Part shown: one piece after another, positions 1-64,000 of the stretch
Layout: every line of letters begins with the position of its first letter
How positions within the stretch are numbered: the first letter of the stretch is position 1
NCBI GenBank assembly: GCA_902778855.1
Contig: CACYZM010000002.1
Span: forward strand, 1-64,000
DNA length: 64,000 nt
DNA from: an uncultured Bacteroidia bacterium
Lineage (GTDB): Bacteria; Bacteroidota; Bacteroidia; Bacteroidales; UBA932
Direction: 5' to 3'
Position numbers and translations under genes: made by a program
Notes under the pieces: generated by a model
Database searches by the model: none
What the model saw: only the letters and a program-made list of their open reading frames with translations
Told to the model about the DNA's origin: nothing

Positions 1-1
1 C

Positions 2-64
2 TGGATCGGCCTCCTGGTGTACTATCTCTACGCCAAGAACCACATCACCGACTGGTTCAAATAG
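2..64 (+). CDS. C-terminal fragment of a probable membrane protein
   Basis: Only the last 20 codons and a TAG stop lie in the window. The tail reads as a hydrophobic stretch (IGLLVYYLYA) followed by a short polar end (KNHITDWFK), as in a last transmembrane helix with a short tail. No family can be named from 20 residues. A tandem-hairpin repeat begins 24 bases after the stop and may end its transcript. Confidence 0.5.
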   Translation, partial: WIGLLVYYLYAKNHITDWFK

Positions 65-88
65 ACCCAGTTTTATTTAGCGACTGTT

Positions 89-175
89 GCCATCCTCGCC
101 AGAGGCTCCCTATGAGGACGGCAGCCCGAAAAAAGAACCGCCATCCTCATACAGGTCGTCTGGTGAGGATGGCGG
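89..175. repeat. Tandem-hairpin dispersed repeat, copy 1
   Basis: Two hairpins in tandem. GCCATCCTC (89-97) faces GAGGACGGC (114-122) with one mismatch, and GCCATCCTCA (140-149) pairs perfectly with TGAGGATGGC (164-173). An A-rich linker joins them. The two GCCATCCTC starts are 51 bases apart, exactly as in the copy at 4528-4615, so this is a repeated unit and not a chance terminator. Both copies follow closely on the stop codon of a plus-strand gene. Confidence 0.75.
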
Positions 176-335
176 CTAAGAGTTTTGGGGCGGCAGCGCC
201 CGGGCATAAAAGCCGCCATCAGGCGGCCGCCAGAGGCCGGTACCTTGCTTAAACCAGCTCATAAACGCACAGCTCCCGGCATTATCAAGGTACTAAGGCC
301 GGGAGGCGCGGGGTTTGGGGCGGAGCCCCGATAAC
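176..335. other. Non-coding stretch with several inverted repeats
   Basis: No plausible gene is visible here. It contains the small hairpin GCCGCC/GGCGGC (212-217 with 222-227), the inverted pair GTACCTTG (240-247) and CAAGGTAC (286-293), and GGGG-cggag-CCCC (317-329). The last lies just beyond the stop of the minus-strand CoA-transferase and could help end its transcript, although no clear T-tract follows on that strand. Confidence 0.4.
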
Positions 336-1634
336 TCAGAAGCTATGGTAGTGCGGGCCGAAGCGCTCGAAGGCGGCGCGGTCGAGGGACTCGCGGGCGT
401 CGGGGTGCGCGATGCTGATGATCAGCTTGGCGCGCTCCTGGAGGCTCTTGCCGTAGAGGTCGACGGCACCGTATTCGGTGACGAGCCAGTGGATGTGGTT
501 GCGGGTCGTCACGACGCCGGCGCCTTCGGTCAGGACCGGGGCGATCTTGCTGATGCCCTTGTTCGTGGCGGACGGCATGGCGATGATGGCTTTACCGCCT
601 TCGGACAGCGAAGCGCCGTAGGTGAAGTCGATCTGGCCGCCGACGCCGCTGTAGAATTTCGTGCCGAGGGAGTCGGCGCAGACCTGGCCGGTGATGTCCA
701 CCTGGAGGGCGGAGTTGATGGCGCAGACCTTCGGGTTCTTGGCGATGATGTACGGGTCGTTGGTGTAACCGACGTCCATCATGGCCACCATCGGGTTGTC
801 GTCGATGAAGTCATAGACCTCCTGCGAACCCATCAGGAACGTGGAGACCATCTTGCCCTTGTCGATCTTCTTGTTCATGCCGTTGATGACGCCCTTCTTC
901 ACGAGCGGCAGCACGCCGTCGGCGAACATTTCGGTATGGATACCGAGGTTCTTGTGGTCGCCGAGCTGAGCCAGCACCGCGTTCGGAATGGCACCGATAC
1001 CCATCTGCAGGCAGGCGCCGTCTTCCACGAGGTTGGCGCAGTTGATACCGATCTTCGTCTCGATCTCGGACGGCTCGGAGAAATGCGCCGGCATCAGCGG
1101 GGTATTGTCTTCCACGAAGAGGTCGATCATGCTGGCCGGAATCACGGCGTCGCCCCAGGCGCGGGGAACGTACTTGTTGACCACGGCGATGACCGTCTTG
1201 GCGCACTCGATGGCGGCCAGGGTGGCGTCGACCGAGGTGCCCAGCGACACGTAGCCGTGCTTGTCAACGGGCGAAACCTGGATCATCGCCACGTCGCACG
1301 GCAGCACGCCGCTGCGATACAGCTTCTGCGTCTCGCTCAGGAAAATCGGAATATAGTCGGCCCAGCCGGCCTGCACGTTCTTGCGCACGTTGCCGCCCAC
1401 GAAGAAGGCCTGGTGGAAGAAAGTGCCCTGGAAGCGCTCTTCGGTGTAGGGCGCCACGCCCTCGGTGTGGAGGTGATGGATGCGGACATCCTTCAGTTCG
1501 CCGGCCTCGCCGCGGCGGCAGAGAGCCTGGATAAGGACCTGCGGCGCGCTCGCCACGCTGCTCAGGTGGATGTGATCCCCGCTCTTGACGACCTTCACAG
1601 CCTCGTCCGCGGAGATGAATTTGATATTCTGCAT
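336..1634 (-). CDS. Acetyl-CoA hydrolase/CoA-transferase family protein
   Basis: A 432-residue protein of the family that includes 4-hydroxybutyrate CoA-transferase, butyryl-CoA:acetate CoA-transferase and acetyl-CoA hydrolase. These cytoplasmic enzymes move CoA between short carboxylic acids during fermentation through a glutamyl-CoA intermediate. The motif GIHTEMFADG near residue 231 holds the expected catalytic glutamate (about residue 235), and the glycine-rich GVGGQIDF stretch typical of the C-terminal half is present. Length is normal for the family. The ATG at 1634 is well placed. The gene is transcribed away from mazG; TAACTTTG on the minus strand at 1674-1681 fits a Bacteroidota -7 element. 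The exact acyl substrate cannot be told from sequence; butyrate or 4-hydroxybutyrate metabolism is likely. Confidence 0.88.
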   Translation of the reverse strand: MQNIKFISADEAVKVVKSGDHIHLSSVASAPQVLIQALCRRGEAGELKDVRIHHLHTEGVAPYTEERFQGTFFHQAFFVGGNVRKNVQAGWADYIPIFLSETQKLYRSGVLPCDVAMIQVSPVDKHGYVSLGTSVDATLAAIECAKTVIAVVNKYVPRAWGDAVIPASMIDLFVEDNTPLMPAHFSEPSEIETKIGINCANLVEDGACLQMGIGAIPNAVLAQLGDHKNLGIHTEMFADGVLPLVKKGVINGMNKKIDKGKMVSTFLMGSQEVYDFIDDNPMVAMMDVGYTNDPYIIAKNPKVCAINSALQVDITGQVCADSLGTKFYSGVGGQIDFTYGASLSEGGKAIIAMPSATNKGISKIAPVLTEGAGVVTTRNHIHWLVTEYGAVDLYGKSLQERAKLIISIAHPDARESLDRAAFERFGPHYHSF

Positions 1635-1699
1635 ATGAGTTGGGTTTGTTTTTGGTTCTTCTATCCTGCAAAGTTAAGAAATTTAGTAATTTTGCGACT

Positions 1700-2439
1700 A
1701 TGAAAAGAGAAAAAGAACTGCAGGCGTTCGCCCGATTGCTGGACGTGATGGACGATCTGCGCGAAAAATGCCCGTGGGACCGCAAACAGACGACGCCATC
1801 CTGGCGCACGACATGCACAACATCGCCAAGGAACTGGGCGACCTGCTGCTGCACATCGTCTTCTATGCCAAAATCGGCTCCGAAACGGGCGACTTCGACA
1901 TCGCCGACGTCTGCAATATGCTTTGCGACAAACTCATCTACCGACACCCCCACGTCTACGGCAACGTGCAGGCCGAGACGGCGGGCCAGGTGGTCCAGAA
2001 CTGGGAGCAGCTGAAACGCAAGGAAAAAGACGGCAACAAGACCGTGCTCTCCGGTGTCCCGAGCAGCCTCCCCGCGCTCATCAAGGCCTACCGCATGCAG
2101 GACAAGGCGCGCGCCGTAGGCTTCGACTGGGAAAAGAAAGAAGACGTCTGGGACAAAGTGGCCGAAGAACTCGGCGAACTTCGCGCCGAACTCAGCGGCG
2201 ACTCGAAAGAGCGCCAGGAAGCGGAACTGGGCGACTTCATCTTCTCCGTGGTCAACGCCGCCCGCCTGTACCACCTCAACCCCGACACCGCGCTCGAGCG
2301 GACCAACGCCAAATTCAAACGCCGCTTCACGTACCTGGAACTGCGCGCCAAGGAACTTGGCCGTGACCTGAACGAGATGACCCTCGCCGAGATGGACGCC
2401 CTCTGGGACGAGGCCAAAACGAAAGAATCGGCGGAGTAG
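1700..2439 (+). pseudogene. mazG: mazG-like nucleotide pyrophosphohydrolase with internal deletion and frameshift
   Basis: The family hydrolyses nucleoside triphosphates to monophosphates. The start is clear (MKREKELQAFARLLDVMDD, then LREKCPWDRKQT), after which the frame is lost at about 1787-1797. The rest continues in another frame from DAILAHDMHNIAKELGDLLL to the end at 2439. In intact homologues about 16 residues, including the first-domain TIEETYEL helix with its metal-binding acidic residues, lie between these two parts, so a segment of roughly 47-50 bases seems missing. The second domain (EELGELRAEL, EAELGDFIFS) is intact. An internal ATG at 1768 could yield a 223-residue product lacking the N-terminus. 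TAATTTTG at 1687-1694 is a candidate -7 element, leaving almost no leader. A sequencing or assembly fault is an alternative explanation. Confidence 0.75.
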
Positions 2440-2448
2440 CCACGCCCC

Positions 2449-3551
2449 ATGCGCTACACGGTCCGCGAAGTCGGCAACGCCCGGGAATTCCGGCTGTTCT
2501 ACCAATTCCAGAACCGCCTCTACCGCGACTGCCCGACCTACGTTCCGTCGCTCGACTACGACCAGCGCCACACCCTCGCCCACAGCCCCTGCCTCGACTA
2601 CTGCCGGCAGCAATTGTTGCTCTGCTTCGACGAAGCCGGGCGCGTCGCCGGGCGATGCTGCGCCATCATCAACCCGCGCTATAACGAACGGTACGGCACC
2701 CGCCGGATGCGGTTCGGCTGGACCGACTTCATCGAAGACTTCGAAGCTGTCCGCGCCCTGCTGACCGCGGCGGAAGAGTGGGGCCGCAGCCAGGGCATGA
2801 CCGAGATCCACGGCCCGCTGGGTTATAACACGATGTACAAACAGGGCCTTGTGGTGGAAGGTTTCGACAGCATCCCGCAGTCGAACAACCTGTACAACTT
2901 CCCGTATTATAAAGAATATCTGGAACGCCTCGGCTACGGGAAGGAAGCCGACTGGCTCCAATACCGCTTCGACGCGACACAGCCGCTGCCGGATCGGTTC
3001 CAGCGTCTTTCCGAAATGCTGCTGCAACGGTACGGACTCCGCATCGCCGACATCGGACGCCTCAAGCAGGACAAGGACATCATCGCCCGGTTCTTCAAAG
3101 AGTATAACGCCGCTTTCCAGACCGTGCGCAACTTCGTTCCGTTCACGGATAAGGAAGTCGCCGAAGAGGGCGGCAACTACATCGACCGCCTGGACGACGG
3201 CCTGTCTTGCATCGTCCTCGACGGCGACGGCGGCATCGCCGCTTTCGGCATCTGCATCCCCAGCCTGTCACGCGCCCTGCAAAAGGCCCGCGGCCACCTG
3301 TTCCCGCTGGGCTGGTGGCACCTTCTTCAGGCGCAGAAACATTACGACACGGTCGATATGATGATGGTGGGCGTCAGCCCCCAATGGCGCAATAAAGGAT
3401 TGTCTGCCATCATCCACGCCCACCTGGGCACGGCGTGCGCTGGTGCATTTCCAACCCCCAGTTCGAAGACAACGACGCCCTCAAGGTATGGGAAACCTAT
3501 GGGGAGAAGGAGCTGTATATTCGCCGGAGGGTGTACCTCAAGAATCTTTAA
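2449..3551 (+). pseudogene. GNAT-like acetyltransferase with a 3' frameshift
   Basis: About 325 residues read cleanly from ATG 2449 as a large GNAT-type protein of a group common in Bacteroidota (GPLGYNTMYKQGLVVEGF, later VDMMMVGVSPQWRNKGLSA). Near 3430-3442 the frame breaks. The expected ending (RWCISNPQFEDND, then YIRRRVYLKNL) continues in another frame to a TAA at 3549-3551. In the starting frame translation would run to 3558 with an unrelated tail. The spacing between HAHLGTA and RWCISNP looks a few residues short, which suggests a small out-of-frame deletion. The gene follows mazG after 9 bases and is probably in the same transcript. Function is unknown beyond probable acyl-CoA-dependent transfer. 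Confidence 0.7.
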
Positions 3552-3568
3552 TACTTAAAGTCAAGCCA

Positions 3569-4525
3569 ATGAAACGTATCGTTCTTCTATTTGCTGCCCT
3601 TATGACGGTTTGCTGTTCGAAGCAAGAGCAAACGCCGGAGTTTGTTCAGGAGGGGCAGCCTTATGTTATCGAAGGCCAGTTGACGGGATTGCCCGGCAAG
3701 GGGGTCATGGAGGTCCATAATGCCTGGGATGGCTGGACACCGCTGGAGTCCGGCGTCAACCGTTGGCAAGTTCTCAATCAGGCCAAGGTAAAACGCGGAC
3801 ATTTCAGGATCGAGGGAAAGATTCAGGAACCGACCTATGTCTTCTTATATTACACCTATATCAAGGGGCTGCATGTAGGGACGCTGCAGATCCGTGATTT
3901 CTTTTTGGAACCAGGAACGATTACTGTCACAGGAGATGCCGGGGATGATATGAGCGGCGCTTCCGGGACCCCGTTGAATGACGCAAAGGCCGTTCTGAAA
4001 AAGCCAAGCCCTTTGAAGCAAATGGATCAGGCCCGGCGACTGCGCCAGGATATAGAACAATATGATTTGACCGCTCCGGCGAAAGATGGTTCCGGCGAGA
4101 ATCCTCCGTACATCGACATCAACCTGCCGGAACCGGACGGGACACCCCTCTCCTTGAAATCCGTGCTGGAAACGCCCGGGACCCGCTATGTCCTGCTTGA
4201 CTTCTGGGCGACTTGGTGCGACCCCTGTGTCGAGGAGATTCCGAACCTGGTCTCGGCGTATCGGGAGTTTCACCCCAAAGGATTCGATATCTACAGCGTC
4301 TCGATCGACACCAATATGGACAGATGGCGCAATTATGTCCGTAACGCCGAAATGGCCTGGCATCACGTATGCGACGGAAACGGCAACAACACGCAGGCCT
4401 GGCAGGACTATGGCGCCCACCAGGGCATTCCGTTGACCATCCTGATCGATGCCTCCACCGGCCGCATCATCGCCCGGAATCTTCGCGGCGAAGGCCTGCG
4501 GGAATTCCTTGACGACCTCCTGTAA
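3569..4525 (+). CDS. TlpA-like thioredoxin-fold lipoprotein
   Basis: A 318-residue exported protein. The ATG at 3569 gives MKRIVLLFAALMTVCC, a lipoprotein signal with Cys at the lipobox; an upstream in-frame extension overlaps the previous gene and is unlikely. Residues about 30-140 look like the beta-rich domain often found before thioredoxin modules in Bacteroidota (DUF4369-like). The C-terminal half is a thioredoxin/AhpC-TSA domain with FWATWCDPC, redox cysteines 217 and 220, and a cis-Pro region QGIPLTILID. The family reduces disulfides or peroxides in the periplasm. It reads in the same direction as the damaged genes upstream, and a tandem-hairpin repeat begins 2 bases after its stop. 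Confidence 0.85.
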   Translation: MKRIVLLFAALMTVCCSKQEQTPEFVQEGQPYVIEGQLTGLPGKGVMEVHNAWDGWTPLESGVNRWQVLNQAKVKRGHFRIEGKIQEPTYVFLYYTYIKGLHVGTLQIRDFFLEPGTITVTGDAGDDMSGASGTPLNDAKAVLKKPSPLKQMDQARRLRQDIEQYDLTAPAKDGSGENPPYIDINLPEPDGTPLSLKSVLETPGTRYVLLDFWATWCDPCVEEIPNLVSAYREFHPKGFDIYSVSIDTNMDRWRNYVRNAEMAWHHVCDGNGNNTQAWQDYGAHQGIPLTILIDASTGRIIARNLRGEGLREFLDDLL

Positions 4526-4527
4526 AC

Positions 4528-4615
4528 GCCATCCTCACCAGAACCTCAGATTGAGGACGGGAGGCGGAAAAAACGATCGCCATCCTCACCAGACGTTTGG
4601 TATGAGGATGGTGGC
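4528..4615. repeat. Tandem-hairpin dispersed repeat, copy 2
   Basis: Same architecture as 89-175: GCCATCCTC (4528-4536) faces GAGGACGG (4553-4560), an A6 linker follows, then GCCATCCTCA (4579-4588) pairs with TGAGGATGG (4603-4611). The distance between the two starts is again 51 bases. The stop codon of the thioredoxin-like gene ends 2 bases before it, so it forms the 3' untranslated region of that gene. Confidence 0.75.
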
Positions 4616-4654
4616 GATATATTGAGGCGGAAGGGCCTGCTGCGAGGGAAAGCG

Positions 4655-5740
4655 CTACTCCCCGGCGGCTTTCAGGCGTTCGGCGTTTTCGGCGATCTGG
4701 AGCTGGTCGATGACTTCCTGGATGTCGCCGTCCATGAAGACGGGGAGGTTGTACATCGTGTAGCCGATGCGGTGGTCGGTGACGCGGGACTGCGGGTAGT
4801 TGTAGGTGCGGATCTTCGCGGAGCGGTCGCCGGTCGAGACCATCGTCTTGCGTTTGGCGGTGATGTCGTTGAGGTATTTCTCGTATTCGAGGTTGTACAG
4901 GCGGGTGCGGAGCTCGGCCATGGCCTTGTCGAGGTTCTTGAGCTGGGAGCGCTCGTCCTGGCACTGGACGACGATGCCGGAAGGGATGTGGGTCAGGCGG
5001 ACGGCGGAGTAGGTGGTGTTGACGCCCTGTCCGCCGGGGCCGGAGGAGCAGAAGAGGTCTTTGCGGACGTCTTTCATATCGATCTCGACGTCGAACTCGT
5101 CGGCTTCGGGGAGGACGGCCACGGAGGCGGCGGAGGTGTGGACGCGGCCCTGGGTTTCGGTCTGGGGGACGCGCTGCACGCGGTGGACGCCGCTTTCGTA
5201 TTTCAGGGTGCCGTAGACTTTTTCACCCGAGACCTTGCAGACGATTTCCTTGTATCCGCCTGCGGCGCCTTCGCTGACGTTGGTCACCTCGCACTTCCAG
5301 CCTTTGCGCTCGAAGTACTTGGTGTACATCCGGAAGAGGTCGCCGGCAAAGATGGCGGCTTCGTCGCCGCCGGTGCCGCCGCGGATCTCGAGGATGGCGT
5401 TCTTGCTGTCCTGGGGGTCGGCCGGAATCAGGAGGATGCGGATTTCTTCTTCCATTTTCGGAAGTTCCTCTTCGAGGGCGGCCGCTTCCTCTTTGGCCAT
5501 TTCACGCAGATCTTCGTCTTTTTCGTTCAAAAGGATGTTTTTTGCGTCGGCCAGATCGTTCACCAGCTTGCGATAACGGCGTCCCGCCGCGACGACGGGC
5601 TCGAGTTCTTTGTAGTCCTTGTTGAGCTGGACGTATTTTTTCATATCGGCAATTACCTCGGGATCACCGAGTTGGGTACCGATCTCATCGTATTTTGCCT
5701 GGAGTGCGCCGAGTTTCTCGAGCAAGCTGTTTTCTGCCAT
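4655..5740 (-). CDS. prfA: Peptide chain release factor 1
   Basis: A 361-residue class I release factor that ends translation at UAA and UAG. The codon-recognition tripeptide PxT is present as PQT (residues 192-194, in HRVQRVPQTETQGR), which marks RF1 and not RF2. The catalytic GGQ loop (SGPGGQGVNTT, residues 236-238) is intact. The N-terminal coiled-coil domain and C-terminal IGYTMYNLPVFMDGD are as expected, and length is typical. It is transcribed divergently from a lytic transglycosylase gene; TACCTTTG on the minus strand at 5760-5767 fits its promoter. Confidence 0.96.
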   Translation of the reverse strand: MAENSLLEKLGALQAKYDEIGTQLGDPEVIADMKKYVQLNKDYKELEPVVAAGRRYRKLVNDLADAKNILLNEKDEDLREMAKEEAAALEEELPKMEEEIRILLIPADPQDSKNAILEIRGGTGGDEAAIFAGDLFRMYTKYFERKGWKCEVTNVSEGAAGGYKEIVCKVSGEKVYGTLKYESGVHRVQRVPQTETQGRVHTSAASVAVLPEADEFDVEIDMKDVRKDLFCSSGPGGQGVNTTYSAVRLTHIPSGIVVQCQDERSQLKNLDKAMAELRTRLYNLEYEKYLNDITAKRKTMVSTGDRSAKIRTYNYPQSRVTDHRIGYTMYNLPVFMDGDIQEVIDQLQIAENAERLKAAGE

Positions 5741-5759
5741 TTCCTGTGTTTTTGAACCG

Positions 5760-5767
5760 CAAAGGTA
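5760..5767 (-). promoter_or_regulatory. Probable prfA -7 element
   Basis: TACCTTTG on the minus strand matches the Bacteroidota TAnnTTTG element and lies 20 bases upstream of the prfA ATG. No convincing TTTG is seen at the -33 position. Confidence 0.5.
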
Positions 5768-5794
5768 CGAGTTTTTTATTTATATAAAAATCAT

Positions 5795-5802
5795 TAAATT
5801 TG
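5795..5802 (+). promoter_or_regulatory. Probable -7 element of the lytic transglycosylase gene
   Basis: TAAATTTG matches TAnnTTTG. It overlaps an in-frame TTG at 5800 that could otherwise be read as a start, which argues for the downstream ATG at 5827 or 5833. Confidence 0.5.
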
Positions 5803-5832
5803 CGAAGATATGCATTGTCAGAAGGAATGTTT

Positions 5833-6843
5833 ATGAAGAAAGGCTGGGTTCTGTTTCTTTTCGCACTGCTCCTGTGCGCCGTGGCCGGGCTCTGGTGGAT
5901 TACGCGTCCCGCCGTGCAGCTGGCCCGCTTGTCCGGGGCATCAGGCGAGGTCGCGGGCGACTCGCTGGTGGTTATCGAGCGGACGATCGTCCGGGATCCC
6001 GTCCGGCCGCCGGCCGTGCCGCCGTTCGTGGTCTTTGCCGGCGACACCATCCGTTTCGACCGCGTGGATTTGCGTGAACGCATGGACCGCGAGCTGATCG
6101 CCTTCACCTACAGCCATTCCAATTCCCTGCTGATGCTCAAGCGCTCGACGCGCATCTTCCCGCAAGTGGAGCCGATCCTGGCCGCCAACGGCGTCCCCGA
6201 CGACCTCAAATACCTGATGGCCATCGAGAGCAATCTCAGTGAGACGGCGGTCTCGACGGCCGGCGCCGCCGGTCTGTGGCAGTTCATGCGCGAAGTAGGG
6301 CGGGAGTACGGCCTGGAAGTCGCCCTGACGGTCGACGAACGTTTCGACCTCAAGAAAGAAACGGAGGCTGCCTGCAAGTATCTTAAGAAATCCTACGCCA
6401 AATTCGGCGACTGGATGACCGTGGCCGCCAGCTACAACGGCGGCATGAACGGCGTGACCCGCCGCCTTTCGACGCAGCACCAGAAGAACGCCCTCGACCT
6501 GCATATGGTGGAGGAAACGTCCCGCTATATGTTCCGCATCCTGGTGGCCAAACTCTTCTTCGAAGACCCGGCCTCGTTCGGCTTTCAGCTGGAACCGTCC
6601 GACTACTATCCGTATATCCCGCCGAAGCGCACGGTCTCCGTATCGAACAGCATCGACGACCTGGCTGAATTCGCGGGCCAGCACGGCATCTCGTACGCCG
6701 AGCTGCGCCGCGCCAATCCCTGGCTGCGCGACTCCCGGCTGGTCACCGCCCGCGGAAAAACCTATGCCATCAAGATCCCGGATCTTGCGGCGGAACGGGA
6801 TTTCTGCCTGCAGCAATATGATGATAATCAAGTACAAGAATAG
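5833..6843 (+). CDS. Membrane-anchored lytic transglycosylase (MltD/SLT type)
   Basis: Cleaves the MurNAc-GlcNAc bond of peptidoglycan in the periplasm. ATG 5833 gives MKKGWVLFLFALLLCAV, a signal anchor; ATG 5827 two codons earlier is an equal alternative. The SLT domain has the catalytic glutamate in LKYLMAIESNLSETAVS, followed by AAGLWQFM, the AASYNGGM motif and the late VEETSRYMFRILVAK segment typical of MltD. The C-terminal 60 residues look like a single LysM-like module (ISYAELRRANPWL). The next gene starts 3 bases after the stop, so the two are probably co-transcribed. Confidence 0.88.
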   Translation: MKKGWVLFLFALLLCAVAGLWWITRPAVQLARLSGASGEVAGDSLVVIERTIVRDPVRPPAVPPFVVFAGDTIRFDRVDLRERMDRELIAFTYSHSNSLLMLKRSTRIFPQVEPILAANGVPDDLKYLMAIESNLSETAVSTAGAAGLWQFMREVGREYGLEVALTVDERFDLKKETEAACKYLKKSYAKFGDWMTVAASYNGGMNGVTRRLSTQHQKNALDLHMVEETSRYMFRILVAKLFFEDPASFGFQLEPSDYYPYIPPKRTVSVSNSIDDLAEFAGQHGISYAELRRANPWLRDSRLVTARGKTYAIKIPDLAAERDFCLQQYDDNQVQE

Positions 6844-6846
6844 CCT

Positions 6847-9456
6847 ATGAAAAAACTCTTCGCTTTGGCGGCCGTCCTGCTCCTGATGGGCACGTCCGCC
6901 GCGCTGGCCGACAACTTCCGGCACCCTGCGCCGGAAATCGAAAAGATCACGATGGCCAGTCCGCTTCCGACCGCCTATTTCTCCAGTGATGATGCGATGG
7001 CGGTATTGGCCTACCGCAAATGCCGCAGCGTCCCCATCGCCGAACTTGCCGAGAGCGAGGCCCGCATCGGCGGCGTCCGGGTGGATCCCCGCAACTTCAG
7101 CGAGACGCGCGAGAATTATTTCGACAAACTCGAGCTGCTCGACGTCAAGACCGGCCAGGTGAAACCGGTACGCGGCCTCCCGGCCAATGCCCGTGTCAAG
7201 TTCATTACCTGGTCGCCCAGCCGCCGCTATGTGGCGTTCACCCTCTCATTCCCTTTCCGGGTCGAACTCTGGCGGATGGATGTCTCGCAGGAATCGCCTG
7301 TGGCCCAGCGCGTGATTTCCACGCGGGTCAATACGATCTTCGGCACGCCGTTCTTCTTCCTCGACGATGAGCGCATCCTGTTCAAGGCCGTCCCTGACAA
7401 TCACACCGTGGCGCCGCACCAGGATATCGCCCAGTCGAACATCGTCCAGGAAGTCCTGGGCGAGAAGAAATCGATCCGCACCTATCAGGACCTGCTCGGC
7501 GGTCCGGCCGACGAAGCGCTCTTCGACTATTGCTGCACCAGCCAGCTGATGGTCTGGACGCCCACCGGCACCCAGCGTATCGGCGCTCCGGCCGTGTATC
7601 GCTCCATCGAGCCGTCGCCCGACGGCAGCCACGCCATCGTGGTGACCGAACATCATCCGTATTCCTATGTGGAGAGCCACCGCTCATTCCCGAGCAAGCA
7701 GTTCATCATGTCCCTGACCGACGGATCGATGGTCCGTATGCTGCGCGACGGCACGGTCAAGGAGGAGAAGCCCGACCGGGACAAAGCTGACAAGGACAAG
7801 AAAGACAAACCGGAACCGCCCAAACCGAAGCCCTCCGGCTTCGCCTGGCGCCCCGACCTGCCCGCCACGCTTTATTGGACCGAGTCCGAAGGCGCCGGCC
7901 CGATGATGGGCCCCATGGGCCCGCGCCCGGATGCCGAACCTGCCGCGAAGGATTCCGCAAACAAGGAGGAGAAACCGGAGAAGACCTTTACCGACCGGGT
8001 GTACCAGTGCGGCGCCCCGTTCGATTTTGAAAATGTCAAGGAACTGGTGCTGGCTCCCGAATACCGCCTGGGCCGCATCACCTGGGGCGATGCGAAGCTC
8101 GCCCTGTTCGAAGAAAGCTCGTCCAAGCAGAAATTCCGCCGCACGATGACCTTCGTCCCCGGCGATACGCTGGCTCCGAAACGCGTACTCTTCACCCAGA
8201 GTACCGAGGTCGACACGCTGGGCAACTTCCCGGTCTACGGCCGTCCGTATATGACGCGCAACGCCTTTGGCCGCAGCGTCCTTTGGACCGACAACGCCCA
8301 TTCCCAGATCTTCCTGACCGGCAACGACCGCCCCGATGCGGAAGGCTTCAACCATTCGTACATCGATCTGCTGTCGCTCAAGACCGGCAAGATGGACAAC
8401 CTCTGGACCTCTTCGGGCGACTGCCGCGAGACCGTGACCGGCATCACGAATTTCACGCCCGCAAGGCTCCGCTTCATCGGCCGGCGCGATGCGTTCGGCG
8501 TGGTTCCCGACTACTACGAGTTCGACGTGCGCAAGCGCTCGAGCCGCCAGATCACGCACTTCGTGGATCCGGTGGCGGACGTGTTCTCTTCGAAGGTTAC
8601 CGACCAGTATGTGACCTATACCCGCAAGGACGGCCTCAAGTGCTATGCCCACCTCTACCTGCCTGCCGACTATAATCCGGAGCGCGACGGGAAACTGCCC
8701 GTGTTTATGTGGACCTATCCCTACGAGTACCGTTGCCCGGCCGAATGCTACAAACGCAAACCCGAAAAGCACAAGTATACCAAGCCGACCTACGGTTCCG
8801 CGATGATCTGGGCCACCCAGGGCTATGCCGTGCTCGATGAATTCACGATGGCGATTGTCTCGCCCGACAAGGATTCCCTGCCCAACAACTATTTCCTGGA
8901 GCAGCTGGTGATGAGCGCCGAAGCCGCCGTCGACTTCGTGTGCGACAGCATCGGCGTGGGCGACCGCGACCGGATCGGCGTGGGCGGCCACTCCTACGGC
9001 GGCTTCATGACCGCCAACCTGCTGGCCCACACCCGTCTCTTCCGGGCCGGCGTGGCCCGCAGCGGCGCCTACAACCGCAGCCTCACCCCGTTCGGCTTCC
9101 AGAGCGAGCGCCGTACGTACTGGAAGGCCAAAGACGTGTACGACGTAATGTCGCCGTTCAACTACGCCGACAAGATCAAGGACGCCCTGATGCTCATCCA
9201 CGGACAGATGGACAACAATATGGGTACCTTCCCGGTGCAGTCGGAGCGGCTCTACCAGGCCCTCGTGTATTTTGGCGCCACCGCCCGCTATGTGCAGCTC
9301 CCGTATGAAAGCCACAGCTACTCCGGCATCGAAACCACGCTCGACATGCTCTACGAGACCGGCTACTGGCTCGATACCTACGTGAAAAACGCCAAACCGC
9401 GCAAGAAACCGGAGAAGGCGGAGAAGCCCGCGAAGCCGGAAGAACCGGCCAACTAG
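6847..9456 (+). CDS. Secreted S9 family prolyl oligopeptidase-like serine peptidase
   Basis: An 869-residue exported peptidase. MKKLFALAAVLLLMGTSAALAD is a signal peptide. The N-terminal two thirds form the beta-propeller that restricts access to the active site. The C-terminal alpha/beta-hydrolase domain has GHSYGG with nucleophile Ser716, Asp789 in HGQMDNN and His823 in YESHSY. The order and spacing resemble the S9 branch containing glutamyl endopeptidases. A charged lysine/proline insert (KDKKDKPEPPKPKPSG) at about residues 317-332 and a Lys/Pro/Glu-rich tail are low-complexity linkers. It follows the transglycosylase by 3 bases and ends at a strong terminator. It probably digests peptides in the periplasm. 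Confidence 0.9.
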   Translation: MKKLFALAAVLLLMGTSAALADNFRHPAPEIEKITMASPLPTAYFSSDDAMAVLAYRKCRSVPIAELAESEARIGGVRVDPRNFSETRENYFDKLELLDVKTGQVKPVRGLPANARVKFITWSPSRRYVAFTLSFPFRVELWRMDVSQESPVAQRVISTRVNTIFGTPFFFLDDERILFKAVPDNHTVAPHQDIAQSNIVQEVLGEKKSIRTYQDLLGGPADEALFDYCCTSQLMVWTPTGTQRIGAPAVYRSIEPSPDGSHAIVVTEHHPYSYVESHRSFPSKQFIMSLTDGSMVRMLRDGTVKEEKPDRDKADKDKKDKPEPPKPKPSGFAWRPDLPATLYWTESEGAGPMMGPMGPRPDAEPAAKDSANKEEKPEKTFTDRVYQCGAPFDFENVKELVLAPEYRLGRITWGDAKLALFEESSSKQKFRRTMTFVPGDTLAPKRVLFTQSTEVDTLGNFPVYGRPYMTRNAFGRSVLWTDNAHSQIFLTGNDRPDAEGFNHSYIDLLSLKTGKMDNLWTSSGDCRETVTGITNFTPARLRFIGRRDAFGVVPDYYEFDVRKRSSRQITHFVDPVADVFSSKVTDQYVTYTRKDGLKCYAHLYLPADYNPERDGKLPVFMWTYPYEYRCPAECYKRKPEKHKYTKPTYGSAMIWATQGYAVLDEFTMAIVSPDKDSLPNNYFLEQLVMSAEAAVDFVCDSIGVGDRDRIGVGGHSYGGFMTANLLAHTRLFRAGVARSGAYNRSLTPFGFQSERRTYWKAKDVYDVMSPFNYADKIKDALMLIHGQMDNNMGTFPVQSERLYQALVYFGATARYVQLPYESHSYSGIETTLDMLYETGYWLDTYVKNAKPRKKPEKAEKPAKPEEPAN

Positions 9457-9480
9457 CTTATTTGCAAAATTTTTCAAAGA

Positions 9481-9506
9481 AAAAGGCGGCCGAAAGCCGC
9501 TTTTTT
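9481..9506 (+). terminator. Intrinsic terminator after the S9 peptidase gene
   Basis: GCGGC-cgaaa-GCCGC with A4 before and T6 after, 24 bases past the stop codon. Confidence 0.8.
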
Positions 9507-9508
9507 CA

Positions 9509-9516
9509 TATCTTTG
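9509..9516 (+). promoter_or_regulatory. Probable rpsA -7 element
   Basis: TATCTTTG matches TAnnTTTG and directly follows the terminator, leaving a leader of about 70 bases before rpsA. The -33 element is not obvious. Confidence 0.5.
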
Positions 9517-9590
9517 CGGTCCCGCAAGGACGGCGGGATTATAAATAAAGTCTAACTACTTATTGTTTAACAAATTACTAACCATTAACC

Positions 9591-11471
9591 ATGTCTGAAG
9601 AGATCATCGAGAATCCCGCAGTCGAATCTGCAGAGGAAATCGAGGAGCAGGTGATCGTAAAACCTGCCAAAAAACAAAGCAACGCTTCCGTCGACAACGA
9701 CAAGTTCGATTGGGACGCCTTTGAAAATGACGGCTTCGACGCCGGCGAAAAAGCCGCGAACGAAGAAAGCTACAGCAAGAGCCTCAGCCGCATCAACGAG
9801 AATGAGGTCGTAGAAGGCACCGTCACCGCCATCAACAAGCGCGAAGTCATCGTCAACATCGGCTACAAGAGCGAGGGCGTGATCAGCATCAACGAATTCC
9901 GTTACAATCCCGACCTGGCCGTCGGCGACACCGTGGAAGTCTACGTGGAGAACGCCGAAGACAAGAAAGGCCAGCTCATCCTCTCGCACAAGCGCGCCCG
10001 TGCCGTCAAGTCGTGGGATCGCGTGAACGAAGCCTTCGCCAAAGACGAAATCGTGAAGGGTTACATCAAGTGCCGCACGAAGGGCGGTATGATCGTCGAC
10101 GTGTTCGGTATCGAGGCCTTCCTCCCGGGCAGCCAGATCGATGTCAAACCCATCCGCGACTATGACGTATTTGTCAACAAGACCATGGAATTCAAGATCG
10201 TCAAGATCAACCAGGAATTCCGCAACGTGGTCGTTTCCCACAAGGCCCTCATCGAGGCCGAGATCGAAGCCCAGAAGGCCGACATCATCGCCAAACTGGA
10301 GAAGGGCCAGGTGCTGGAAGGAACGGTCAAGAACATCACCTCCTACGGCGTGTTCGTCGACCTGGGCGGTGTGGACGGTCTGATCCACATCACCGACTTG
10401 AGCTGGGGCCGCATCAGCCATCCCGAAGAAGTGGTCTCGCTCGACCAGAAGATCAATGTGGTGATTCTCGACTTCGACGATACCAAGAAGCGTATCGCCC
10501 TCGGTCTGAAGCAGCTTACCCCGCACCCGTGGGATGCGCTCGACCCGAACCTCAAGGTGGGCGACACCGTGAAGGGCAAGGTCGTGGTCATCGCCGACTA
10601 CGGTGCCTTCGTGGAAGTGCAGCCGGGCGTCGAAGGTCTGATCCACGTTTCCGAAATGAGCTGGAGCCTGCATCTGCGCAGCGCACAGGATTTCCTCAAG
10701 GTGGGACAGGAAGTTGAGGCCGTGATCCTCACCCTCGACCGCGAGGAGCGCAAGATGAGCCTGGGTATCAAGCAGCTCAAACCCGATCCGTGGGCAACCA
10801 TCACCGAAAAATACCCCATCAACTCCAAGCATACCGCTACCGTCCGCAACTTCACCAACTTCGGTGTGTTCGTGGAACTGGAAGAAGGTGTCGACGGCCT
10901 CGTCCACATCAGCGACCTGAGCTGGACCAAGAAGATCAAGCACCCGTCCGAGTTCACCTCCATCGGTGAGCCGATCGAAGTCGTGGTCCTCGAAGTCGAC
11001 CAGGAGAACCGCCGCCTGAGCCTCGGCCACAAGCAGCTTGAAGAGAACCCCTGGAACGAGTACGAGAATACCTACACCGTGGGCTCCGTCCACGAAGGTA
11101 CCGTGACCGCCATCGTCGACAAGGGCGCTACCATCACCCTCGCCGACGGCATCACCGGCTTCTGCTCGAACCGCAACCTGGTCAAGGAAGATGGCACCAC
11201 CGCCAAGGAAGGCGAGAAGCTCCCGTTCAAGGTGACCGAGTTCAACAAGGGCAGCAAGAAGATCACCCTCTCGCACACCCGTACGTATGAGGAAGTCCGT
11301 CGCGAAGAAGCCCGCAAGGAAGCCCGCGAGAAAGAATCCGAAGCCAACACGACCCAGAAGGCCGTCCGGAAGCTGAAGGACAACCTCGAGCGGACCACCC
11401 TCGGTGACATCTCCGACCTGGCCGACCTCAAGAGCCGCCTCGAAGCCGAGGAAAAAGCGAACCAGGAGTGA
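9591..11471 (+). CDS. rpsA: 30S ribosomal protein S1
   Basis: A 626-residue protein that helps the 30S subunit hold mRNA. After an acidic N-terminus it carries about six tandem S1/OB-fold repeats, visible as recurring VEGTVTAINKREVIVNIG, TSYGVFVDLGGVDGLIHITD, ADYGAFVEVQPGVEGLIHVS and TNFGVFVELEEGVDGLVHIS stretches, and ends in a charged helical tail. Length fits Bacteroidota S1. The stop overlaps the GTG start of the ribonuclease Z gene, so translation of the two is probably coupled. Confidence 0.95.
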   Translation: MSEEIIENPAVESAEEIEEQVIVKPAKKQSNASVDNDKFDWDAFENDGFDAGEKAANEESYSKSLSRINENEVVEGTVTAINKREVIVNIGYKSEGVISINEFRYNPDLAVGDTVEVYVENAEDKKGQLILSHKRARAVKSWDRVNEAFAKDEIVKGYIKCRTKGGMIVDVFGIEAFLPGSQIDVKPIRDYDVFVNKTMEFKIVKINQEFRNVVVSHKALIEAEIEAQKADIIAKLEKGQVLEGTVKNITSYGVFVDLGGVDGLIHITDLSWGRISHPEEVVSLDQKINVVILDFDDTKKRIALGLKQLTPHPWDALDPNLKVGDTVKGKVVVIADYGAFVEVQPGVEGLIHVSEMSWSLHLRSAQDFLKVGQEVEAVILTLDREERKMSLGIKQLKPDPWATITEKYPINSKHTATVRNFTNFGVFVELEEGVDGLVHISDLSWTKKIKHPSEFTSIGEPIEVVVLEVDQENRRLSLGHKQLEENPWNEYENTYTVGSVHEGTVTAIVDKGATITLADGITGFCSNRNLVKEDGTTAKEGEKLPFKVTEFNKGSKKITLSHTRTYEEVRREEARKEAREKESEANTTQKAVRKLKDNLERTTLGDISDLADLKSRLEAEEKANQE

Positions 11472-12234
11472 ATTTTACCCTGACAACCCTTGGGACGGCA
11501 TCTGCCCGACCGATGGTTGACTGCCATCAAAGCGCCCATGTCTTCAACATGCATGGGCGCTTGTTTTTGGTCGACTGCGGTGAAGGTGCACAGGTGCAGC
11601 TCAAGCGCTACGGAATCTCCAAGGCGCGGCTCGACAACATCCTGATCTCCCACCTTCACGGTGACCATATCTTCGGGATCTTCGGGATGCTTTCGACCAT
11701 GGCGCTCGACGGCCGCACGGCGCCGCTCTACATCTACGCGCCCCGCGATTTCGGCTCCGTGCTCCGTTTCTTCATGGCCCATTTCGGGGAAGGGATCAAA
11801 TATGAGATCCAGCATATCCCCCTCACCATGAAAGAGCCGGAAAAGATCATCGAACTGCGGAACTGCGAAGTGTGGGCGTTCCCGCTGCAGCACCGCATCG
11901 ACTGTTTCGGCTACCGCATCGTCTGGCTGAAGACCGGCCAGTCGGCCGCCTACTGCTCCGACACGATGGTCTTCCCCGAAGAGGCGGAGTGGCTGCAGGG
12001 GACCGATCTAATCTACCACGAGGCCACTTTTGCCGACGAACACGTGGAACTGGCACACAAAATGTATCATTCCACGGCGCGGGAAGCGGCGACCGTGGCG
12101 GCGCAGGCGGGCGCGAAGCGCCTGGTGCTCGGCCACTTCTCGTCGCGTTACCGCGACCTCGGCGTGCTGCTCGCGCAGGCGCGGGAGGTATTCCCGGAAA
12201 GTTATCTGGCCGAAGAAGGCAAAGTGTTTGAAGT

Positions 12235-12238
<4 letters not shown>
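11468..12238 (+). CDS. rnz: Ribonuclease Z, shortened form
   Basis: A metallo-beta-lactamase-fold endonuclease that trims tRNA 3' ends. The zinc motif SHLHGDH (about residues 58-64), the YCSDT motif and LGHFSSRY are all present. At 256 residues it is about 45 shorter than usual. The stretch between the HRIDCFGYRI segment and YCSDT, normally holding a long loop with conserved basic and proline residues, is reduced to VWLKTGQSAA. The shortening is in frame, so the protein may still work. The start is a GTG inside the rpsA stop (GTGA), and the gene ends in an ATGA overlap with the S41 peptidase gene. Confidence 0.88.
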
Positions 12239-13801
<1,563 letters not shown>

Positions 13802-13815
<14 letters not shown>

Positions 13816-14743
13816 TAGCCCGCATCTGCGCTGAAAGTGCCCGCTGGTAACGGCGGGCATTTTCGTTGTGCCCCGTCAGGGTCTTGGCAAATACGTGGGT
13901 ACCGTCGAAATTGTCGCGGGCGCAGAAATAGAGATAGTCGTGCCTTTCGTAGTTCAGCACGGCGTCGAGCGCGGCCACGGGCGGCATGAGGACGGTCGGG
14001 TCGGCCTGCAGCGGCATGCCCAGCTGGAGGCGGTTCATATAGACGCCGGCGATGCGGGGCAGTTCCGGTTCGTATTTGCTCTCTTCGATGACGATGGCGG
14101 CGAGGGTGCTGACCTCCTGGCGGGTCAGGCCGATGGCCTGGGCCTTGGCGTCGCGGTCGCCGTTCCAGAAGGTCTCGTATTCCCGGTGCATCCGCTCCAC
14201 GAATTCGTCGGGCGTGACGGTCCACCAGACTTCATAGGTATTGGGGATGAACATGCCGATGAAGGTCTCTGGCGTGAAGCCGTAGCGGTCGGCCGTGGCG
14301 GGATCGCTCAGTGTGGCCAGGAAGGCCTCGGGCGCGGCTTCCAACTGTTCGCCCAGAAAATCGGCAAAGCGGTCGAGACTGCGGTAATACCCCGGAATGA
14401 CCAGCCGGACCGGCTGCTGCCAGCCTTTTTGCAGGCTGCGGACGAGGCTCTTGTTGCCCATGCCTTTCTTGAAGCGGTACAGGCCCGGGCGGAAGGAATC
14501 CTTGAGTTTCATCAGCCCGGCCGCCCGGAGGAAGCGGGCTTCATTGTCGATGGATCCGCTCTGCAGGACGGCGTCGATCATCTGGTCGTAGGAGAAATCG
14601 CGGTAGATGCGGATATCGGCCGGTTTCTCGGTCTCCTTCACATTGTTGGCGTAAAACGTTTGGTAGAAGACGGCGGCGGCCCCCGCGCCGATGAGCGCCA
14701 GGATCAGCAGGGCCAGGACCAGGAATTTGGTGGTTTTCTTCAT
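13802..14743 (-). CDS. mltG: Endolytic murein transglycosylase MltG
   Basis: A 313-residue single-pass inner-membrane enzyme that cuts nascent glycan strands and so sets their length. Residues about 5-30 form the transmembrane anchor. The YceG/MltG domain shows the catalytic glutamate region AIVIEESKYEPELPRIAGVY, then MNRLQLGMPLQADPTVL, and the terminal NFDGTHVFAKTLTGHNEN. Length is slightly short but complete. Its start overlaps the stop of the LysM glucosaminidase gene (TGATG), so the two cell-wall enzymes form one operon. Confidence 0.93.
13838..13864 (+). terminator. Terminator-like hairpin inside the 3' end of mltG
   Basis: TGCCCGC (13838-13844) pairs with GCGGGCA (13853-13859) and is followed by TTTTC. 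It lies 22 bases past the stop of the S41 peptidase gene and would end the plus-strand rpsA operon while being part of the coding sequence of mltG. Confidence 0.55.
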
Positions 14744-15693
14744 CAGGGTTTTCGGAGCTTGAGGATCGTGCCGGGCTCGGGTTCGGAGCCGGGCTTCAGG
14801 TCGTTGTATTCGTAGAGTTTCTTCATTTTCACGGCGTAGCGCTGGGCCAGGCCGCGCATGGTCTCGCCCTCTTCGACCACGTGTTTGTCGAGGTGGGGCG
14901 CGCTTTGGTTTTTCTTGGCTTCAAGGTAGACCGTTTCCCCGGGCTGGAGCGGGCGGTCGCGGTCCACGTCATTGAAGCGCCGGAGTTCCCGCTTGAAGAG
15001 ATTGTATTCGCGGGCCAACTGGGCGAAGGTGTCGCCTTCGCGGGCCTGGATCCAGGCCACGCCGTTGGTGGTGCGGATCTCGCGGCTGAGGGAGGCGGTG
15101 TAGAGTTTATGGCCGGGCAGCGGTTTGAAGGCAACGCTGGTTTCTGCTTCCAGCGGGGTGGGGGGCAGTGCCTGTCGTGCGGCTTCGTCGAGCCGGTCGA
15201 AGCGGGTGAGGTCGTTTTCTTCGATGATGCGGATCAGGCTGGAAGCGTAGGTCTGGGCCGTGGCGTAGCCCGCTTTCTGCAGGCCGAGGGCCCATCCCTT
15301 ATAGTCGGTGGGTTCGAGGCTGAAGAGGCTGGCGTAGCGGTCACGGTAGCGCAGGAAGTCGCTGTGGTCGCGGAACGATTCATCGGCCGAGTCGTAGCTG
15401 CGGAAGCATTCGTCGGGCAGGTCGTCGGTATGTTTGACGCTTTTGCCTTTCCATCCGTGGCATTTGATGCCGAAGTGGTTATTGGCCATCCGCGCCAGGG
15501 TGCTGTTCCCGTCGCCCGATTCGAGGCAGGCCTGTGCCAGGGTAATGCTCGCAGGGATGCCTGTCGCCTTCATCTCCCGAACGGCGATATCCGCATATTG
15601 TTCGATGTATTGTTGTCGTGTCAACTTCTGTCCCGACATCGTCCAGACGCCGGAGATCAATAAAGTCAACACCAAGATCAGTCTTTTCATCAT
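14743..15693 (-). CDS. Secreted LysM-containing N-acetylglucosaminidase (GH73-like)
   Basis: A 316-residue exported peptidoglycan hydrolase. MMKRLILVLTLLISGVW is a signal peptide; either of two adjacent ATG codons (15693 or 15690) could be the start. Residues about 25-165 form a FlgJ/GH73 domain with the glutamate in ITLAQACLESGDGNSTLA and the NNHFGIKCHGWKGKSV segment. Two LysM-like modules follow (AREGDTFAQLAREYNL and VEEGETMRGLAQRYAV). It is co-transcribed with mltG. A palindromic repeat lies just upstream of its start. Confidence 0.88.
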   Translation of the reverse strand: MMKRLILVLTLLISGVWTMSGQKLTRQQYIEQYADIAVREMKATGIPASITLAQACLESGDGNSTLARMANNHFGIKCHGWKGKSVKHTDDLPDECFRSYDSADESFRDHSDFLRYRDRYASLFSLEPTDYKGWALGLQKAGYATAQTYASSLIRIIEENDLTRFDRLDEAARQALPPTPLEAETSVAFKPLPGHKLYTASLSREIRTTNGVAWIQAREGDTFAQLAREYNLFKRELRRFNDVDRDRPLQPGETVYLEAKKNQSAPHLDKHVVEEGETMRGLAQRYAVKMKKLYEYNDLKPGSEPEPGTILKLRKP

Positions 15694-15718
15694 CTTTTTT
15701 ATTTGCGGTCCTACCTCA

Positions 15719-15792
15719 GCGCGCCAGAACCTTACAAACCGTCGCTTAGGCTCCGGTTTGAAGAACCTGTCGCTCCACCAGGCTCACGCGCG
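15719..15792 (+). repeat. CAGAACCTT palindromic repeat, copy R1, overlapping the 3' end of the flavoprotein gene
   Basis: About 74 bases built as CAGAACCTT, a hairpin (CAAACC...GGTTTG), then AAGAACC and CGCTCCACCAGGC. It matches copy R2 (16156-16230, opposite strand) and shares its flanks with copy R3 (59437-59513). The flavoprotein stop codon (15732-15734) and roughly its last 20 codons lie inside the repeat. Confidence 0.8.
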
Positions 15793-17072
15793 GACCGCAA
15801 AAGAAAGTTGGCCGCGCTCTGGCCGGCGAGGGAGCCGGTGGAGAAGGCGATCTGGAGGTTGTAGCCGCCGGTGTCGCCGTCGAGGTCGAGGACTTCGCCG
15901 CAGAAGTAGAGGCCGGGCCGGAGGCGCGAGGCCATGGTTTTGGGGACGATTTCCTTGAGGTTGACGCCGCCGGCCGTCACGACGGCCCGTTCATATCCCT
16001 TATAGCCGCCGATGCGCAGCGGCCAGCGTTTGAGCCGCTCCGGCAGGTTGTCGATCGTCAAGTCCGGATTCGCCCGCAGGAAAGGCCCGATCAATACTTT
16101 CGGCAGCAACGATTGCCGCTCCAAAAACTTCTCTGCGGAATTCCCAGCCAACTGACGTGCGTTGGCCTGGTGGAGCGGAGGGTTCTTCAAACCGGAGCCT
16201 GAGCGAGGGTTTGAAAGGTTCTGACGCGCGTTGGAAATGTCAGTTGGTTGGGAATTCCGCAGCAGGCGATTCCGTAACTGTTCTTGCGTGAGGGCGGGTT
16301 TGAGGTCGAGGAGGATGTCGACGCGCTGGCCGTTGCAGAGGGCCCAGACGGCGCGGCGGCTCAGGTGATAGGCGATGCCGCTTTCCAGCCCGTCGTCGGT
16401 GAAATTGAAATCGCCTTGCTCGTGCATCACTTCCTGACGGTCGATGCAGAGCGTCAGCCCGATGTTCTTCATCTCCAGACCGGGCAGGCCGGGATCATAT
16501 TCTTTGGGCAGCAGGGCCGTTTCGCTCGGGAAGGTCGCCGTGATCGTGTGACCCGCTTCTTCGGCCAGCCGGTAACCGTCGCCGGTCGAACCGGTGACGG
16601 GATAGGACTTGCCGCCCGTGGCGATGATAACGGCGTCGAAATCGCGCAGCTCGGCCAGACTGCCGACGCTGCTGCAGTAGCGGATGTCCACCCCCGATTC
16701 GCGGACCCGCCGCTCGAGGGCGCGGGCAACGTCGCCCGCCACCAGCGAGGCGGGATAGACGCGCTGCCCCTGGAGCGTGACCGTGGGAACGCTCAGTTCC
16801 GTTTCGAAGAAGCGGATCAGATCTTCATTGGAGAAGGCCCGGAAAGCGTTCTTCAGAAAACCCTGGTTGGGGTGGATGTGGGGCGCGAATTCTTCCCAGG
16901 TCCGGCGGTTGGTGAGGTTGCAGCGGCCTTTGCCGGTCAGATAGATCTTCCGGCCCAGCCGGTCGTTCTTGTCGAAAAGCACGACCGCCTGCCCGCCCAG
17001 CGCTTCGGCGGCCCGGATGGCCGCCATCATGCCGGCGGGGCCGCCCCCCACGATCGCCAGCCGCGGATTCAT
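15732..17072 (-). CDS. YhiN/HI0933-like FAD-dependent oxidoreductase carrying an in-frame repeat insertion
   Basis: A 446-residue flavoprotein of the HI0933/YhiN (BaiN-like) family. The N-terminal FAD motif is AIVGGGPAGMMAAIRA; GRKIYLTGKGRCNLTN and the C-terminal VTAGGVNLKEI and GLYFCGEVLDLDGDTGGYN are family signatures. The exact reaction is unknown. ATG 17072 overlaps the stop of the upstream gene (TGATG); a TTG one codon earlier is unlikely. Two parts look foreign. About residues 272-310 (NARQNLSNPRSGSG and neighbours) come from a small inverted-repeat insertion at 16145-16250 that keeps the frame. The last 20 or so residues (EPGGATGSSNRSLSDGL) come from a second copy of the same repeat. 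All core motifs lie outside these parts, so function is possible. Confidence 0.9.
   Translation of the reverse strand: MNPRLAIVGGGPAGMMAAIRAAEALGGQAVVLFDKNDRLGRKIYLTGKGRCNLTNRRTWEEFAPHIHPNQGFLKNAFRAFSNEDLIRFFETELSVPTVTLQGQRVYPASLVAGDVARALERRVRESGVDIRYCSSVGSLAELRDFDAVIIATGGKSYPVTGSTGDGYRLAEEAGHTITATFPSETALLPKEYDPGLPGLEMKNIGLTLCIDRQEVMHEQGDFNFTDDGLESGIAYHLSRRAVWALCNGQRVDILLDLKPALTQEQLRNRLLRNSQPTDISNARQNLSNPRSGSGLKNPPLHQANARQLAGNSAEKFLERQSLLPKVLIGPFLRANPDLTIDNLPERLKRWPLRIGGYKGYERAVVTAGGVNLKEIVPKTMASRLRPGLYFCGEVLDLDGDTGGYNLQIAFSTGSLAGQSAANFLLRSAREPGGATGSSNRSLSDGL
16145..16250 (-). mobile_element. Miniature inverted-repeat element (contains repeat copy R2) inserted in frame
   Basis: A 106-base insert bounded by CAGCCAACTGAC (16145-16156) and GTCAGTTGGTTG (16239-16250), which are inverted repeats with one mismatch. 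GGAATTCC lies on each side (16137-16144 and 16251-16258) and could be an 8-base target duplication. Because GGAATTCC is itself a palindrome, the same bases can also be read as a 22-base terminal inverted repeat running from 16135 to 16260. Its core (16156-16230) is repeat copy R2. Either reading adds a multiple of three bases (114 or 126) and no stop codon to the flavoprotein gene. Confidence 0.75.
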
Positions 17073-18562
17073 CAATTGTTGAAATAGTTCATGAACTCGT
17101 CGAGCAGCACATACATGTTGTCGTCGATATCGCCCGTGGCGTTGCTGTTGTAAGCCCGCGAGTTGCAGACGAAAGCCCCGCTCATGTGCTGGTTGGTGTT
17201 CCCGGCCCAGATCGTGGCCGTTCCGGCGATGTTGCCGCCGTGGTAGTGGGCGCCCGGGAAAAGACGGCTGTGGTTCATGCGCCAGCCCTGGCCATAGCGG
17301 TTGTAGCTTGACGCCGTATATTTATGGGGCGTGTACATATCAGCCAGCGTCTCCGGCGTGAAGATGTCGGGAACGGTGTCATCGCCATCCATATAAGTCA
17401 GGATGCGCATCATCTGGTTGGTGGAGGTGATGATGCCGGCCGCGCCGGCCAGTTCGCGGAGCGGATTCCGGTAGCCGTCGCCGCCGCCCTGCGAGTAGAA
17501 CACGCATTCATTGGGCCGGCGCTCTTCCAGATAACCGCCGATGTGGGTGTCGGTAATGCCCATCTTGGCCAGCACGTCTTCCTTGAGGAACTTCTCGTAA
17601 TCTTTGCCGCTGAGCACTTCGACGATGCGGTGCAGCACGCAGAAGCCTACGTTGCTGTAGCTATAGTCCGCGCCGGGGTAGTAAGTGGTGCTGCCCGAGG
17701 TATAAGGACTCTGGCGGTTGTCGATCGTGCGCTGGATGAGCGTGTCGGTGGGAACCGGCGTTCCGTTGCTGAAGAAACGGTAGGAATTGGTGAAGGCGGG
17801 GTCGCCCAGGCCGTTGCAGATACCGCTGCTGTGGCTCAGCAGGTGCCGGACCGTCATGGCTTCGTGGAAGGAGTTGATGTTGTGGTAGATGCCCTTCAGG
17901 ATGCCCTTGTCGCCGAAAACCTGGTCATCGAGGGTCAGTTTCCCCTGCTCCTTGAGCGTCATGATGCACATCGTGCAGAACTGCTTGGAGATGCTGGCCA
18001 TCCGGAACAGGTGGTCCGGGGTGACGCGGGTCTCGGCCACGGCGTTGGCGAAGCCGAAGCCGCTGGAGTACTTGATTTCCGTTCCTTTCATAATGGAGAT
18101 GGAAACGCCCGGAATGCTGAAGTCCTCCATAAACTGGTAGACCTTGTTGTCGATGTAGGGGATGCCGTGTTTGACCAGGACGGAATACTTGTTGGTAAAC
18201 TTGCCCGATTCCGACACGATCTTGATGGTCTGGATGTTGCCCGAAAAGTCATAGGCCGTGCCCGGCGTGTAGGGCTTGTCGTCGATGAAGACCTGGGCCT
18301 TGTCGGAGGCCTGGATGTCGGGGACGAGGCGGGCGCGGTCGACGCCTTCCGTAACGGAGATGCAGTAATACCCGTTGGCAGTGATACCGGTGGAGGAACC
18401 CTGCATGCCGGGATTCTTGTCGGCGGCAAAAGTGATTTTGAGCAGGGAGGCCTTATCGCTCAGTTCGGCGGGAGTGTCTTTCTCCGGAACGGTCGTTCCG
18501 CAGGCCGCCAGCGTGAAGAGGGCGAGCCCCAGGACGAAGAAATAACGAAGTACTTTGTTCAT
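17072..18562 (-). CDS. Serine beta-lactamase-like lipoprotein
   Basis: A 496-residue lipoprotein (MNKVLRYFFVLGLALF, then LAACG). The frame stays open upstream into mnmA, but ATG 18562 with its lipobox is the clear start. Residues about 35-130 form a beta-rich domain of the kind found at the front of Bacteroidota surface proteins. The rest is a class C beta-lactamase/penicillin-binding-protein fold: SISK as the SxxK motif (in FRMASISKQF), YSN as the YxN motif (in DYSYSNVGF) and HYHGG near the KTG position. Members are usually esterases or D-aminopeptidases and not resistance enzymes. The gene lies 23 bases after mnmA on the same strand and overlaps the flavoprotein start. Confidence 0.88.
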   Translation of the reverse strand: MNKVLRYFFVLGLALFTLAACGTTVPEKDTPAELSDKASLLKITFAADKNPGMQGSSTGITANGYYCISVTEGVDRARLVPDIQASDKAQVFIDDKPYTPGTAYDFSGNIQTIKIVSESGKFTNKYSVLVKHGIPYIDNKVYQFMEDFSIPGVSISIMKGTEIKYSSGFGFANAVAETRVTPDHLFRMASISKQFCTMCIMTLKEQGKLTLDDQVFGDKGILKGIYHNINSFHEAMTVRHLLSHSSGICNGLGDPAFTNSYRFFSNGTPVPTDTLIQRTIDNRQSPYTSGSTTYYPGADYSYSNVGFCVLHRIVEVLSGKDYEKFLKEDVLAKMGITDTHIGGYLEERRPNECVFYSQGGGDGYRNPLRELAGAAGIITSTNQMMRILTYMDGDDTVPDIFTPETLADMYTPHKYTASSYNRYGQGWRMNHSRLFPGAHYHGGNIAGTATIWAGNTNQHMSGAFVCNSRAYNSNATGDIDDNMYVLLDEFMNYFNN

Positions 18563-18585
18563 ATCCGTAAAAATCAAGTATTGGC

Positions 18586-19770
18586 TTATTGGTCGATGAC
18601 GCCGCTGCCGACCATTTCCCCGTCGTCGGCGTACCAGACGGCGAACTGGCCCGGGGTAATGCCGCGCTGCGGCGCGTCGAAGGTGATGAAGAGCCCGTCT
18701 TCCCGGGCATGGAGGGTAGCCGCCTGCAGCGGCTGCCGATAGCGGATGCGGACCTGATACCGACGCTCCCCGCCAGCGGGCAGGGCCAGGTCGGGCCGGA
18801 TCCAGTGGATTTCTTCGGGGCGGATGCGGAGCGCCCGGCGCCAGAGGCCCGGGTGGCTGTCGCCTTCGCCGACGAAGATCAGGTTCTTTTCGATGTCGTT
18901 GGCAATCAGGAAGCAGGATTCGACGTGGCCGCCGATGCCCAGGCCCTTGCGCTGCCCGATCGTATAGTATTGGGCACCGATGTGGCGGCCGATGACCTTG
19001 CCGTCTTCCCGGCGGTACCGGATGGGCGTGGCCATCTCTTCGAGGGTCTGCGGTTCCGGGCGCCCTTCGTAGAAGCTCCGGGGAATTTCCACGATGTCGC
19101 CTTCCTGCGACTTGAGTTTCTGCTGCAGGAATACGGGCAGGTCGACCTTTCCCACGAAGCAGATGCCCTGGCTGTCCTTTTTCTCGGCGCTGGGCAGCTC
19201 CGCTTCCCGGGCGATGCGGCGCACTTCGGGCTTGGTCAGGTCTCCGATGGGGAAGAGGGCCGTGGCGAGCTGCGCCTGCGAGAGCTGGCACAGGAAGTAA
19301 CTCTGGTCCTTGTTGGGATCGCTGCCCGCGAGGATGCGGTACACGGTCTTTCCGTCAGCGTCTGTGAAACTGTCTTTCCGACAGTAGTGCCCCGTGGCCA
19401 CATAGTCGGCGCCCAGGGCCTGCGCGGCCTGCCAGAAGGCGTCGAACTTGATCTCGCGGTTGCACAGCACGTCGGGATTGGGGGTGCGCCCCTTCTCGTA
19501 TTCGCTGAACATATAATCCACGACCCGCTGCCGGTACACGTCGCTCAGGTCCACGAAATGGAAGGGGATGCCGATCTTGCGCGCCACCATTTCGGCGACG
19601 GCGCGGTCTTCCTCCCACTCGCATTCTCCGTGCAGGGTGCCGGTGGTGTCGTGCCAGTTCTGCATGAACAGGGCGAACACGTCGCAGCCCTGGCGTTTGA
19701 GCAGCAGGGCGGCCACGCTCGAATCGACGCCGCCGGAGAGTCCGATGCAGATCTTGGGTTTGTTGTTCAT
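18586..19770 (-). CDS. mnmA: tRNA-specific 2-thiouridylase MnmA
   Basis: A 394-residue enzyme that makes 2-thiouridine at the wobble base of tRNAs for Lys, Glu and Gln. The ATP pyrophosphatase loop GLSGGVDSS is at residues 9-17. The cysteine pair used in thiolation is visible in NPDVLCNREIKF and SQGICFVGKVDL. The central GHYCRK and QSYFLCQL segments and the C-terminal beta-barrel are present. Start ATG 19770 is followed directly by PKICIGLSGG. It is the first gene of a minus-strand unit with the beta-lactamase-like and flavoprotein genes, and lies divergent from the SRP RNA gene. Confidence 0.96.
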   Translation of the reverse strand: MNNKPKICIGLSGGVDSSVAALLLKRQGCDVFALFMQNWHDTTGTLHGECEWEEDRAVAEMVARKIGIPFHFVDLSDVYRQRVVDYMFSEYEKGRTPNPDVLCNREIKFDAFWQAAQALGADYVATGHYCRKDSFTDADGKTVYRILAGSDPNKDQSYFLCQLSQAQLATALFPIGDLTKPEVRRIAREAELPSAEKKDSQGICFVGKVDLPVFLQQKLKSQEGDIVEIPRSFYEGRPEPQTLEEMATPIRYRREDGKVIGRHIGAQYYTIGQRKGLGIGGHVESCFLIANDIEKNLIFVGEGDSHPGLWRRALRIRPEEIHWIRPDLALPAGGERRYQVRIRYRQPLQAATLHAREDGLFITFDAPQRGITPGQFAVWYADDGEMVGSGVIDQ

Positions 19771-19787
19771 TTATTCAAAAAAATTCC

Positions 19788-19795
19788 TACCTTTG
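19788..19795 (+). promoter_or_regulatory. Promoter -7 element of the SRP RNA gene
   Basis: TACCTTTG matches TAnnTTTG and lies 5 bases before the RNA; TGTTG at 19761-19765 is near the -33 position. Confidence 0.65.
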
Positions 19796-19800
19796 TGCCG

Positions 19801-19903
19801 GGGTAAGTCTTATACGACCAGCTCCCACTGAACTCCCCCAGGGCTTGACCGCAGCAAGGGTAGGTGGTTGTAGCGGTGCGATATAATCAGCTTACCCTTT
19901 TTT
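19801..19903 (+). ncRNA. ffs: Signal recognition particle RNA (small bacterial type)
   Basis: The RNA pairs with Ffh to target membrane proteins. The 5' GGGTAAG (19801-19807) pairs with CTTACCC (19891-19897), which is followed by T6 and so also makes the terminator. The apical part carries the conserved SRP core: ACTGAACTCCCCCAGGGC, then GACCGCAGCAAGGGTAG, holding the GGAA-type tetraloop equivalent and the asymmetric loop that binds Ffh. Length of about 97-103 bases fits the short bacterial form. It lies between mnmA and cdd, both on the other strand, and has its own promoter. Confidence 0.9.
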
Positions 19904-19932
19904 CGTGCCCGTTCGGGGAGCTTTCTCATTCT

Positions 19933-20406
19933 CTATAAATCGTTAAATATTAACGGCATAATCGATTCGACGCCTTCGAAGACAAGGATCGGGCCGCCGC
20001 TGCCCAGGATGATGCGCAGCGGCCGTTTCGACTCCCGCTCGTACTGCGCCATGACCTGACGGCAGGCGCCGCAGGGCGATCCGGGGTTGGGCATCAGCTT
20101 TCCGTCGCGGGAGCAGACCACGGCCAGGCTCTCGAACGGGACGCCGGGATGGTTCGCGCTGGCGGCGAACATCGCCGTCCGCTCGGCGCACAGGCCTGAA
20201 GGGTAGGCGGCGTTCTCCTGATTGGCGCCCTTGACGACGGTCCCGTCGGCCAGCCGCACGGCCGCCCCCACGTTGAAATGGGAGTAGGGCGCGTAGGATC
20301 CCTGTATCGCTGCGATCGCAGCGTCGAGCAGGGCCCGGTCCGCCGCGGGGAGTTCTTCGCGGGAGGCGTACTCCTGATAATCGATGATCAGTTTCTTGTT
20401 TTCCAT
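19933..20406 (-). CDS. cdd: Cytidine deaminase
   Basis: A 157-residue pyrimidine salvage enzyme that deaminates cytidine and deoxycytidine to uridine. The zinc site is complete: CAE in PSGLCAERTAMF and PCGAC in GSPCGACRQVM. FNVGAAV and the ENAAYPSG segment bind substrate. Length is typical of the homotetrameric form. The upstream gene on the same strand ends 10 bases before its start, so the two may be co-transcribed. Confidence 0.95.
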   Translation of the reverse strand: MENKKLIIDYQEYASREELPAADRALLDAAIAAIQGSYAPYSHFNVGAAVRLADGTVVKGANQENAAYPSGLCAERTAMFAASANHPGVPFESLAVVCSRDGKLMPNPGSPCGACRQVMAQYERESKRPLRIILGSGGPILVFEGVESIMPLIFNDL

Positions 20407-20416
20407 GCGTTTCGGT

Positions 20417-21184
20417 CTAATACTTCAGGGCGGCCCAGGGAATCCGGATCTGGATGCCTCCGAAGACATAGGGGGCCAGTTCGTAAGGATCATAGTAGAA
20501 GGTAATGCCTTCTTCGCCCACGCTGAACAGTTCGCTGGGCTCGATGGCATCGACGTAGAAGACTTCTTTCGGATCGAAATCATTGCCGATCTCTTCGGCC
20601 AGCTTGTCGCACTTGTATTCGTCGAGCAGTTCCATCAGGCGCTCCCGGGAGATGCCTTGGGTGAAGGTTTCGTGCGGGACGGCCTTGCCCGTCTTTTTGT
20701 CGAGGACGATGGCGCCCTGGTGGCTCAGGCCGTGGGCTCCGCCATAATACTGGTAGCCCTCGATCTTGTAATTGATATAGTCGCCGTAGACTTCGCCGAA
20801 CGAACCGGTGACATCGGAACTCCAGTTGAGCGTCAAGGCTTCATCTTCTTCGATTTCAAGCTCCTTGAGCAATTCCTGGTTGGCGGTGACATATTCTTCT
20901 TTATGGACTTCGATGATGTCCTTTTTCAGTTCGTCCAGCGAACCGCTGAAATCGGTGTAGCCCTCTCCCAGGCAGACTTTGCGGATTTCCCGGCGCATCT
21001 GCGCGATGGCCGCCTTGCTGAATCCGGCGACGGGCAGCTCGATGTCATAATTCAGGTTGTCGAAAAACTGGCTCCCTTCGTGGAAAGGGATGTCTTCGGC
21101 GAATTCGAGTTTTTCGATGCGGAATTCCTGGCTGCAAGACGCCAGCAGGGCGACGGCGGCCAGCAGGAAAGCGAAGCGTTTCAT
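20417..21184 (-). CDS. RsiV-like DUF3298 lipoprotein
   Basis: A 255-residue exported lipoprotein (MKRFAFLLAAVALLASC). The C-terminal part matches the DUF3298/RsiV type: GGAHGLSHQGAIVLDKKTGK and EEGITFYYDPYELAPYVFGG. A DUF4163-like N-terminal part precedes it. In Firmicutes RsiV binds lysozyme; here no sigma factor is adjacent, so a ligand-binding role at the cell surface is only a guess. The ATG overlaps the GH2 stop codon (TAATG), which places it in an operon with the GH2 gene. Confidence 0.8.
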   Translation of the reverse strand: MKRFAFLLAAVALLASCSQEFRIEKLEFAEDIPFHEGSQFFDNLNYDIELPVAGFSKAAIAQMRREIRKVCLGEGYTDFSGSLDELKKDIIEVHKEEYVTANQELLKELEIEEDEALTLNWSSDVTGSFGEVYGDYINYKIEGYQYYGGAHGLSHQGAIVLDKKTGKAVPHETFTQGISRERLMELLDEYKCDKLAEEIGNDFDPKEVFYVDAIEPSELFSVGEEGITFYYDPYELAPYVFGGIQIRIPWAALKY

Positions 21185-22989
21185 TATTGCATGGATTTGA
21201 TGACTTGTTGGTTGATGGCGCGCACGCGCGGGATGTCCACCTTGTCGACTTTCCGGTCGTAGGTCATCAGGCCGTTGACTTCGATCTCCACGTCGGTGGT
21301 CTGGGTGTAGATGGCGGCGGCGAAGCCGCGGGCCACCATTTCCTGCAGTTGCAGGGCGTATTTCACATATTCGTCGGTCACTTCCTCGGGCGTGGTGAAT
21401 TTCACATAACCCCAGTTGCGGTCGGGCGTCCAGAGATGGCCTTCGAGCGGCATGCCGATGCCGCCGTATTCGCCCAGCACGTTGACGCGTTTGGCGTCGG
21501 TCAGGTACATCGCCGGCTGGGGATAGTTGTGCAGGTCGAGGATGTCGCCCGCCTTCAGGAAATGGTTGCCGCCGCTGGCGGAGTTGACCAGGCGGGTCGG
21601 GTCGTGCTGTTTGGTCCAGGCGGTGATTTCAACGGTTTTGAACTGACCCCATCCTTCATTGAACGGGACCCAGGCCACGATGCACGGCTGGCTGTAGAGG
21701 TAGTCCATGATTTCGCACCACTCCTTGCGGTAACAGGCTTCCGATTCGACGCTGCGCACGAATTCGGTGCCTTCGTACCAGCGGGTGTTCTGCCAGCTGC
21801 CGTGGAGGTCGCCGCTGGGCATATCCTGCCACACGAGGATGCCGAGGCGGTCGCAGTGGTAGTACCAGCGCGCCGGCTCCACTTTCACGTGCTTGCGGAT
21901 GAGGTTGAAGCCCCAGTCCTTGGTTTTCTGAATGTCGAAGGCAAGGGCTTCGTCGGTGGGGGCGGTGTAGAGGCCGTCGGGCCACCAGCCCTGGTCGAGC
22001 GGGCCGTATTGGAAGAGCGGCTTGTTGTTGAGGGTCATGCGGAGCACACCGTTCTTGTCGGGGGCGATCCCGATCTTGCGCATCGCGCAGTAGCTGCGGA
22101 CACGGTCCACTGTCTTGCCGTTCTGGACCAGGCTGACTTCCAGGTCGTAGAGGTAGGGATCGTCCGGCGTCCAGAGACGGGCGCCCTGCAGCGACAGTTC
22201 GGCCTCCTGGCCGGCGATGGCGCGGGCCGTGGCGACCCGTTTTCCGCCCTCGAGCAAGGTTACTTCCACCAGGCCCTGGCAGGCCCCTTCGGCCAGCACG
22301 CGGAAACTGCAGGCGTCGAGGTCGGGCGTGATGCGCAGGCCGGCGATGTGCTGCTCGGGGACCGGCTCCAGCCAGACCGTCTGCCAGATGCCCGTGACAG
22401 AGGTGTACCAGATGCCGCTGGGGTTGCGGACCTGCTTGCCGCGGGGCTGGAAGCCCGTGTCGGTGCCGTCCCAGACCTTGACGGTCAGGGTATTCTCGCC
22501 CGGAACGAGGGCGTCGGTGATATCGAGGGAGAAGGGCGTGTAGCCGCCGGTGTGGCTGCCCGCTTTTATGTCGTTGACCCAGATGTCGGCTTTCCAGTCG
22601 ACGGCGCCGAAGTGCAGGAGCACGCGGCGGCCTTTCCACGTCTTGGGGACGGTGAAGGTGCGGCGGTACCACAGGTTTTCGTCGGTCCCGACGGTGCGGC
22701 CGACCCCGGAGAGGCTCGATTCAATGCAGAAGGGGACGAGGATGCGGCCGTCAGGTTTGCCGAAGGCGCTGCCGAGCGGAAGCACGGCATAGTCCCACAG
22801 ACCGTTGAGGTTCATCCAGTCGGCGCGCTGCATCAGCGGGCGCGGGTATTCGGGCAGGGGGTTCGCGGGATCTACCTGGTCGGCCCAGGGCGTGTGGATC
22901 CGGTCTCCGGCGGGGCGCCAGTTCTGCGCATCGGCAGAAAATGCGACGAGGAGGACCAGGGTCAGGAGGAAGAATGCCGATTTTTTCAT
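21184..22989 (-). CDS. Secreted GH2 family glycoside hydrolase
   Basis: A 601-residue enzyme of the beta-galactosidase/beta-glucuronidase family. ATG 22989 gives MKKSAFFLLTLVLLVAFSADA, a signal peptide; the longer open frame upstream runs into the divergent gene and is not used. Domains in order are a jelly-roll sugar-binding domain (about 40-210), an Ig-like domain (about 210-300) and a TIM barrel. The acid/base glutamate is in PFNEGWGQ and the nucleophile glutamate in VLGEYGGIG. The usual C-terminal beta domains of long GH2 enzymes are missing, as in the short family members. It diverges from an exported aldose epimerase across 34 bases. Confidence 0.92.
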   Translation of the reverse strand: MKKSAFFLLTLVLLVAFSADAQNWRPAGDRIHTPWADQVDPANPLPEYPRPLMQRADWMNLNGLWDYAVLPLGSAFGKPDGRILVPFCIESSLSGVGRTVGTDENLWYRRTFTVPKTWKGRRVLLHFGAVDWKADIWVNDIKAGSHTGGYTPFSLDITDALVPGENTLTVKVWDGTDTGFQPRGKQVRNPSGIWYTSVTGIWQTVWLEPVPEQHIAGLRITPDLDACSFRVLAEGACQGLVEVTLLEGGKRVATARAIAGQEAELSLQGARLWTPDDPYLYDLEVSLVQNGKTVDRVRSYCAMRKIGIAPDKNGVLRMTLNNKPLFQYGPLDQGWWPDGLYTAPTDEALAFDIQKTKDWGFNLIRKHVKVEPARWYYHCDRLGILVWQDMPSGDLHGSWQNTRWYEGTEFVRSVESEACYRKEWCEIMDYLYSQPCIVAWVPFNEGWGQFKTVEITAWTKQHDPTRLVNSASGGNHFLKAGDILDLHNYPQPAMYLTDAKRVNVLGEYGGIGMPLEGHLWTPDRNWGYVKFTTPEEVTDEYVKYALQLQEMVARGFAAAIYTQTTDVEIEVNGLMTYDRKVDKVDIPRVRAINQQVIKSMQ

Positions 22990-22996
22990 AACTTTG
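22989..22996 (+). promoter_or_regulatory. Candidate -7 element of the epimerase gene
   Basis: TAACTTTG matches TAnnTTTG and overlaps the GH2 start codon on the other strand, 27 bases before the epimerase ATG. Confidence 0.45.
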
Positions 22997-23007
22997 GATT
23001 TATCTAT

Positions 23008-23015
23008 CAAATATA
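23008..23015 (-). promoter_or_regulatory. Candidate -7 element of the GH2 gene
   Basis: TATATTTG on the minus strand matches TAnnTTTG, 18 bases before the GH2 ATG. The two divergent -7 elements lie within 27 bases. Confidence 0.55.
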
Positions 23016-23023
23016 CTGAATCC

Positions 23024-24010
23024 ATGACGAAATTCAAAATTATTTGTGCCGCCTTCGTGTCGCTGCTGCTGCTTGCCGGCTGCGGCAAGCCGGCGGAACC
23101 CGATACTTTTACCATCCGCAACGCCAACGGCATGACCGCCACGTTCTGCACCACGGGCGGCCGGCTGCTCCGGCTCGAGGTGCCCGACCGCGACGGCGTG
23201 CTCCGGAACGTGGTCTGGGGCTGCGCCGACGCCGCCGAATGCGCCACGGATCCCGACTACCGCCAGCCGATCGTGGGGCGCTATGGCAACCGCATCGCCA
23301 AAGGCCGCTTCGATCTCGACGGCTATACTTATCAACTCTCTCAGAATGAAGGGGAAAATCACCTCCACGGCGGCAAGGCCGGCTTCGACAAACAGCCCTG
23401 GATCATCGAGCCGCTGACCGAGGAATCCCTGATGATGACCCGGCTCTCGCCGGCTGGCGAGGAGGGCTATCCGGGCAATCTCGAGATTACGGTGCTCTGC
23501 ACCCTGACCGACAAGAACGCCCTGGTGCTCCAGTACTCCGCCACGACCGATGAACCCACCATCCTCAATCCGACGCTCCACGCCTGGTTCAATCTCCACG
23601 GGAGCGGGGAGGGGCTCACCACCACCCATATTCTCCAGATCAATGCCGATCAGTATACCCCCGTCGATGCGGAACTCATCCCGACGGGAGAAATCGCCCC
23701 CGTCGAAGGTACGGCTTTCGACTTCCGGGCCGGCAAGCTCGTGACGCCGGAATTCGACCATAATTTCGTGCTGCGCGGAGAGTCCGGCGAGCCGGCGCTC
23801 GTCCTGAGCGAGCCGGGCACGGGCATTGCCCTGAAAATCTATACCGACCAGCCGGGCCTCCAGGTCTACAGCGGCCGGCCCGATTGCGGCCTGGTGCTCG
23901 AGACGCAGCATTTTCCCGATTCGCCCAATCACCCGAATTTCCCGTCCACGGTGCTGCGTCCGGGAGAACATTATACGCAGACCACGATTTATCAGTTTGA
24001 AATTTTGTAA
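23024..24010 (+). CDS. Exported aldose 1-epimerase-like lipoprotein
   Basis: A 328-residue protein that should interconvert the alpha and beta anomers of a sugar. ATG 23024 gives MTKFKIICAAFVSLLLLAGC, a lipoprotein signal, so it acts outside the cytoplasm. YGNRIAKGRFDLDG, HLHGGKAGFDK, the catalytic histidine in NPTLHAWFNLHG and the catalytic glutamate in LETQHFPDSPN are the family marks. The usual NHAYFN is HAWFN here. Divergence from a secreted GH2 enzyme suggests that both act on the same released sugar, perhaps galactose. Confidence 0.9.
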   Translation: MTKFKIICAAFVSLLLLAGCGKPAEPDTFTIRNANGMTATFCTTGGRLLRLEVPDRDGVLRNVVWGCADAAECATDPDYRQPIVGRYGNRIAKGRFDLDGYTYQLSQNEGENHLHGGKAGFDKQPWIIEPLTEESLMMTRLSPAGEEGYPGNLEITVLCTLTDKNALVLQYSATTDEPTILNPTLHAWFNLHGSGEGLTTTHILQINADQYTPVDAELIPTGEIAPVEGTAFDFRAGKLVTPEFDHNFVLRGESGEPALVLSEPGTGIALKIYTDQPGLQVYSGRPDCGLVLETQHFPDSPNHPNFPSTVLRPGEHYTQTTIYQFEIL

Positions 24011-24015
24011 CTTTG
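24008..24015 (+). promoter_or_regulatory. Candidate -7 element of the aldo/keto reductase gene
   Basis: TAACTTTG overlaps the stop codon of the epimerase gene, 20 bases before the reductase ATG. Confidence 0.45.
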
Positions 24016-24034
24016 CGACAAATCAATACTTGTT

Positions 24035-25408
24035 ATGGATAAAAAGAACCTTATGTCCCGCCGCGAGGCGATCCGTGCGATGATGCTCGCGGGTGCGGGC
24101 CTTGCCGCAGGCACTTCGCTCGTAGGCGCACCCCTCCGCGCTTCGGGCCTGATGGCTGGAGACTGGAAATTCACCGAACCCGCCAAAGGCGACAAGGTCA
24201 TCCACCGCACCTGGAAAACGCTGGGCGGCGAGAGCATCAGCCTGCTGGGCATGGGCTGCATGCGCTTCCCCCGCAAGGGCAGCGGCCGCCGCGCCCCGCT
24301 CGACCAGGAAGCCATCAACCAGATGATCGACTACGCGCTCGAGCACGGCATCAACTATTTCGACACGGCGCCGGCCTACGGCGATTCCGAACGGGCGACG
24401 GGCGAGGCCCTCAGCCGCCACAACCGCAAGGACTATCTGATCGCGACCAAAATGTCGAATTTCATGAATTCCGATCTGGGCGCCTGCAAGACGATGTTCG
24501 CCAACTCCCTGAAGAACCTGCGCACCGACTATGTGGACTACTTCCTGCTCCACTCGATCGGCAGCGTGGACGATTTCAAGAAGCGCTTCGTGAACAACGG
24601 CCTGCTGCCGTACCTGCAGGATCTCCGCAAGAAGGGGACGATCCGGCACCTGGGCTTCTCATTCCACGGTTCCAACGCCGCCCTCAAGGCGCTTCTCGAC
24701 ATGCCGTATAACTGGGAATTCGTCCAGATCCAGATGAACTATGTGGACTGGAAGAACATGCCGCTGGAAGACAGCAACGAGCCCTGCGATTCCGAGACGC
24801 TCTATAAGATGCTGGAAGCCAAGAACATTCCCGTAGTCATCATGGAGCCGATCCGCGGCGGCGCCCTGGCCAATGTCTCGAGCGGCCTGAAGGGTAAACT
24901 GGCCGCCCGCTTCCCGCAGCTTTCCCCTGCCGGCGTGGCGCTCACCTTCGCCTCGGGCTATCCGGCCGTGATGTGCACCCTCAGCGGTATGAGCAACATG
25001 CAGCAGCTGATGGAGAACGTCTACACCTTCAGCCATTTCAAGGCCTTCAGCGCCCAGGACAACGACTACCTGATGGAAATGGCGCGGCTCTACAACAGCA
25101 ACCCGCACATCCCGTGCACCGCGTGCCGCTATTGCATGCCTTGCCCACACGGTGTCGACATCCCCGGCGTCTTCGGCGTCTACAACGCGCTGAGCGATGA
25201 ACTCAAGCTGCCCGATCCCGCCAACAAGAAAGCCAAAGACTACAAGGAGAACCGCAAGGAATTCCTCAAGCGCTATGCGACCTTGGCCGAAGGCGCCGAC
25301 GCCTCCTTCTGCACGAAGTGCAACGCCTGCCTTCCCAAGTGCCCCCAGCGCATCCGCATCCCCGACCAGATGCGCAACGTCCATCAGCTGGTCAAGAGCA
25401 TCAAATAA
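24035..25408 (+). CDS. Aldo/keto reductase with C-terminal ferredoxin domain and Tat-like signal
   Basis: A 457-residue oxidoreductase. The N-terminus MSRREAIRAMMLAGAGLAAG has the twin-arginine form, which suggests export of a folded, cofactor-loaded protein. The (beta/alpha)8 domain shows the catalytic Asp/Tyr pair in NYFDTAPAYGDSE, the Lys in YLIATKMS and the His in YFLLHSIGS. The end carries two four-cysteine clusters, CTACRYCMPCPHGVD and CTKCNACLPKCPQ, as in 4Fe-4S ferredoxins. The substrate is unknown. A strong terminator follows the stop codon. Confidence 0.9.
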   Translation: MDKKNLMSRREAIRAMMLAGAGLAAGTSLVGAPLRASGLMAGDWKFTEPAKGDKVIHRTWKTLGGESISLLGMGCMRFPRKGSGRRAPLDQEAINQMIDYALEHGINYFDTAPAYGDSERATGEALSRHNRKDYLIATKMSNFMNSDLGACKTMFANSLKNLRTDYVDYFLLHSIGSVDDFKKRFVNNGLLPYLQDLRKKGTIRHLGFSFHGSNAALKALLDMPYNWEFVQIQMNYVDWKNMPLEDSNEPCDSETLYKMLEAKNIPVVIMEPIRGGALANVSSGLKGKLAARFPQLSPAGVALTFASGYPAVMCTLSGMSNMQQLMENVYTFSHFKAFSAQDNDYLMEMARLYNSNPHIPCTACRYCMPCPHGVDIPGVFGVYNALSDELKLPDPANKKAKDYKENRKEFLKRYATLAEGADASFCTKCNACLPKCPQRIRIPDQMRNVHQLVKSIK

Positions 25409-25414
25409 AATTTT

Positions 25415-25455
25415 TACGGGATTTCTTGCCGATTTGCGGGAAATCCCGTATTTTT
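25415..25455 (+). terminator. Intrinsic terminator overlapping the tRNA-Ala promoter
   Basis: A perfect 11-base stem, TACGGGATTTC (25415-25425) with GAAATCCCGTA (25440-25450), a 14-base loop and a T-tract. It ends the reductase transcript; its right arm and T-tract are part of the promoter of the next gene. Confidence 0.75.
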
Positions 25456-25456
25456 G
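25426..25456 (+). promoter_or_regulatory. tRNA-Ala promoter
   Basis: TTG (25426-25428), 20 bases, then TATTTTTG (25449-25456), which fits the Bacteroidota TTTG-N19-21-TAnnTTTG form. The tRNA starts 14 bases later. Confidence 0.65.
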
Positions 25457-25469
25457 CCCCGCAATTGAC

Positions 25470-25542
25470 GGGGTATTAGCTCAGTTGGTAGAGCGATAGG
25501 TTCGCAATCTATAGGTCAGGGGTTCGAATCCCCTATGCTCCA
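25470..25542 (+). tRNA. tRNA-Ala(CGC)
   Basis: A 73-base cloverleaf. Acceptor GGGGTAT pairs with ATGCTCC and contains the G3:U70 pair that marks alanine tRNA. The D arm is GCTCAGTTGGTAGAGC. The anticodon stem ATAGG/TCTAT holds the loop TTCGCAA with anticodon CGC, reading GCG. The T arm is AGGGGTTCGAATCCCCT. The discriminator is A and CCA is not encoded. Confidence 0.9.
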
Positions 25543-25548
25543 CGAAAA

Positions 25549-25577
25549 AAGGCATCGCAACAAGCGGTGCCTTTTTT
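25549..25577 (+). terminator. tRNA-Ala terminator
   Basis: AGGCATCGC-AACAA-GCGGTGCCT followed by T7, starting 6 bases after the tRNA. Confidence 0.8.
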
Positions 25578-25609
25578 TCATCCCCTGAGTCGGCTGGATA
25601 AGCATGAGT

Positions 25610-25715
25610 GTGGCACCTATATGGCTGTATATCAGCCTCTTGTTAATAATCGTGTGCGTAAAAATGCGCACACGATTATCTGGAATTGGCTGATTCTCAA
25701 GATAATAAGTGCCAC
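25610..25715 (+). repeat. 106-bp REP-like palindromic element, solo copy
   Basis: Starts GTGGC and ends GTGCCAC. The centre at offset 38 is AATCGTGTGCG-taaaaatg-CGCACACGATT (25648-25677). Further nested pairs (ATCAGCC with GGCTGAT) make the whole element fold on itself. Two more copies of exactly the same length lie at 60456-60561 and 61572-61677, around a transposase gene. This copy sits in the gap between tRNA-Ala and a TetR-type gene. Confidence 0.85.
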
Positions 25716-25770
25716 AGAGCAGATGCCGATCCCTACGTTCCGTTCCGTTGGACGCTCGATCTAGCCCGGG

Positions 25771-26691
25771 CTATCGCAGCTTCGCTTTGAGACGCTGGCG
25801 GGCTTTGGTGACGGAGGCGGGGGAAATGCCCAGAAGGGCGGCCTGGTCGGAGACGGAGAACTGCAGATGGGAGAGGATGTAGACGCGAAGGTCGCCTTTC
25901 GTGAGTCCCGGATTCGTTTCCCGGAGAGATTCCGGCGTGAGATTGAAGGAATTTCGGAACACGCGTTCCAATTCGGCCCATTCGCCTTCCTGAATGTACC
26001 GGGGACTGGCGTGAAGCTGCTGTAACAGATGGTTCTGTTTCGCCAGGGTACGCATCATTACATACGAATCCAAGTCGCCGCCAGGCCCTGCAGCGGCTTT
26101 CGGAATATATTTCTCGCGGTCATCGGCTCCGGCCCGGATAACCATCAGGAAGGCGCGGACGTTTTTTCCGAAGATCTCGGAGGCTTGCGGGATACTGAGT
26201 CCGCAGCCGCCCCGGGTACAGGTATGGGCCAGTCCGAGCGCCACCAATACCATCTGATAATATAGCCTTTCTCCTTCCTGCCCTTGGAGTCCGAACGACG
26301 ATGCGATGGCGGCCAGGCACTCCGGTTTGAAGCCGACGTACGTATCGACATAGGCCTCCAGCGTCTTGGCCGGCGTTTCCGCTTCCATAATCAGCGAATA
26401 CAACTGGGGGTCATCCATCGCGAACCACAGCAGCGCCATGCCGAACCCCTTGAAAGGAGGATTGAGGGAGAAACCCGCACCAACCCTTTTCCGATAGAGA
26501 TTCCGGGCCTCCTGGCGGACGGCATCCCGAACGCCCTGGATCGAGCCGAACGAGGAGAAGATGGGATTGATGCCGCTACCCAGCGCACCGCACAGATTCC
26601 GGGCCGTGAGGGCGGACGGGCCGCCCGTACGCACCAGATTCAGGGCGGCCTCGAGGATTTTTTCTTTTGTGATGGTAACCGGCCTTGCCAT
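25771..26691 (-). CDS. TetR-type regulator with a second C-terminal helix-turn-helix
   Basis: A 306-residue probable transcription factor. Residues 1-55 form a TetR HTH (ITKEKILEAALNLVRTGGPSALTARNL, shown here only in part). The middle resembles a TetR ligand-binding helical domain (LYYQMVLVALGLAHTCTRGG). Unlike normal TetR proteins, about 90 residues follow that end in LSHLQFSVSDQAALLGISP and SVTKARQRLKAKL, which looks like a second HTH of the LuxR or sigma-region-4 kind. It diverges from an outer-membrane beta-barrel gene across 153 bases and probably controls it and itself. TACTTTTG at 26719-26726 (minus) is its likely promoter. Confidence 0.75.
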   Translation of the reverse strand: MARPVTITKEKILEAALNLVRTGGPSALTARNLCGALGSGINPIFSSFGSIQGVRDAVRQEARNLYRKRVGAGFSLNPPFKGFGMALLWFAMDDPQLYSLIMEAETPAKTLEAYVDTYVGFKPECLAAIASSFGLQGQEGERLYYQMVLVALGLAHTCTRGGCGLSIPQASEIFGKNVRAFLMVIRAGADDREKYIPKAAAGPGGDLDSYVMMRTLAKQNHLLQQLHASPRYIQEGEWAELERVFRNSFNLTPESLRETNPGLTKGDLRVYILSHLQFSVSDQAALLGISPASVTKARQRLKAKLR

Positions 26692-26718
26692 AATGGATGT
26701 TCCGTTATTATTCCTTAC

Positions 26719-26726
26719 AAAAGTAC
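26719..26726 (-). promoter_or_regulatory. Promoter -7 element of the TetR-type gene
   Basis: TACTTTTG on the minus strand, with TTG 19 bases upstream (26746-26748). The same intergenic region holds direct repeats of GTTTCCGG (starting near 26750 and 26803) and of TGTCCA, which could be operators. Confidence 0.5.
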
Positions 26727-26824
26727 AAAAACCGGGGGTCTGTCCAAGCGGTTTCCGGCATAAACCCCCAAAATGTCCACATAATTGTCCATATGGCCTT
26801 ACGTTTCCGGAACAGGATATACGC

Positions 26825-26832
26825 TACCTTTG
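26825..26832 (+). promoter_or_regulatory. Candidate -7 element of the outer-membrane protein gene
   Basis: TACCTTTG matches TAnnTTTG, 12 bases before ATG 26845. The -33 element is weak, as expected for a promoter that needs an activator or is repressed. Confidence 0.5.
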
Positions 26833-26844
26833 CCGCCGAAAAAT

Positions 26845-29226
26845 ATGGACAAAATGAAACGACTGATCGTATCTTTTATGCTTGCAGCCCTGACGCTGCC
26901 CGTCATTGCCAAAGAAGATTGGAAAGGAAAGGTGGTGGATGAAAATGGAGAACCCGTAGCCTACGCCAACGTCGCGGTACTCTCCAAGGCCGATTCCACC
27001 GTGGTATGCGGAGCGGTAACGGCAGAGGACGGGACTTTCAACATCGTTACCAGCGAAGCCGACGGTATTATGATGGTAGCCATGATGGGTTACAAAACGG
27101 TCTATCTCGCCCCTGTGGACGGTGTGTTGGTAACACTCCCGACCGATACCGAAATGCTGGAAGGCGCGGCCGTGACGGCCGTGATGCCCAAGACCCGGAT
27201 TACCGGCGAAGGCCTGCAGACCAGTGTGCGGGGCTCCGTGCTGGAAAATGCCGGCACCGCCAAGGATGTCCTGTCCAAGACCCCGGGCATGATCAAAGGG
27301 CAGAATGGTCTGGAAGTCATCGGCAAGGGCTCGCCGCTTGTCTACATCAACGGCAGGAAGGTAACCGACGCCAGTGAACTGGACCGGCTGCAGAGCAACG
27401 AGATCCAGAGCGTGGAAGTGATCACCAACCCGGGCGCCCAGTACGATGCTACCGTGCGGTCCGTCGTGCGCATCCGCACCATCCGGCGCCGGGGAGACGG
27501 TTTCGGTTTCAATCTCTACGCGCAGGATGCGCAATCGCTTCGCTGGGACAAGGGGAACGATCCCTTCGGCTCCGTCAATGTCAACTACCGGACCGGCGGC
27601 GTGGACATCTTCGGCGGAATCAACTATGCCCGCAACACCTCGCGTCAGCAGAGCGATCTGGAAAAGGCCACCTTCGGCCGGGATTACCTGCTGGAGAACA
27701 GGGGGGATCTCCTCAATGAATATTTCGGCCAGTCGCTGTACGGCAACGCCGGCGTGAACTGGCAGATGGCCGACAACCATTTCATGGGAGGCCGGATCGA
27801 ATGGGGCAAGACGCTGGAATACAACGTCCATACCGTGGTGAACGACAATGTGTGGCTCGACGGCGTTCTTACCGACAAGTTGACGACCATCTCCGACGAT
27901 ACGCTGGGAGACGGAGGTATCTACAACCTCGGTGCGAACATATATTACAACGGCGTGATCGGCGACAAACTGGGCGTGGACGTCAACCTGGATTACTATG
28001 GAACGGACAATGCCTCGGATTCGCGGTCCAAGGAGACTAGCTCCATGACGGAGAACCGGACCATCAACTCCGTCAGCCATTCCGACGGCCGGCTCTATGC
28101 CGCCAAGGCCGTGCTCTCCTATCCTGTCTGGCAAGGCCAGTTGCAGGCGGGCACCGAGGAAACGTTCTCCCGGCGTAGCGACGATTATTCCATCGCCGGC
28201 ATCGACATCCCGGCCTCGCGGGCCCAAGTCGTGGAAAACAATTATGCCGGCTTCCTGAGCTACGCGCTGATGCTTCCGAAACTGGGGCAGATGAGTGCCG
28301 GTTTGCGTTACGAATATGTGCACTACGTCTACAAAGACGCACTGGCTCCCGCCAACGACATCAGCCGCGACTACGGGAACTGGTTCCCCACCTTTTCCTA
28401 TGCGACCGTCATCGGCCCGGAACAGGCCAGGGTGCAGCTGATGGTGAACTACAGCGCAAAGACGCGCAGGCCCAATTACGCCAACCTTTCCAGCGTCGTC
28501 CGATATAACAGCCGGTATATCTGGCAGAGCGGCAATGCCGGCCTGCAGCCGGAACTCTCGCACAATGTCGGTGTCATGGCCATCTGGAAGTTCGTCACCC
28601 TGTCGGTCAATTACGCGCGGACGGACGATGCCATCATGACCTGGTCCGCCCCGATGGGCGACGAAGGCGTGGTGCTGGTCCAGCCCCGCAACATCGAGAC
28701 GCCTTTCCGGAACATGGCGGCGTTCGTGAACTTCACGCCCACCGTGGGCGTCTGGTCGATGAATTATACGCTGGGCATCCAACCCCAATGGTTGACGATC
28801 AATGCCCCGGATCCGCGGGAACCGGACGGTATCCGCAAGACGACGTTCAACGGCAAACCCATCTGTTTCACCCAACTCTTCAATACCTTTACCATTCCCG
28901 GCGGCTGGCAGTTTGAACTGGGCGGAACGGTGATGACGCCCGGTCACTTACAGAATATGTATCTCCGCAACTGGTACTGTGACATTTCCGCCGCCGTCCA
29001 GAAGACCCTGCTCAAGGACGGCTCGCTGGTCCTTCGCCTGGAGGGTGCGGACCTGGCCGGCATGGCCCACTACGACGGCAACTCCGATTTCGGCAGCCAC
29101 ACCATCATGCAGACCAATCTGATGGACACCCAGCGGATCAAGTTCTCCCTCCGCTACAGCTTCAACGCCGCCCAAAGCAAATACCGCGGCACCGGCGCCG
29201 GCGCCGACAGCAAGAACAGGATGTAA
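26845..29226 (+). CDS. Outer-membrane beta-barrel protein (TonB-receptor-like, OMP_b-brl_3 type)
   Basis: A 793-residue exported barrel. ATG 26845 or 26854 leads into MKRLIVSFMLAALTLPVIA, a signal peptide; the open frame upstream covers the promoter and is not used. Residues about 25-110 form a carboxypeptidase-regulatory-like domain (GKVVDENGEPVAYANVAV). A plug-like region follows (LSKTPGMIKGQNGLEVIGKG, then SVEVITNPGAQYDA). The rest alternates aromatic and polar residues as a barrel and ends in IKFSLRYSFN. The family takes part in uptake or export of unknown ligands. It is divergent from a TetR-type regulator, and its terminator also marks the left edge of an integrated element. Confidence 0.85.
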   Translation: MDKMKRLIVSFMLAALTLPVIAKEDWKGKVVDENGEPVAYANVAVLSKADSTVVCGAVTAEDGTFNIVTSEADGIMMVAMMGYKTVYLAPVDGVLVTLPTDTEMLEGAAVTAVMPKTRITGEGLQTSVRGSVLENAGTAKDVLSKTPGMIKGQNGLEVIGKGSPLVYINGRKVTDASELDRLQSNEIQSVEVITNPGAQYDATVRSVVRIRTIRRRGDGFGFNLYAQDAQSLRWDKGNDPFGSVNVNYRTGGVDIFGGINYARNTSRQQSDLEKATFGRDYLLENRGDLLNEYFGQSLYGNAGVNWQMADNHFMGGRIEWGKTLEYNVHTVVNDNVWLDGVLTDKLTTISDDTLGDGGIYNLGANIYYNGVIGDKLGVDVNLDYYGTDNASDSRSKETSSMTENRTINSVSHSDGRLYAAKAVLSYPVWQGQLQAGTEETFSRRSDDYSIAGIDIPASRAQVVENNYAGFLSYALMLPKLGQMSAGLRYEYVHYVYKDALAPANDISRDYGNWFPTFSYATVIGPEQARVQLMVNYSAKTRRPNYANLSSVVRYNSRYIWQSGNAGLQPELSHNVGVMAIWKFVTLSVNYARTDDAIMTWSAPMGDEGVVLVQPRNIETPFRNMAAFVNFTPTVGVWSMNYTLGIQPQWLTINAPDPREPDGIRKTTFNGKPICFTQLFNTFTIPGGWQFELGGTVMTPGHLQNMYLRNWYCDISAAVQKTLLKDGSLVLRLEGADLAGMAHYDGNSDFGSHTIMQTNLMDTQRIKFSLRYSFNAAQSKYRGTGAGADSKNRM

Positions 29227-29231
29227 GATCA

Positions 29232-29270
29232 CACAAAAAGAGGAGGTCTTTTGGACCTCCTCTTTTTGTG
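29232..29270. terminator. Bidirectional terminator, probably the original tRNA-Lys terminator
   Basis: A perfect 17-base stem (29232-29248 with 29254-29270) around TTTTG, with A5 and T5 at its base, so it can work in both directions. On the plus strand it ends the beta-barrel gene. On the minus strand it directly follows the 18-base tRNA-Lys 3' fragment, so before integration it would have ended the tRNA-Lys transcript. Confidence 0.8.
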
Positions 29271-29284
29271 ACCCGCTTGGGGCT
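29267..29284. repeat. attL: 18-base copy of the tRNA-Lys 3' end
   Basis: TGTGACCCGCTTGGGGCT, identical to 35586-35603. On the minus strand it reads as the last part of tRNA-Lys; the sequence to its right no longer matches a tRNA. Confidence 0.85.
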
Positions 29285-29330
29285 AATTTTGCCTGCTCAC
29301 AACGCATTCTATGGCATATTTTCCCGTTTT

Positions 29331-29348
29331 TGTCTCAAATATGTCTCA
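29331..29348 (+). promoter_or_regulatory. Left-end TGTCTCAAA motif (possible integrase arm site)
   Basis: TGTCTCAAATATGTCTCA. The first 16 bases are repeated exactly at 35492-35507 near the right end. Matching motifs near both ends of an element are what arm-type integrase or excisionase sites look like. Confidence 0.5.
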
Positions 29349-29455
29349 TTTTCTACCTTTTATGATATCTTCACTTAATGGTCTGGGTACCCCTACGATA
29401 GCGGTCAAAACGACAGGATAAATCGCCCCATAAACGGCTCTTTCCTCAACCAGAA

Positions 29456-29498
29456 TCGCACGAAAAGCCATCCTCAAAAACTAATCGTGCGGTTTTTT
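29456..29498 (+). terminator. Terminator-like hairpin in the left end
   Basis: TCGCACGA (29456-29463) and TCGTGCG (29485-29491) with a long loop, followed by G and T6. It would stop plus-strand transcription entering from attL. Confidence 0.45.
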
Positions 29499-29721
29499 CG
29501 TGCCCTGAAATCGCCTATAAGCGGGCATTACAAGGAAGCGTACCCCCACCTCCGGGACTCCTCCAACTGATACCCCCCTCGCGGACCGACCAGACCCACC
29601 TCCGTCTGTATAGCCCCCAACAGATAGCCGTGTATTTCGCCCAACCATTTTTCGGCTAAATAATGACTCCCTACTATACTTTTCGCTGGTACTGAACTAT
29701 TTATAGTAAAAAACACCGACT

Positions 29722-29895
29722 ATGAAAGATTACAAGCGTAAGAATCGCTCTGTCTCGCAAAAGGTACGGGACAAAATCAGCAGGACACTTACAGGGCGAA
29801 AGAAATCAGCCGACCACGCCCGTCATATCGCCGAAGGTATGCGTAGATACTGGCAGTCAGTCCCCGAAGGCAATAACGAAGAAACCGACCAATGA
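29722..29895 (+). CDS. Small basic protein with NUMOD3-like motif
   Basis: A 57-residue basic protein starting MKDYKRKNRSVSQKVRDKIS. SQKVRDKISRTLTGRKKSAD followed by HARHIAEGMRRYW resembles a NUMOD3 repeat, a short DNA-binding helix motif usually attached to homing endonucleases; here it stands alone. It overlaps the next gene by ATGA-style coupling (29892-29895). Function unknown; DNA binding is an inference. Confidence 0.6.
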   Translation: MKDYKRKNRSVSQKVRDKISRTLTGRKKSADHARHIAEGMRRYWQSVPEGNNEETDQ

Positions 29896-30155
29896 CTATG
29901 GAAACAATGCGAGAACTACTTGACAAGATGACGATGCTGGAAGAACAGGCGGCTCAGCAGGGACAGGAACAACAACCCTCAACACAAGACCCACAGGAGC
30001 AAGCGTATGAAGTGTTTGTGGCGGCGACAATCCGGGAGTTTCTGGGCTACCTACGAGCAAAGCAGAAGGCGAAGCAAAAGAAGGAACAACAGCGGCAGCA
30101 GGAGTCAATACCAAAGCGACCACCCGGTTTTTGTCCCAATCCCAATGCCGTCTAA
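29892..30155 (+). CDS. Small hypothetical protein, Gln/Lys-rich
   Basis: An 87-residue protein with a short N-terminal helix (ETMRELLDKMTMLEEQ), a glutamine-rich linker, an amphipathic segment (EVFVAATIREFLGYLRAK), a run of Lys/Gln and the ending RPPGFCPNPNAV. Its ATG overlaps the stop of the upstream gene, so the two are translated as a pair. I do not recognise the family. The 3' end overlaps that of the next, opposite gene by 4 bases. Confidence 0.55.
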   Translation: MTMETMRELLDKMTMLEEQAAQQGQEQQPSTQDPQEQAYEVFVAATIREFLGYLRAKQKAKQKKEQQRQQESIPKRPPGFCPNPNAV

Positions 30156-30406
30156 ATGTCGTTGATGGTCGTGGCTTTCCGTCCCCGGTTTCCCTCTTTC
30201 GCTATGAGGACTCCGACCCTAATGATAACACCGGTCTTATCGTTTCTATACGGCTTATCAGGGGACAATCCATAGTTTCGAAGTGAGCCGTAGGTAATCC
30301 CAATATCCTCTTTGTTGAAGTGGTCGTAAATCGCAGCGACCGACCCAAAATAGTAGTGGTCGTCTCCCCGTTGTAGGTGTATGACCTGTCTTTCTTGTTG
30401 TGCCAT
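30152..30406 (-). CDS. Small hypothetical protein of the integrated element
   Basis: An 84-residue protein from ATG 30406 (MAQQERQVIHLQRGDDHYYF). A start 13 codons upstream is possible but would lie upstream of or inside the promoter TATATTTG (30425-30432). GSVAAIYDHFNKEDIGITYG and SLRNYGLSPDKPYRND suggest a small alpha/beta fold, perhaps nucleic-acid binding. I do not recognise it. Confidence 0.6.
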   Translation of the reverse strand: MAQQERQVIHLQRGDDHYYFGSVAAIYDHFNKEDIGITYGSLRNYGLSPDKPYRNDKTGVIIRVGVLIAKEGNRGRKATTINDI

Positions 30407-30424
30407 AGCCCGTGTATTATTAGA

Positions 30425-30432
30425 CAAATATA
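30425..30432 (-). promoter_or_regulatory. Promoter -7 element of the small minus-strand gene
   Basis: TATATTTG on the minus strand, with a T-run 19 bases upstream. It decides the start of the gene at 30406. Confidence 0.55.
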
Positions 30433-30469
30433 GGGATTTCTGCATATATTAAAAAAAAGTCATATTTTA

Positions 30470-30501
30470 TTTGGTTTATACAATAAACTTGTTTATATTT
30501 G
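30470..30501 (+). promoter_or_regulatory. Full Bacteroidota-type promoter
   Basis: TTTG (30470-30473), exactly 20 bases, then TATATTTG (30494-30501). This is the best match to the consensus in the window and lies 28 bases before the DUF2693-like gene. Confidence 0.75.
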
Positions 30502-30529
30502 TATTGGCAAATAAAACGAACAAGATACT

Positions 30530-30871
30530 ATGAACACCACCATTACCACCACCACGAACAATGCTCTCGTAGCCGCTCACATTTCCGCTATCACCACCAA
30601 GACCGGCTCTGCCTATATGGGTATGAGCAAGGCACTGCTTATCGAGGAAGCAAAACGCCAAATGCGGAACGGCGTATGCCACTTCATTTACCTGAAAAAG
30701 AACGGCGAGGTCCGCGAGGCGATGGGAACGCTCGACCACTCCGTCCTCAACGCCACCCTGAAAGGTACGGGAGCAAGCCCGGAGGATTGGGGCTGCTGCT
30801 ACTACCACGATGTCATCAAGGGCGGCGGTCGTAGTTTCCGCTGGCAGAATCTGGTCGCGGTCCTCTCGTAA
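30530..30871 (+). CDS. DUF2693-like (SH3-fold) small protein
   Basis: A 113-residue protein. After a Thr-rich N-terminus and a helical part (SKALLIEEAKRQM) it has the pattern of the DUF2693 group common in Bacteroides mobile elements: YLKKNGEVREAMGTLDHSVL and then YYHDVIKGGGRSFRWQNLVAV. The biochemical role is unknown; many copies sit next to plasmid and phage genes. Strong promoter directly upstream. Confidence 0.7.
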   Translation: MNTTITTTTNNALVAAHISAITTKTGSAYMGMSKALLIEEAKRQMRNGVCHFIYLKKNGEVREAMGTLDHSVLNATLKGTGASPEDWGCCYYHDVIKGGGRSFRWQNLVAVLS

Positions 30872-30959
30872 TGTAGTCAAGCGACCAGTGTAGTCAAACA
30901 AATCCCAAACGGCATTGAATACGGACCGGGAATCGTAGTCCAACAAATCTTTGAATTTT

Positions 30960-31586
30960 ATGAACTGCTACATCTACGCAAGGGTCTCCTCCATCGGGGA
31001 CCGGCAGAACACCGAAAGACAAATCAAGAACCTCAACGAACTCGCGTCATCCAGAGGGTACGAGGTCAAAGGCATCTACGAGGAGCATATCAGCGGAGCC
31101 AAGACCAACAAGGAGCGGAAGGTGCTAACAGAATGCCTGACCGATGCGAAGGAGAACCGGATAGACCTCATCCTGTTCAGTGAACTTTCTCGTTGCGGCC
31201 GTGCCATCTGGGAAGTCCTAGAAACAATCAAGTTCTGTGCGGATAATGGCATCAACCTCCATTTCCAAAAGGAGGGACTAACCCTATTCCGGGATGGGAG
31301 GGTGGATAGCATTATGGCCATCTACATCAGTTGCCTAGGGTTTTGTGCCGAGAAGGAACGGGAGAACATCTATTTCCGTTTGTCCCAAGGGCGTGAGCTG
31401 GCGAAGCAGAAGGGCGTGAAGATGGGCCGGAAGGTAGGCAGCACAAAGTCGCGTGAGCAGAAGGAGCTGGAATACGCCAGGGTTATCAAATTGCTCCGGA
31501 GGGGTGAGAGTATGCGGAACGTGGCGAAGATTTGCGATGTGTCGCTCTCCTCGGTCCAACGGGTAAAGAAAGAATTTGACGTATAA
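30960..31586 (+). CDS. Serine recombinase of the resolvase/invertase family
   Basis: A 208-residue DNA recombinase. From ATG 30960 the catalytic serine is in MNCYIYARVSS (Ser10); an upstream TTG at 30951 is less likely. The resolvase core follows (LILFSELSRCGRAIWEVL, then GFCAEKERENIYFRLSQGRE) and ends in a Hin-type HTH (LRRGESMRNVAKICDVSLSS). Size fits invertases and resolvases, not large integrases. It may resolve multimers of the element or invert a segment; I see no obvious inverted recombination sites nearby. A perfect palindrome follows the stop. Confidence 0.88.
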   Translation: MNCYIYARVSSIGDRQNTERQIKNLNELASSRGYEVKGIYEEHISGAKTNKERKVLTECLTDAKENRIDLILFSELSRCGRAIWEVLETIKFCADNGINLHFQKEGLTLFRDGRVDSIMAIYISCLGFCAEKERENIYFRLSQGRELAKQKGVKMGRKVGSTKSREQKELEYARVIKLLRRGESMRNVAKICDVSLSSVQRVKKEFDV

Positions 31587-31590
31587 AAGA

Positions 31591-31618
31591 AATGACGGAC
31601 TGGATCCAGTCCGTCATT
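31591..31618. terminator. 28-base perfect palindrome between convergent genes
   Basis: Starts AATGACGGACTGGA and is its own complement over all 28 bases, with A/T-rich sequence on both sides. It sits 4 bases after the serine recombinase stop and 23 bases before that of the opposite gene, which fits a bidirectional terminator. A protein-binding site is possible because there is no unpaired loop. Confidence 0.6.
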
Positions 31619-31641
31619 ATTATTAAAAGTAAGTCGGCGAC

Positions 31642-32364
31642 TTAAAAACTCACCTTCAACGATAAACCAGCTGCCGGCTGCAACCCACCCGAAACATTAG
31701 TAGGGGTATAGGCGAAAAAAGGTGTAAGCTGTACATCCAGCGCTGCTCTTCGAGAACGAATATCCTGGTAGTACATGTTTTTGACCTTAGCTACATGTAC
31801 GGCATCAATGATGCTCCAAATATCCAAAGCGCCCAAACCGATTAATGGAACGAGGGCGATAGGGGCGGTACTTTCATCTTGTCCGAGAATGGCAACGGCT
31901 ATGGAAAGAGCAACATCTCCCCCGAAAATCGCTGCGGCTCTTCCCCATTCGCCGGCAACACCTTGCCCTAATCCGGGAATAAAGAAAGAAGCAACACCCG
32001 CCCAAGTCGTACTATACTCATCTGCTGCGTCATGGACATAATACTTAGTATCATAGAGTTTTTTGTACTCTTTGTATTTCATTCCTTCACGTATTTCTCC
32101 CATTGCATGATTTGAAGGATGCTCAGAAGATTGTCCGAAAATATCCTTTTCTCCATTCTCATAACGTACCATAATAATGTCATTCTTGTTAAGGACGAAA
32201 GTAGGACCATCCGGATTGTTATAATTCTTGTATTTGACCTCTTTTGCTGATACTTCAAGAATTTTTGCTTGAATATCTTCGCCTTTCTTTGTGGTAATCA
32301 AGTCCTGTGCGAACAAAGGTAGAATACTAAATAAAGACACAACGAAAACAAAAAGTTTTTTCAT
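31642..32364 (-). CDS. Exported membrane-associated protein of unknown function
   Basis: A 240-residue protein. MKKLFVFVVSLFSILPLFAQ is a signal peptide. Residues about 22-75 look like a small beta domain of a type common in Bacteroidota (TTKKGEDIQAKILEVSAKEV). A glycine-rich hydrophobic region follows (FFIPGLGQGVAGEWGRAAAI and VPLIGLGALDIWSIIDAVHV), perhaps two membrane segments, and the end LQPAAGLSLKVSF resembles an outer-membrane beta strand. It looks like a passenger gene of the element. A leader of about 50 bases follows TATCTTTG (32424-32431, minus). Confidence 0.65.
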   Translation of the reverse strand: MKKLFVFVVSLFSILPLFAQDLITTKKGEDIQAKILEVSAKEVKYKNYNNPDGPTFVLNKNDIIMVRYENGEKDIFGQSSEHPSNHAMGEIREGMKYKEYKKLYDTKYYVHDAADEYSTTWAGVASFFIPGLGQGVAGEWGRAAAIFGGDVALSIAVAILGQDESTAPIALVPLIGLGALDIWSIIDAVHVAKVKNMYYQDIRSRRAALDVQLTPFFAYTPTNVSGGLQPAAGLSLKVSF

Positions 32365-32423
32365 GGGAACTGCTAATTTGACTATAACACTTTTATTAAT
32401 ATGTAATGTCCCGAAAGACTATA

Positions 32424-32431
32424 CAAAGATA
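32424..32431 (-). promoter_or_regulatory. Candidate -7 element of the exported-protein gene
   Basis: TATCTTTG on the minus strand, 60 bases upstream of the ATG at 32364; no clear -33 element. Confidence 0.45.
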
Positions 32432-32472
32432 GATAAAAAACGATTTCATGACACTTTTCCCCATCGCAATGG

Positions 32473-33072
32473 TTATATATACATGCTCTTTTGTATTTCC
32501 TCCCACATACCGGCATAGTCAATCGTCCCATCGTCTTTGAGGTGGTCGTATGTTTGAAACGGGATGGGGCTATCCGTTGTCCCTATGCCTGTCAAAAAGT
32601 AGTAGTCATTTATCCTATCAAAAAAAATCATATACTGGTCGGTTATAATGCACCGGTCGCTTGTCCGCATCCTTTCAAGTCGCTGTATTATCTTCCTTGC
32701 TTCCCTCTGTTTCCTCTGCTCTTTCCGGTTTCCCCGTAGGTGGCCTATCGTGTTCGGGTTTCGGGCGTTGTCGACAGGGCTTACCCAACGCAGGTTGTCC
32801 GCGTAGTTGTTGAGGTGGTTTCCGTCCTTATGGTCGATTTGCGGTAGGTGGTCGGGGTTGGGGATGAACGCCTCCGCTACGAGCTGATGAACTCGTTTCC
32901 AATGTCGCTTCCCGTCTATGACTAGCCCGACCTGTGCATAACGTCCGTCTCCGTGCCCAGGTTTGAGGAGTCGCCAATCACCTCTCCGCCGGCTCCGTAC
33001 TCGTCCCTGATTACTGACCTGATACATCCCATCATATCCTTCGATGTCTTTCCATAGTTCTATCCTTATCAT
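32473..33072 (-). CDS. NUMOD4-HNH endonuclease
   Basis: A 199-residue probable DNA endonuclease. Residues 5-28 are a NUMOD4 motif (ELWKDIEGYDGMYQVSNQGR). An HNH_3 domain follows with HQLVAEAFIPNPDHLPQIDH, KDGNHLNNYADNLRWVSP and DNARN, which hold the metal-binding histidines and asparagines. Such proteins are often homing endonucleases in phages and mobile elements. The C-terminal 70 residues are unrecognised. Confidence 0.88.
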   Translation of the reverse strand: MIRIELWKDIEGYDGMYQVSNQGRVRSRRRGDWRLLKPGHGDGRYAQVGLVIDGKRHWKRVHQLVAEAFIPNPDHLPQIDHKDGNHLNNYADNLRWVSPVDNARNPNTIGHLRGNRKEQRKQREARKIIQRLERMRTSDRCIITDQYMIFFDRINDYYFLTGIGTTDSPIPFQTYDHLKDDGTIDYAGMWEEIQKSMYI

Positions 33073-33135
33073 AATCTTCCCGTTTCTCTATAAATAGTAG
33101 TAGGACAGGAAAAAGTAGATAGGATGTAAAGAAAA

Positions 33136-33783
33136 TCATAGAAATTCAAGCCATTGTTTTCCAGCGTCGTACATCTCGGGATGCCGTCGTAAGTGCCGAA
33201 CTGCCTCACACTCGTCGAAATCAGGCAAAATCATATCGTCAATGCAAAATGGCATCTGCTCAACTGGCCCTTGTGCTGACGTTGTTGAGGTCTGTTGTAT
33301 CATCAGTTGAGGTTCGGTCATCGTCTCCTCTGCCAGCGGTTGAGGTTCCGTAATTGACGAATTCTCTTGTGCCGGTCTTTTCATCGCCTGTCGCATCTTA
33401 TCGCACTTTGCCTGTCGCATCGCCTGAACTGCCGTGTCCTTTTGGTCTCCCTGATGGTTGAGTATCTTGTCCCAGTTGAGGGTATAGAAGCAGTAGTTTT
33501 TTAGCTGCCCTGCCTTGTCTTGTGGCCTGCTCGTCTTGGTGATGAAACCCTTGCGTTCCAGCTCAGGGATGTGTTTGTCGAGTATTTGTCTCTTTTTGAT
33601 GTCCATACACTTTTCTAACTCCGCTCCAGTAATGTAGAACGTTCCATCTTTTTGCAGCCGGTTAAATGCGCTCATCTCGCCGTACTTGTCAATGAGCAGA
33701 AGGAGCAGAACCTTTTCGGTCGAGGTTAAATCCTGAGCTTTGACTATGCTGCGGGGCGCCTTGATAAAAATGTCTTTCTTCAT
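33136..33783 (-). CDS. Winged-helix protein of the integrated element
   Basis: A 215-residue protein. Residues 1-110 look like a winged helix-turn-helix of the kind found at the front of replication initiators and phage regulators: STEKVLLLLLIDKYGEMSAF, ITGAELEKCMDIKKRQILDK and HIPELERKGFITKT. The remainder is Gln/Thr/Pro-rich and probably disordered, with an acidic end (DDMILPDFDECEAVRHLR). It may start replication of the excised element or regulate it; neither is proven. The AT-rich stretch upstream of its start could be its site of action. Confidence 0.6.
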   Translation of the reverse strand: MKKDIFIKAPRSIVKAQDLTSTEKVLLLLLIDKYGEMSAFNRLQKDGTFYITGAELEKCMDIKKRQILDKHIPELERKGFITKTSRPQDKAGQLKNYCFYTLNWDKILNHQGDQKDTAVQAMRQAKCDKMRQAMKRPAQENSSITEPQPLAEETMTEPQLMIQQTSTTSAQGPVEQMPFCIDDMILPDFDECEAVRHLRRHPEMYDAGKQWLEFL

Positions 33784-34233
33784 TTCGTTATCTTTTTATA
33801 CTAATATACAAAAAAGAAATGACAAATCAAAATGGTGTTAAAATGGTTGAATTTCTGCGCGGTATAATTGAGTGCGGCGGCGGAACACGGGCTACCACTT
33901 CCTGATTATAAATAAGCTCCCAGCATTCTCGGTCCTTTCGTTGGAGTGGTCGCCTTTCCTATGGCTATTTTGTGGTCCTTCGGGTGTTTTACATATTCTA
34001 CGTTTTACTAAATAAAAAAAATATAAGAACATAAAACATTAAGAAAGAACTATCTACAGCTATATCTCAAAGATATTTGTATTATATTATTATAATATAT
34101 TATTTCTTCTATTTCATATATTCTATTTAGAGTGCGTTGCAGCGCCATACCCATATAGTGCTGAAACAACATACCCCGCAGCGTTGGAGTGCCGCAGGGT
34201 ATGGTGTTAAGTGCCTCTCACACAATCGCTCAA
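33784..34233. other. AT-rich non-coding region, possible origin
   Basis: 450 bases with no convincing gene between the winged-helix gene and the integrase gene. The middle (about 34005-34130) is nearly all A and T with small palindromes (ATATCT-caa-AGATAT, TATTATAATA). The right part has a hairpin CATACCC...GGGTATG (about 34169-34203) near the integrase stop. The composition fits a replication origin or a regulatory region; I see no clear iterons. Confidence 0.4.
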
Positions 34234-35451
34234 CTATTCATCATCACCTTCAAGTATCGCCGTTATTTTATCCATAAGGTCTTGCTTTTCTTTTTCTTCG
34301 CGTGTCCGGTCTTCCACCTTCCGTATCGCCTTATAAACGCTATCATCAAACAGAACGGCATAGTGCTTTTGTACCATCTGGACACTATCCCCCAAAATTC
34401 GGGCGACTTCCTCGTACGAACAGCCCTTATTAAGCAGATGGCAGGCACATGTGCTTCTCGCCAGTTTTGAACTGAATGGCTTGTCTATATCACATAGGGT
34501 GCCCATATCCTTCAGGTATCTGTTATAATCCTGGTCGCAGATAAACGGGAGCGTGAAATCATACTTCCTCGCTATATCCAGTGCTTCGCCGAACAGGACT
34601 ATCACAAACTCTTTCCCGGTTTTCTGCCTCTTCCCTTTGACACACCATTGACCTACATCATTTAGATAGAAATCATCTTTTTTCAGTTTCTTCAAATCGA
34701 CCAGGGACAATCCAGTGTAGCAGTCAAATAGGAAAATGTCCTTGACTCTGTTCAGTTTTTCGGTACTGAATGTCATTTTAGCGATTTTCCTCAACTCTTC
34801 ATCGGTCAGGTATTGTATTTCCGTACTTCCTCTATTTATCTTAACATTGACAAACGGCATTGCGCTTATCTTCCCCGTATCAAACGCATACTTGAACACC
34901 GCTTTAAGTTTCTTCTGGAATCCGCAGGTATAGGATGCCTTAAATCGTTTCGCCATTTCCGCTTCAAATATCTTCCAGTGCTGAATGGTGATGGTATTGA
35001 CATTTTCATTTCCTTTCAGCCCACACAGGTCATAAAATAGGTCCTTGGTCTTCAAGTATCTGTCATAGGTAATCTTCGTCATCAAACCAGCATCGAACTC
35101 CCTCTTTCTTATCTCATTAAACTCCGCGAACAACTCGTCAAGCGTGAAAATCTTATCTATGCCGCCTTGTTTATAGTAGGTAAAAATGTTAGTGGTCGTT
35201 CTTGGAATACCCCTACGGACCATCTCAGTGACAATCTCTCCAATGCTCATTTCAACACCTCTACAAAACGATTTTATATCGTTATCCCGCTTGCTTCGCA
35301 TACTCTTTTTGAACTCATCGGGTTTTGCCTTCATTTCAAGCGGAAAATACTTCCTGTCTTCCCCTTTACCAATAGACATTTCAATCGTCGCGAGTCCTGT
35401 CTTTTTACTCGCTCTTGATTTACGACAATAAAAGTGGATTAAAGGTTTCAT
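34234..35451 (-). CDS. Tyrosine integrase, IntDOT-like, with unusual active-site residues
   Basis: A 405-residue site-specific recombinase that should insert and excise the element at tRNA-Lys. ATG 35451 is chosen; a TTG two codons upstream is less likely. It has an arm-binding N-terminus (FYCRKSRASKKTGLATIE), a core-binding helical domain and a catalytic domain. In the catalytic domain Arg I is Ser249 (CYTGLSLVDL), a change known from IntDOT. Lys277 is present. The HxxR box reads KLAR, with Lys329 in place of His and Arg332 kept. The late His/Trp position is Asp355 (ILGDS). The nucleophile is Tyr364 (QKHYAVLF). The other substitutions are unusual. It lies directly beside the tRNA end. Confidence 0.88.
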   Translation of the reverse strand: MKPLIHFYCRKSRASKKTGLATIEMSIGKGEDRKYFPLEMKAKPDEFKKSMRSKRDNDIKSFCRGVEMSIGEIVTEMVRRGIPRTTTNIFTYYKQGGIDKIFTLDELFAEFNEIRKREFDAGLMTKITYDRYLKTKDLFYDLCGLKGNENVNTITIQHWKIFEAEMAKRFKASYTCGFQKKLKAVFKYAFDTGKISAMPFVNVKINRGSTEIQYLTDEELRKIAKMTFSTEKLNRVKDIFLFDCYTGLSLVDLKKLKKDDFYLNDVGQWCVKGKRQKTGKEFVIVLFGEALDIARKYDFTLPFICDQDYNRYLKDMGTLCDIDKPFSSKLARSTCACHLLNKGCSYEEVARILGDSVQMVQKHYAVLFDDSVYKAIRKVEDRTREEKEKQDLMDKITAILEGDDE

Positions 35452-35468
35452 ATTCAACGATTTATGGC

Positions 35469-35540
35469 TGTCTCAAACATTGGGAATAGTATGTCTCAAA
35501 TATGTCTATTTTTATGCAAGTTTAACGATATTTTGAGACA
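35469..35540. promoter_or_regulatory. Cluster of TGTCTCAAA motifs at the right end
   Basis: TGTCTCAAA at 35469-35477, TGTCTCAAATATGTCT at 35492-35507 and an inverted copy, TGTCTCAAAA on the minus strand, at 35531-35540. They lie between the integrase start and attR and overlap the place where the integrase promoter should be. This fits binding by the integrase itself or a directionality factor, with autoregulation. The same motif is at 29331-29348. Confidence 0.55.
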
Positions 35541-35584
35541 TATCCAAAAAGAAAAACGCCCCTAGAGTGATTCTAGAGGCGTTT
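35541..35584 (-). terminator. Element-borne terminator for tRNA-Lys
   Basis: AAACGCCCCTAGA (35554-35566) pairs with TCTAGAGGCGTTT (35572-35584) with one mismatch and a 5-base loop. On the minus strand a TTTTTCTTTTT tract follows. It begins 4 bases beyond the tRNA 3' end and lies inside the element. Confidence 0.75.
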
Positions 35585-35585
35585 C

Positions 35586-35603
35586 TGTGACCCGCTTGGG
35601 GCT
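35586..35603. repeat. attR: 18-base repeat within tRNA-Lys
   Basis: TGTGACCCGCTTGGGGCT, identical to 29267-29284; it forms the 3' part of the intact tRNA-Lys gene. Confidence 0.85.
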
Positions 35604-35660
35604 CGAACCCAAGACCCCAGCATTAAAAGTGCTGTGCTCTACCAACTGAGCTAGCGAGTC
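35588..35660 (-). tRNA. tRNA-Lys(TTT)
   Basis: A 73-base cloverleaf on the minus strand. Acceptor GACTCGC pairs with GCGGGTC, the D arm is GCTCAGTTGGTAGAGC, and the anticodon stem CAGCA/TGCTG holds the loop CTTTTAA with anticodon TTT. The T arm is TTGGGTTCGAGCCCCAA and the discriminator is A. It serves as the integration site of the element on its 3' side. Confidence 0.92.
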
Positions 35661-35713
35661 AACCCTTTAAGGGACTGCAAAAGTATATAAAAGTTTGCAA
35701 TCCCCCAAAAAAA

Positions 35714-36199
35714 TTATTCCAGCTTGTACTGACAGAGGTTGGTCAGGGCGGGAATCCGCTTGTAAGTGGTGACTTTTCCCTGGACGAAGATCGTCTGATA
35801 GAGGATCTTTTCCCGGTTGGCGGGATTGTCGGGGGCGAGGGCTTCCCGGTGCGCCTTCTTGGTGAGCTGAAGGACGATGCAGTCGTCGGGTTCGGTGCAG
35901 TCGGCCTCGTCGGCGATGATCAGGGCGTTGGCCACGACGCTGCCCTGGCAGCCGATGTCGATGACGCCGTCGGACGACAGGCCGCCGACGATGTGGCCGC
36001 GGACCCAGACGGTGTCGCCGACGAATGAGCCGGCGAGCAGTTCCTCGATGCTGAGCACCTCGTCGAGGGGGATTTCGGGCTCGTCGGCCTTGTCGGTAAC
36101 GGTTTTGAAATAGTCTTCCATCCAGGTGCAGGATGTGGGGATGGCCGCCGCGGCAGCCAGGGTGGCGGAGATAACCGCCGCTTTCACGAATCTTTTCAT
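35714..36199 (-). CDS. DUF6359-like OB-fold lipoprotein
   Basis: A 161-residue exported protein with a lipobox near AAIPTSC. The body, SIEELLAGSFVGDTVWVRGH, IVGGLSSDGVID and VVANALIIADEAD, is the OB-fold type (DUF6359) seen in Bacteroidota surface proteins that may bind nucleic acid or sugars. A strong Shine-Dalgarno sequence (AAGGAGG) lies 5 bases before the ATG, unusual here because most genes lack one. The role is unknown. Confidence 0.75.
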   Translation of the reverse strand: MKRFVKAAVISATLAAAAAIPTSCTWMEDYFKTVTDKADEPEIPLDEVLSIEELLAGSFVGDTVWVRGHIVGGLSSDGVIDIGCQGSVVANALIIADEADCTEPDDCIVLQLTKKAHREALAPDNPANREKILYQTIFVQGKVTTYKRIPALTNLCQYKLE

Positions 36200-36288
36200 G
36201 GTACCTCCTTGGTTTTTGATGCTTACAAAGTAACGGCATTCTCCGGAGTCGCGTCCGACAAAAAAGCAATTTATTCCTTAAAAAACGT

Positions 36289-36296
36289 TATATTTG
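36289..36296 (+). promoter_or_regulatory. Candidate promoter -7 element of the polysaccharide operon
   Basis: TATATTTG, 27 bases before the flippase ATG, at the head of a run of about eleven closely packed plus-strand genes. The -33 element is weak. Confidence 0.5.
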
Positions 36297-36323
36297 AAGA
36301 TTGAAAATGTTTAAAACGGCTAT

Positions 36324-37790
36324 ATGGCGGAAGGGGCGCTGAAGGAACGGACCGCGAAAGGCTTATTCTGGGGCGGATTGAGCAACGGGCTGCTGCAGGT
36401 CATCAGTCTGGTGTTCGCCGTGATCATCGGGCGGATCCTTGACCCGTCGGATTTCGGCGTCGTGGGAGTGCTGACCATCTTTTCGGCCGTGGCTACGACG
36501 ATTCAGGACAGCGGATTCTCCGGCGCTTTGCTGAACCGGAGGAAGATCGATCCGAACGACTACAATTCCGTCTTCTGGTTCAACGTCCTGTTGAGCGGAT
36601 TCATCTACCTGATCCTGTTCTTCTCGGCACCTGCCATCGCCCGTTTCTTCCACAATCCCGAGCTGGTCAGGCTGTCGCGCTTCACCTTCCTGGGTTTCGT
36701 GATCGGCAGTTTCGGGACGGCGCAGAACGCCTACCTGATGAAGCAGATGCGGATCAAGGAAAAATCGATTGCCAGCATTGTCTCCGTGGCGGTTGCCGGC
36801 TTCGTCGCCGTCATCCTTGCCTTGAAAGGCTTTTCCTATTGGGGAATCGCCATCCAGAATGTCCTGACCATTACGGTCAACACGATCGGCCTTTGGATCG
36901 CCTCGCCCTGGCGTCCGACTTTCCGCATCTCGTTCAAGCCGGTGGCGGAGATGTTCGGCTTCAGTGTCAAGATTTTGATTACCAATACGGTCTCGATCAT
37001 CAACTATCATTTCTTTTCCGTGATCTTCGGCCATTTCTATACGGAACGGGACGTGGGCCTGTACAATCAGGCGAACAAATGGAACTCGGCGGGCTATTCC
37101 ATGATCAACGGAATGGTCCACAACGTCTCGCAGACCGTATTTGTCGAAGCCTCGGATGATCCGGCCCGGCAGTTGCGCGTGTTCCGGAAGATGATGCGTT
37201 TCGCCGCATTCGTCTCCTTCCCGCTGATGTTCGGACTGGCCTTGATCGCGCCGGAGTTCATCACGATCTTTCTGACCGGCAAGTGGCTGGAAAGCGGGCA
37301 GCTCCTGCGCATCCTGGCAATCGGCGGCGCCGTCTATCCGATCACCACGGTGATGGTCCTGCTGATCATTTCCCACGGCGGATCCGGCGTCCAGATGTGG
37401 AACAACATCGCGATGGGTCTTGTGCAGTTGGGCGTCTGCGCCCTGCTTTTCCGCTATGGCGTGACCTGGATGGTCGTGGCATACACGGTTGTCAACTGTT
37501 TGTGGCTCATCATCTGGCTGGCTTGCGTCAACCGCTATCTGCGTTATCCGTTGGGCGCTTTCCTGCGGGATCTTGCCCCGTATGCCCTGTTGTCCGCCGC
37601 CGTGATGGTGGCTACGTATTTTCTTACCCGGCCGATCGCCGACATCCGGCTGCTTTGCATCAGCCGCATCGTCATCGCCGTGGTGCTCTACGCAGGAGCC
37701 ATGCGACTGTCCGGCTCCGTGCTCTACAAGGAGAGCCTTGATTTTCTTTTCAGCCGATTCAAAAAAGGAGGGAACCATGCAGACGATTGA
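36324..37790 (+). CDS. Lipopolysaccharide/O-antigen flippase (WzxC-like)
   Basis: A 488-residue inner-membrane protein with about 12-14 hydrophobic segments. It belongs to the polysaccharide transporter family that flips undecaprenyl-linked repeat units. Typical features are the N-terminal TAKGLFWGGLSNGLLQVISL and IIGRILDPSDFGVVGVLTIF, and the central ERDVGLYNQANKW. It is the first gene of the surface glycan operon and overlaps the next by 14 bases. Confidence 0.9.
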   Translation: MAEGALKERTAKGLFWGGLSNGLLQVISLVFAVIIGRILDPSDFGVVGVLTIFSAVATTIQDSGFSGALLNRRKIDPNDYNSVFWFNVLLSGFIYLILFFSAPAIARFFHNPELVRLSRFTFLGFVIGSFGTAQNAYLMKQMRIKEKSIASIVSVAVAGFVAVILALKGFSYWGIAIQNVLTITVNTIGLWIASPWRPTFRISFKPVAEMFGFSVKILITNTVSIINYHFFSVIFGHFYTERDVGLYNQANKWNSAGYSMINGMVHNVSQTVFVEASDDPARQLRVFRKMMRFAAFVSFPLMFGLALIAPEFITIFLTGKWLESGQLLRILAIGGAVYPITTVMVLLIISHGGSGVQMWNNIAMGLVQLGVCALLFRYGVTWMVVAYTVVNCLWLIIWLACVNRYLRYPLGAFLRDLAPYALLSAAVMVATYFLTRPIADIRLLCISRIVIAVVLYAGAMRLSGSVLYKESLDFLFSRFKKGGNHADD

Positions 37791-38529
37791 TTGCTATTGG
37801 GAGAAGGAGAATCTGGGCGTAACGGCCCGGGAGATCGTGTTTGCCGAAGGGGAGTGCTTCAATCCCGAGGCGGTGGAAGCGGCGGCGGCCGGCGTGGCGT
37901 ACGCCGTGGTAAAGGCCCCGGTCGGTGATCCGTCTTTCCTGTTCGGCCTTCCTTTCCTGGGTTTCAATTGCGTGGAGACGCAGATCTCCGTGAGCAAGCC
38001 CTATGCGGCCTTCGATTTCGACGACCGGCTGGTGCGCCTGCTTTCCCGGGGAATCCGTTTCGTCCCGGTGACGGACTCCGCCGGAATGGAAGCCGTCGTC
38101 GAAGCCATCACGGATGATATGTTCCGGACCGACCGTGTCGCGCTCGATCCACATTTCGGCCCGCAGAAGGGCCGGATCCGCTATGTGAACTGGCTCCGTT
38201 CGACCTTCGCCGGGCCGGACGCCGTCCTGTTTGAATTCGTCAAGGGCGATACCCGTTACGGGTTCTCGCTTTGCCGCAAGTCGCCTTCCGGCGAATGGGA
38301 TTATCTGCTCGGCGGCATTTACAGCCCTTACCGCAACAGCGGGCTGGGGCTGCTTACCCCGGCTGCTCCGTTCCTGTATGCGCGCCAGGAAGGCTGCCCG
38401 CTCAGCCGGGTGGTGACCAGCATCTCTTCAAACAACCAGCCGGTCGTCAAACTGTATCTTTACCTGGGATATTCCCTCGACAATCTCCGGTATGTTTATG
38501 TCAGACACCAGAACCCCTTGTCCAGATGA
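37777..38529 (+). CDS. GNAT-like acyltransferase, possibly for a dideoxyamino sugar
   Basis: A 250-residue protein from ATG 37777, preceded by GGAGGG, overlapping the flippase. The C-terminal half has the GNAT form (LLGGIYSPYRNSGLGLLTPA, then SISSNNQPVVKLYLYLGYSL) and resembles WecD-type enzymes that acylate the 4-amino group of dTDP-4-amino-4,6-dideoxyhexoses. The N-terminal half (EAVEAAAAGVAYAVVKAPVG) is also of the WecD kind. Co-location with an acyl carrier protein, FkbH and a DegT aminotransferase suggests that it acylates the amino sugar. The donor might be acyl-ACP instead of acetyl-CoA; this is inference. Confidence 0.75.
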   Translation: MQTIDCYWEKENLGVTAREIVFAEGECFNPEAVEAAAAGVAYAVVKAPVGDPSFLFGLPFLGFNCVETQISVSKPYAAFDFDDRLVRLLSRGIRFVPVTDSAGMEAVVEAITDDMFRTDRVALDPHFGPQKGRIRYVNWLRSTFAGPDAVLFEFVKGDTRYGFSLCRKSPSGEWDYLLGGIYSPYRNSGLGLLTPAAPFLYARQEGCPLSRVVTSISSNNQPVVKLYLYLGYSLDNLRYVYVRHQNPLSR

Positions 38530-38945
38530 TTGAATCGCTGAAATTCCATCATATCGGGATCGCCGTCCGCGATTTGGACGCGACGGCGACGCTCTACGAG
38601 GCGGGCGGCTACCGCCGTTCCGCCGTCGTCGACGATCCCGTGCAACACGTCCGGATCTGCTGGCTGTCCAAGGATGGCGCTCCGCTCGTGGAGCTGCTGG
38701 CTCCTCTGGACGATGACGCGCCCGTGCGCAATATCCTCGACAAGGTAGGTGTCTCTCCCTACCACTGCTGCTATGAAGCGGACAATCTCGAAGAAGCGGT
38801 CGCTGCCCTGAAGCGGCAGAAATACGCCCTGGTCCGGCGTCCGGTCGAGGCGCCGGCCCTCCGCGGCAGCCGCGTCTGTTTCCTTTTCAACAAGAATATC
38901 GGGCTGATCGAACTGGCCGAGGCCCCGGCCACCATCGTGGAATGA
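38526..38945 (+). CDS. VOC (glyoxalase/epimerase-like) protein
   Basis: A 139-residue protein with the paired beta-alpha-beta-beta-beta modules of the VOC superfamily: KFHHIGIAVRDLDATATLYE, APLVELLAPL, SPYHCCYEADNLEEAVAALK and NIGLIELAE. The metal-site His and Glu positions are present. Members include methylmalonyl-CoA epimerase; in glycan loci with FkbH and ACP it might act on the acyl group. Its ATG overlaps the upstream stop and its stop overlaps the FkbH start, so it belongs tightly to this module. Confidence 0.85.
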   Translation: MIESLKFHHIGIAVRDLDATATLYEAGGYRRSAVVDDPVQHVRICWLSKDGAPLVELLAPLDDDAPVRNILDKVGVSPYHCCYEADNLEEAVAALKRQKYALVRRPVEAPALRGSRVCFLFNKNIGLIELAEAPATIVE

Positions 38946-40519
38946 ACTGGTTTGTCTTCAGAAACAATACGGTAGAACGCTTTTTTCCGAAAGGCTATGC
39001 TTTTTCGGGCTATGAGGACGTTTCGGCCATCCCGGCCGATGCCGACGGCTATGTGTGGTTCTATCAGGCGCCGCTGGGCGCTGACCGCGCCGCTTTGGTA
39101 GAAGTGATCCGCGGCTATGGCGAGAAGTTCCGTTTTGTTTTGGAACAGGTGGCCCCGGGCAAGCCTTTCGTCGTCCTGACAATGACCGATGCGTATGATG
39201 TTCCGCTGACGGAGGACGATCATTCGCTGGCCGTTGCCGTCGCCGCCTATAATGCCGGAGTCTATGAGGCAGGGGAGCGCTGTCCTCAGGTGAAAGTGGT
39301 GGATTTCAATGAATTCGCCCGCAATTATCCCGCCTCTGAACTGCTTGACTGGAAGTTTTTCTTCATCAGCCAGATGGGGCTCAACCCCCGGCTGACGAAA
39401 GATTTTCAAGCCTGGTGGAACCGGAAACTCGACAGCATCGCCCTCCGGCGCAAGAAGTGCCTGGTCCTGGACCTGGATAATACGATTTGGGGCGGCGTGT
39501 TGGGCGAGGACGGCATCAGCGGCATCCGCATCGGCGGCGATTATCCCGGGAAGGCCTTCCTTTTCTTTCAGGAAGCCCTGCTGGCGCTGTCCCGCTCCGG
39601 CGTGATTCTGGCGGTCTGCTCGAAGAACAATGAGGCGGACGTGCTGGAGGCCTGGGAGAAGAACCCGTATCTGGTCCTTCGCAAGGAGCATTTCGCCGCG
39701 TGGCGGATCAACTGGAACGACAAGGCCGCCAATCTCCGGGAACTGGCGGACGAACTGAACATCGGGCTCGATTCCTTCGTCTTTCTGGACGACAATCCCG
39801 CCGAGCGGGAACTGATCCGCCAGTTGCTTCCGATGGTCGCCGTTCCGGATTTTCCCGCACAGCCCTATGAACTGCCGGCTTTCTTCCGGCAATGCGTGGC
39901 GGACTATTTCAAGGTCTATTCCGTCACGGAAGAGGATCGGCAGAAAGTGGCACAATACAAGGCCAATGCGGCGCGGAGCCGCGCACAGCAGCGCTTCAGT
40001 GATCTGGCTTCTTTCCTCGAGAGCCTGGACATCCGCATCACGATCGCGGGCGCCGATGCCTTCAACATCCCGCGCATCGCGCAGATGACGCAGAAGACCA
40101 ATCAGTTCAATCTTACCACGAAACGCTATGCCGACACCGACATCCAGCGGTTCGTGGCGGAAGGATGGCGGGTCTGGTGCCTCCGGGCCGAGGACCGTTT
40201 CGGTGACAACGGAATCACCGGTGTCATCCTGATCGACGGCGATGCCATCGACTCGCTGCTGCTCAGCTGCCGGATTCTGGGCAAGGGCATCGAGCAGGCT
40301 TTCCTGAAAGCCGTCCTAGCCCGTTTGAAGGACGAGGGCGTCAAGACCGTCCGGGCGCGTTATTGCCCGACGGCCAAGAATGCCCAGGTGCGCGATTTCT
40401 ATGAGCGTTGCGGCTTCGCCTGCGTGGCGGAAGAGCCCGACGGAGAAAAGACTTACAAGCTGGATCTGGACAGCGCGGACCTGGAGATAGAGAAGTATTA
40501 TCAAATCATTTGGGGATAG
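38942..40519 (+). CDS. FkbH-like HAD protein with GNAT-like C-terminus
   Basis: A 525-residue FkbH family protein. The HAD motif VLDLDNTIWGGVLGEDG has the catalytic aspartates 177 and 179; VCSKNNEADV and FLDDNPAERE are HAD motifs 2 and 4. The C-terminal 150 residues are GNAT-like (FNLTTKRYADTDIQRFVAEG, then FYERCGFACV). Known FkbH proteins dephosphorylate 1,3-bisphosphoglycerate and load a glyceryl unit onto a carrier protein. A carrier protein gene follows directly. A glyceryl or related hydroxyacyl-ACP is therefore the expected product. Confidence 0.9.
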   Translation: MNWFVFRNNTVERFFPKGYAFSGYEDVSAIPADADGYVWFYQAPLGADRAALVEVIRGYGEKFRFVLEQVAPGKPFVVLTMTDAYDVPLTEDDHSLAVAVAAYNAGVYEAGERCPQVKVVDFNEFARNYPASELLDWKFFFISQMGLNPRLTKDFQAWWNRKLDSIALRRKKCLVLDLDNTIWGGVLGEDGISGIRIGGDYPGKAFLFFQEALLALSRSGVILAVCSKNNEADVLEAWEKNPYLVLRKEHFAAWRINWNDKAANLRELADELNIGLDSFVFLDDNPAERELIRQLLPMVAVPDFPAQPYELPAFFRQCVADYFKVYSVTEEDRQKVAQYKANAARSRAQQRFSDLASFLESLDIRITIAGADAFNIPRIAQMTQKTNQFNLTTKRYADTDIQRFVAEGWRVWCLRAEDRFGDNGITGVILIDGDAIDSLLLSCRILGKGIEQAFLKAVLARLKDEGVKTVRARYCPTAKNAQVRDFYERCGFACVAEEPDGEKTYKLDLDSADLEIEKYYQIIWG

Positions 40520-40524
40520 TCACT

Positions 40525-40743
40525 ATGGAAGAGAAAGTATTGGAGATTTTGAAAGCGGTTTTTGAGCTGGAGACCGTCGGCCCGGACTGCTCGCAGGAAA
40601 CCTGTGAAAAGTGGGACTCGCTGGGTCAGCTGAATCTGGTGGTCGAACTCGAAGACGCCTTCGGCATTTCCCTCGAGCCGGAAGAAATCGCTGCGATGCA
40701 GTCGTTCCAGGACATCATCCGGATCCTGAAAGCCAAGTTATGA
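40525..40743 (+). CDS. Acyl carrier protein
   Basis: A 72-residue acidic four-helix carrier. The phosphopantetheine attachment site is Ser32 in EKWDSLGQLNLVVELED. The end EEIAAMQSFQDIIRILK is also typical. It starts 5 bases after the FkbH stop and overlaps the aminotransferase by ATGA. It is not the fatty-acid ACP by context, but the partner of FkbH in the glycan locus. Confidence 0.92.
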   Translation: MEEKVLEILKAVFELETVGPDCSQETCEKWDSLGQLNLVVELEDAFGISLEPEEIAAMQSFQDIIRILKAKL

Positions 40744-41870
40744 AAGCGATTCCCTTCAACAAGCCCTACCTGTCCGGCCGCGAGCCGGAGTATATGTGCG
40801 AGGCGGTCCGTTCCGGCAAGATCTCGGGCAACGGCGATTTTACGAAACGCTGCCAGCGTTTCTTCGAGGAGCGCTATGGATTCCGCAAGTGTCTGCTGAC
40901 GACCAGCTGTACCGATGCGCTGGAGATGGCCGCCATCCTGAGCGACGTGGGCCCCGGCGACGAAGTGATCGTGCCCAGTTATACTTTCGTATCGTCCGCC
41001 CTGGCCTTTGTGCGCCAGGGGGCGAAGATCGTCTTTGCCGACAGTTGCCCCGACAATCCCAACCTGGACGTGTCGCAGCTGGAAGCGCTGATTACGCCGC
41101 GCACCCGCGTGATTGTGGCGGTCCACTATGCGGGCGTGGCCTGCGACATGGATCCGCTGATGGAGCTCGCCCGGCGCCACGGCCTCCTGGTCGTGGAAGA
41201 TGCCGCCCAGGCCGTGGACGCCTGCTACAAAGGCCGTCCGCTGGGAAGCATCGGCCATCTGGCCGCCTTCTCGTTCCACGAGACCAAGAATGTGATTGCC
41301 GGCGAAGGCGGGATGCTGGTGGTCAATGACGAACGCTTCCTCCGCCGGTCGGAGATCATCTGGGAAAAGGGCACCAACCGCGCCGAGTTCTTCCGCGGCG
41401 AAGTCAACAAATACGGCTGGGTGGACACCGGTTCGTCGTTCCTCCCGTCCGAGATTACATCCGCCTTTCTCTGGGCCCAGCTCGAATGCCTCGACCGGAT
41501 CCAGGAAAAGCGCAAGCAGTTGTGGAATCAGTATCACGGGCTGCTCGCCCCTTTGGCGGAAAAAGGGTGCGTCATGCTTCCCGACATTCCGGGCTATGCG
41601 ACCAACAACGCCCATATGTTCTACCTTGTGTGCCGCAGCATCAAAGAGCGGACCGCCTTGATCGGCCGGCTGAAGGAAGCGGGGATCCTGGCCGTGTTCC
41701 ACTATCTGAGCCTGCATTCCAGCCCCTATTACGCACCCCGTCACGACGGGCGGTCTCTGCCCAACTGCGACCGTTTCGCCGACTGTCTCGTGCGCCTGCC
41801 GATGTACTATGAATTGCTCCCGGAAGACATCGATCGGATCTGCCGGGTAATTCTCGACTTTTTCCACTGA
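40740..41870 (+). CDS. DegT/DnrJ/EryC1 family sugar aminotransferase (WecE-like)
   Basis: A 376-residue PLP enzyme. The substrate is probably a dTDP-4-keto-6-deoxyhexose, giving a 4-amino-4,6-dideoxy sugar. The start FNKPYLSGREPEYMCEAVRS and the segment TTSCTDALEMAA are WecE-like. PLP-binding residues are in VVEDAAQAVDACYKG and the Schiff-base lysine is Lys183 in FSFHETKNVIAGEGG. The ATG overlaps the ACP stop. It should make the amino sugar that the neighbouring acyltransferase modifies. Confidence 0.9.
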   Translation: MKAIPFNKPYLSGREPEYMCEAVRSGKISGNGDFTKRCQRFFEERYGFRKCLLTTSCTDALEMAAILSDVGPGDEVIVPSYTFVSSALAFVRQGAKIVFADSCPDNPNLDVSQLEALITPRTRVIVAVHYAGVACDMDPLMELARRHGLLVVEDAAQAVDACYKGRPLGSIGHLAAFSFHETKNVIAGEGGMLVVNDERFLRRSEIIWEKGTNRAEFFRGEVNKYGWVDTGSSFLPSEITSAFLWAQLECLDRIQEKRKQLWNQYHGLLAPLAEKGCVMLPDIPGYATNNAHMFYLVCRSIKERTALIGRLKEAGILAVFHYLSLHSSPYYAPRHDGRSLPNCDRFADCLVRLPMYYELLPEDIDRICRVILDFFH

Positions 41871-41875
41871 TTCCG

Positions 41876-43138
41876 ATGGGCAAACGCATCCTTTTCCTCT
41901 CTTCGGCGGATCCGCTGCACGGGCCCGGAAGGCTTATGCTGGATACGTATGAAGTGATGAAGCGGGGCGGATACGAAGTCGATTTCTATACCCAGTACAC
42001 CGTGCCGGGGCATCCGGAGTTGCGGGCGCTCTGCGGGGACGGGCCGGACCTTCGTACACGGATCCGGAACTACCTGTTCACCCGCCTGCAGAAGCCGGCC
42101 TATTATTTCTTCTATGGCCGGGAAGAGCGGCCGCCCGTTCCGGTGAAACGGATCCTCAAACAGCTGGAAGGGCCCTATGACCTGATTTACATCGGCTTCT
42201 GGCAGGGTTTGCTCAGTTTCGAGACAGTCGCACGGATACAGGAGCGGTTTCAGGCGCCGGTCGTCCTGTCGACCGTTGACCTGGCGGTGATGACCGGCGG
42301 ATGCCATTATCCGCACGACTGTACGCGCTACAAGCAGCAGTGCGGCCGTTGCCCGGGGCTCAAATGCCCGGTCTTCGATGTGTTTACCCGGCATAATTTA
42401 CAGTATCGCGCGGCCTTCTATGACCGGGTCAAGCCGGTTATCCTGTGCAATTCCTTCGGCGCCGGGCTTTTTGGTGAAAGCCCTTTGCTGCGGGGGCGGG
42501 AAATCGTGAAAGTGTTTCCGCCGATCGACGAGCAACTGTTCTGTCCGAAGGACAAGGCTTCGCTGCGGGAACGTTTCGGAATACCGGCATCCCGCGAATT
42601 CGTCCTGCTTGCGGGTGCGCAGAATTTTCAGGATGACAGGAAGGGCGGCCGCTATCTGCTGGCTGCACTCAATGCCTTCTATGAAGGGTTGTCGGAGGCG
42701 GAAAGGGAACGGATCCTGCTGCTTTGCGTGGGAAACATGGCGCCCGAGATGGCGCAGGCCATCCGCTTGGATTATCGGGCCATGGGCTATGTCGCCCTGG
42801 ACGTCCTGGCCGATCTGTATGCCCTGTCCGACGTATTCCTGAGTCCGTCTGTCGAAGATGGCGGGCCTTTGATGGTAAACCAGGCGCTCTCCTGCGGGAC
42901 ACCAGTCGTCAGTTTCCAGGTAGGGACGGCCTTGGACGTCGTGGACGGAAAGGGGACCGGTTATTGCGCGCGGCTGCGCGATGCGGAAGATTTTGCCGAA
43001 GGCATCCGCCGTCATTTCCGGATGACCGCCGGGCAGCGGGCCGCGCAGTCGGAACGGTGCCGGGACATGGCGCTCGCCACCACTTCTTACGAAGCTTGCA
43101 TCCGGTCGCTGGACCGCTTGTTGAAAACAGTAAAATAG
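41876..43138 (+). CDS. Glycosyltransferase family 4 protein
   Basis: A 420-residue GT-B glycosyltransferase. Visible are an N-terminal Rossmann domain, a cysteine-rich TGGCHYPHDCTRYKQQCGRC segment (colanic-acid type GT4 enzymes share this), and the donor-binding C-terminal domain with FLSPSVEDGGPLMVNQALSC and GTPVVSFQVG. It starts 5 bases after the aminotransferase. Donor and linkage are not predictable. Confidence 0.87.
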   Translation: MGKRILFLSSADPLHGPGRLMLDTYEVMKRGGYEVDFYTQYTVPGHPELRALCGDGPDLRTRIRNYLFTRLQKPAYYFFYGREERPPVPVKRILKQLEGPYDLIYIGFWQGLLSFETVARIQERFQAPVVLSTVDLAVMTGGCHYPHDCTRYKQQCGRCPGLKCPVFDVFTRHNLQYRAAFYDRVKPVILCNSFGAGLFGESPLLRGREIVKVFPPIDEQLFCPKDKASLRERFGIPASREFVLLAGAQNFQDDRKGGRYLLAALNAFYEGLSEAERERILLLCVGNMAPEMAQAIRLDYRAMGYVALDVLADLYALSDVFLSPSVEDGGPLMVNQALSCGTPVVSFQVGTALDVVDGKGTGYCARLRDAEDFAEGIRRHFRMTAGQRAAQSERCRDMALATTSYEACIRSLDRLLKTVK

Positions 43139-43146
43139 ACGGGACG

Positions 43147-44127
43147 ATGGAGTTGCAGCAAATCATAACACGCAGGAACGGCGCCGGCCAGAATTATGCC
43201 CAGCCCATCATCTATGAATGGGAGGATGAACTGGCCGCCGGGCTGGATATTCCCGTAGTCACGTTGCCCGCGCTTTATAAAGCCGTCAACCGTCTCCGGA
43301 TTCATCCGCCTTTCATCGCTCCCCGGAAAGATACGTTCCGTTTCGTCACCAATGGCCGGGACGGGGACGAACCGATGAACAACAGGCATACCGTTCCCTG
43401 TATCATCGATTTCTTCGAACGGGACGAAGGGCTTGCAGCGTTTTATCGCCGGCATTCGCGCAACCGGCTCGTCCTTCTGTCGAGTCCTTTCGATTATCAG
43501 TATCTGAAGGAGCGGAAGTGCCCGCTGGAACTGGGCCTGTTCGCGTATTCGCTTTCCGACAGGTATGCCGGCCTGGCGGAGCGTGTGGAGAAGAAGTATG
43601 ACATCGTGCTGACGGGAAGGCAGGACCCCTTGCTGTACGCTTTCTTTCAAACTTATGTCCGCCGGCATCCGGACGTGACGTATGTGAAGCGTGGGAAGGA
43701 TCTGGACAATGACGCCGCGAAAACGGCCGCGTATTATGTCAACGGCCGGGATTGCCTGGGAACGATCGCGAGCCGGGATGAATTCATGCGTCTCCAGTCC
43801 CAGGGCCGGGTTACGCTCTATGGGGTCCAGGGTTATCTCGACGGTCCCACGAAAGGTTTTTATCACATGACGCCCCATTTCCTGGAAATCATCGCGTGCG
43901 GATGCCAGGTCATCGCCCGATATCCGACAGGCGCCGACGGGATCGATGCGCAGTATTATGAATTCGACCGGTTCTCGCCTTCCGTCCAGACGTATGAGGC
44001 GTTCGAGGCGGCCATGGACCGGGCTTTGCGCACCGCGGTCGATGCCCGGGCCTACGCGGCGTATCTCCAGAAGCACTATACTTCTTCCCGGGTCAGGGAT
44101 CTGAAAAAGCTACTCAGCCAGTTATGA
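43147..44127 (+). CDS. Glycosyltransferase-like protein (CgeB/GT1-like)
   Basis: A 326-residue cytoplasmic protein. The GT-B type C-terminal region (TPHFLEIIACGCQVIARYPT, then YEAFEAAMDRAL) is like the donor-binding half of CgeB-like glycosyltransferases; the N-terminus (GAGQNYAQPIIYEWEDEL) is less typical. ATG 43147 is preferred; a longer frame starting inside the previous gene is not. It overlaps the next gene by ATGA. Assignment rests mainly on its C-terminal third and its context. Confidence 0.65.
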   Translation: MELQQIITRRNGAGQNYAQPIIYEWEDELAAGLDIPVVTLPALYKAVNRLRIHPPFIAPRKDTFRFVTNGRDGDEPMNNRHTVPCIIDFFERDEGLAAFYRRHSRNRLVLLSSPFDYQYLKERKCPLELGLFAYSLSDRYAGLAERVEKKYDIVLTGRQDPLLYAFFQTYVRRHPDVTYVKRGKDLDNDAAKTAAYYVNGRDCLGTIASRDEFMRLQSQGRVTLYGVQGYLDGPTKGFYHMTPHFLEIIACGCQVIARYPTGADGIDAQYYEFDRFSPSVQTYEAFEAAMDRALRTAVDARAYAAYLQKHYTSSRVRDLKKLLSQL

Positions 44128-45353
44128 AAAAGTACATTGTCATCGGCGCCGGCATGGCCGGTCTGGCAACGGCCCGTCTCCTGCGGGAGAAGGGGAACGA
44201 GGTGGTGGTCTATGAACGGAACGGCCGCCCCGGCGGCATGATCCGGTGTGATGTCGTCGAAGGATGTCTTTTCCATCGGACGGGCGGTCACGTCTTCAAC
44301 ACGAAGCGCCAGGACGTGATGGACTGGTTCTGGAAGCATTTCGACCGGGAAAAGGAATTCACGCGGACGCTCCGCAATTCGGCCGTCATCTTCGATGAGG
44401 CGCTTACCGTGCCCTATCCCGTGGAGAACCATATGTATTGTTTCGACGCCGAAACGCAAAAGGCATTTATCCGGGATTTGCTGCATATGGCCGGGGTGCG
44501 GAAAGAGCCGCAGAATTTTGAGGAGTTCCTGAAAGGCCGTTTCGGCGAAACCCTGTATGGCCTCTATTTCCAGCCGTACAACTACAAAGTCTGGAGAAGG
44601 GACCTGTCCCGGGTTCCGCTGTCCTGGCTGGAAGGGAAACTCCCGATGCCGACGGTGGAAGAGATGATTTACAACAATATGAACCACGTGGAGGAACGCC
44701 AGTTCGTCCATTCATCCTTCTACTATCCGGTCAGGGGCGGCTCGCAGTTCCTGGCGGACAGGCTGTCTGAAGGCCTGGCCATCCGATACGACACCCCAGT
44801 CCATTCGATTGAAAGAGAGAACGGCCGGTTGTCTGTCAACGGGGAAGCGTGCGACCAGGTGGTGTTCTGCGGCAATGTCAAGAAACTGCCGGAGCTGTTC
44901 CGGATGGATTCCTTCGTGAAGGAAATCGCGGCGCTGGAAGCGCACGGAACGACCTCGGTGTTCTGCGAGATTGACAGCAACCCCTACAGTTGGGTCTATA
45001 TGCCCAGCCGGCGGCACGATGCCCATCGCGTCATCTGTACCGGGAATTTCTCGGCGAACAACAATGCTGGCAGCAAAATGACCGGAACCGTGGAATTCAC
45101 GGACTATCTGTCAAAGGAAGAGATCCTGGACCATCTGGGCCGGGTGTCCTTCCATCCGAAATACCTGACACACCATTATGAGGAATACACCTATCCCATT
45201 CAGGACCGGGGGACGCGCGATATGATTGCCGCGCTGAAAGCCCGGCTGGCCGAGGACGGCATCTATCTGGTGGGCCGTTTCGCCGAGTGGGAGTATTGCA
45301 ACATGGATGTCGCCATCGGATCTGCCCTGGATTTCGTAAATAAGCAGCCATGA
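44124..45353 (+). CDS. UDP-galactopyranose mutase-like FAD protein
   Basis: A 409-residue flavoprotein with the FAD motif [20 protein letters not shown] and the RPGGMIRCD segment. The middle ([20 protein letters not shown], then [20 protein letters not shown]) follows the UGM and protoporphyrinogen-oxidase-like fold often found in capsule and LPS loci. It could convert a nucleotide sugar to its furanose form or reduce a sugar ring; its sequence is not that of a standard Glf, so the substrate remains open. It is translationally coupled to both neighbours. Confidence 0.78.
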
Positions 45354-45943
45354 TAGCCATCGACAAGTTTTTTTCCACCCTTCGCTGGCGTCTCTACAAC
45401 GCCCGCATCCGGCCTCGCTTCGCTGCGTTCGGCACCGGCAGCCGGATTTATCCCCGGCCGGCCCTGCTGGCTGGCGAACGGTATATCCGCATCGGGAACG
45501 ACGTGACCATCGGCCAGGGAGTCCAGCTCACCGCCTGGGACCGTTATCTCGACCAGCGCTTCCAACCGGAGATCGTGATCGGCGATGGTTGCGCGATTGG
45601 CGACGGGGCCCACATTACGGCCATCGACCGTATCGAGCTGGGCAAGCATGTGCTGACGGGGAAATATGTCCTGATTACCGACAATGCCCACGGCGAAACC
45701 GACCCCGCCCTGCTGGAAATCGCCCCGAACCAGCGGCCGCTGGCCTCGAAGGGACCGGTCATTATCGAGGACAACGTGTGGATCGGCGAGAAGGCCTCGA
45801 TCCTTTCCGGGGTACGCATCGGCCGCGGCGCCATCGTCGGCGCCAATGCCGTGGTCACCCGGGACGTGCCGGCCGGCACGATGGCGCTCGGCGTCCCGGC
45901 CCGAATCTATCCAATGAAACCGCAAGACCATGGGAAACAATAG
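45350..45943 (+). CDS. Left-handed beta-helix acyltransferase
   Basis: A 197-residue hexapeptide-repeat transferase of the WcaF/maltose-acetyltransferase kind. Repeats such as [34 protein letters not shown] and [20 protein letters not shown] form the helix; the catalytic His is likely the one in [10 protein letters not shown]. The end [18 protein letters not shown] is typical. It probably O-acetylates the glycan. It overlaps WbsX by 14 bases. Confidence 0.88.
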
Positions 45944-47123
45944 AGTCATCGCTTTCTACCTTCCCCAGTATCATCCGATTCCGGAAAATGATGCGTGGTG
46001 GGGACCGGGCTTCACGGAGTGGACCAATGTGGCGGCGGCGCGGCCGCTGTTCCGCGGCCACGTGCAGCCGCGCATCCCGGCCGACCTGGGCTTCTACGAC
46101 CTGCGGCTGCCGGAAACGCGGGAGGCGCAGGCGGCGCTGGCCCGTGAAGCGGGCATCGAAGGGTTCTGCTATTACCACTACTGGTTCGGCAACCGGCGCC
46201 AGTTGCTGGAGCGGCCTTTCAACGAGGTGGTGGCGAGCGGCAAGCCCGATTTCCCGTTCTGCCTGTGCTGGGCCAACCATACCTGGGCATCTTCGACCTG
46301 GACGAATGCCAAGTCGCGCAAGAAAGGTTCCCAGATCCTGATGGAGCAGCTTTATCCTGGCAGGGAAGACAACGAGGCCCATCTGCGGATGCTGCTGCCC
46401 GCGTTCCGTGACCCCCGCTACATCAAGGTGAACGGCAAACTGCTCTTCGCCATTTTCGACCCGTTCAATTTCAAAGGCGCCTCGGAATTCATGGCCCAGT
46501 GGCGGGAACTGGCGGGCGAATACGGACTGGCCGGTTTCCATTTCGTGGCCGTGGTCCGGACGGCCAATCCGACTTCCTATGCCAAGTCGAAGCTGAGCGG
46601 GAAGTCCGGCGCCGAACCCGGTCCGGATCCCGAGGCCGTGGCCCGGGAGCGGGTGGACCGCATCCTTTCACAGGGATATGATGCCGTGGCGACCGACAAC
46701 CACCAGTTTGCACAGATTCAGTCGAAGGGGCTCTGGCAGAACGCCCTGCACGATCTGATGGCCCAGTATCTGGGGATCCGGCGGCCGTTCCGCTTCCGCC
46801 AGGAAGAGATCAACCGGCATATGCTGCTCGACCTGGAGCGCCGGGAAAATGTCTATCCCACGCTGGTTCCGAACTGGGACCGTACGCCGCGTACGAAGGA
46901 GGATTCCATCTATGTGGACAGTACGCCCGAAGTGTTCGAAAAACTGGCCAGGCGTGCCTTCGACCTGGTAAAGGACAAGGCGGCTGAACACCGCCTCGTT
47001 TTCCTGAAATCCTGGAATGAGTGGGGCGAGGGCAACTATATGGAGCCGGACCGGCAGTATGGCCGGGGCTACATCGAAGCCCTTCGCCGGGCTATTGACG
47101 CTTCCGAAGAAGCAGATTCCTGA
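45930..47123 (+). CDS. WbsX / GH99-like protein
   Basis: A 397-residue protein of the glycosyltransferase-WbsX (GH99-like) group. [20 protein letters not shown] and [13 protein letters not shown] open it; [34 protein letters not shown] and [15 protein letters not shown] are the family marks. Such proteins occur in O-antigen and rhamnan clusters, but their reaction (transferase or hydrolase) is not settled. It is the last plus-strand gene of the glycan operon; its 3' end overlaps the fucosyltransferase gene on the other strand by 32 bases. Confidence 0.88.
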
Positions 47124-48069
47124 CCGTTTCCCACAGGCCCATCGGACTGATGCGCCAGAGGATTTCCTTCATCCGTGCGCGGTCTTCAAAAGCGGTGCGG
47201 GCTACCGAGCGGCCGGTGCGGCGGGCACGGTCGAGCGGGCGGTCGATGATGCTGCACAGGAAGGCCGACAGGTTCTCCTCCATCCGGTCGATGTCGCGTT
47301 CCGGGCCGGTAAGGGCGGGGGTGCGCATCATTTTCAGGTAGAGTTCGTCGTTGGTGTCGATGCGCCGGACGGCGTCGATGACTTCGCTCCAGGAGCGGAA
47401 GTCGTGGCAGTTGACGAACGACTGGGTGTTGAACTCGCGCCCGATGAACGGATTGCCCCAGTAGATGGGGATGGTCTGGGCGGCGAAGGCCTGCATCAGC
47501 ACGTCGGAGGTGTAGCCGGGATAGCTGCATTCCTCGAAGGCGATGGTGAACTTGCGTGTGGACAGGAAAGGGATCCGGTCGCTGACCACGCCTTCGAAGT
47601 TGTTGTGGAGCGCGCCGCCCGCATCGACGGGGCGATACTGCGAAAGCCGTTCGAAAAAGAGGTTCCGCTCGGGCGTCTCGTCGGCCAGGTCGTAGTGGAA
47701 GCCGCAGAAACTCTCCTTGCTCCGGATATTGTCGGAGGTGAAGTAGGTCTTGTCGTTCATCTGCGCAAACGTTTCCCGATCGAGATAATAGGCAGGGAAG
47801 CGGAAATAGCGGTCGCCCAGGACCAGATAGTCGTTCCCGATAGCATAGTCGCAGAAGTTGAAGTCCGGCGTGACGTTTTCCCGGGTGTAGAAGATCCGGA
47901 CGCAGTCGTAGCGGGTGTGGCGTTCCCCGTAATTGGAGTAGATGAGGTATTCGGGCTCCTTGCTGAGCTCGACCTGGTAGTTTTGCAGCAGGATGCGGTA
48001 GAGCAGGCTCTTCTCGGGAACGAAGCCCGGCTCGAAATCCACGAATGCGACTTTGATCAGTTTGCCCAT
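47092..48069 (-). CDS. GT10 family fucosyltransferase-like protein
   Basis: A 325-residue enzyme like bacterial alpha-1,3/4-fucosyltransferases. The acceptor part has FYTRENVTPDFNFCDYAIGN; the donor-binding signature is KFTIAFEECSYPGYTSDVLM with AAQTIPIYWGNP. GDP-fucose is the usual donor. The C-terminus is basic (RNLLLRKRQ), as in membrane-bound members. It is the last gene of the minus-strand operon that starts at dnaN and lies 1 base after the GT2 gene. Confidence 0.88.
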   Translation of the reverse strand: MGKLIKVAFVDFEPGFVPEKSLLYRILLQNYQVELSKEPEYLIYSNYGERHTRYDCVRIFYTRENVTPDFNFCDYAIGNDYLVLGDRYFRFPAYYLDRETFAQMNDKTYFTSDNIRSKESFCGFHYDLADETPERNLFFERLSQYRPVDAGGALHNNFEGVVSDRIPFLSTRKFTIAFEECSYPGYTSDVLMQAFAAQTIPIYWGNPFIGREFNTQSFVNCHDFRSWSEVIDAVRRIDTNDELYLKMMRTPALTGPERDIDRMEENLSAFLCSIIDRPLDRARRTGRSVARTAFEDRARMKEILWRISPMGLWETVRNLLLRKRQ

Positions 48070-48070
48070 G

Positions 48071-48901
48071 TCAGTGTTTGAACAGATTGTTGGTCAGATA
48101 GTCCTTGGCAGCCATCAGCCGGCCTTTTTTCAAGACCAGCAGCCGGATGGTGCCGCGGTAGCGCGGGTACAGCCCTTTGTCGCGGGCGAAGGCCTCCATG
48201 GCGCGGAGGCTGGCAAGCCGCTGCCGCCAGCGCCCGGGATCGGGCTTGCGGCTGATGGAAGCGGCGTCGATGCGGTAGTGGTAGCGGGCGTCGTCGGCCG
48301 GAGCGATGCGCCGGGCGGCGAGGAGCGCGCAGATGAGGAAGCAGCTGTCTTCGGCGCTGCGGGTGCCGGGGAAGCGGATGCCGTATTCGAGGAGCCGGCT
48401 TCTCCGGTACAGATAGGTCGTAAAATAAGCTTTGAAACGGCGGAGGTAGCGCTTTTTGGCGGCGCCTTCAAAAGGGCCGGCCTCCACGGGGGGATTGTGG
48501 CGGACGACGGCGGTGCCGTCGGGCTCGTCGAAGACGATGCTGCCGACGGCCAGGTCGGCGTCCGCGCCGCGGGCGGCTTCCCAGAGGCGCCGGCAGAAAT
48601 CCGGTTCGAGGGTGTCGTCGCTGTCGAGGAAGGCCAGGTATTCGCCCGTGGCCGCTTCGATGCCGCAGTTGCGGGCGGCGCCGGGGCCGCCGTTGACCGG
48701 CGTGGCGGTCAGGCGGAAGGTTTTCGGCCCTTTGTACGAAGCGATGAAACGACTTGCCACGTCGACGCTGCCGTCGCCACCGTGGTCATCGACCAGGACG
48801 ACTTCCAGTTCGTCGAGCGTCTGCGCCGCGACCGATTCGAGACAGGCCGTGAGCGTCGCTTCCGCCCGGTAGACAGGGATGATGACGGATACCTTATGCA
48901 T
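48071..48901 (-). CDS. Glycosyltransferase family 2 protein
   Basis: A 276-residue GT-A enzyme. VSVIIPVYRAEATLTACLES opens the nucleotide-binding domain; VLVDDHGGDGS and EYLAFLDSDDTLEPDF hold the metal-binding DxD-type residues, and RSAEDSCFLICALL the catalytic region. Donor and acceptor are unknown. The start overlaps the upstream gene by 8 bases. Confidence 0.9.
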   Translation of the reverse strand: MHKVSVIIPVYRAEATLTACLESVAAQTLDELEVVLVDDHGGDGSVDVASRFIASYKGPKTFRLTATPVNGGPGAARNCGIEAATGEYLAFLDSDDTLEPDFCRRLWEAARGADADLAVGSIVFDEPDGTAVVRHNPPVEAGPFEGAAKKRYLRRFKAYFTTYLYRRSRLLEYGIRFPGTRSAEDSCFLICALLAARRIAPADDARYHYRIDAASISRKPDPGRWRQRLASLRAMEAFARDKGLYPRYRGTIRLLVLKKGRLMAAKDYLTNNLFKH

Positions 48902-49706
48902 TAGCGTCCCTCCGTTTTTTCAGGATGCGGCGCCGGATCTTGCCGGGCCAGCGGCTGATGCGCTGCGGGACTTTGATGAGCCAGCGCAGGGCTTTGTTGC
49001 CGGCGAAAGCCAGGCGGTCGGCCGGGCCGAAGACGGGGAGCGGTTTTCCGCGCAGGGCGTAGGCTTCCCGGATGATGGCATCGATGCGCTGTTTCTGCGT
49101 GCCCTGGGTAGGCTCGATCCGACGGACAATCCAGGCGGGCATGGAGTAGAAGCGCGAAAACCAGGTGTGCAGGCAGATGGGCCGCTGCTGCGGGTCGAGG
49201 GCGAGGGTGGTGATGCCGTCGGCGTGGCGGCGGGCCGGCAGGTACAGGGTCGGGAATGTGGCGGCCAGCCAGTGGAAGAAAGGATAATAAGGCTCGGCGT
49301 CGTCCAGTCGTTTTTCGAGGGCTCCGCGGTCGAACTTGGTGCGGATCAGCGCCAGGTTGAAGACATTGAAAAACGGATTGGTGACCACCGGGTCGCGGCC
49401 GGTCGTGGCCGGATCGCCGTCGGAGCAGCCGATGTTGGCATAGCCCCCTTCCAGCAGCACGCCGACCAGGTCGAGCGCGGCCTGCGGATCGACGAGGAAG
49501 GCGTCCTCGTCGATATTGACGGCCACGTCGCAGTCGCGGTCGCGGAGCATCGTGTAGAAATAGCCGTCGGCGCTCTGGTCGGTGAGCCGGACGCAGGGGA
49601 TGGGGTTGCCTTCCGCATCGCGAAGGCCCTCGAAAAGCCCTTTGGCGAGGCGGTACAGCTTCAGGTCGAAGGAGCGCGTGTAGATTTTAATGCGGGGCGC
49701 CGGCAT
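48894..49706 (-). CDS. Glycosyltransferase-like protein of unknown linkage
   Basis: A 270-residue cytoplasmic protein. CDVAVNIDEDAFLVDPQAAL carries a DxD-like acidic motif, and the order of segments (TNPFFNVFNLALIRTKFD, then LPARRHADGITTLAL and CLHTWFSRFY) suggests a GT-A transferase, though I cannot place it in a named family. The C-terminus is strongly basic (RRRILKKRRD), perhaps for membrane contact. It overlaps the YfhO gene by 20 bases and GT2 by 8. Confidence 0.6.
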   Translation of the reverse strand: MPAPRIKIYTRSFDLKLYRLAKGLFEGLRDAEGNPIPCVRLTDQSADGYFYTMLRDRDCDVAVNIDEDAFLVDPQAALDLVGVLLEGGYANIGCSDGDPATTGRDPVVTNPFFNVFNLALIRTKFDRGALEKRLDDAEPYYPFFHWLAATFPTLYLPARRHADGITTLALDPQQRPICLHTWFSRFYSMPAWIVRRIEPTQGTQKQRIDAIIREAYALRGKPLPVFGPADRLAFAGNKALRWLIKVPQRISRWPGKIRRRILKKRRDANA

Positions 49707-52146
49707 GCTGGTTTTTCCGGACCCGCCGCACGACGGTTCCGGCGATGAGGAAGAGGATGAGCGCGTACATCAGGATCACGCAGACCGTGGCGATGGCGTC
49801 GCCCTTGCGGATGCTGTCGGGATCGAAGGTGAAAGTAATGCTGTGCTTGCCTGCCGGCACGTTGAGGGCGCGCAGCAGGTAGTTCACGCGGAAGTGGCCG
49901 GTCGGGGTATCGTCGATGAAGGCCTTCCAGCCGTAGGGATAGTAGATCTCGGAGAAGACGATCGTACCGTCCTGCGACGAGTTGCTTTCGTAGGTAAGCG
50001 TCTTGGGCGAATACGAGGTCAGGTGAACCTCGGCGTCGGGCGCGATGCCCGGCTCGGGATTGGCGGCGAAGGCTGCGAATTCCCGGTCGAGGACGGCCGT
50101 TTTCGAGAGGTCGATGGTGCTGAGGGAGTCGCTTTCGGCCCGGGCGCCGTCGACCACTTCCAGTTTCTCCACGAACCAAGCGTTGCCCAGGGCCATGGGA
50201 TTGCGCTGGATGGATGCCTGCCCGTCTTCGGGAACGATGAGGTATTTGGCGTTGAGCATGCCGATGACCGGCAGGTCCAGCTGGGAAAGATGCTCGTCGA
50301 TCAGATCCTGGTAGCGGCGCAGCTTGGCGGCGCTGTAGCCACCGAGGGATTTGAGGTAGTAGGAGGTGCGGGCGTCGTTGAACGTGTTCGTGGTCAGGTT
50401 CATCACCCGGAAGTGGGGATCCGGGTCCTGCAGGAGCTGCTCTTCATACGGCTGCATGGCGTAGGCGGCCTGGGTGTTCTTGGGCGTCTGGAAATAGCTG
50501 TCGTTGAAATAGCGCTTGTCGACGGGCCACAGGTCGGCCAGGACGAGGATGCCGAGCGCGGCGATCATCCAGGCGGGTTTGAGTTTCTTGGCCACGAAGA
50601 ACCAGAGGACCGCGAACGCGGCCGCGATGAAGAAGAAGCTGCGCCAGGCGTCGCGCGTGAAGAGTGCGGCGCGGTCGGCCACGATGGCACTGTAGAGCGC
50701 TTCGGGAATCTGCGATTCAAAGGCGGCGTCGTTGGGGCTGGTGAACGGGAAGATCGAACGGCCCAACAGGGCGAAGAGCAGGCACAGGCCGGCCGTCACG
50801 CCGCCGGCGATATAGAGTTTCTTCCGGGCCTCTTCCTGGGTTATGTCACCGTCCATCAGGGCCTTGACAGCCAGGAAGCCCAGCAGGGGCATGGCGATTT
50901 CCGCCACGATCAGGATCGAGGAGACGGCCCTGAACTTGTTGTAGAGCGGAAAGTGGTTGAAGAAGAACTCGGTGAGGCCCATGAAGTTGTGCCCCCAGGC
51001 CAGGGCTACCGAGAACAGGGTGGAGGCCAGCAGCGCCCATTTGTAGGGCCCTTTGACCAGCAGGCAGCCGAGCAGGAACAGGAAGCAGACGATGGCGCCG
51101 GCGTAAACGTTGCCCGCCGTGAACGGCTGTTCGCCCCAGTAGAGCGGGACGTTGGCGCAGAAGCTCCGCGCTGAAGCAGTGGGCACGCCCATTTTCTTGA
51201 GCGCCTGCCAGGTATTCGACTTTTCGCCCACCGGCGCGTTCGAGGCGCCGCCCTTGAAGCCGGGAATCAGCAGGGAGAAGGTCTCGTCGATGCCGTAGCT
51301 CCACTGGGTGGCGTAGTCGAGGTCGAGGCCCTTGCTCGCGGCGGTTTCGCCTTCGGCGGCCTCCACCAGGTCGGAGTGGCCGCCGCGCATGGTTTCGCGG
51401 GCGTATTCGCGGTTGGCGAAGATGTTGGAACTGCCGGTGCCCAGGCCGATGGCCAGGCTCACGGCGAAGACGGCCACGGCGATGCCCAGGTCTTTCCAGC
51501 GTTTCTCGCGGATGTGGATCCAGAGTTCGGCCAGGAAGAAGAGGCCGATCATCATAAACAGGTAGTAGGCCATCTGCGGGTGGATGCTGAAGCCCATGGC
51601 CGTAAACAGCATCACCAGGATGGCGCCCAGCCCGTATTTCTTGCGGAAGATCAGGTAGAAGCCGGCGGCCACCAGCGTAATGTAGGAGATGGCGATGGTC
51701 TTGCCGCCGTGCCCGGCGGCGATGATCACGATGAAGTAGGACGACAGCGCGACGGCGATGGCGCCCACGATCGACAGCCAGCGGTTCACCCCGAAGCTGC
51801 GCATCAGCCCGAAGAAGCTCAGGAAATAGAAGATTAGGATCCAGGCCGGATGGGCGGGGCCGCGGTGCAGGAAATCCTTGAACGGCTTGAGCAGCACGTC
51901 GGAGCGGTACTGCCCGCCGCCGATCTGGTAGTTGGGCATGCCGCTGAACATCGATTCGGTCCACCAGGTGTGGTCGCCGGTCTGCTGGGTGTAGCGGACG
52001 CTTTCCTGGACGGCGGAGACGGCGTTGACGTCGTCGCCCGACTGGAGCACCTTGCCGCTGAGCACGGGCTTGCAGTAGACGAAGGCCAGGACAATGAAGA
52101 GGACCAGGGCGGCCAGGTCGGCGCCGTATTTTTTCAGGAAGTTCAT
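49687..52146 (-). CDS. YfhO family multi-pass membrane protein
   Basis: An 819-residue integral membrane protein. About 12-13 hydrophobic segments and a large C-terminal extracytoplasmic beta domain (LTSYSPKTLTYESNSSQDGT, then EIYYPYGWKAFIDD) match the YfhO group of GT-C-like proteins, some of which help glycosylate cell-wall polymers. SGMPNYQIGG near the start and FLHRGPAHPAWILIFYFLS are typical. The ATG at 52146 overlaps the exonuclease stop. It is followed by three glycosyltransferases, so a role in transfer from lipid-linked sugars fits. Confidence 0.88.
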   Translation of the reverse strand: MNFLKKYGADLAALVLFIVLAFVYCKPVLSGKVLQSGDDVNAVSAVQESVRYTQQTGDHTWWTESMFSGMPNYQIGGGQYRSDVLLKPFKDFLHRGPAHPAWILIFYFLSFFGLMRSFGVNRWLSIVGAIAVALSSYFIVIIAAGHGGKTIAISYITLVAAGFYLIFRKKYGLGAILVMLFTAMGFSIHPQMAYYLFMMIGLFFLAELWIHIREKRWKDLGIAVAVFAVSLAIGLGTGSSNIFANREYARETMRGGHSDLVEAAEGETAASKGLDLDYATQWSYGIDETFSLLIPGFKGGASNAPVGEKSNTWQALKKMGVPTASARSFCANVPLYWGEQPFTAGNVYAGAIVCFLFLLGCLLVKGPYKWALLASTLFSVALAWGHNFMGLTEFFFNHFPLYNKFRAVSSILIVAEIAMPLLGFLAVKALMDGDITQEEARKKLYIAGGVTAGLCLLFALLGRSIFPFTSPNDAAFESQIPEALYSAIVADRAALFTRDAWRSFFFIAAAFAVLWFFVAKKLKPAWMIAALGILVLADLWPVDKRYFNDSYFQTPKNTQAAYAMQPYEEQLLQDPDPHFRVMNLTTNTFNDARTSYYLKSLGGYSAAKLRRYQDLIDEHLSQLDLPVIGMLNAKYLIVPEDGQASIQRNPMALGNAWFVEKLEVVDGARAESDSLSTIDLSKTAVLDREFAAFAANPEPGIAPDAEVHLTSYSPKTLTYESNSSQDGTIVFSEIYYPYGWKAFIDDTPTGHFRVNYLLRALNVPAGKHSITFTFDPDSIRKGDAIATVCVILMYALILFLIAGTVVRRVRKNQHAGAPH

Positions 52147-52949
52147 GACATCGACAGCTTGATTTTGGTGAGCTGCTGCTTGGTGTCGAGCGTGAAGTCG
52201 CCGTCCATCATCCAGCTGTAGTAGGAGGGTTCCCTCCGGAGGACTTCCATCACGGGCTTTCCCTTGTGCTTGCCGAAGTTGAAGACGGGTTCGTCTTTGT
52301 CGTTGAGGACGATGCGGCCGGCGAAGTCGACGAACCGGCTCTGGCACGAGTACTTGGCCAGGTAGTCCACGTCGTTCTTCAGCGGTTCTTCCTCGTCGGC
52401 GCCGTAGCGGTCAAGCTGGGCTTCGAGCACTTCGTAGGTGGCCATCGTGTCGGCTTCGGCGGAGTGGGCATTGTCGAGGTTCAGGCCGCAGTAGAACTTG
52501 TAGGCGGCCTTGAGGGTGCGCTGCTCTTTCTTGTGGAAGATGTTCTGGACGTCGATCAGCTTGCGCTTGCGGAAGTCGAAGTCGACGTTCACGCCCTCGT
52601 TCTTCGCCCGGGCGAACTCCTCGGCGAGAAGCGGGATGTCGAACTTCAGGGAGTTGTAGCCGGCGATGTCGCAGCCCTCCATCAGGCGGGCGAGCGACTT
52701 GGCGATCTGCCGGAAGGTCGGGCAGTCTTTAACGTCTTCGTCGCTGATGCCGTGGATGGCCTGGGCTTCGGGCGGGATGGGGATGGTGGGGTTGATGCGG
52801 CGGGTTTTGACCTCCACTTTGTTGGGTTCGCCGGGGGTGCCGGGCGAGACCTTGACCAGCGAAATCTCCACGATGCGGTCGGACGCAACGTTCAATCCTG
52901 TACTTTCGATGTCGAAGAACAGGAGCGGGTTCTTGAGGGAAAGCTGCAT
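52143..52949 (-). CDS. DnaQ-like 3'-5' exonuclease
   Basis: A 268-residue DEDDh exonuclease. Exo I is FFDIESTGLNVASDRIVEIS, Exo II is AGYNSLKFDIPLLAEEF and Exo III is AHSAEADTMATYEVLEAQL, all with their acidic residues and the His. The C-terminal 60 residues (FAGRIVLNDKDEPVFNFGKH) follow, ending in a tail seen in Bacteroidota members. It may proofread or repair DNA. It follows dnaN by 10 bases, which fits a replication role. Confidence 0.9.
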   Translation of the reverse strand: MQLSLKNPLLFFDIESTGLNVASDRIVEISLVKVSPGTPGEPNKVEVKTRRINPTIPIPPEAQAIHGISDEDVKDCPTFRQIAKSLARLMEGCDIAGYNSLKFDIPLLAEEFARAKNEGVNVDFDFRKRKLIDVQNIFHKKEQRTLKAAYKFYCGLNLDNAHSAEADTMATYEVLEAQLDRYGADEEEPLKNDVDYLAKYSCQSRFVDFAGRIVLNDKDEPVFNFGKHKGKPVMEVLRREPSYYSWMMDGDFTLDTKQQLTKIKLSMS

Positions 52950-52959
52950 GGAAACCCGG

Positions 52960-54087
52960 TTAGGCGTTGATCATCACGGGCATCAGCAGGGCGCGGATGT
53001 CCTGGTCGGGACGGGATTCGTCGGCCGAGACGATGAGCGCGGCGCGGGCGGGGTCGGCCAGCTCCATGCAGATGTTCTGGTAGGGCAGGTTGCCGAGGAT
53101 TTCGAGCAGGAACGGGGCCTTGAAGCCGATCTCCATCTCCTGGCCGTCATACTGGCAGGGAAGCGTTTCGTGGGCGGACATCGAGAAGCCGAGGTCCTGG
53201 GCCGAAATGGTGAGTTCGTTGAGGGAGAGCTTCAGGCGGATCTGGTTCGAGACCTGGTTGGAGCACACGGCGATACGTTTGACGACGCTCAGCAGGTCGG
53301 CGCGGCCGATGATCAGTTTGTTGTTGTTGTTCTTCGGGATGACGCTGCGGTAGGCCGGGTAGTTGCCTTCGATCAGGCGGCACACCAGGATGTTGTTGCC
53401 GAAGCTGAAGTAGGCGTTCTTGTTGTCGTAGCGGATGGTGATCTCCTCGTCGTATTTGGCCAGGATGCTCTTGAGGATGGAGGCCGGCTTCTTGTGGAGG
53501 ATGAAGTTGGACTTCTGCGAGAGTTTGGCGCCCATAAAGCTGTAGCAGATGAGCTTGTGGGCGTCGGAGGCCACGAGGGTGGTGACTTCGGGGTCGATGT
53601 CGAAGAAAATACCGTTCATCACCGGGCGGAGCTCCTCTTCGGCGGTGGCGTAGATGGTGTTGCCGATGCCGTCGAGCAGGGTGGCGGAGGGGATGATCAC
53701 GCTTTCGGAAATCTCACCGATGACCGGAAGTTCCGGGAAGTCGGCCGCGTCGAAGCAGGGGATCTTCGAGGCGCCGCTGGCCCACACGATATCCATCACG
53801 GAACTGCCTTCGTCCACGCTGAAGGTAAGGGGCTGGTCGGGGAACTCCTTGAGGGAGTCGGTCAGGAGCTTGGCCGGCACGGCCGTGGCGCCTTCTTCGG
53901 CCACCTGGCTGATGGGAAGACGGGTCTGGAGCGTGGTTTCACCGTCGGAGGCGGTGACGGTAAGGGTGTTGTCCTGAAGCTGGAAGAGGTAGTTTTCCAG
54001 GATGGAGTTGGTGGGTTTGGGAACGATGACCTTCGAGACGGACATCAGGCCGGAGAGCAGTTCGGAACTTGAAACGGTGAATTTCAT
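52960..54087 (-). CDS. dnaN: DNA polymerase III beta sliding clamp
   Basis: A 375-residue clamp of three similar domains that encircles DNA and tethers polymerase. The start MKFTVSSSELLSGLMSVSKV and motifs PTNSILENYLFQLQDNTLTV, IVWASGASKIPCFDAADFPE, VASDAHKLICYS and the C-terminal MPVMINA are typical. Length is normal. It heads a minus-strand run of six genes, the last four of which make surface glycans. TATATTTG (54144-54151, minus) is its probable promoter. Confidence 0.97.
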   Translation of the reverse strand: MKFTVSSSELLSGLMSVSKVIVPKPTNSILENYLFQLQDNTLTVTASDGETTLQTRLPISQVAEEGATAVPAKLLTDSLKEFPDQPLTFSVDEGSSVMDIVWASGASKIPCFDAADFPELPVIGEISESVIIPSATLLDGIGNTIYATAEEELRPVMNGIFFDIDPEVTTLVASDAHKLICYSFMGAKLSQKSNFILHKKPASILKSILAKYDEEITIRYDNKNAYFSFGNNILVCRLIEGNYPAYRSVIPKNNNNKLIIGRADLLSVVKRIAVCSNQVSNQIRLKLSLNELTISAQDLGFSMSAHETLPCQYDGQEMEIGFKAPFLLEILGNLPYQNICMELADPARAALIVSADESRPDQDIRALLMPVMINA

Positions 54088-54143
54088 ATTTGGTATAATT
54101 TTTATTATTTCTTTTCTTGTCGAAAAAGCATCAATCAGACTTA

Positions 54144-54151
54144 CAAATATA
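54144..54151 (-). promoter_or_regulatory. Probable dnaN promoter -7 element
   Basis: TATATTTG on the minus strand, 56 bases before the dnaN ATG, in the 80-base gap shared with the divergent htrA-like gene. Confidence 0.5.
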
Positions 54152-54167
54152 ATAAAATTGAAGCAAT

Positions 54168-55298
54168 ATGGGTAAAAAACTTCTCAACATCCTGTTAACC
54201 GTTGTGATAGCAGGATTTGTCGGTTATCTGGTGGCCAATTGGACCCTCAAGCGGCGCCTCCAGGAGCAGGAAGAGGTGGCCACCGTGGTCTCCGGTACGG
54301 CTGACAAAAAGTCAGTACCCCAGCGCCGCGTGGAAGTGACGAATGTGGCCAATTTCTCGGACGCCGCCGAATCGGCCGTGCAGGCCGTGGTCTATGTGAA
54401 AGTGACGCAACGCAATAATTACCAGCAGGGCGGCTCGCTGCTCGACCTGATTTTCGGCTTCCCCCAGACGCCGCGCGACCAGGTGGGCCTGGGCTCGGGC
54501 GTCATCATCCGCCCCGACGGCTATATCGTAACGAATAACCACGTCATCGCGGGTGCCGACCTCATCGAGGTGACCCTCGAGAACAACCGGGTTTATCCGG
54601 CCAAACTGGTGGGCACCGACCCCGCCACCGACATCGCCCTGATCAAGATCGAAGCGGAGGATCTTCCGACCGTTCCCCTGGGCAATTCCGACGATCTGCG
54701 CCTGGGCGAATGGGTGCTGGCCATCGGCAGCCCTTATGACCTGCGTTCCACCATCACGGCCGGCATCGTGAGTGCCAAGGGCCGCTCGATGCCGAACTAT
54801 GACGGCCAGTACCGCGTCGAATCGTTCATCCAGACCGACGCGGCCGTGAACCCCGGCAACAGCGGCGGCGCGCTCGTCAACGCGGCCGGCGAACTGGTGG
54901 GCATCAACACCTCGATCATTTCCCGGACCGGTTCCTACACCGGCTACTCCTTCGCCGTCCCGGTCAACATCGTCAGCAAGGTCGTCGATGATTTCATCGA
55001 ATTCGGCGAAGTCCAGCGGGCCATCCTCGGCGTGAGCATCGTCGACGTCAACGCGGAACTGGCCGCCCAGGCCAACCTGACCGACATCGACGGCGTATAC
55101 GTGGCCAACGTCCAGAAAGACAGTCCCGCCGAGCGGGGCGGCCTCCTGCAGGGCGACGTAATCAAGGAAGTCAACCTCAATCCCGTCCACAACAGCGCCG
55201 GCCTCCAGGAGCAGATCAGCCGCCTCCGCCCCGGCGAAAAAGCGGTCGTCACCGTCCTCCGCGAAGGCAAGCAGCGGGAAGTGATAGTGGCTTTGTAA
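54168..55298 (+). CDS. HtrA/DegP-like periplasmic serine protease
   Basis: A 376-residue envelope-stress protease. The N-terminus (LLNILLTVVIAGFVGYLVAN) is a signal anchor. The trypsin-like triad is His125 (VTNNHVIAGAD), Asp155 (PATDIALIKI) and Ser232 (NPGNSGGALVN). One PDZ domain follows (ILGVSIVDVN, then VQKDSPAERGGLLQGDVIKE), so the layout is that of DegS-type proteins and not of two-PDZ DegP. It lies upstream of rpoD, with a terminator between. Confidence 0.93.
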   Translation: MGKKLLNILLTVVIAGFVGYLVANWTLKRRLQEQEEVATVVSGTADKKSVPQRRVEVTNVANFSDAAESAVQAVVYVKVTQRNNYQQGGSLLDLIFGFPQTPRDQVGLGSGVIIRPDGYIVTNNHVIAGADLIEVTLENNRVYPAKLVGTDPATDIALIKIEAEDLPTVPLGNSDDLRLGEWVLAIGSPYDLRSTITAGIVSAKGRSMPNYDGQYRVESFIQTDAAVNPGNSGGALVNAAGELVGINTSIISRTGSYTGYSFAVPVNIVSKVVDDFIEFGEVQRAILGVSIVDVNAELAAQANLTDIDGVYVANVQKDSPAERGGLLQGDVIKEVNLNPVHNSAGLQEQISRLRPGEKAVVTVLREGKQREVIVAL

Positions 55299-55335
55299 GA
55301 TTTTTGAAACAATCTTGACGCATATGCGTATAAGT

Positions 55336-55368
55336 AAGTGCCGCGAAATTCACGGCACTTGTTTTTTT
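55336..55368 (+). terminator. Intrinsic terminator 4 bases before the rpoD start codon
   Basis: AAGTGCCG (55336-55343) pairs with CGGCACTT (55353-55360), then G and T7. It ends the htrA-like transcript. Its position immediately upstream of the rpoD ATG means it must also lie in the rpoD leader, or the rpoD transcript must begin within it. Confidence 0.75.
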
Positions 55369-55372
55369 CTAT

Positions 55373-56233
55373 ATGCGTCAGTTAAAGATTACCAAATCAA
55401 TCACCAACCGTGAGAGCGCCTCGCTCGACAAATACCTGCAGGAAATCGGTCGGGAAGAATTGATTACCGTGGAAGAGGAAGTGGAACTCGCCCAGCGTAT
55501 CAAGAAGGGCGACCAGGAAGCCCTCGACAAACTCACCCGTGCGAACCTCCGGTTCGTCGTCTCCGTCGCCAAGCAGTACCAGAACCAGGGCATCAGCCTG
55601 CCCGACCTGATCAACGAGGGCAACCTCGGCCTGATCAAGGCCGCCGAGAAGTTCGATGAGACGCGTGGCTTCAAATTCATCTCCTATGCCGTGTGGTGGA
55701 TCCGTCAGTCCATCCTCCAGGCCCTGGCCGAGCAGAGCCGCATCGTGCGTCTGCCGCTCAACCAGGTCGGATCGCTCAACAAGATCAACAAGGCCCTCTC
55801 GCAGTTCGAGCAGCAGTACGAGCGCCAGCCTTCGCCCGACGAACTGGCCGAAATGCTCGAAATCCCCCGTGAGAAGATCGCCGACACCCTCCGCGTGTCG
55901 GGCCGCCACGTTTCCGTGGACGCCCCGTTCGTCGATGGCGAAGACAATAGCTTGCTCGACGTGCTGGTCAACAACGACTCGCCTAACGCCGACAAGGGTC
56001 TGGTCAACGAATCGCTCAACACCGAGATCGAACGCGCTCTCTCCACGCTCACCGAGCGCGAGCGCGACATCGTCAAGTATTTCTTCGGCATCGGCTGCCA
56101 GGAAATGACCCTCGAGGAGATCGGTGAGAAGTTCGGCCTCACCCGGGAACGCGTGCGCCAGATCAAGGAGAAGGCCATCCGCCGCCTGCGCCACAGCGCC
56201 CGCAGCAAGCTCCTCAAAGGCTATCTCGGCTAA
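55373..56233 (+). CDS. rpoD: Primary sigma factor RpoD (Bacteroidota type)
   Basis: A 286-residue housekeeping sigma factor. It lacks region 1.1 and begins [20 protein letters not shown], as in Bacteroidota. Region 1.2 is [20 protein letters not shown]; region 2 includes [12 protein letters not shown]-like text ([20 protein letters not shown]) and [14 protein letters not shown]; region 3 is [11 protein letters not shown]; region 4 ends with [20 protein letters not shown]. This factor recognises the TTTG and TAnnTTTG elements noted elsewhere. A terminator hairpin lies 4 bases before the ATG. The next gene begins 11 bases after the stop. Confidence 0.97.
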
Positions 56234-56244
56234 ACCGGCGGGCC

Positions 56245-57642
56245 ATGAATACGTTCTGGTCCTCCGTCGGAAACGGCATCGCCGCTTTCAGCGATTTCAT
56301 TTGCGGTTATCCGCTGTTTTTCCTGCTGGTCGGCGGCGGGTTGTTCTTCCTGTGCTACTCGAAGTTCGCACCGCTGCGCTACTACGGCCGCGCCATCCAG
56401 GCCCTCCGGGTGAAGGATGATTCGGCCGCAGGCCAGATCTCCTCGTTCGAGGCGCTGACCAGCGCCATTGCCGCCACGGTCGGGATGGGCAACATCGCCG
56501 GCGTGGCGGTGGCCCTGTCGATCGGCGGGCCGGGCGCCATCTTCTGGATGTGGGTGAGCGCGATCGTGGGCATGGCCACCAAGTTCTTTGAAGGGACGGT
56601 GGCTGTGATGTACAAGGGCAAGGACGACGCTGGCGAGACGCAGGGCGGTCCGATGTATATGATTATGGAAGGTCTCGGCCGGAACTGGAAGCCGCTGGCG
56701 GTGTTTTTCTCCATCTTCGGCCTGATCGGCACGCTCTGCGTGATGCAGTCGAACCAGCTCACCGAAAGCGTCACCACGCTCTTCTTTACGGCGGAGCAGA
56801 ATACGGTCACGCTCCGGCTGATCATCGGCCTGATCATCACGGCCATCGTTTCGTTCGTGGTCATCGGCGGCATCAAGCGCATCTCCAAGATCGCCACGCG
56901 GCTGGTGCCGACGATGGTGGCGCTGTATTTCCTGCTGGTGTTCTACATCCTGGTCCGGCACATCGGGCTGGTGCCCGGTGTCTTCCGCGACATTTTCGTC
57001 GGCGCCTTCACGCCGCGCGGTGCGCTGGGCGGCGGCATCGGGTCGATCATTATGATCGCCCTGACGGGCGTGCGCCGCGCCGCGCTGGTCAACGAGGCCG
57101 GCGTGGGTACGGCTTCGATGATGCACGGCGCCTCGAAGAACAATGAGCCGGTCCGCGAAGGCCTGGTGGCGATGATCGGTCCTTCGATCGACTCGGGCCT
57201 CGTGTGCACGCTGACCGCGCTGGCCATCCTGATCGGGTCTGCGCTCGATCCCGCCATCGTCCCCGCCGGTTCCGGCATGGGTTCGATGGAAGGATTGCGT
57301 TATGCGCTGAACGCGTTCCAGGCGGCCATTCCCGGGGTGGGGAATTATCTGCTTTTCGCGATCGTGATCCTGTTTGCGTTCAGCACGATGTTCTCCTATT
57401 CTTATTATGGACAGAAATGTACCGGCTTCCTGTTCGGAGCCCGGTATGCCAAATATTACAACTATTTCTTCCTGGCGATGCTCGTGGTGGCCGCCATCAT
57501 TCCGCTTCGCGTGGCCGTGAGTCTGATCGACGCCGCCTACGCCCTGATGGCCTTCCCCACGATGTTCACCCTCTTCATGCTGGCCCCCAAGGCCCGCAAG
57601 GAGATGGACCGCTATTTCGCCAAGACTAAAAAGAAAGACTGA
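56245..57642 (+). CDS. Alanine/glycine:cation symporter (AGCS family)
   Basis: A 465-residue sodium- or proton-coupled amino-acid importer with about 10-11 membrane helices. Family marks are TSAIAATVGMGNIAGVAVAL, GPGAIFWMWVSAIVGMATKF, GGPMYMIMEGLG and NEAGVGTASMMHGASKNNEP. Alanine or glycine is the usual substrate. It follows rpoD closely and precedes argS by 2 bases, so the three may be read together. Confidence 0.93.
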   Translation: MNTFWSSVGNGIAAFSDFICGYPLFFLLVGGGLFFLCYSKFAPLRYYGRAIQALRVKDDSAAGQISSFEALTSAIAATVGMGNIAGVAVALSIGGPGAIFWMWVSAIVGMATKFFEGTVAVMYKGKDDAGETQGGPMYMIMEGLGRNWKPLAVFFSIFGLIGTLCVMQSNQLTESVTTLFFTAEQNTVTLRLIIGLIITAIVSFVVIGGIKRISKIATRLVPTMVALYFLLVFYILVRHIGLVPGVFRDIFVGAFTPRGALGGGIGSIIMIALTGVRRAALVNEAGVGTASMMHGASKNNEPVREGLVAMIGPSIDSGLVCTLTALAILIGSALDPAIVPAGSGMGSMEGLRYALNAFQAAIPGVGNYLLFAIVILFAFSTMFSYSYYGQKCTGFLFGARYAKYYNYFFLAMLVVAAIIPLRVAVSLIDAAYALMAFPTMFTLFMLAPKARKEMDRYFAKTKKKD

Positions 57643-57644
57643 AT

Positions 57645-59426
57645 ATGATGAATCCCTTAGATTATATTGCCGCTGCGGCGCGACGTTGCGTGGCGGCGTT
57701 GTATCAAGTTGAACCTGCGGCGGGGCTGATCCAGGTACAGCCGACGCGCAAGGAGTTTGAGGGCGATGTGACCCTCGTGGTTTTTCCGCTGCTCAAGACG
57801 AGCCATAAGGCGCCGGAAGCGACGGCGAACGAGATCGGTGCCTGGCTGCAGGAAAACGATCCGCAGGTGGACCGGTTCAATGTAGTGAAGGGATTCCTCA
57901 ATATCAAGCTCGCGGGGGCCTACTGGGCTTCGAATCTGGCGGAAATCGCGGCGCAGCCCGATTTCGGGCAGCTGCCCGCATCGGGCAAGACTGTGATGGT
58001 GGAGTTCTCCAGCCCGAACACCAACAAGCCGCTCCATCTGGGCCATATCCGCAACAACCTGCTGGGCTGGTCGGTGAGCCAGCTGCTCGCCGCCTGCGGC
58101 CATCGCGTCCTGAAGGTCAACCTGGTCAACGATCGCGGCATCCACATCTGCAAGTCGATGCTGGCCTGGCTCAAGTGTGGCAACGGCGAGACGCCCGAGA
58201 CTTCGGGCAAGAAAGGCGACCATCTCGTGGGCGACTACTATGTGAAGTTCAACGACCTGCTCAAGGCCGAAGTGAAGGAACTGGTGGACGGCGGGATGGA
58301 TCCCGAAGAGGCCGAAAAGAATGCGCCGATCCTTCGCGAGGCGCAGGCGATGCTCGTGAAATGGGAGCAGGGCGATCCGGAAGTCCGCGCGCTCTGGGAG
58401 AAGATGAACGGCTGGGTTTACGCCGGTTTCGACGAGACCTACCGCCGGCTCGGCATCGCGTTCGACCGCATCTATTACGAATCCCAGACCTACAAGGACG
58501 GCAAGGCGCTCGTGGAGGAAGGTCTGGCCAAGGGCGTGCTCTACCGCCGCGACGACGGCTCGGTCTGGTGCGACCTGACGGGCGACGGCCTCGACGAGAA
58601 GTTGCTGCTGCGCCGCGACGGCACGTCGGTCTATATGACGCAGGACCTGGGCACCGCCAAGCAGCGTTACGACGAATACCGTTTCGACGAGATGATCTAC
58701 GTGGTGGGCAACGAGCAGAACTATCATTTCCAGGTGCTGAAGCTCATCCTCGGCAAGCTGGGCTTCGCCTGGTCCGACGCCATCTACCATATGTCTTATG
58801 GTATGGTGGAACTGCCGGAAGGCAAGATGAAGTCGCGCGAAGGCACGGTGGTCGATGCCGACGATCTGCTCGACAAGATGTACGCTACGGCGAAGGAGAC
58901 TTCGCTGGAGTTGGGCAAGTTGGAAGGGATGTCGGAGCAGGAGCAGGACGAGCTGTTCAAGATGCTCTCGCTGGGCGCGCTCAAGTATTTCATCCTGAAA
59001 GTCGATCCGCGCAAGACGATGCTTTTCGATCCGAAGGAGTCCATCGATTTCAACGGCAATACCGGTCCGTTCGTACAGTACACGCACGCGCGCATCTGCT
59101 CGATTCTCCGCAAGGCCGCCGAGGCGGGCTACAAGCCGGCTGTCACCGGCGCCGTGCTGCTGCCGAAGGAAGAGTCCATCGTCCAGATCCTGAGCGGTTA
59201 TCCCGACAAGATCCGCGAAGCTGGCGCCGCGCATTCGCCGGCGCTGGTGGCGAATTTCGCCTACGATCTGGCCAAGGAGTTCAATCAGTATTATCACGAC
59301 ACGCAGATCCTGCGTGAAGAGGATGCCGCCGTCCGCGATCAGCGTCTTTGTCTGATCTCGGTCATCGCCCGCACCCTCCGTCACGCGATGAAGATCCTGG
59401 GCATCGATCTGCCTGAGCGGATGTAA
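57645..59426 (+). CDS. argS: Arginyl-tRNA synthetase
   Basis: A 593-residue class I synthetase. The N-terminal Add-1 domain (PTRKEFEGDVTLVVFPLL) recognises the tRNA elbow. The HIGH motif is present as HLGHIRNN in SSPNTNKPLHLGHIRNNLLG. The second motif appears as KMKSREGT, a normal variation in ArgRS. The helical anticodon-binding domain ends FAYDLAKEFNQYYHDTQILR and the final ILGIDLPERM. Two adjacent ATGs (57645 and 57648) are possible starts. Confidence 0.96.
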   Translation: MMNPLDYIAAAARRCVAALYQVEPAAGLIQVQPTRKEFEGDVTLVVFPLLKTSHKAPEATANEIGAWLQENDPQVDRFNVVKGFLNIKLAGAYWASNLAEIAAQPDFGQLPASGKTVMVEFSSPNTNKPLHLGHIRNNLLGWSVSQLLAACGHRVLKVNLVNDRGIHICKSMLAWLKCGNGETPETSGKKGDHLVGDYYVKFNDLLKAEVKELVDGGMDPEEAEKNAPILREAQAMLVKWEQGDPEVRALWEKMNGWVYAGFDETYRRLGIAFDRIYYESQTYKDGKALVEEGLAKGVLYRRDDGSVWCDLTGDGLDEKLLLRRDGTSVYMTQDLGTAKQRYDEYRFDEMIYVVGNEQNYHFQVLKLILGKLGFAWSDAIYHMSYGMVELPEGKMKSREGTVVDADDLLDKMYATAKETSLELGKLEGMSEQEQDELFKMLSLGALKYFILKVDPRKTMLFDPKESIDFNGNTGPFVQYTHARICSILRKAAEAGYKPAVTGAVLLPKEESIVQILSGYPDKIREAGAAHSPALVANFAYDLAKEFNQYYHDTQILREEDAAVRDQRLCLISVIARTLRHAMKILGIDLPERM

Positions 59427-59436
59427 GTTTATAATC

Positions 59437-59513
59437 CTGCGCGCGGCAGAACCTTTTCAATTCGGGGGCGAGCCCCGAATTGAAAGAACCTTCCGCTCCA
59501 CCAGGCCTGCGCA
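59437..59513 (+). repeat. CAGAACCTT palindromic repeat, copy R3
   Basis: About 77 bases between argS and the DMT transporter gene. The flanks CAGAACCTT and AGAACC...CGCTCCACCAGGC match copies R1 and R2, while the central hairpin is different in sequence (TTCAATTCGGGG with CCCCGAATTGAA) yet still pairs perfectly. It may serve as the argS terminator or leader element. Confidence 0.75.
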
Positions 59514-59523
59514 CCTATAGACA

Positions 59524-60423
59524 ATGAAGCACGATCAGTTATTAGGGCATTTGGCGGTAGCCGGGGCGTACACGATTTTCGGGTTGAACCTGGTGTTCTG
59601 CAAGGATATCGCGAATTCCGACGTGTTGTCGCCGATGTTGCTGTTTACGCTCCGTGCCATCGGGGCGGCGGGGCTGTTCTGGCTGTTGTCGCTGTTTCAG
59701 CCGAAGGAGACTGTCGCGCGGAAGGATATCGGGCTGATCGTGCTGGCTTCGTTCGTGGGGCTGTTTGTTCCGCAGCTGACGTTCCTGAAGGCAATCACGA
59801 TTTCGGCGACGATCGATGCGTCGGTAATGCATACGCTTTCGCCGATTTTCACGATGTTCTTCGCCTTTCTTTTCCTGAAGGAACCCATTACCTGGAAGAA
59901 AGCGCTGGGCGTGGCGGTGAGTTTCGGGGGCGTGCTGCTGCTGATTTTCAATTCGGTCCACGCGGAAGGCGCCGTCTCGAAGACCGAGCCCTGGGGCTTC
60001 GTCCTGCTGGTGCTCAACAGCCTGAGTTTCGCCCTGTATCTGGGCGCGTTCCGCAAGCTCATCTCGCGCTACAGCGTGGTGACTTTCATGAAGTGGACCT
60101 TCCTCTTCTCGCTGATCCTCTCGCTGCCGTTCTCCGCCCGCGAGCTGGTCTCGGCCGATTATGCCGCCATCCCGCGCAACGTCATCTGGGAGATCGCCTT
60201 CCTGATCTTCTTCGCCACCTTCGTGGCGTATTTCCTCATCCCTTACGGTCAGAAGCGCATCCGCCCCACGCTGGTGAGTATGTACAGCTATCTCCAGCCC
60301 ATCATCGCCACGGTCATCAGCATCGTCACCGGCCTCGACATCCTCACCTGGCAGAAACTCCTCGCCACGGTCCTGGTCTTCGCCGGCGTCTGGCTCGTCA
60401 TCCGCTCCCGCGCCGCCGCGTAG
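59524..60423 (+). CDS. EamA/DMT family transporter
   Basis: A 299-residue inner-membrane protein with ten hydrophobic segments in two EamA repeats. AVAGAYTIFGLNLVFCKDIA starts the first; ITISATIDASVMHTLSPIFT and LFLKEPITWKKALGVAVSFG are typical of the helix 3-4 signature; LVSMYSYLQPIIATVISIVT is the matching part of the second repeat. It exports or imports a small metabolite that cannot be named. A REP-like element lies 33 bases after the stop. Confidence 0.9.
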   Translation: MKHDQLLGHLAVAGAYTIFGLNLVFCKDIANSDVLSPMLLFTLRAIGAAGLFWLLSLFQPKETVARKDIGLIVLASFVGLFVPQLTFLKAITISATIDASVMHTLSPIFTMFFAFLFLKEPITWKKALGVAVSFGGVLLLIFNSVHAEGAVSKTEPWGFVLLVLNSLSFALYLGAFRKLISRYSVVTFMKWTFLFSLILSLPFSARELVSADYAAIPRNVIWEIAFLIFFATFVAYFLIPYGQKRIRPTLVSMYSYLQPIIATVISIVTGLDILTWQKLLATVLVFAGVWLVIRSRAAA

Positions 60424-60455
60424 GTCAGTCCTGTAGCGTTCCGTGTGGGTCTGGC

Positions 60456-60561
60456 GTGGCGGCTAACGTTCAGACTATCAGTAAATTCCATATAATCGTG
60501 TGCGCCAAAATACGCACACGATTTCTTGGAATACGCTGAAAATCACCGTGTTGAGTGCCAC
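60456..60561 (+). repeat. 106-bp REP-like element, copy downstream of the RAYT gene
   Basis: Starts GTGGC, ends GTGCCAC, with the central palindrome AATCGTGTGCG-ccaaaata-CGCACACGATT (60494-60523) at offset 38. TCAG and ATTCCA on the left pair with TGGAAT and CTGA on the right. The RAYT stop codon is 4 bases beyond it. Confidence 0.85.
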
Positions 60562-60565
60562 GGGA

Positions 60566-61504
60566 TTAACGCTCCGAAATGCTGGAAAGGTGAAGGAATT
60601 TCGCAATCTGCTGCGGACTGGCGCCGGTTTCGGCGGATAGGATCCAGGCGAGGCGTTGTTTCTCGGAATCAGGGAGAGAGAGAACGGCGGTCATGTCAGG
60701 GTAGGATGTCATTTTTCTGATAACGGAAAGCATCCTTTTGAAAATGGTGTCGGAATCCGGCGTCACCTTTTCTTTGATATCGTATTCGCTTCCGGTATTG
60801 GAATGAATGGCGGTCAGCATGGTTTTGAAATCCTCGTAGTATTCTTCAAGTCCCTGATAATCGATGCAGTTGAAACATGATACGGTATAGTCGGTTAATT
60901 GCTTGATTTCACTGGGAGACAAATCTTTGATGATTCGTTCAATCGTTGCGTAGTTCAATGGCGTATCCGTTGCCCGCAGGGATTTGATCTCTGCCACGGC
61001 GCGTCTCATCGGTCTGCTGGCTCCATTGAGTTTCAATGGTTGGGAGAAAGGATGACTGTTGTTGGCGTAGGTCAGGAAGTCCCACTGATAATCTTCGGCA
61101 TTTTTACACAGTTTCTTTTCGACAGGGTTGTTGTACAGATAGGCGATGGCCGTCCGTGCCTTTTTCTCGCCGCTTTTAGGTGCGCTGCCGAATCTGCGCT
61201 GAAAAAAAGAGCCCTTGCGTTGATACTGGACATTCCGTTGGCGGGAAAAACGGCAAGTGTATTCTTGGACGAAAGCCGACAGGTCCTTTTTTGAAGGTGC
61301 GGCAACCAGTACATGAATATGGTCATACATAAGGCATACGCCCAGAACCCTGATATGGCATTTTCGCGCAATTGTGCAGAATAGTGTAAAGAATACCAGA
61401 AAATCCCGGACGGAATAGAAAATGAGGAAACCGTCATAGGTGCGCTGATAGATATGATGAAGCGCTCCTGCCTTGAATACCCGATATCGTCCCTTCTTAG
61501 CCAT
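60566..61504 (-). CDS. REP-associated tyrosine transposase-like protein (Y1/HUH)
   Basis: A 312-residue protein of the Y1_Tnp/RAYT type, related to IS200/IS605 transposases that cut and join single-stranded DNA at hairpins. The HUH motif is His62 and His64 in LMYDHIHVLVAAPSKKDL; the likely nucleophile is Tyr122 in AIAYLYNNPVEKKL, a spacing of about 60 as in known Y1 enzymes. About 180 further residues form a C-terminal extension ending in an HTH-like ASPQQIAKFLHLSS. ATG 61504 is chosen because the promoter at 61527-61558 overlaps the alternative start 11 codons upstream. REP-like elements on both sides are its probable substrates. Confidence 0.85.
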   Translation of the reverse strand: MAKKGRYRVFKAGALHHIYQRTYDGFLIFYSVRDFLVFFTLFCTIARKCHIRVLGVCLMYDHIHVLVAAPSKKDLSAFVQEYTCRFSRQRNVQYQRKGSFFQRRFGSAPKSGEKKARTAIAYLYNNPVEKKLCKNAEDYQWDFLTYANNSHPFSQPLKLNGASRPMRRAVAEIKSLRATDTPLNYATIERIIKDLSPSEIKQLTDYTVSCFNCIDYQGLEEYYEDFKTMLTAIHSNTGSEYDIKEKVTPDSDTIFKRMLSVIRKMTSYPDMTAVLSLPDSEKQRLAWILSAETGASPQQIAKFLHLSSISER

Positions 61505-61526
61505 TCGTCCACATTTCAGGTCTCCA

Positions 61527-61558
61527 CAAAGATACAATCAGGATGACCTTTTTGCAAA
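61527..61558 (-). promoter_or_regulatory. Promoter of the RAYT gene
   Basis: On the minus strand TTTG (61555-61558), 20 bases, then TATCTTTG (61527-61534): a full Bacteroidota consensus. It fixes the start at 61504. Confidence 0.7.
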
Positions 61559-61571
61559 TCGATTTTTCGTC

Positions 61572-61677
61572 GTGGCGGATAACTCATTGTGAATGAGCTG
61601 ATTGCTAATAATCGTGTGCGTAAAAATACGCACACGATTTCTTGGAATGAGCTGAAAATCACCGGGTTGAGTGCCAC
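61572..61677 (+). repeat. 106-bp REP-like element, copy upstream of the RAYT gene
   Basis: Starts GTGGC, ends GTGCCAC; central palindrome AATCGTGTGCG-taaaaata-CGCACACGATT (61610-61639) at offset 38. Its right 45 bases are nearly identical to those of the copy at 60456-60561. Confidence 0.85.
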
Positions 61678-61740
61678 GGCCCCCATAAGGGGCGTGGCGG
61701 CGGGCGGGGTGTTTGATGGCGGGGTAAGCGGCTTTTTGTG

Positions 61741-61748
61741 TATATTTG
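61741..61748 (+). promoter_or_regulatory. Candidate -7 element of the YgiQ gene
   Basis: TATATTTG, 15 bases before ATG 61764. It includes an in-frame TTG at 61746, so that codon is not the start. Confidence 0.55.
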
Positions 61749-61763
61749 TATTCTGACAAGACA

Positions 61764-63302
61764 ATGACGGAGTCAACACCATATTCGTTCCTGCCGACCT
61801 CGAAGAAGGAAGTGGAGGCGTTGGGCTGGGGGCAGCTCGACGTGATTCTCTTCATGGGGGATGCCTATGTGGATCATCCCTCCTTCGGCGTGTCGGTGAT
61901 TGCCCGGGTGCTGGAGGCGAAGGGGTATAAGGTAGCGGTGGTGCCGCAGCCGAACTGGCGGGATGACCTGCGCGATTTCAAGAAGCTGGGCAGGCCGCGC
62001 CTGTTTTTCGGCGTGGGCGCCGGGGCGATGGATTCGATGGTCAACCGGTACACGGCGGCCAAGCGCCTGCGTAGCAGCGACGCCTACACGCCGGACGGCC
62101 GGCCCGACGCCCGGCCCGACCGGACGACAATCGTCTATACGAAAATCCTCAAACAGATCTGGCCCGACGTGCCGGTGGTAATCGGCGGCGTTGAGGCGTC
62201 GCTGCGCCGCGAGCCCCATTACGATTATTGGGACAACTGCATGAAACCCTCCATCCTGGAGGAGAGCGGCGCCGACATCCTGATTGCCGGGATGGGGGAG
62301 AAGCCCATCCTGCAGGTGGCGAAGGCCTATGAGGACGGTACGGCAGACAGCCTGCCGCGCATCCTGATGGGGCCGCCCCTGACGACGGAAGAACTGGACT
62401 GGGTGTACGAGCTTCCCTTCACGCGCCTGCCGCATCCCCGCTACAAGGGGAAGCGCATCGCGGCCTACGATATGATCAAGTTCTCGATCACCACGCACCG
62501 CGGCTGTTTCGGCGGCTGCAATTTCTGCGCGATCACGGCCCATCAGGGGAAACAGATCCAGTCGCGCAGCGAGGCTTCGATCCTGCGCGAAGTGGAGGCG
62601 CTCACGCACCACCCGGAATTCAAGGGCACCATCTCCGACCTGGGCGCCCCGTCCGCCAATATGTACCGGATGGGCGGGCGTGACAAGGCGCTCTGCGCCA
62701 AGTGCCGCCGACCTTCGTGCCTTTTCCCGAACCTGTGCCGCAACCTCGACCACGACCACACGCCCCTGCTGCAACTCTATGAGAAGGTGCTCAAAGTGCC
62801 GGGCGTGAAGCACGTGTTCGTGAGCAGCGGCATCCGCTACGACCTGTTCCTCGACGAGAACGGTTTCCTCGACGCCACGGGCAAGCGCTATTTCGAGGAG
62901 ATCGTGACCCGGCACACCAGCGGGCGGCTCAAGGTGGCGCCGGAGCATACCGAAGACCACGTGCTGGCCGCGATGGGCAAGCCCTCGTTCAAACTTTTCG
63001 AACGGCTGGAGAAAGAATTCCGCGCGCTGGTGCGCAAGCGGGGGCTCAACTACGAGATCATCCCGTATTTCATCTCGGCCCATCCGGGCTGCACGATGCA
63101 GGATATGGAGGCCCTCTCGAAGCATCCCGCGCTGCGGGGTGTCCGGACGGAACAGGTGCAGGATTTCACGCCCACGCCGATGACCGTTTCGACCGAAATG
63201 TTCCATACCGGGAAAGACCCGCGCACCGGCAAAAGGATCTTCGTGGAGCGCGACATCGCAAAAAAGCAGCGACAGAAGTCTTTTTTCTTCAAAAAACGCT
63301 GA
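61764..63302 (+). CDS. YgiQ family radical SAM protein
   Basis: A 512-residue radical SAM enzyme from ATG 61764. It has a B12-binding-like N-terminal region (DVILFMGDAYVDHPSFGVSV), then the radical SAM cluster motif CxxxCxxC in HRGCFGGCNFCAITAHQGK. Further cysteines (LCAKCRRPSCLFPNLC) could bind a second cluster. DUF3362-type C-terminal text follows (VRTEQVQDFTPTPMTVSTEM, then YHTG-like FHTGKDPRTGK). The reaction is not known for the family. It ends in a lysine/phenylalanine tail. Confidence 0.92.
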   Translation: MTESTPYSFLPTSKKEVEALGWGQLDVILFMGDAYVDHPSFGVSVIARVLEAKGYKVAVVPQPNWRDDLRDFKKLGRPRLFFGVGAGAMDSMVNRYTAAKRLRSSDAYTPDGRPDARPDRTTIVYTKILKQIWPDVPVVIGGVEASLRREPHYDYWDNCMKPSILEESGADILIAGMGEKPILQVAKAYEDGTADSLPRILMGPPLTTEELDWVYELPFTRLPHPRYKGKRIAAYDMIKFSITTHRGCFGGCNFCAITAHQGKQIQSRSEASILREVEALTHHPEFKGTISDLGAPSANMYRMGGRDKALCAKCRRPSCLFPNLCRNLDHDHTPLLQLYEKVLKVPGVKHVFVSSGIRYDLFLDENGFLDATGKRYFEEIVTRHTSGRLKVAPEHTEDHVLAAMGKPSFKLFERLEKEFRALVRKRGLNYEIIPYFISAHPGCTMQDMEALSKHPALRGVRTEQVQDFTPTPMTVSTEMFHTGKDPRTGKRIFVERDIAKKQRQKSFFFKKR

Positions 63303-63307
63303 TTTTT

Positions 63308-63338
63308 TTTGTCCGTTCCAAAAAAAGGCCTATACTTG
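63308..63338 (+). promoter_or_regulatory. Promoter of the small acidic protein gene
   Basis: TTTG (63308-63311), 19 bases, then TATACTTG (63331-63338), one change from TAnnTTTG, 22 bases before the ATG. Confidence 0.6.
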
Positions 63339-63360
63339 CACAACCTAATTTTAACGGACT

Positions 63361-63711
63361 ATGGCAGGACAAAATATCCCTAAGAAACGTGCTGTGATCA
63401 GCTACGAGAACATGTCGGAAGCCTTGATGGATGCCTTCAAGGAGAAGTATCCGCACGGCTACGCCGACTATATGGGTGATATCTTCAAGGTCGACAAGCC
63501 GGACGGCACGTCCTTCTATGCCGTTACCCTGGAGATTCCGGACGCCCTTTACCTGGTAAAGATCAAGGTGAAGGTGGACGACTATGAAGATGCTGAAGAA
63601 GTTTTCAAGAATGAGGATGGAGATGATGAGGACGGAGAGGGCGGAAGCTTCCCGGCGTCGGACGATGACATCGCCGCGGCCGAGGCTGCCCAGGAAGAAG
63701 GTGAAGACTGA
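63361..63711 (+). CDS. Small acidic conserved-looking protein
   Basis: A 116-residue protein. Residues 1-80 look folded (AVISYENMSEALMDAFKEKY, then FYAVTLEIPDALYLVKIKVK), and the last 40 are very acidic and probably disordered (FKNEDGDDEDGEGG). I recognise similar small proteins next to core genes in Bacteroidota but no function. Its end overlaps the start of the chloride channel gene. Confidence 0.75.
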   Translation: MAGQNIPKKRAVISYENMSEALMDAFKEKYPHGYADYMGDIFKVDKPDGTSFYAVTLEIPDALYLVKIKVKVDDYEDAEEVFKNEDGDDEDGEGGSFPASDDDIAAAEAAQEEGED

Positions 63712-64000
63712 TCGACACAGCGTCCTTTCCGAAAAAACCAAACTGCTGCTGCTTGCGGTATTGGTAGGTTTGTTGTGCGGATGTGCCGCAATCCTGCTTA
63801 AAACCCTGATCCACTGGATCCAGACCGGGCTCACCGCCTGGTTCCGGACGCCGGCCGACAACCTGTTGCTGCTGGTCTATCCGGGCGTCGGTATGCTGCT
63901 CTCGCTGCTGTTCGTCCGCTATCTGCTCAAAGATGACATCGGCCACGGCGTGACCAAGGTGCTGCAGGCCGTCTCGCAGAACGATTCGAACATCCGCCCC
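63665..64000 (+). CDS. ClC-type chloride channel/antiporter, N-terminal part
   Basis: The gene runs off the window. Read from ATG 63665 (or GTG 63701), it gives a basic N-terminus (RPRLPRKKVKTDRHSVLSEK) and two hydrophobic segments, LLLLAVLVGLLCGCAAILLK and LLLLVYPGVGMLLSLLFVRY, then DDIGHGVTKVLQAVS. This fits the first helices of ClC-type channels (HGVxxVL near the first selectivity region). Either start overlaps the previous gene, by 47 or 11 bases. The family exchanges chloride for protons or lets chloride through. Confidence 0.75.
   Translation, partial: MTSPRPRLPRKKVKTDRHSVLSEKTKLLLLAVLVGLLCGCAAILLKTLIHWIQTGLTAWFRTPADNLLLLVYPGVGMLLSLLFVRYLLKDDIGHGVTKVLQAVSQNDSNIRP

Follow-up and report, generated by a model that had tools for sequence, protein, structure and literature searches.

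A RAYT-like Y1 HUH protein and matching dispersed 106-nt folded repeats in a genus of uncultured Bacteroidales

In the 64,000-nt stretch of Bacteroidales DNA analysed here (herein referred to as the window), a gene for a Y1 HUH protein lies tightly between two copies of a palindromic element, a third copy of which stands alone elsewhere in the window (table 1). The question raised by this locus is whether gene and repeats form a partnership of the kind known from REP-RAYT systems or whether the repeats are better read as parts of an insertion sequence, as terminators or as targets of a regulator. We favor a REP-RAYT-like partnership between a domesticated, low-copy HUH/Y1 nuclease and cognate, fixed-length 106-nt folded repeats, and assign this reading a probability of roughly 0.84. 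Its observed basis consists of the bracket around the gene, the dispersed copies, the double stem of the element, the RAYT-like core and invariant catalytic residues of the protein, the match between repeat type and protein clade, and the existence of occupied and free sites.

Table 1. Coordinates in the window of the 106-nt elements, their central hairpins and the Y1 gene.
Feature	Coordinates	Strand	Remark
106-nt element, downstream copy	60456..60561	+	ends 4 nt past Y1 stop codon
Central hairpin (AATCGTGTGCG-loop-CGCACACGATT), downstream copy	60494..60523	+	
106-nt element, upstream copy	61572..61677	+	67 nt ahead of Y1 start codon
Central hairpin, upstream copy	61610..61639	+	
106-nt element, solo copy	25610..25715	+	adjoins tRNA-like sequence
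Central hairpin, solo copy	25648..25677	+	
RAYT-like Y1 HUH protein, 312 aa	60566..61504	-	H62, H64, Y122; core ends near residue 141

Structure and distribution of the 106-nt element

The initial annotation described three palindromic elements of 106 bp with common ends and a common central hairpin, and all three are present where it placed them and are exactly 106 nt long, each starting with GTGGC, ending with GTGCCAC and carrying AATCGTGTGCG...CGCACACGATT at offset 38. The two copies at the Y1 gene are indeed direct repeats (85/106 positions identical in direct orientation vs. 65/106 inverted). The hairpin pattern has an expectation of 0.00 in shuffles of the window and, folded as single-stranded DNA, every copy in the window scores better than all 200 dinucleotide shuffles (z = -4.4, -7.6 and -8.8); no Rfam family was matched at the Y1 locus.

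Searching the genome from which the window derives (G000) with a pattern allowing up to three mismatches gave 17 places, which correspond to 16 distinct, complete copies because C17:85111 and C56:9462 are one copy on overlapping contig ends. Fourteen of these stand alone, so that the copy 35 kb from the gene, initially noted as a single solo copy, is one among many of its kind. Every complete copy in this genome has a 38+30+38 nt layout, and the copy on C4 retains the length of 106 nt even though it contains a second GTGGC. A covariance model built from the copies detected the element in 25 of the 40 genomes of the genus, with a length that is almost always 106 nt among the matches listed (genome-wide counts combine pattern and covariance-model searches). 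An absence of further copies in the genome and its relatives, which would speak against a partnership, is thus the opposite of what was found.

The presence of the element tracks the presence of a RAYT (counts 20/4/2/11; p = 9e-5 in a Fisher test uncorrected for phylogeny). Three genomes illustrate the mismatches: G018 (loci L279-L287) contains many 106-nt elements and no RAYT of the window protein's family was found in it, so that its repeats are possibly orphaned or their RAYT lost in an assembly gap, and G006 and G028 encode a RAYT with no element detected by the covariance model. Incomplete metagenome-assembled genomes may account for part of these mismatches.

Both stems of the element show paired substitutions. 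In a gap-free alignment of 40 copies from seven genomes, each a different species and every copy 106 nt long, the outer stem GTGGC/GCCAC is preserved in 39-40 copies, with compensatory changes at columns 6, 7 and 11. In the inner stem, columns 45:62 change from GC to UA in 18 of the 40 copies, columns 44:63 vary among UA, CG and GC with pairing retained, and the central stem switches type as a block (GTGTGCG, GGTTGCG, GCTTGCG), again without loss of pairing; the covariation score lies above all 500 shuffles and above every slid version. Between the stems, CTGANTATCAG-like motifs flank the central hairpin on both sides, and other repeat families, whose elements end in CTGGAG or CGCTGCAA, show an enrichment of the related motifs GCTGA, TCAGC and CTGAT at the corresponding positions. 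A model in which the CTGA/TCAG motifs form side hairpins (a cloverleaf) and one in which they pair across the element score alike.

The window also contains another dispersed repeat, some 80 nt long, at 15719-15792, 16156-16229 and 59438-59510, in which constant flanks (CAGAACCTT ... AGAACCTNCCGCTCCACCAGGC) enclose a hairpin of variable sequence. More copies are found elsewhere in G000 and across the genus, with no linked transposase gene so far.

Occupied sites, free sites and the matching of repeats to enzymes

The element is present in some species and missing in others at five sites, namely the purH-purD junction, three convergent gene pairs and a site on C37 (purH, purD and the EamA-type and YgiQ-type labels below are names read from translations). 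In G000 and G029, the Y1 unit itself follows a gene for an EamA-type transporter; in G011, G035 and G023 the EamA-type gene runs straight into a YgiQ-type gene with no Y1 unit. The purH-purD copy is common to G000 and G029 and is absent from G018 and several other genomes. In both genomes that have it, this copy (L017 1463-1568, equivalent to G000:C2:105007-105112, and L343) seems to give purD its start codon (ATGAGTATCAATGAG...). At the convergent pairs, the free allele can bear a different, terminator-like hairpin at the same place; insertion into unchanged flanks is not demonstrable for this reason. Among the compared sites there is no clean insertion into otherwise identical flanks and no readable target-site duplication, and the insertion boundaries are approximate at the level of single bases. 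The argument from constant length to precise mobilization, which was made at the outset, holds as far as the invariance of the 106 nt is concerned; mobilization would be a plausible cause of it.

One intergenic site, occupied in G000 (L010 266-371) and compared with its orthologs (L334-L341), carries a GTGTGCG hairpin in G000, GGTTGCG in G018 and G029, an element of another family in G061 and an ordinary terminator-like hairpin in some species, which suggests either hot spots or rewriting of the repeats.

The window protein is not the only enzyme of its kind in this genome. G000 encodes four such proteins, of which the three paralogs are 41-46% identical to the window protein, and contains no near-identical copies of the gene. 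One paralog is bracketed by GTTGATCCCC hairpins, of which the genome has five, and another by TCTTTCTGT hairpins, of which it has six (both patterns read backwards give zero matches in G000), and a third has a GCCCTCCCC element directly downstream. At least two of the paralogs hence own a multicopy hairpin family, and the third has a matching bracket element.

This correspondence extends well beyond G000. In a test of flanking hairpins at 82 related loci with enough flank, the hairpin was undetected on one or both sides at 47; at the 35 loci with hairpins on both sides, the arms agree across the gene in 31, as compared with 3% agreement between loci. Protein identity correlates with arm similarity (Mantel r = 0.70, 0/2000), and the 19 hairpin types, which were assigned by eye, require 18 changes on a tree of 41 proteins, the theoretical minimum. 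The possibility that the transposase gene occurs elsewhere always without the repeat can hence be set aside, since two-sided hairpins nearly always match and their type follows the clade. The dispersed copies behave likewise: GTGTGCG hairpins number 16 in G000 and 0 in G007, G024, G015 and G035, whereas GGTTGCG hairpins number 0 in G000 and 12, 9, 6 and 1, respectively, in those four genomes, whose RAYTs are bracketed by GGTTGCG. G029 is an exception, with a RAYT of the GTGTGCG type and mixed repeat types. Across the family, the brackets are direct at 14 loci, inverted at eight and undecided at nine.

A broader reading would see here RAYTs that carry a new C-terminal domain and have radiated within one genus. 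Several of these enzymes, resident in the same genome, would each keep private repeats, an enzyme could rewrite the central hairpins at fixed sites (concerted evolution) and the specificities of enzyme and repeat would diverge together; we regard this as a tentative and rather doubtful extension.

The RAYT-like core and its C-terminal domain

The Y1 assignment and the catalytic residues originally proposed (His62 and His64 of the HUH motif, and Tyr122) are borne out, all three being invariant in 42 homologs, which argues from sequence for retained nuclease activity. The originally suggested start at TTG 61537 is not upheld: ATG 61504 is most likely the start, because the homologs open with M-[KR]-G-R. 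The NCBIfam RAYT profile is matched by each of the 42 full-length homologs, and 31 of them also match the IS200 profile, more weakly. For the window protein itself, the E-values are 2.3e-17 (RAYT, NF047646) and 7e-4 (IS200, NF033573), and its RAYT score of 63.3 bits lies under the curated NCBIfam cut-off of 80. The AlphaFold model is confident (pLDDT 89), and its sole match in the PDB at E<0.001 is 4ER8, the Escherichia coli RAYT with a REP hairpin; the alignment covers the core, with a TM of 0.72 when scaled to target length. Profile and predicted fold both place the core nearer to RAYT than to IS200.

Beyond this core, some 165 residues (about 148-304) form a helical C-terminal domain. Modeled alone (pTM 0.44), the domain matched nothing in the PDB, and nothing in Pfam exceeded the cut-off, with a sub-threshold HTH_23 match in the tail. 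A search with the domain only found four copies in the genome of the window and zero in 197 other Bacteroidales genomes. We can only guess at its role; possibly it holds DNA, perhaps the conserved internal CTGATNATCAG motif of the element. In a separate scan that gave 120 related loci, the 80 that were kept all come from Bacteroidales/Bacteroidia assemblies, mostly derived from ruminants. A search of phages with the protein gave no match, and a search of plasmids gave partial matches to the core only, the closest being a 235-aa protein of R. rubrum with NHIH and YIELNP.

A member of another Y1 subfamily (NHLH, about 325 aa) is encoded in the same genome at L347 (G000:C54) 298-1275, with doublets of TTCCGGTCCA/TGGACCGGAA hairpins at a spacing of 52 nt on either side of the gene. 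Near a relative (L352, G013:C52, 1937-2444), seven 52-nt tandem repeats with a hairpin are found.

Alternative readings and relation to known systems

How the partnership might operate can be outlined as follows. In single-stranded form, such as might arise on the lagging-strand template, the element would fold, with the outer stem closed by GTGGC/GCCAC; the nuclease would read the central hairpin, Tyr122 would cut at the foot of the element, and the unit would be transferred to a new site, often just past a stop codon.

An alternative is that the C-terminal domain makes the protein a different machine, such as an autoregulator that binds the bracket hairpins, with the repeats being spread by gene conversion or template switching. 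The tight distance from the upstream hairpin to the start codon (center 116 nt, interquartile range 109-120) and the orthologous site that bears different hairpin types in different species are in keeping with this proposal, which we nevertheless consider improbable given that the HUH and Tyr residues have stayed invariant across the homologs. Alternatively, the elements may be mainly bidirectional terminators or RNA-stability hairpins under selection, linked to the Y1 protein by history and no longer moved by it. Copies do lie near gene ends, with 13 convergent and two divergent settings among 31 classifiable ones (a census based on crude six-frame ORFs and indicative only), and free alleles can have a terminator-like hairpin at the same place; yet the invariant 106 nt, the match of type to clade and the presence of a separate bracket type at each paralog would all be left unexplained, making this quite improbable as the main account. 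Terminator function is compatible with mobility, and the two can coexist. Least of all do we expect an insertion sequence of the IS200/IS605 type, with the two hairpins as its ends and the solo copies as MITE-like remnants: a Y1 HUH core and subterminal hairpins are common to both, but each bracket is a complete 106-nt unit like the solo copies rather than a left-hand or right-hand terminus, the gene has not multiplied (its paralogs being as divergent as described above), profile and fold favor RAYT, and the near-identical multicopy unit with a transposase between unlike ends that typifies IS200/IS605 is lacking.

The REP-RAYT-like partnership that we favor shares much with gamma-proteobacterial REP-RAYT (TnpAREP; the E. 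coli REPtron, 4ER8), including the HUH/Y1 core for which RAYT is the best fold and profile match, a low-copy gene bracketed by dispersed palindromic repeats, and a repeat type that tracks enzyme type. It differs in that REPs are 20-40 nt long with an unpaired GTAG foot, whereas the unit here is a 106-nt double stem, and in that the window protein has 312 aa, a new C-terminal domain and a score under the curated RAYT cut-off. Indeed, the element does not conform to the canonical REP (a short hairpin with an unpaired 5' GT[AG]G foot), since its GTGG is part of the outer stem and is separated by 38 nt from the central hairpin. The initial claim of the same kind of partnership as RAYT and REP accordingly stands with respect to the copies, the RAYT-like core and the type-clade match, but not in the sense of canonical REPs; recognition and dispersal of the element by the window protein are what we infer.

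REPINs are likewise fixed, composite palindromic units that exceed a single REP in length and disperse whole, as the present element appears to do; they consist, however, of two inverted REPs and a spacer, whereas in the present element no hairpin is stronger or more specific than the central one.

The literature already describes RAYT-REP systems and TIRYTs as well as a subclass from Bacteroidetes whose genes are flanked by atypical structures (PMC3733652, PMC6006769, PMC8266576), and our placement against the published RAYT subclasses rests on their published motifs and lengths. The Bacteroidetes subclass 2.6/RAYT group 5 (179 aa, HuH-Y distance about 82, NH[LIV]H, WQ, YIH[QN]NP; PMC6006769) resembles the present family in its hosts, in its flanking "atypical secondary structures" with copies elsewhere and in having no conserved GT[AG]G foot (PMC6006769); in contrast, the window protein has 312 aa, an HuH-Y distance of 58, DHIH, YLYNNP and no W between HUH and Tyr. 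TIRYTs/subclass 2.1 share the long C-terminal extension and a similar HuH-Y spacing, and have known HTH/DnaA-like tails and terminal inverted repeats (PMC3733652, PMC6006769). The tail of the window protein gives the sub-threshold HTH_23 match and no family above cut-off, and its brackets are each a complete folded unit, in direct orientation at this locus but in mixed orientation elsewhere in the family. A search of the available literature for papers on Bacteroidales REPs found none beyond PMC6006769 and PMC3733652. We therefore regard the family as a new RAYT variant, because it is RAYT-like in its working yet falls short of the curated score, the canonical REP and the length, spacing and motifs of subclass 2.6. 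In this sample it is limited to one genus of uncultured gut bacteria, which would explain its absence from earlier surveys of complete genomes.

The REP-RAYT theme thereby reaches uncultured Bacteroidales of the rumen and gut, where the protein carries a domain of which searches elsewhere found no relative. To our knowledge, biochemical work on REP recognition covers only a few proteobacterial systems. Here, dozens of diverged pairs of enzyme and repeat are available within a single genus, as many as four of them per genome, with 19 hairpin types that track the enzyme tree and a repeat length that hardly ever changes; such natural variants make it testable which part of a RAYT reads the repeat and whether repeats are spread by RAYTs.
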